From Desulfatitalea sp. (lineage in GTDB: Bacteria; Desulfobacterota; Desulfobacteria; Desulfobacterales; Desulfosarcinaceae): 16,209 nt of DNA. The position numbers and the translations under genes are program-made. Where the stretch lies: the NCBI GenBank assembly GCA_013041835.1, contig JABDRH010000143.1:1-16209 (forward strand), in the 5' to 3' direction. The notes under the pieces are model-generated. The model saw nothing but the letters and a program-made list of their open reading frames with translations, searched no databases and was not told the origin of the DNA. Below, one piece after another: positions 1-16,209 of this stretch. Each line of letters starts with the position of its first letter. The first letter of the stretch is position 1.

Positions 1-1904
1 ACCGTAAGGTCTATAAGGATGTGGGCCCGTTTCATCTCTTCGTTGAGCGCAATCTCGAGTCCGATCCTTCCGCCCGCCAGTTTAAATTCCCCCTGTTCGA
101 TGTGGGTAGGGCTTTGGGTCTTAAAAAAGTCATAGGCCGCGTCTCGGATCCGAAGCAAATTATCGGACGTATGGTCTGCAAAAAACAGGTTTGTCTGCGC
201 TTTCTCTCTCTTGGCGTCTGTGTAACGGCTTAAAAAACCATATCCTGTATTGATCTGTATGAGCCCCAGGCAAAAGGTAAGGATATGTTCTTGACGTGGG
301 AGTTGGTTCCAGGATTCATCCCCGTCATGCCATGTCAAATTGATCGATTTGATCATGTCGGTGAGCGAATTGGAGGACTTATAGATATCGGGCAGGCTGG
401 CTTGCATGTGACGGCTGAATTGTTCAAACGTTTTAAATACGACCGGGTCGTAGACCGACCCCGGTTCCCCTTGATAGAATAAAGCAAGATTTTCCGACGA
501 AGCCTTGAATTTTTTATTGATCAGGGCTTGATCTTGATTGTAACGATGGCTTTGATAAAAGAGCGGGGAACCGGGGGAAGGGTCTCCGATCTTCAGCTTG
601 CTCGTCTGCCAGAGACAAAGAGCGCCAAATATGATAATCAGGACGCCACACGCATACCGGCTCACCGGACCAATGGCAAAACGGGTGATCGCCATCATCA
701 CCTTGGCCAGCCAATCTTCACTGGCGCACTCTTTCGCCCATCTGTCAGTTTTTACCTTTGCCGGAATCAAGCTGGCGATGGCCGGCACCAGAAAAGCGGT
801 TAATAGGATGCTTACCATCCAAAAGGTCATGATGATCGCGATGTGCCGCATGAGAATGATCTTGGCGATAAACAACACCCCGAACCCGGCGACATCGGCG
901 GCCACCGCCGCGGCATTGGGCATGAACATGGACCGCATGGTCTCATAACTGGCCGTGAACCGGTCTCCATTGCTCGAATGCAGCTCTTCAAAATAACGGT
1001 AGGTAATCTGATGGGCGTTTGCCACCATGCGGGCGCCCACCAAAAAGGCGAGCACATAAATCATGGGGTTGAAATTTATTCCCGTGTAACCGATGAACCC
1101 CAATCCCCAGATGGTCATGATCAAAGTGTTTGCCATGACCACGACCATGCCCAAAAAATTCCCGTAAAATATGACGACCAGGACAACGATCATGAAGACG
1201 ATGCTGATCAAAAAGGTATGGAGTATTTGCGGTTTTAAACTATAGATCCACCCTTGAAGCGCCGGAAATCCAATGATATGCACGGAAGTGTCTTCATCCG
1301 AGTAGTCCTTGACCAGCTTTTGCAGAATTTGATGGACTTGCGCATAGGAGATGTTTTCGCGAAATTCCGTTAAGACCAGGGCGGCCGAGCCATCCAGGGC
1401 CACCGTGACGCCATTGATGCTCGGCGCGGTGAAAATGCGCTTCTTCAACACTTCCATCTCTTCGGCGGTTTCCGGAATTTTATAGTATATCAGCGGCGAC
1501 GTTGAGATCTCGCCTCCCGACCGGGTCTCTACCGTTTTCGAGGAAAGGGAGGCAATGGAAACGGTCAAATCCCGATACACGCCGTCCATCATCTCGACTT
1601 TTTGCGTCATCTCCTTTATTTTGCTGAGAAACTTATGATTGAAGATGTCGCCTTGCCTGGCCTTGAGGCAAATGATCACCCCCGATGCCCCGCTTCCAAA
1701 AGCCTTGGAAAATTGCGCATGCAGCTGAAGATAGGGGTGATCGTATGGAAACATTTCTGCAAGGATCACTTCTCCTTTGATTTTAAAAGCGCCGTATATA
1801 AAATATCCGGTGATACACAATATCAATATCAGTCCGATCAGCCGGTTGCGCGTCAGGAACCAACAGAAGCGATCTAATCCGCGGCGTTTTATTTCGTTTT
1901 GCAT
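1..1904 (-). CDS. MMPL/RND-family transporter, C-terminus cut by the window edge
   Basis: The minus-strand frame stays open from the ATG at 1904 to base 1, giving about 634 codons of a family usually 750-900 residues long, so the C-terminal part lies outside. Seen: a cytoplasmic start rich in K/R, a first membrane helix at about residues 19-38 (RLIGLILILCITGYFIYGAF), a large periplasmic domain, then a cluster of helices including the stretch IVFMIVVLVVIF and the segment LVGARMVANAHQITYRYFEE. Near residue 440 is GDPSPGSPLFY, the loop typical of MMPL proteins found with DUF1302/DUF1329. Known of the family: proton-driven inner-membrane transport of lipids or hydrophobic molecules. The start is four bases after the YCF48-like stop, and its GGAG ribosome site lies inside the end of that gene, so the two are probably translationally coupled. 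Substrate and direction of transport cannot be read from the sequence. Confidence 0.9.
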   Translation of the reverse strand, partial: MQNEIKRRGLDRFCWFLTRNRLIGLILILCITGYFIYGAFKIKGEVILAEMFPYDHPYLQLHAQFSKAFGSGASGVIICLKARQGDIFNHKFLSKIKEMTQKVEMMDGVYRDLTVSIASLSSKTVETRSGGEISTSPLIYYKIPETAEEMEVLKKRIFTAPSINGVTVALDGSAALVLTEFRENISYAQVHQILQKLVKDYSDEDTSVHIIGFPALQGWIYSLKPQILHTFLISIVFMIVVLVVIFYGNFLGMVVVMANTLIMTIWGLGFIGYTGINFNPMIYVLAFLVGARMVANAHQITYRYFEELHSSNGDRFTASYETMRSMFMPNAAAVAADVAGFGVLFIAKIILMRHIAIIMTFWMVSILLTAFLVPAIASLIPAKVKTDRWAKECASEDWLAKVMMAITRFAIGPVSRYACGVLIIIFGALCLWQTSKLKIGDPSPGSPLFYQSHRYNQDQALINKKFKASSENLALFYQGEPGSVYDPVVFKTFEQFSRHMQASLPDIYKSSNSLTDMIKSINLTWHDGDESWNQLPRQEHILTFCLGLIQINTGYGFLSRYTDAKREKAQTNLFFADHTSDNLLRIRDAAYDFFKTQSPTHIEQGEFKLAGGRIGLEIALNEEMKRAHILIDLT

Positions 1905-1908
1905 TGTT

Positions 1909-2973
1909 CTATTTAGCTCCTTGAGAAAAATGGGTAGCTCGATGCCAGGTGGATGAAACGTTGTTGCCGTCGCTGAGATAGATCATGCCGTCTCCGCCCA
2001 CCGCGATAAATCCCGCCGAAGCCCCTTTCCGGGCAACCCGGTAAATCCAGCCATACGGGTTGGGGGGCTCAAAAGAGGGCGTTGACCACGTCCGCCCGTC
2101 GTCCGTGCTCACACGGATGGTCTCTTTTCCGGCGATGACAATGGTTCCCGACCGGTCGGAAGCAACGCTGAAAAGCTGCGTCCTTGGCGCACCCGTTTTG
2201 ACCTCTTGCCAGGTTTGCCCTCCATCCAGCGTTCTGACCCCATGGCCATCGATCCCGGCCGCCCATGCCCTTTCGGCATCCTCGGCGATCACGCGAAACA
2301 GATAGTTTCCGGCCTCGACACCACCGGTCTCCAGACTTTGCCGAAAATAACCCGCCTGATGCCGCCAATGCGCACCGCCGTCCCGGGTGTGGTAGGTAAA
2401 CCCATACTCGCCCACGGCCCAGCCATTGCGTGAATCCGAAAACGAGACGGATTTTAGAATATAATCCTGGTCTTGAAATTGGATCTGCCAGGTCTCGCCT
2501 CCGTTTGCCGTGTGCAAGATGTGCGTGCGCTCCGTTACGATCCAGCCTTCGGCCGGTGAGACAAAAAAGACGTCCATCAGATAAAATGAGGGTACCGGAC
2601 ACGCTTGTTTGCGCCAGGTCATGCCCGCGTCGCCGGTATGCAGAATGGTCCCGGTATCTCCCACGGCCCAGCCGTTTTGACCGTCCACGAAAAACACACT
2701 TAACAGCGTCACATCCGTACCGGTATCCTGGGAAACCCAGCTTTTTCCGCCGTCGGTGGTATGATACATGACCCCCCATCTGCCACAGACCCAGCCGGTC
2801 TCGGCGCTCGGAAAGCTGACCCCGAACAGGTCATCAAATATGGCCGGCGCCGCGGGCGCGCCCATGGGCATCAAAAGCAAGAAGATCACGCTGCAAAGCC
2901 AAATTCGTCGACGCGAGACAGTGCGCGGCCGTTTTCCAGCACCCGGCGCGGCATAAAAAGTTGTGGTTATCAT
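1909..2973 (-). CDS. YCF48-like (BNR-repeat) secreted beta-propeller protein
   Basis: A 354-residue protein with an R-rich N-terminus (RPRTVSRRR), a hydrophobic stretch at about residues 24-36 and APAA near residues 39-42, which together look like a Sec signal peptide. The mature part has about seven repeats of 40-50 residues, each with the pattern GWxVGxxGxxxHTxDGGxxW. Good copies are GWAVGDTGTILHTGDAGMTW and GWAVGEYGFTYHTRDGGAHW. This is the seven-bladed propeller of the Ycf48/HCF136 family. In bacteria such proteins accompany DUF1302, DUF1329 and MMPL genes and are thought to be periplasmic assembly or scaffold partners, not photosystem factors. Start choice: the frame is open to 3027, but the ATG at 2973 has GAGGAA seven bases upstream and places the signal peptide properly. 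Confidence 0.88.
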   Translation of the reverse strand: MITTTFYAAPGAGKRPRTVSRRRIWLCSVIFLLLMPMGAPAAPAIFDDLFGVSFPSAETGWVCGRWGVMYHTTDGGKSWVSQDTGTDVTLLSVFFVDGQNGWAVGDTGTILHTGDAGMTWRKQACPVPSFYLMDVFFVSPAEGWIVTERTHILHTANGGETWQIQFQDQDYILKSVSFSDSRNGWAVGEYGFTYHTRDGGAHWRHQAGYFRQSLETGGVEAGNYLFRVIAEDAERAWAAGIDGHGVRTLDGGQTWQEVKTGAPRTQLFSVASDRSGTIVIAGKETIRVSTDDGRTWSTPSFEPPNPYGWIYRVARKGASAGFIAVGGDGMIYLSDGNNVSSTWHRATHFSQGAK

Positions 2974-2992
2974 CAATGTTCCTCTTCTATTT

Positions 2993-3115
2993 CTAGTCCG
3001 TCCATGGTCTTTGGTACAGTAGTACAAGACCGGTGTACAGCATACACATAGCCAAAATGAATTCGTTGATTTCCGGTCTGGGGAAGTAAATATTCAAATG
3101 ACGCATCTCCATCAT
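2993..3115 (-). CDS. Small single-span membrane protein, 40 residues, hypothetical
   Basis: An open frame of 40 codons starts one base after the stop of the HXXEE gene (TAATATG arrangement) and ends 19 bases before the YCF48-like start, so it exactly fills the gap between two co-directional genes. The product begins MMEMRHLNIYFPRPEINEF, continues with the hydrophobic run ILAMCMLYTGLVLLY and ends QRPWTD. That is one predicted membrane helix with a short charged tail. Three ATGs (3115, 3112, 3106) are possible starts. No strong ribosome site is seen, so translation probably depends on coupling to the upstream stop. I do not recognise a family. The tight packing and membrane character in a membrane-transport operon are the evidence that it is real. 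The alternative is a chance frame in a 140-base gap. Confidence 0.5.
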   Translation of the reverse strand: MMEMRHLNIYFPRPEINEFILAMCMLYTGLVLLYQRPWTD

Positions 3116-3116
3116 A

Positions 3117-3731
3117 TTACTTTTGTAGCAGCCTTGCAAATGCGGCTCTGCGCGTCTTCAAGAAATCGATGAGTTTCATGCCATTGATTTTTAGAAGAAT
3201 CAGCTGTGAAATAAACATAACCATGAAAAGATATAAAATAGGAAACAGCCATTGCACCGGATGCATTAGGCCATTCTGCACGACATAGGTGATGCTGTAA
3301 ATGGATATGGGCAACATAATAAGCGCGCTTATCAGTCCGGAGGAGTAAAAACGCTCCAATTTGAACAACCGGATCATGCCGAAATGAGCAATTACCTCCA
3401 TAATGCCGAGCAACATGGGCGTCATGGCCAACCAAGCCACATGGGAGAATATGAAGGGTACAAAGGAGACGCAGAAAATGGCTGTGAACACCAATAGTTC
3501 AGTGCTCCTTGGATTAGAAAAAGAATAATTTAAATTACTGCCAACTGTCTCCATGAACCCGCCGGGAAAACGAAATTCTTCCCATGCATGTAGGGCGTAC
3601 GCCATGCAAATCAAGCCGGTCATCCGCTGTGGAACCGGCATGATAGACCAATTTACCGCTGTATAAACTAAAGCGGCAACACCTGAAATGGTTAGCAGAT
3701 GAATACTATTCTTCATAAAGAAACTTTTCAT
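3117..3731 (-). CDS. HXXEE-domain multi-pass membrane protein
   Basis: A 204-residue, very hydrophobic protein with about five or six membrane segments and a basic C-terminus (KTRRAAFARLLQK). Residues 48-52 read HAWEE, matching the His-x-x-Glu-Glu signature that names the HXXEE domain. The family has no well-established biochemical role. The conserved His and Glu pair in or next to a membrane helix suggests metal or proton chemistry, but that is inference. AGGAG sits six bases before the ATG at 3731, which fixes the start, and an in-frame stop lies eight codons further upstream. The gene lies between DUF1329 and the YCF48-like gene in the same direction, with a 163-base gap on the DUF1329 side, so it is probably part of the same envelope operon. 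Confidence 0.75.
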   Translation of the reverse strand: MKSFFMKNSIHLLTISGVAALVYTAVNWSIMPVPQRMTGLICMAYALHAWEEFRFPGGFMETVGSNLNYSFSNPRSTELLVFTAIFCVSFVPFIFSHVAWLAMTPMLLGIMEVIAHFGMIRLFKLERFYSSGLISALIMLPISIYSITYVVQNGLMHPVQWLFPILYLFMVMFISQLILLKINGMKLIDFLKTRRAAFARLLQK

Positions 3732-3894
3732 GAGTCGCTCCTGAACCAGGAATCACCGTCTTCCCCTTCAGCACGATCCTGCTGTTATTTGGCATTGACG
3801 AACATGATGTCCTCCTCCCGGAAGACCCGGAAAGAGGATCATCAGGTGGTTATTTTTAAAAGCCGCAAAAATGCTCCACAGAACACTCTTTCCT

Positions 3895-5343
3895 CTATTT
3901 TCCCATTTTCTCAATATTTGAGAAACTGAAATCATCACGAGTGAGCCATGGTGCGGGCAGTGGGGGCCCGGATGCCATATAGCCCGTTTGAGGGGTTTGA
4001 AAGTTCCAGTTCGTACTCATAAAGCCGCCGATCAAGCCCATTTCGGGATCCTGAAAAGGATAGAACATCTGCCCACGGAATAGCCGGCCTTTTTGATCAT
4101 AGTTCATACTCGCATACAAAAAAAAGGTTTCTTTATCAAAGTAAAGAAGCGTCTTCCCATATACATATGAAGTGTCCTGCTGAATCAATTCAATTTCATA
4201 GATGGGTCGTCTCTCCATTCGAACGTTTTTGATTTCCAAGTTGCTTCGTTGGATATACTCTTTTCCATCAGTTGTGTACCAAGGCACCAGGTATTCCCTA
4301 TCCGCAAGTATTTTATATTCATACGGGAATAATGTGGGAGACAATACCCGCCTGAATCCACCGGCATCATCAAAAATAACATTTTGCCCCGCAGCGGTGT
4401 CTTGCGTATCGGTCCCCGTCATTTTTCTGATTCTTCTTATCGCGCCCGAATACATATATACATCCGTGGGATCGATTCCGATTTTTGCCACTGATAGCGA
4501 AACGCTTCCATACATGTCGCGCGAGCCCATGGAAGTGCCGGCACCAAGATAAAATTCATTCCGTTTTTTTGCCCTTTCGTCATAAAACGGCGTCGGCGCG
4601 TCCTTTAGACGACCTGATAATTGGAGAGAATACGACACGCCATACCCACCGTAGATATTCTTGAAATTTCTATCATAATTTTGAGTATCGGTAATCCCAA
4701 CCGACGCATCCCAAAGCAGAGGGGTATAAATTTTATTGTAAACGATTTGCATCGCCTTGATTCTTTCAGAACCCGAAGGTCTTGGGAATGGCATTCCAGA
4801 TATATAGGTGTCCGCATCGAAGTACCCCTGCGCGTCCTGTTTGGCTTTCCCCATGTTCTGTGAAGTCGCCTTTGAAAATGGCAATGGCCAATACCGTTGC
4901 TGGGTTGGAACCACTTCGAACTCTGAAACGCACGCCCCTAGAGGTACCGCTCCAGGCTTGAAGAAATTTTCGTAAAAGAAAGGGAACATCAACTCTTTGA
5001 GTCCCGGGTATTTCTGTTTGTCCTGATGCGTGTATTTGCCGGGCTTGATCTCAGGTGCGATCTTTCCGACCACATCTGGCGCCTTGAATCCCACGGCTTC
5101 CGCCCAATTTGCCTTCATGGTCGGAATGTCATAGGAGTATTTGGCATACACCTCGGGGGGGGTGAGTTGTTTTGTCCAGTATGTCTTCAGCACCGGTCTA
5201 GGATCATCCAAAATGGTTTTCTGTTTTTGATACTCTTCCCAATTGACCATGTATTTCTCGGCGCCAATGGCAGCCGGCACCATGGCAAGCGTTATGATCC
5301 AAAAAGCGACTATTTGTACATACTTTATATTATCCCGCTTCAT
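3895..5343 (-). CDS. DUF1329-domain periplasmic protein (LolA/LolB-like fold family)
   Basis: A 482-residue protein beginning MKRDNIKYVQ, with a hydrophobic signal sequence ending near AAIGA (about residue 28), after which the mature chain starts EKYMVNWEEYQK. The body shows features usual for DUF1329: many aromatic residues, the phrases YEYKILADREYLVPWY and ERRPIYEIELI, and a C-terminal segment on cross-bridging strands (DKETFFLYASMNYDQKGRL) as in lipoprotein-carrier folds. DUF1329 genes are almost always next to DUF1302 genes, as here. Known: members are periplasmic or outer-membrane-associated. Inferred: a carrier that passes a hydrophobic molecule between the barrel and the transporter. 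Start choice: the frame is open to 5412, but GGAGG lies five bases before the ATG at 5343, and this start puts the signal peptide at the N-terminus. Confidence 0.88.
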   Translation of the reverse strand: MKRDNIKYVQIVAFWIITLAMVPAAIGAEKYMVNWEEYQKQKTILDDPRPVLKTYWTKQLTPPEVYAKYSYDIPTMKANWAEAVGFKAPDVVGKIAPEIKPGKYTHQDKQKYPGLKELMFPFFYENFFKPGAVPLGACVSEFEVVPTQQRYWPLPFSKATSQNMGKAKQDAQGYFDADTYISGMPFPRPSGSERIKAMQIVYNKIYTPLLWDASVGITDTQNYDRNFKNIYGGYGVSYSLQLSGRLKDAPTPFYDERAKKRNEFYLGAGTSMGSRDMYGSVSLSVAKIGIDPTDVYMYSGAIRRIRKMTGTDTQDTAAGQNVIFDDAGGFRRVLSPTLFPYEYKILADREYLVPWYTTDGKEYIQRSNLEIKNVRMERRPIYEIELIQQDTSYVYGKTLLYFDKETFFLYASMNYDQKGRLFRGQMFYPFQDPEMGLIGGFMSTNWNFQTPQTGYMASGPPLPAPWLTRDDFSFSNIEKMGK

Positions 5344-5430
5344 ACTATCCTCCATTTCATGTTCGGTGCTGTCAAATTTAGATGCTTGAACGCCAATTCG
5401 TCTTGAATCCAACTGTATTTACAATACAGA

Positions 5431-6936
5431 TCAGTTGATTTTATACTGGACCTTGAACGCAATGGAATCCTTACGATCATAAATACCGGCTTTTGAATCA
5501 AAAATCTGACCGGATAAAATATATGACCATTTCTTGCTATTTGAATATGAAAGACTTCCAGTATAAGTATCCGCTTCTGCAGTCCATAGGCGAAACCAGG
5601 CTACTGACGGAGTGATACGCCCGTTCCAATATTTGGATACTATCTGAAAGGTCGTCGTATGGTTATCCCTTTCAACCGGACCTTCCGTAGTCGTGATTGT
5701 GTCACCTGAAGGGCCGTCTATGTGCGTAATGCTTCGCAGATAATACATTGTCGTAAGTCGAATCAAATTGGACGGATTTAACCAGCGAATCGGAAAGCCA
5801 AACTCCAAGGAGGCGGCCACCTTTATATCATCATATTTTCCAAACGCAACATCTTGAGGAAGGAAACCCACGGTGTACTCGCTATCCCATCCGTATGACG
5901 CCTCAACACGCATCATCGGGGAGATCATTCCGCCAATTCTCGGGACGAAACCAAGTTCCGTCGCGACCATTCCGCCTATCATCTTGCGAATGGGAAAAAA
6001 GGCTGCCTGGTTGGCATGAACAAGTGTTGGTGTGCCAGGCGTGAAAGTGGCGAACCCGGCGGTATAGGTTAACGGTAGAGAATCTCTGCCATAAAGAAAG
6101 TTGAGGCTCGTAACCGTGTCACCGATCAGGGCCTGTACCCTTGCCCCAATGGTTCTTGGGTCCGACCATTGCTCGGGTTTATCAAGACGAAGATTTCTTG
6201 TTCCAGAGATTCCCAGCGGCGGTATTTCAAGGTAGCCGGCCCAGATGCCGCCCTTGGCGTTGCCAAACTCCACAGAACGGGAGTAAATGTCATTATCAAC
6301 ATTCGGGTCATATACGAGCTGTAAACTGGCATTCGAAAGCCAGTTGTTACTGAAAGAAAACCCGTAATCATACCTTGCCATCCATGTCGGAACTTTCGTT
6401 GTCTCAAGCTCGAGAGCGGAAGGATTCCTTTGTGCATCCGTCGGGTTTATCTGATCCAACACCCTTACTCCCAGCAACTCACCCCACGACACAATCTGCT
6501 TGCCGACCCGAATCCGGCTATTGCCCGGGGTCCATGTCACATGAATTTCTCTCAAGATTTGCCAATACTCATCATCAAATGCCAAATTATCGGACTTGTC
6601 GAACTGTCTGCGTTTCCACGTGTCGTCGTCGTTGTTGAGCGGATAGGCCAGGTCACCTGTCAGGGTCACCATGCCGTAAAGTGCAAAATCATCCGTCGGG
6701 CTGAAATCTCCTTCCATGACAACACTCGTCATTGCCTGATTGATACCTTCAAAAGTGTCGTACTCGTCGTAAAAGCCATACTGTACGTGTTGGGATATCA
6801 GGCCGTAGAGGTTGAGAGGCCTTTCAAAAATTGAAAACCTTGCCGCGTCCGAAGAACGCACCGTCATCGTAATAATACATAAAAAACATGACACCAGCGC
6901 AAACCACCATCTTAGAATACCCATTCCCGCGCCCAT
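5431..6936 (-). CDS. DUF1302-family outer-membrane beta-barrel protein
   Basis: A 501-residue protein with a signal peptide (hydrophobic residues about 8-26, likely cut after SDAA, residue 32). The mature chain opens FSIFERPLNLYGLISQHVQYGF, interrupted here only by the family's usual strand pattern. It contains the DUF1302 hallmark around RIRVGKQIVSWGELLG followed by DQINPTDAQRNPSALE. Alternating polar and aromatic residues and a final strand ending FKVQYKIN are as expected for an outer-membrane barrel. Known of the family: it co-occurs with DUF1329 and with MMPL and YCF48-like genes near catabolic clusters for hydrophobic compounds. Inferred: entry or exit channel for the substrate. The ribosome site is GAGAGG six bases before the ATG at 6936. 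The DUF1329 gene starts 87 bases after its stop. Confidence 0.9.
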   Translation of the reverse strand: MGAGMGILRWWFALVSCFLCIITMTVRSSDAARFSIFERPLNLYGLISQHVQYGFYDEYDTFEGINQAMTSVVMEGDFSPTDDFALYGMVTLTGDLAYPLNNDDDTWKRRQFDKSDNLAFDDEYWQILREIHVTWTPGNSRIRVGKQIVSWGELLGVRVLDQINPTDAQRNPSALELETTKVPTWMARYDYGFSFSNNWLSNASLQLVYDPNVDNDIYSRSVEFGNAKGGIWAGYLEIPPLGISGTRNLRLDKPEQWSDPRTIGARVQALIGDTVTSLNFLYGRDSLPLTYTAGFATFTPGTPTLVHANQAAFFPIRKMIGGMVATELGFVPRIGGMISPMMRVEASYGWDSEYTVGFLPQDVAFGKYDDIKVAASLEFGFPIRWLNPSNLIRLTTMYYLRSITHIDGPSGDTITTTEGPVERDNHTTTFQIVSKYWNGRITPSVAWFRLWTAEADTYTGSLSYSNSKKWSYILSGQIFDSKAGIYDRKDSIAFKVQYKIN

Positions 6937-7029
6937 AGTTTCACCTCTCGTTGAGTTAGTTGATTGGTTTATTGCTTCCGATGACTTTATTAATTTGTCA
7001 GACCACCACGCGATAGCGCCTTTCCACCG

Positions 7030-7042
7030 CTGAACCGTTCAG
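7030..7042. promoter_or_regulatory. Short palindrome CTGAAC-C-GTTCAG at the end of the 53-codon ORF
   Basis: CTGAACCGTTCAG is a perfect 6+6 dyad about one central base. The single-base centre makes it a poor RNA hairpin, so if it matters it is more likely a protein-binding site. It sits about 95 bases upstream of the DUF1302 start. Chance occurrence is quite possible. Confidence 0.15.
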
Positions 7043-7200
7043 ATGTTTTTCTTTGAGCGGTTGAAAGGAAAAGGGCCGTGACACAAGTTCGAAGGGATTA
7101 CGCCCCGGGGGGAATGCCCGGCTTTATCGGCAGGGGGCAAAACATACTGCATTCGCGTTCCCGACGAGTTCTTTTTTGTTGAATTAGCAAAATTGCTCAT
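7039..7200 (-). CDS. Small ORF, 53 residues, hypothetical, ahead of the DUF1302 gene
   Basis: A 53-codon frame on the minus strand begins at the ATG at 7200 and has the strongest ribosome-site match in the window, AGGAGGAGG, seven bases upstream. It ends with TGA, 102 bases before the DUF1302 start. The product (MSNFANSTKKNSSGTRMQYV at its start, NRSKKNI at its end) is basic, rich in Ser, Asn, Pro and Gly, with no membrane segment or signal peptide, and resembles no family I know. It may be a small cytoplasmic protein, a leader whose translation controls the envelope genes, or a decayed N-terminus. The ribosome site is the main support. Confidence 0.4.
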   Translation of the reverse strand: MSNFANSTKKNSSGTRMQYVLPPADKAGHSPRGVIPSNLCHGPFPFNRSKKNI

Positions 7201-7324
7201 AATTAGCCTCCTCCTATATAAAGAACAATGTTAACAGACCACTTCAGTTTAAGCGCCCCCGATTGATCCAAATCGAGCACCTGGATTCAATGAATAACCG
7301 CTACAACAAGCCGTATGAACTTGG

Positions 7325-7336
7325 TTCAATATTGAA
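7325..7336. promoter_or_regulatory. Palindrome TTCAATATTGAA, possible operator
   Basis: A perfect 12-bp dyad between the ligase and the 53-codon ORF. Its CAATATTG core resembles the CAATATATTG core of the palindrome at 13244-13257 upstream of the catabolic operon, so both might be read by the same regulator. It lies downstream of the -12 element of the candidate promoter next to it, which does not fit an enhancer site. Low confidence. Confidence 0.2.
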
Positions 7337-7338
7337 AT

Positions 7339-7355
7339 AGCTTAAAACCTGCCGC
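7339..7355 (-). promoter_or_regulatory. Weak sigma-54 (-24/-12) promoter candidate for the envelope genes
   Basis: Read on the minus strand, GCGGCAGGTTTTAAGCTA has the invariant GG-N10-GC spacing, with GGCA matching the -24 half well and the -12 half matching only in GC. It would start transcription about 130 bases ahead of the 53-codon ORF. A sigma-54 activator is encoded in the window, which makes such a promoter reasonable. The bare GG-N10-GC pattern arises by chance about once in 256 positions. Confidence 0.2.
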
Positions 7356-7440
7356 GGGAAATAAAATGAAGATGATTACGCGAGCAGTAAAGAACACAAC
7401 AAAAGACAATTGCAAATAGAAAAAAAGTAAAATTTAACCG

Positions 7441-9012
7441 CTATAGGGTTTCACTTGGGGCGTCATCCTCTACAGACGGCTTCAGTTTGAACCGCATGAT
7501 TTTACCGGTAGCGGTTTTCGGTAGTTCTTCCAAAAATTCTATCCATCTTGGATATTTGAAATGGGCCAGTGTGGTTTTGACATATGTTTTCAATTCCGTT
7601 TCAAGTTCGTTGGAGGGTTTATGTCCCTTCTGCAACACGACGAAGGCCTTGGGTTTGATCATGTTCTTTTCATCCGGCCAGCCGACCACCGCGGCTTCCA
7701 GAACGAGCGGGTGTTCTATCAGGCAAGCTTCCACTTCTATTGGTGAAACCCATATGCCGCCGGCTTTCAGCATATCGTCGGAGCGGCCAACGTAGAAGAA
7801 ATATCCATTCTTGTCCTGAAAAAACTTGTCATCCGTATTGATCCATTCCCCGATCATTGTTTTTTTTGTTTTTTCATGCTTGTTCCAGTAGCACGCGGCA
7901 ATACTGTCGCCTTTAATCAACAGCGTGCCGATCTGTCCTGCAGGAACATCGTTCATGTTTTCATCCACAATCCTGGCCTCATAACCGGGCACCACGGTGC
8001 CCGTGGATCCGGCGCGGATGGCATCTTGCCGGTTTGAGATACATATGTGGCTGATTTCGGTGGAACCGATGCCATCCAGGATGTCGACGCTGAACCGGTC
8101 TTGCCAACGTTTCAGGATATCCGGCGGCAATGCTTCTCCGGCCGATACGCACAACCTGACCCGTCCCAGATCCCCGTCTTCAGCCAGCATGGCCCCGTAC
8201 AAAGTGGGCACGCCGAAATACAAGGTCGGTTGATGACGCGCTATCGCACCGTAAACCGCCATCGGCGTAGGACGGTCCGGTAGATAGGCCGCCGTGGCGC
8301 CGACGCTAAAAGGGAAATACAAACCATTGCCGAGCCCATAGGCGAAAAAGAGCTTGGCCGCGGAAAAGCACACGTCATCTTGCCCAACTTTCAATACCTG
8401 CCTGCCGTAAGTTTCAGATGCATACACCATGTCATGCTGAAGGTGGATCGTTCCCTTGGGCCGGCCGGTGGTTCCGGAGCTATACAGCCAGAAACAGGCG
8501 TCATCCGGCGAGGTCGGCGCGGGCTCGAGCTCGGGCGCGTGCGCGGCAATCAGATCATCGAAGGCAAGATCGCCCGCGGGCGCCGGGCCATTTGCGACAA
8601 TGAGATGTTCCATAAAAAGCGCCTTGTGCCTCACGGCCTCGATCAGAGGCAGCAGGGTGGCGTCCACGACGACGACCTTGGCGCGGCTGTCATTCAGGTA
8701 ATACAGATAATCTTTCGGGCGCATCAGTGTGTTCAGGCAGATGGGAACCGCCCCTGTTTTAATGGCGCCGAAAAAAGCCTGGGGATAGATTTCAGTGTCC
8801 GGAAGAAGTAAAGCCACCCGGTTTTCAATGCAGACCCCAAGGCTTTGAATGGCATTTCCGAAGCGATTCATGCCATCACGGAGCTGACCGTACGTGAGCG
8901 TTCGATCTTCACAGAGAACCGCCGCTTTTTCCGCGCGGCCTTCCCGGATATTGCGATCAACAAAATAATCAGCGGCATTGAATTGTTCCGGAAGATTAAG
9001 TTCGAACGTCAT
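7441..9012 (-). CDS. Benzoate-CoA-ligase-family acyl-CoA synthetase
   Basis: A 523-residue adenylate-forming enzyme: carboxylic acid + ATP + CoA gives acyl-CoA, AMP and PPi. Seen: the P-loop-like motif LYSSGTTGRPKG at about 177-188, LFFAYGLGNGLYFPFSVGAT at 221-240 (characteristic of benzoate-CoA ligases), YFGVPTLYG at 265-273, the GIGSTEI motif at 314-320, the hinge GRSDDMLKAGGIWVSPIEVE at 409-428, and the C-terminal catalytic lysine in ATGK (K504). Length is normal for the family. The acid substrate could be aromatic, alicyclic or the keto acid made by the upstream hydrolase; sequence alone does not separate these. It is the last gene of the catabolic block. Its AGGA site overlaps the end of the thiolase gene 13 bases upstream, which suggests coupled translation. 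Confidence 0.9.
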   Translation of the reverse strand: MTFELNLPEQFNAADYFVDRNIREGRAEKAAVLCEDRTLTYGQLRDGMNRFGNAIQSLGVCIENRVALLLPDTEIYPQAFFGAIKTGAVPICLNTLMRPKDYLYYLNDSRAKVVVVDATLLPLIEAVRHKALFMEHLIVANGPAPAGDLAFDDLIAAHAPELEPAPTSPDDACFWLYSSGTTGRPKGTIHLQHDMVYASETYGRQVLKVGQDDVCFSAAKLFFAYGLGNGLYFPFSVGATAAYLPDRPTPMAVYGAIARHQPTLYFGVPTLYGAMLAEDGDLGRVRLCVSAGEALPPDILKRWQDRFSVDILDGIGSTEISHICISNRQDAIRAGSTGTVVPGYEARIVDENMNDVPAGQIGTLLIKGDSIAACYWNKHEKTKKTMIGEWINTDDKFFQDKNGYFFYVGRSDDMLKAGGIWVSPIEVEACLIEHPLVLEAAVVGWPDEKNMIKPKAFVVLQKGHKPSNELETELKTYVKTTLAHFKYPRWIEFLEELPKTATGKIMRFKLKPSVEDDAPSETL

Positions 9013-9025
9013 GATTTTTTCCTTT

Positions 9026-10276
9026 TTATGTTTTCTGTAAAATCACCACCGAGCAGCACGCTTCTTCGATGCCAACAACACCGCCGCCATTTTCCTGTAG
9101 GGCAAACTCGGGTTCTTTCACCTGGCGTTCATCCGCTTCTCCTCGAAGCTGCGTGACCAACTCAAAGATCATTGAAAGGCCGGTCGCTCCGATGGGATGA
9201 CCCTTGGAGATCAGTCCGCCCGAAGTGTTGATGGGAATTTGACCGTCAAGCTTCGTGGCGCCTGATTCGATAAATCGGCCGCCTTCACCCACAGGGCAAA
9301 AACGCATCATTTCAGCCTGATAAATTTCGCCGAAAGCCGTGGCATCGTGAACCTCGGCCACATCGATGTCCTCAGGAGAGACGCCCGCCATTTTGTAGGC
9401 TTTGTCCGCGGCAATCCGGCTCAGACTGACGTCGTCAAATCCACGATATTTGCCGCTGCTCAGGCTGCACGCCGCAATTTTGATGCAGCGGGACTGAACC
9501 GTCGGCGGCAAGGCATGATAAAATTCTTCGCTGCACAGTATGGCGGCGGCGGCGCCATCGGCCAAAGGTGCGCACATCGAACGCGTGAGCGGGTAGCTGA
9601 CCATGCGGTCTTCAAGCACCTGATCGGGCGTCATTCGAAATCGATACTGGGCGTCCGGATTCAGGCTCGCGTTACAGTGATTTTTGGCCGCGGCGAATGC
9701 AATTTGCCGCTGGGATGTACCGTACTTCCACATGTGATAACGCGCCTGTATGGCGTAGGTGTCCATGAATATGGATCTGTTCGGTCCTGTTTCAAAGGCG
9801 CCTCCCGTCATTTCGGCCATCTTGCTGTAAAGCGTCATCCATTCCTGAGGGTCCATCTGATCGATGCCGCTTTGAAACTGTGAGAATGTCAGTTCCCTAT
9901 TGTCCGGGATACAGACCTTTTCAAATCCCATAGCCAGGGATGCATTGCTGATTCCTGCCTGAATGTCGCGCCATGCCCCGTGAAACGCCAAGGAGCCGGT
10001 CGCGCAACCGCCTTCAACATTGTAAAATGGAAGGCGTTCGGGGATCAGCTTCTCCATGACCAGCGGTGTAAAAACAACCTGGCCGCGGATCATGTTCTGT
10101 CCCCAACTGTTCATCATCGCGCTGCCCGACCATATGGTTTCTATTTGATCACTGATATCGCAACCGGCATCTTTGACGACATTCAGATATGCCTCTCTGA
10201 CCAGATCTTTGTGACTTTTATCTTCCCACTTCTTGATGGGAGTAGAATAAGAACCAAGTACATATACCGGTTTCAT
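9026..10276 (-). CDS. SCP2-type thiolase-family acyltransferase
   Basis: A 416-residue thiolase-fold protein; family members cleave 3-ketoacyl-CoA with CoA, or run the reverse condensation. Seen: the nucleophile cysteine C91 in VEGGCATGS, the HD pair H310-D311 in AEVHDATAF, and the catalytic histidine H360 in GGLISKGHPIGATG. The C-terminal motif, where classical thiolases carry a second cysteine, reads LQENGGGVVG. This layout is the SCP2-thiolase subfamily, in which the second cysteine is absent. The HDCF motif of that subfamily is also changed to HDAT. The start at 10276 (MKPVYVLG) fits the usual thiolase N-terminus and follows GGTG by about ten bases; an upstream ATG at 10309 would add an unlikely extension. 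It sits 61 bases after BKACE and 13 before the ligase. Probable role: thiolytic shortening of a ketoacyl-CoA intermediate. Confidence 0.88.
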   Translation of the reverse strand: MKPVYVLGSYSTPIKKWEDKSHKDLVREAYLNVVKDAGCDISDQIETIWSGSAMMNSWGQNMIRGQVVFTPLVMEKLIPERLPFYNVEGGCATGSLAFHGAWRDIQAGISNASLAMGFEKVCIPDNRELTFSQFQSGIDQMDPQEWMTLYSKMAEMTGGAFETGPNRSIFMDTYAIQARYHMWKYGTSQRQIAFAAAKNHCNASLNPDAQYRFRMTPDQVLEDRMVSYPLTRSMCAPLADGAAAAILCSEEFYHALPPTVQSRCIKIAACSLSSGKYRGFDDVSLSRIAADKAYKMAGVSPEDIDVAEVHDATAFGEIYQAEMMRFCPVGEGGRFIESGATKLDGQIPINTSGGLISKGHPIGATGLSMIFELVTQLRGEADERQVKEPEFALQENGGGVVGIEEACCSVVILQKT

Positions 10277-10337
10277 TGTTGGAAAGCACCTTTCAACTAA
10301 GGTCCGCAATTGATGGTCTATTGCGGCGGTTGCGAGT

Positions 10338-11288
10338 CTATTTGTATTGCCTGGGCTCCTGGGGCAGACCGATCATGTCGCGCGCCTGCGAGGGTGTCGC
10401 AATGGGTCGCCCGAGCAGTTTTGCGATATCCACCGCTTTTTGCACCAGCTCGGCATTGCTTTCAGCCAGTCTGCCTTTTTCGATGTAGTAATTGTCTTCC
10501 ATGCCGACCCGCACGTGGAGCCCCAAGGAGATCGCCATGGCCAGCAGGGGCCATTGCGACACGCCGACCCCGAGCACGCTGACCACGGATTGTTCGGGTA
10601 TGTATTCGAGCATGGTGCTCAGGTGATACATTGTCGCGTAACTGCCACCGCCGCCGACGCCGCATACAATCTGTATCCAATACGGGGGCTTGAGCAATCC
10701 TTTGTCCATGAGGTTGCTAACCATGGCGAAATTGGCCGTATCGTAAACCTCGATCTCGGGGACCACGCCGTTTTCGTGCATCAGCTTCATGCTCATTTCG
10801 GCTTCGGCGTGGGAAATCCCGAAGACTTGGTTGATGTGCACGTCTTCATCGCGGCCGAAAAGCGGCGGTTTGCGGGCCTTATACGTCATCAGCAGCGGCC
10901 AGGACGCCAGATCGATGGACTGGATTTCCGGTTTTGCAAAGACCGAGGCCACCTTTTGTTCGATCGTCATGGTGGCGCCGCCGCCGCCGGTATTGTTGAT
11001 GATGATATCCGGACACTTTTCACGGATGAGCGCGTTGACTTCGCGGTATTCTTCTGGAGAATGGGACATTTGAGCGGGATTGTCCGCTTTTCGCCGGTGA
11101 ACATGAACAAGGCTCGCCCCGGCCTGATAGGCCTCATAGGTTGACTGCGCTTGTTCCTGGGGCGTTTCGGGCAGATTCGGATTGATCTCTTTGCCCTGAT
11201 TACCGCCGGTAATGGCCACCGAAACAATCAGGGGTGGAAGCGTTGACACATTCAGCGTTCGCCGGGTTAGATTTTGATATGAAAACAT
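10338..11288 (-). CDS. Beta-keto acid cleavage enzyme (BKACE, DUF849)
   Basis: A 316-residue TIM-barrel enzyme of the BKACE family, whose founding member (Kce, lysine fermentation) condenses a beta-keto acid with acetyl-CoA and cleaves it to acetoacetate and a new acyl-CoA. Seen: N-terminal IVSVAITGGNQGKEINPNLP with the segment PETPEEQA-like after it, metal-binding histidines H62 and H64 in VHVH, the NTGGGG loop near 99-104, VVPEIEVYDTAN at about 175-186 (family E-x-E/D motif), VCGVGGGG near 208-215, and VRVGMEDN at 259-266, giving R260, E264 and D265. These fit the zinc ligands and catalytic Arg and Asp of Kce. Odd: the usual HxHVRD is HVHRRK here, so the Asp after the histidines is missing or shifted. 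The ribosome site is AAAGGA about nine bases before the ATG. It probably removes a two-carbon ketone unit from the ring-opened product. Confidence 0.9.
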   Translation of the reverse strand: MFSYQNLTRRTLNVSTLPPLIVSVAITGGNQGKEINPNLPETPQEQAQSTYEAYQAGASLVHVHRRKADNPAQMSHSPEEYREVNALIREKCPDIIINNTGGGGATMTIEQKVASVFAKPEIQSIDLASWPLLMTYKARKPPLFGRDEDVHINQVFGISHAEAEMSMKLMHENGVVPEIEVYDTANFAMVSNLMDKGLLKPPYWIQIVCGVGGGGSYATMYHLSTMLEYIPEQSVVSVLGVGVSQWPLLAMAISLGLHVRVGMEDNYYIEKGRLAESNAELVQKAVDIAKLLGRPIATPSQARDMIGLPQEPRQYK

Positions 11289-11346
11289 TTCTTGAATCCT
11301 TTCCGCGTATTGGCAATGAATGGGCTCGAAACGCGTAGTATAACGT

Positions 11347-12240
11347 CTATGGTTCTTCGCCCCTGCCTTGTCTGCTCATGTTCTCCGCCTCATCAATCCA
11401 TGTCTTTTCATCGGTCCCGCCCTTTTTGGTGTTCTTGGCATCGGCGCCGATGGCCCCGACCACCATGCACCCCAACGTTTCATGGGCAAGTGAGTTGCGC
11501 AGGTCTGTTTCGAATGCCGTGCGCCACTGCTGCATCAAAAGAGAATGGGTCAGTTGACGCTGCCAGCGGTCCTTGGACATGAAAATCGTTTCAGCCAATT
11601 CCCATGCCCTTTCCAAGAGCTTTTCCTTGGGGACGATCTCTCCGATGACGCCCCAGTCAAGGGCCTGTTCGGCTGTAATGACCTGCCCGGTCAATTGAAT
11701 GTAGCGAGACCGGTTGGGGCCCAGCAGTTTTCGCCAGATCGTGTCGCAGCCGTCACCGGGGACGATGTTCAAGCCTGGATAGTGTAGTTGGTAGAAGGTG
11801 GTGTTGGGTGTGGCGATGACGATATCGGACAGCAGCACGTGCTCGGGATGAACGATGATCGGCCCGTTGATGGCGGAAATGACCGGTATGTCGATGTCTA
11901 GGATGGCCCGGACTTCCGAATACTGCCTTTTGTACATTACCTGATAGCCTTTGTACCAGTCGTAAGGCGTGTTGTATCCGTGTTGCGCCCAGTTTTCGGC
12001 GTCTATGGCGCCATTGAAGGCGTTGCCGGTCCCCGTGACGATGAGGCATTCGTTTTCCCAGTCATTATTGATGTTATGATATAAGTCAACGATAGCGCTA
12101 TGGGCATCGATGGTCCACTGGAACGGCTCTCCATTTTTGTGAAACGTAAGTTCCAGAATGCCATCTTTTCTTTTTAGTTTGAAAGTGTCTTTATACTTCT
12201 CGGAATAATCTTTCAGGTGCGCCCTATAGATTTCAGGCAT
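11347..12240 (-). CDS. Crotonase-fold hydrolase resembling 6-oxocamphor hydrolase (retro-Claisen beta-diketone hydrolase)
   Basis: A 297-residue crotonase-superfamily protein. Compared from memory with Rhodococcus 6-oxocamphor hydrolase (OCH, 257 residues), it keeps the same motif order: YSEKY near residue 12, W42 (OCH W40), H131 in VHPEH (H122), H153 in QLHYPG (H145), D163 in VPGDG (D154) and E254 in AHETLG (E244). These are the five residues implicated in OCH catalysis. OCH hydrolyses a C-C bond of a cyclic 1,3-diketone without CoA or oxygen, giving a keto acid. The present protein is therefore more likely a ring-opening beta-diketone hydrolase than an enoyl-CoA hydratase. A roughly 40-residue charged C-terminal tail is extra. 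The alternative is a CoA-thioester ring hydrolase of the steroid-degradation type. It is second in the catabolic operon. GGAGG lies eight bases before the ATG at 12240. Confidence 0.82.
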   Translation of the reverse strand: MPEIYRAHLKDYSEKYKDTFKLKRKDGILELTFHKNGEPFQWTIDAHSAIVDLYHNINNDWENECLIVTGTGNAFNGAIDAENWAQHGYNTPYDWYKGYQVMYKRQYSEVRAILDIDIPVISAINGPIIVHPEHVLLSDIVIATPNTTFYQLHYPGLNIVPGDGCDTIWRKLLGPNRSRYIQLTGQVITAEQALDWGVIGEIVPKEKLLERAWELAETIFMSKDRWQRQLTHSLLMQQWRTAFETDLRNSLAHETLGCMVVGAIGADAKNTKKGGTDEKTWIDEAENMSRQGRGEEP

Positions 12241-12299
12241 TGGTTTACCTCCACAAAAGTTTTATGGTAAAGCGCGGTCAAGCCGTATCAGTTAGCGGC

Positions 12300-12953
12300 T
12301 TAACCTTTTCTATTCAGTCTTTCCATGGCGAACCGATACCAATTGTAAACTTCCACCACGGTGTGCTCCCGGGCGGCTTCAAATTGACGATCTGGAATGG
12401 CGATGGGGTAGTATACCCCCCAGATTCCATCAAAGCCATCTTTTGTGGTGCGCAGTTCATGCAGTACACCGCCGACATAAGTCTCTGCGTCTCTAAGATA
12501 GAACTTTGCCACCATGCGCAATGGATAATCCGGAGTCGCTGCCTGAACCTTTAGGAATTCATCGCCGAATTTTACAACCAGCTTCGTCGGTAGACCTGCG
12601 TTGTACTCAATGACTTGCAGATTGCTGGGATCCGTGCCGATCAGGAAGTGATCAGGTGATGCCGCAAGCATCGTGGGGGTATCCTTGACCATCTCCCAGA
12701 ATTGATCGAGAAACTCATCGGCGCTCATGCCGGTGGCCTGGAACTTGACGTTTGTAGACTTGAGCTTGCCGTTGGACTCCGCCACGGTCTTTTTCAACAG
12801 TTCGTCCGACTTTGACAACTGCTCTTCCGTGAATATTTCAGTGGCGGATTTGCCGGACTTTAGCAACCTGAGTGCAATGCGAGATTGTTTCAGCTCAATT
12901 TGCTCAATGGCTGCCTCATCGTACATTTTATCACCATACACTGCCTTAAACAT
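12300..12953 (-). CDS. Uncharacterised 217-residue protein, first gene of the catabolic operon
   Basis: I do not recognise a family. The product has no signal peptide and no membrane segment, so it should be cytoplasmic. The N-terminal third is helical and charged (EQIELKQSRIALRLLKSGKS, then FTEEQLSKSDELLKKTV). The rest looks alpha/beta with several aromatic residues and the segments DHFLIGTDPSNLQVIEYNAG and GFDGIWGVYYPIAIPDRQFE. No nucleotide- or cofactor-binding signature is visible. The start at 12953 (MFKAVYG) has AAGGAGG about seven bases upstream. A longer frame to 12989 would swallow that site and is less likely. It is 59 bases ahead of the hydrolase gene and is the promoter-proximal gene. 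That position suggests an enzyme or binding protein acting early on the substrate, but no function can be assigned. Confidence 0.75.
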   Translation of the reverse strand: MFKAVYGDKMYDEAAIEQIELKQSRIALRLLKSGKSATEIFTEEQLSKSDELLKKTVAESNGKLKSTNVKFQATGMSADEFLDQFWEMVKDTPTMLAASPDHFLIGTDPSNLQVIEYNAGLPTKLVVKFGDEFLKVQAATPDYPLRMVAKFYLRDAETYVGGVLHELRTTKDGFDGIWGVYYPIAIPDRQFEAAREHTVVEVYNWYRFAMERLNRKG

Positions 12954-13094
12954 AATTGTTTCCTCCTTAAAATATTTAAAACGATACACAACAAAATCTG
13001 TTGAAAAAATATAAACCTATTCGGTAATTGAATCTTTGCGCCAAGTGTTTGGCAAGCCAAACCAGCCACCCTCAACTATTGCACCCAGTGCGTG

Positions 13095-13110
13095 TGCATG
13101 TAAATTTCCG
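13095..13110 (-). promoter_or_regulatory. Weak sigma-54 (-24/-12) promoter candidate for the catabolic operon
   Basis: On the minus strand CGGAAATTTACATGCA has the invariant GG-N10-GC spacing and the -12 half TGCA. The -24 half matches only in GG and one A. It would give a leader of about 130 bases before the ATG at 12953. A palindrome of the enhancer type lies about 160 bases further upstream (13244-13257), and a sigma-54 activator gene is divergent, so the arrangement is right even though the match is poor. Confidence 0.25.
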
Positions 13111-13243
13111 ATCATGGTTCAGAATATGAGCAATTATTATACCAGAGGAGTGATTTTTAGCGTGGTATGATATAACAACCAGATATTAAAGAAAATTAAA
13201 AAGCCATCGAAGGGAGCGGCGTTATGATTTCGCCATCTATATA

Positions 13244-13257
13244 CGCAATATATTGCG
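13244..13257. promoter_or_regulatory. Perfect palindrome CGCAATATATTGCG, possible activator site
   Basis: A perfect 14-bp dyad. Its half-site GCAATAT recurs at 13771-13777 and, inverted, at 13794-13800. It lies about 135 bases upstream of the candidate -24 element, a normal distance for an enhancer bound by a sigma-54 activator. Its link to the divergent regulator is inference. Confidence 0.35.
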
Positions 13258-13312
13258 ATATCGCTGTATGATGTAATCGGTCGAAGTCCCGTGCAATTGT
13301 TCATTGCCTTCG

Positions 13313-13354
13313 CCCTAAGTGCTGAACGGATTTGTCGGCGTGCCTTAGGGGGGG
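13313..13354. repeat. Inverted repeat CCCTAAG/CTTAGGG followed by a G8 tract
   Basis: CCCTAAG (13313-13319) pairs with CTTAGGG (13344-13350) across 24 bases. The second arm runs into eight consecutive G residues. A GTGCCTT just before it is also the reverse complement of AAGGCAC inside the next inverted repeat. It may be part of a decayed element; no function is evident. Confidence 0.3.
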
Positions 13355-13389
13355 GCAAAAATATATTTTTATTTTTAGGTGTTGAGGCG

Positions 13390-13459
13390 CTCACCCGGCA
13401 AGGCACAAAAATTAAAGAATATCGAGATATTCTGTATTTTTGTAACGCTGCCGGGTGAG
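13390..13459. repeat. 70-bp nested inverted repeat (long hairpin)
   Basis: Outer arms CTCACCCGGCA (13390-13400) and TGCCGGGTGAG (13449-13459) are a perfect 11-bp match. Inside them lie AAAAA/TTTTT runs with a one-base offset. The centre is AGAATATC-GA-GATATTCT (13416-13433), a perfect 8-bp stem with a two-base loop. All arms share the same centre, so the whole unit folds into one long hairpin. There is no T-run after it on either strand, so it is a poor rho-independent terminator. It could be a small non-autonomous mobile element or a processed RNA structure. Confidence 0.6.
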
Positions 13460-13520
13460 ATGGATCGGCGCATGAAAATGTAAAGTTATTTTTGCAGTTC
13501 GAGCCATTAGGTCACTGACT

Positions 13521-13542
13521 GGCTCTTGGCCGCCCGAGAGCC
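13521..13542. repeat. GC-rich hairpin GGCTCTTGG-CCGC-CCGAGAGCC
   Basis: A nine-pair stem (one G-T pair) with a four-base loop, directly before the 178-bp palindromic element. Only TTTA follows on the plus strand, so it is at best a weak terminator. Confidence 0.4.
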
Positions 13543-13546
13543 TTTA

Positions 13547-13724
13547 GGAATCACAATTTAATAAGTTGCCCTTTATCCATCACGGCTTCGGGCTACCTTG
13601 GCCCGATCTTCGGTCTCAAAATCCTCAAAATAGCTCGCTAATCCTGCGGTTTTGAGCCCTCAGATCGAACCAAGCTAACCCAAATCCACGCGCCTAAATG
13701 GGCAACTTATTAAATTGCGATTCC
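13547..13724. mobile_element. 178-bp MITE-like palindromic element with 25-bp terminal inverted repeats
   Basis: The ends GGAATCACAATTTAATAAGT... and ...ACTTATTAAATTGCGATTCC are inverted copies over 25 bases with one mismatch. The symmetry continues: the two 87-base halves align without any gap at about 61 of 87 positions around the four-base centre CTCG. The poorest stretch is bases 26-46 of each half. The element is flanked on both sides by TTA (13544-13546 and 13725-13727), which could be a three-base target duplication. It has no open frame of note. Size, terminal repeats and lack of coding capacity fit a miniature inverted-repeat transposable element or a dispersed palindromic repeat. 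No transposase is present in the window to identify the family. Confidence 0.65.
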
Positions 13725-13770
13725 TTAATTTGTTGTTGATGTCATGTTGATTTTCCAAGTAGCTCTATCG

Positions 13771-13818
13771 GCAATATTTTATTAATTGGTAATATATTGC
13801 AAAATATGCATATTTTGC
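13771..13818. promoter_or_regulatory. Cluster of AT-rich palindromes upstream of the regulator gene
   Basis: GCAATAT (13771-13777) and ATATTGC (13794-13800) form an inverted repeat across 16 bases. It overlaps by two bases a perfect 20-bp palindrome, GCAAAATATGCATATTTTGC (13799-13818). The half-site is shared with 13244-13257. The cluster ends about 110 bases before the regulator start, a place where an activator could bind to control its own gene, or to act over a distance on the divergent operon. Confidence 0.35.
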
Positions 13819-13927
13819 GTTATTGATGGGCGGGTGCCTGTGACGATCAAACCGGATTTGACAATGGAAATGCGATTTGATTGGTAGCTATGGGACATAA
13901 CAAAAAAACGCCTGATCTGGGGGGGGT

Positions 13928-16078
13928 ATGAATATAGATAACAGCTTTTCCGGTGCCGGATCAATAGAATCAAAGAACGCCTCGTCGTTTACGAAAATTC
14001 TTTTGAAATTAACGGCAAAATTCTTTGAAACGTCTTCAAGCAAATTCAGCAATGAAGTCGAAAATGAGCTAAAAATGATCGGAGACCATTTGGGGATTGA
14101 GTCTATGAGCATCGGCGTATTTTCAGATGACGAGACAGAGTTCTCAATCACCTATTCCTGGCTTGCTTCCGGCTCTCCGGTGGGCCGGCAGATTTCCTGC
14201 AAAAAGATCCCGTGGATCATGAATAAGATCATTAAAAAAGAGGCGGTTGTTTTGACCCGGCTTCAAGAAGATCTGCCTGAAGAGGCCTCGCGGGAAAAAG
14301 AATACCTACAGGCGCAAAACATAAAATCGGCTGTAATATTGCCGTTGATCGCGGGTGAATCTGTTCTAGGAGTGCTTGTTTTGGTTGCCTTTCGAAACGA
14401 GCGATACTGGTCCTATAAAGAGATTCAACAATTTCAAGAAATTGGAGAGGTTTTCGCATACGCGATGGAACGTCAAAAATCATTTGGCGATATTGATGAT
14501 CTTTTAAAATTTGAGCAGCTTGTATCGGAAATATCCGCTACATATATAAATCTGCCGGTCAGGAAAATAGAAAATGCAATCGAATACGGACTTTCACGAA
14601 TAGGTAAATTGCTGCAAGCTGACAGATGTGCCCTTTGGCAATTCTCGGAAGAAGAGGGTGTTTTTCGTCCCACATTAATATGGCAAAAAGAAGATATCAA
14701 ATCTGATCTGAATCGAGTCGTAAATACAAACATTGCTTCAGGAAGGCTCCAGTACTTATTTGACAAGTGGCTGAACGGGGAGAGTATTAAAACGAAAACA
14801 CCTGATGATCTACCCGAAGAAGCATCATTGTTCAAGGAGCTTGAGCTTGAAATTCATGCCAAATCTCACCTTTCAGTCCCTTTCTCGGTTGGCGGGACGA
14901 TTTTAGGGGCGATTACCATCGTGACGACCCGCTCTTACAGAGTCTGGCCCGACAAACTGACCAACAGACTCAGGCTGCTTGGGGAGATCTTCGGAAATGC
15001 GCTGATGCGAAAGCGAAAAGAGCAGGAATTGATCAATGCATACCAAGAAATAAAACGGTTAAAAACTGAAATTGAGGATGACTGCATATACCTTCAAGAA
15101 GAGATCAAGATGACTCACAATTTCAGCGAAATTATCGGTCAAAGTCGCCAATTGAAAAAGGTTCTATTCGATATAGAGCAAGTCGCCCCGACCGATACCA
15201 CTGTTCTTGTCCTGGGTGAGACCGGCACGGGAAAGGAGCTCATCTCGCGGGCCATTCATAATACGAGCGGGCGCAAGGATCGCCCCTTGATCAAATTAAA
15301 TTGCGCCACCCTTCCTGCCAACCTCATCGAAAACGAGTTGTTCGGTCATGAAAAAGGCGCTTTTACCGACGCCTCCGCTAGTCATAAAGGACGATTTGAG
15401 CTTGCCAATGGCACCACCATTTTCTTGGATGAGATCGGTGAACTGCCCTTGGCGTTACAGGCCAAACTGCTAAGGGTGCTGGAGGATGGTCAATTTGAAC
15501 GTTTGGGAGGGCGCACAACGATAAAAACGGATGCTCGCGTCATCGCAGCCACCAACCAGGACCTTGAAGAAAAAGCCAAGGATGGCAGATTCCGCCGCGA
15601 CCTCTGGTATCGATTAAGCCCTTTCGTAATCAAATTACCGCCCCTTCGGGAACGTAAAGAAGATATTCCAATGCTGGTCAACTGGTTTGTGAAGATATAT
15701 TGTACAAAGTTGGGAAAACCGATCCAATCCTTTTCCGCCCGATCGATTAAAAAGCTCCAAGGATATGATTGGCCCGGTAATATCAGGGAGCTTGAACATG
15801 TCATTGAACGCGCCGTCATAAAATCCCGAGGTTCCACATTAAGCCTGTCGGATCGCTTTGATACTTCTTTAAAAAGTATCAAAGAAAACCGTTCAAACAA
15901 AACGCTCTCAGAGATTGAACGTGATTATATCATTCAAATACTTGCGCAAACCAAAGGGCGCGTTCACGGCCCAAATGGAGCCGCAAAAATATTAGGACTT
16001 AATCCGTCAACCCTGCGTTTTCGAATGAAGCGACTTGGAATTGAAAAACAAACCACCTATTCGAGAAAGAGCGCCTAA
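13928..16078 (+). CDS. Sigma-54-dependent transcriptional activator with two GAF domains
   Basis: A 716-residue enhancer-binding protein. Layout: GAF-like domain at about 25-180, a second GAF-like domain at about 195-360, a coiled-coil linker (about 363-395), an AAA+ domain at about 400-635 and a Fis-type helix-turn-helix at about 660-705. Seen: Walker A GETGTGKE (430-437), GAFTDA (477-482) where the sigma-54 contact loop is usually GAFTGA, Walker B IFLDEIG (498-504), AATN (540-543) and [10 protein letters not shown] (554-563). There is no phosphoacceptor receiver domain, so control is probably by a small ligand bound to the GAF domains. The gene is divergent from the catabolic operon and is its likely activator. 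The ATG at 13928 follows a run of eight G instead of a normal ribosome site, so the start is slightly uncertain. Confidence 0.92.
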
Positions 16079-16081
16079 AGA

Positions 16082-16209
16082 ATGGATCAAAATAGAGCAG
16101 AAATTTCTTGGACGCAGCTGCTGACGCAGCTTCCCGGGCGCGACGCCGCCGTGGATGTCATCGGTCCCCAAGAGACGGGGGCTGCACTCGCCACGGCCCA
16201 GGTGTACCG
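16082..16209 (+). CDS. Start of an unidentified gene, cut by the window edge
   Basis: An open frame begins at an ATG three bases after the regulator stop and remains open to the last base, giving 42 residues. It starts MDQNRAEISWTQLLTQLPGR and continues through DAAVDVIGPQETGAA. Base composition becomes clearly more GC-rich than in the regulator. The near-overlap with the regulator stop suggests co-transcription. Too little is present to name a family, and the ribosome site (AAAG) is weak. Confidence 0.4.
   Translation, partial: MDQNRAEISWTQLLTQLPGRDAAVDVIGPQETGAALATAQVY

Follow-up and report, generated by a model that had tools for sequence, protein, structure and literature searches.

Does the gene at 11347-12240 encode the enoyl-CoA hydratase that its family assignment suggests, or an enzyme that hydrolyses a C-C bond in a cyclic 1,3-diketone, and what ring might such an enzyme open? 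The gene lies in a stretch of 16,209 nucleotides from Desulfatitalea sp. (contig JABDRH010000143.1), referred to here as the window. Translation of both strands gives an uninterrupted 297-residue frame on the minus strand and a plus-strand frame broken by stops. As the original prediction had anticipated, homology-based labelling yields just enoyl-CoA hydratase/isomerase: Pfam ECH_1 (PF00378) matches at 78.7 bits, above its cut-off, and 59 hydratase-type NCBIfam models match, the best 25 of the 59 all falling far under their cut-offs. A phmmer search of all PDB chains placed 6-oxocamphor hydrolase (OCH; 1o8u) at the top with an E-value of 5.6e-53, a similarity well above chance level, and also returned the OCH H122A mutant (1szo; 1.4e-51) and the Anabaena beta-diketone hydrolase (ABDH; 2j5g; 3.8e-42). 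Among the best 60 of 124 matches, the first hydratase-named chain appears at 1.3e-14, nearly forty orders of magnitude poorer than OCH, and OCH and ABDH are the only OCH-type crotonase-fold structures standing out; a structural argument that 3q1t may be a further OCH-type protein is found in passages of PMC3584854. The alignment and the predicted model both group the protein with OCH and ABDH, its closest solved structures, before all hydratases among the matches listed, in support of the OCH-type identity originally predicted. In our judgement the gene product is likely to cleave a C-C bond of cyclic diketones and not to be a fatty-acid-type hydratase.

The original prediction had further placed W42, H131, H153, D163 and E254 at the positions of the OCH catalytic set, which we take to be W40, H122, H145, D154 and E244. 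Using OCH chain residues 8-252 as the reference, with the numbering anchored by the H122A mutant 1szo, four of the pairs (W42/W40, H131/H122, D163/D154 and E254/E244) co-align in all four alignments made, one by phmmer and three by MAFFT. The fifth, H153/H145, held in two of the four: the residues share a column in phmmer and one MAFFT alignment and are offset by one column in two MAFFT alignments, because the distance from His to Asp is 10 residues in the window protein and 9 in OCH. Across 68 rows of OCH-family homologues (MAFFT) the distance is 10 in 22 and 9 in 46, and a spacing of 10 characterises 21/24 rows of the window protein's clade compared to 1/42 rows of the OCH/ABDH clade; in a later alignment the distance is 11 in L049 and L057, and in the wider clade of the second tree it ranges from 9 to 11. 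Over the same 68 rows H131, E133 and D163 are invariant (68/68 each), W42 is kept in 59/68 and E254 in 64/68, the ABDH chain as aligned stopping short of the E254 column. ABDH carries Phe at the W40 position (MAFFT), and the Trp is therefore dispensable for diketone-hydrolase chemistry. H47, absent from the original residue list, aligns with ABDH H43 in two MAFFT alignments. Passages of PMC3584854 list H43, D153, H144 and E243 as the ABDH catalytic residues, and E144 and E164 in 1ey3 as the paired catalytic glutamates of enoyl-CoA hydratase. In two MAFFT alignments that include a pair of hydratase-like proteins encoded elsewhere in this genome, E133 coincides with the first of these glutamates and H153 or Y154, depending on the alignment, fills the position of the second. 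The hydratase glutamate pair, whose presence together with hydratase activity alone the original prediction had named as refuting, is therefore absent, only one of its members (E133) being present.

The first alignment held 64 homologues hand-picked among the best 120 of 270, and the second tree 57 rows drawn from these and from the loci inspected below. Once two hydratase-like proteins are included, all OCH-family rows fall into a single group (100/100), which the midpoint root separates from that pair. The window protein belongs to a 27-member group (100/99) that excludes OCH and ABDH, with which the first tree is concordant; its nearest kin are P0002-P0004 and a protein of a Lachnospiraceae genome (L009), and three homologues among the best 120 of 270 reach 60-62% identity. 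At E 1e-30 the gene was not found in 10 sampled same-genus genomes, two of them less than 75% complete. No relative outside the genomes of the window and L009 reached 42% identity (E 1e-25 or 1e-30) in samples of 395 genomes from the phylum, 389 from the class, 392 from the L009 order and 398 from the L009 phylum, which are partly overlapping subsets of larger groups, so that absence from them does not equal absence in nature. Plasmid searches with the OCH-like gene (582 records), the BKACE gene (579) and the thiolase gene (564) gave nothing at 60% identity or above.

The OCH-like gene is the second of five tightly packed minus-strand genes, separated by gaps of 59, 58, 28 and 13 bases, which encode in order the 217-aa protein, the OCH-like protein, a BKACE, a Thiolase_C_1-type thiolase and a benzoate-CoA-ligase-family ligase (Table 1). 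Beginning 504 bases past the ligase follow DUF1302, DUF1329, HXXEE and YCF48-like proteins. In other bacteria DUF1302/DUF1329 pairs are linked to growth on Tween 20 and on monoterpenes (PMC6394551, PMC10866462), the latter in Castellaniella defragrans (PMC6394551). A second DUF1302/DUF1329/MMPL/YCF48 set adjoins a PF18089 protein elsewhere in the genome (L032:363-8229, contig C348), its DUF1302, DUF1329 and YCF48 proteins being 50-59% identical to those of the window. The sigma54 activator is 38% identical over 444 aa to an activator adjoining a PF18089 gene on contig C377. The sigma-54 promoter pattern occurs four times in the window against 4.9 expected, with no match directly upstream of the gene run, and sigma-70 and terminator scans of the window gave sites no more numerous than in shuffles.

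Between the gene run and the divergent regulator sits a 186-bp MITE-like repeat (13543-13728), whose 32-nt inverted ends are 91% complementary. Five near-full-length copies (96-98% identity) lie on other contigs of the genome, among 48 match rows in total, many of them partial and some representing one copy counted on both strands. The presence of these copies on other contigs of the assembly makes it unlikely that the contig is a contaminant, as does the tetranucleotide correlation of the window with six of the genome's own contigs (0.88-0.94); the correlation is 0.83 with the same-order contig L049 and 0.15-0.73 with six more distant stretches.

Table 1 Features of the window, with strand and supporting details.
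Feature	Position	Strand	Details
217-aa protein, predicted Bet v1/START-type fold	12300..12953	-	no Pfam family above cut-off
OCH/ABDH-type crotonase-fold protein, 297 aa, putative C-C hydrolase	11347..12240	-	W42, H47, H131, E133, H153, D163, E254
BKACE	10338..11288	-	PF05853 281 bits, cut-off 24.8
Thiolase_C_1 (SCPx-type) thiolase, 427 aa	9026..10309	-	74% identity to L009 copy
Benzoate-CoA-ligase-family acyl-CoA ligase, 523 aa	7441..9012	-	TIGR02262 658 bits, above cut-off
DUF1302 protein, family of AmeA and PP_0765	5431..6936	-	
DUF1329 LolA-like protein, family of AmeB and PP_0766	3895..5412	-	
YCF48-like protein	1909..3027	-	belongs to a DUF1302/DUF1329/YCF48 set that recurs on contig C348
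Divergent GAF-GAF-sigma54 activator, 716 aa, candidate regulator	13928..16078	+	

Against the triacetate acetoacetate-lyase (TAL) model NF053538 the BKACE scores 194 bits, with a cut-off of 430, and, read from the alignment by eye, it carries Asn30 and not Trp at the position of Kce Glu14; assignment as a TAL was rejected on both counts. The source genome has three BKACE genes in 4.3 Mb, and by simple arithmetic for this genome only the chance of meeting one in a random 20-kb stretch is about 1.4%. Homologues of the first four genes of the run lie on a 34-kb contig of the Lachnospiraceae MAG, a gut bacterium (L009), at identities of 43% (217-aa protein), 60% (OCH-like), 72% (BKACE) and 74% (thiolase); the search for the ligase covered this contig, which also bears a TRAP transporter, an SDR, an SCP2 protein and three related proteins without a Pfam family above cut-off. 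We inspected 11 OCH-like loci (the window, L009, L010, L011, L037, L039, L040, L041, L049, L050 and L057), setting aside matches with short or unexamined surroundings, L015-L019 among them. A BKACE gene is present in four (window, L009, L050 and L057), being the next gene downstream in the first three and one further in the last; it was not found in the other seven, in stretches of 4.7 to 19 kb, a span so short that some absences may reflect stretch ends. L050 and L057 branch elsewhere than the window within the same clade of the second tree, and the pairing has therefore been kept, or has arisen anew, across large distances. In L057 the OCH-like gene is followed by a butyrate kinase (above cut-off), the BKACE, a PTA_PTB acyltransferase (Pfam above cut-off, NCBIfam phosphate butyryltransferase models below theirs) and then a thiolase, an order that reads as fermentation of ring-opening products. 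To judge by the cassette's relatives, which come from Lachnospiraceae and butyrate formers, the host would be an anaerobe.

The source genome contains a second OCH-like gene (33% identity) in a cluster of its own (L037, G000:C26, 3606-9608), with two SCPx-type thiolases, a ChsH2/DUF35-type protein and a zinc-type reductase, and on a Pseudonocardia plasmid (L011:7156-12205) an OCH-like gene lies after a cyclase-family gene and before xanthine-dehydrogenase-type subunits. A family of about 250 aa without a Pfam match above cut-off (L009:2637-3377, 9161-9898 and 17541-18326; L037:4999-5760; about 29-53% identity among the four) is encoded close to OCH-like genes of two organisms that are not related, and its sequence appearance raises the suspicion of an AhpD/carboxymuconolactone-decarboxylase-like fold.

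The start of the 217-aa protein at ATG 12953 agrees with that of its Lachnospiraceae homologue, a longer frame being possible from GTG 12989. A Pfam scan to E 10 gave just Cut8 (E 0.18) and no PF18089, and when the whole genome was searched with PF18089 (E 1) the window contig was not among the matches. The protein is predicted to have a Bet v1/START-type fold, one of five model runs being good, and the best solved-structure matches of the model are PhlG and phloretin hydrolase: in Foldseek, phloretin hydrolase occupies ranks 1-5 and PhlG rank 11, and VIA gives 11.8 for PhlG and 11.7 for phloretin hydrolase, on a par with other proteins of the fold (11.2 and 11.1). H102, E116, H197 and E201 are invariant in 7/7 rows; the first, third and fourth align with the invariant H112, H240 and E244 of the genome's PF18089 domains, but E116 does not. 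The zinc ligands of PhlG are, we presume, His, Glu and HxxxE. Identification of the protein as PhlG itself was rejected, as the defining PF18089 match is missing. A profile search with it reported six proteins, itself included, and one relative (P0128) is fused to an ABM (PF03992) domain. The genome has four PF18089 (DAPG_hydrolase) ORFs (L031, L032, L033 and L034 on contigs C377, C348, C130 and C495), two of which resemble tandem duplications of the domain.

Taken together, the explanation we favour, with somewhat more confidence than not, is a CoA-independent OCH/ABDH-type C-C hydrolase that opens a ring within a retro-Claisen/BKACE gene run. The reaction class, a C-C hydrolase of the cyclic 1,3-diketone type, is probable by analogy; that the gene order represents a retro-Claisen/BKACE cassette is reasonably plausible, and a phloroglucinol-type ring as substrate is put forward tentatively. 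The predicted fold, the residues, the gene order and the conservation are what was observed; from them we deduce the reaction, the substrate and the sequence of steps. The five-gene run looks like an undescribed pathway for dismantling ring diketones. The cyclic 1,3-diketone would be held in a pocket formed by W42, H47, H131 and H153, where H153 and D163, with E254 close by, would activate water for attack on one carbonyl of the enolisable diketone, and retro-Claisen cleavage without CoA would open the ring to an oxo-carboxylic acid, a mechanism transferred from OCH and ABDH. The 217-aa protein probably acts first, in acyl side-chain removal or ring binding; the BKACE would carry out an exchange between acetyl-CoA and the beta-keto acid so formed, the thiolase would split the acyl-CoA and the ligase would activate a released carboxylate. 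The DUF1302/DUF1329 proteins may import an apolar substrate.

The operon, of which the original prediction made no use, allows a more specific inference about the substrate. BKACE substrates are 3-oxo acids. Opening of a simple cyclic 1,3-dione would leave a 5-oxo acid and hence no substrate of this type, and for this reason we propose a 1,3,5-oxygenated (phloroglucinol-type) ring, which would give 3,5-dioxohexanoate directly or its 3-hydroxy form followed by one oxidation (dehydrogenase). PhlG and phloretin hydrolase-type enzymes cleave acyl groups off phloroglucinol rings, so the PhlG-like fold predicted next door would fit such a substrate. Our caution stems from the BKACE, which lacks the Trp of the Clostridium scatologenes TAL and scores far below the NF053538 cut-off, and from the ten window proteins scanned, among which there is no reductase or dehydrogenase. 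Possible, if rather doubtful, is an undescribed anaerobic pathway, spread by horizontal transfer and directed at cyclic beta-triketones or acylated compounds of phloroglucinol type, made up of a PhlG-fold deacylase, an OCH-type ring opener and an exit through BKACE and SCPx-type thiolase. If true, the deacylase would belong to a PhlG-fold family that no sequence signature marks, the step of the cyclase-family dihydrophloroglucinol cyclohydrolase would be taken over by an OCH-type crotonase, and the wider clade would represent a branch of ring openers that several anaerobes use together with BKACE.

Unlikely, though the best of the alternatives, is that the enzyme hydrolyses a beta-diketone derived from a terpene or an alicycle (a dione of camphor-like or cyclohexane-1,3-dione type), with the BKACE and thiolase serving later or unrelated beta-keto acids. 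OCH itself turns over a dione of this kind, the DUF1302/DUF1329 pair recalls monoterpene use in C. defragrans and seven of the 11 loci gave no BKACE; against this, the BKACE directly follows the OCH-like gene in three loci (window, L009 and L050) and comes after the butyrate kinase in L057, the PhlG/START-fold gene is common to the window and L009 sets, and the ten window proteins scanned include none that is specific to terpenes. In steroid and cyclohexane pathways, some crotonases hydrolyse C-C bonds in CoA-thioesters or non-cyclic diketones, and the OCH-like site might be an inherited scaffold for such a reaction; the thiolase and CoA ligase within the run and the distinctness of the clade from the characterised enzymes would suit this idea, which we hold to be quite improbable given the complete retention of H131, E133 and D163. 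An ordinary enoyl-CoA hydratase/isomerase, for which the PF00378 score and the sub-threshold NCBIfam matches might speak, is scarcely credible beside the far poorer hydratase E-values and the single remaining member of the glutamate pair.

Among known systems, the favoured ring-opening hydrolase is closest to OCH (1o8u, 1szo), to which the window protein is 37-38% identical, yet it belongs to another clade, has a longer C-terminus and the wider His-Asp spacing (10 versus 9), and its gene, unlike that of OCH, stands in a run with BKACE and a PhlG/START-fold protein. ABDH (Alr4455; 2j5g, 2j5s) is 32% identical and has Phe in place of W42. The 217-aa protein resembles PhlG and phloretin hydrolase (3hwp, 5xey; PF18089) in predicted fold and in the aligned His and HxxxE, but is shorter and has no PF18089 match. 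We found no paper in the open-access literature linking OCH-like enzymes to BKACE, anaerobes or anaerobic ring cleavage; OCH-type enzymes, BKACE and PhlG are already known kinds, and it is their OCH-like/BKACE combination for which we found no precedent there. The phloroglucinol pathway of C. scatologenes, as outlined in sections of PMC10470551, runs PGR-DPGC-TfD-TAL, with a cyclase-family cyclohydrolase, a dehydrogenase, a BKACE-family lyase and a thiolase in turn. The ten window proteins scanned include no PGR or TfD candidate and no SDR or cyclase, and three PF04199 (cyclase) ORFs lie elsewhere in the source genome, the surroundings of two being uninformative on DPGC. The route proposed for the window would share with that pathway a hydrolytic retro-Claisen ring opening followed by a BKACE-family lyase and a thiolase, whereas the ring opener of C. 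scatologenes is a Mn-dependent cyclase-family enzyme and that proposed here has a crotonase fold, and its TAL has Trp at the BKACE marker position, where the window BKACE differs. An "enoyl-CoA hydratase" label can thus mask ring-cleaving enzymes, and a clade with a recurrent BKACE link supplies a concrete, testable role; should the phloroglucinol-type reading be true, it would represent a second, unrelated enzyme solution, beside that of C. scatologenes, for anaerobic breakdown of polyphenol-type rings.
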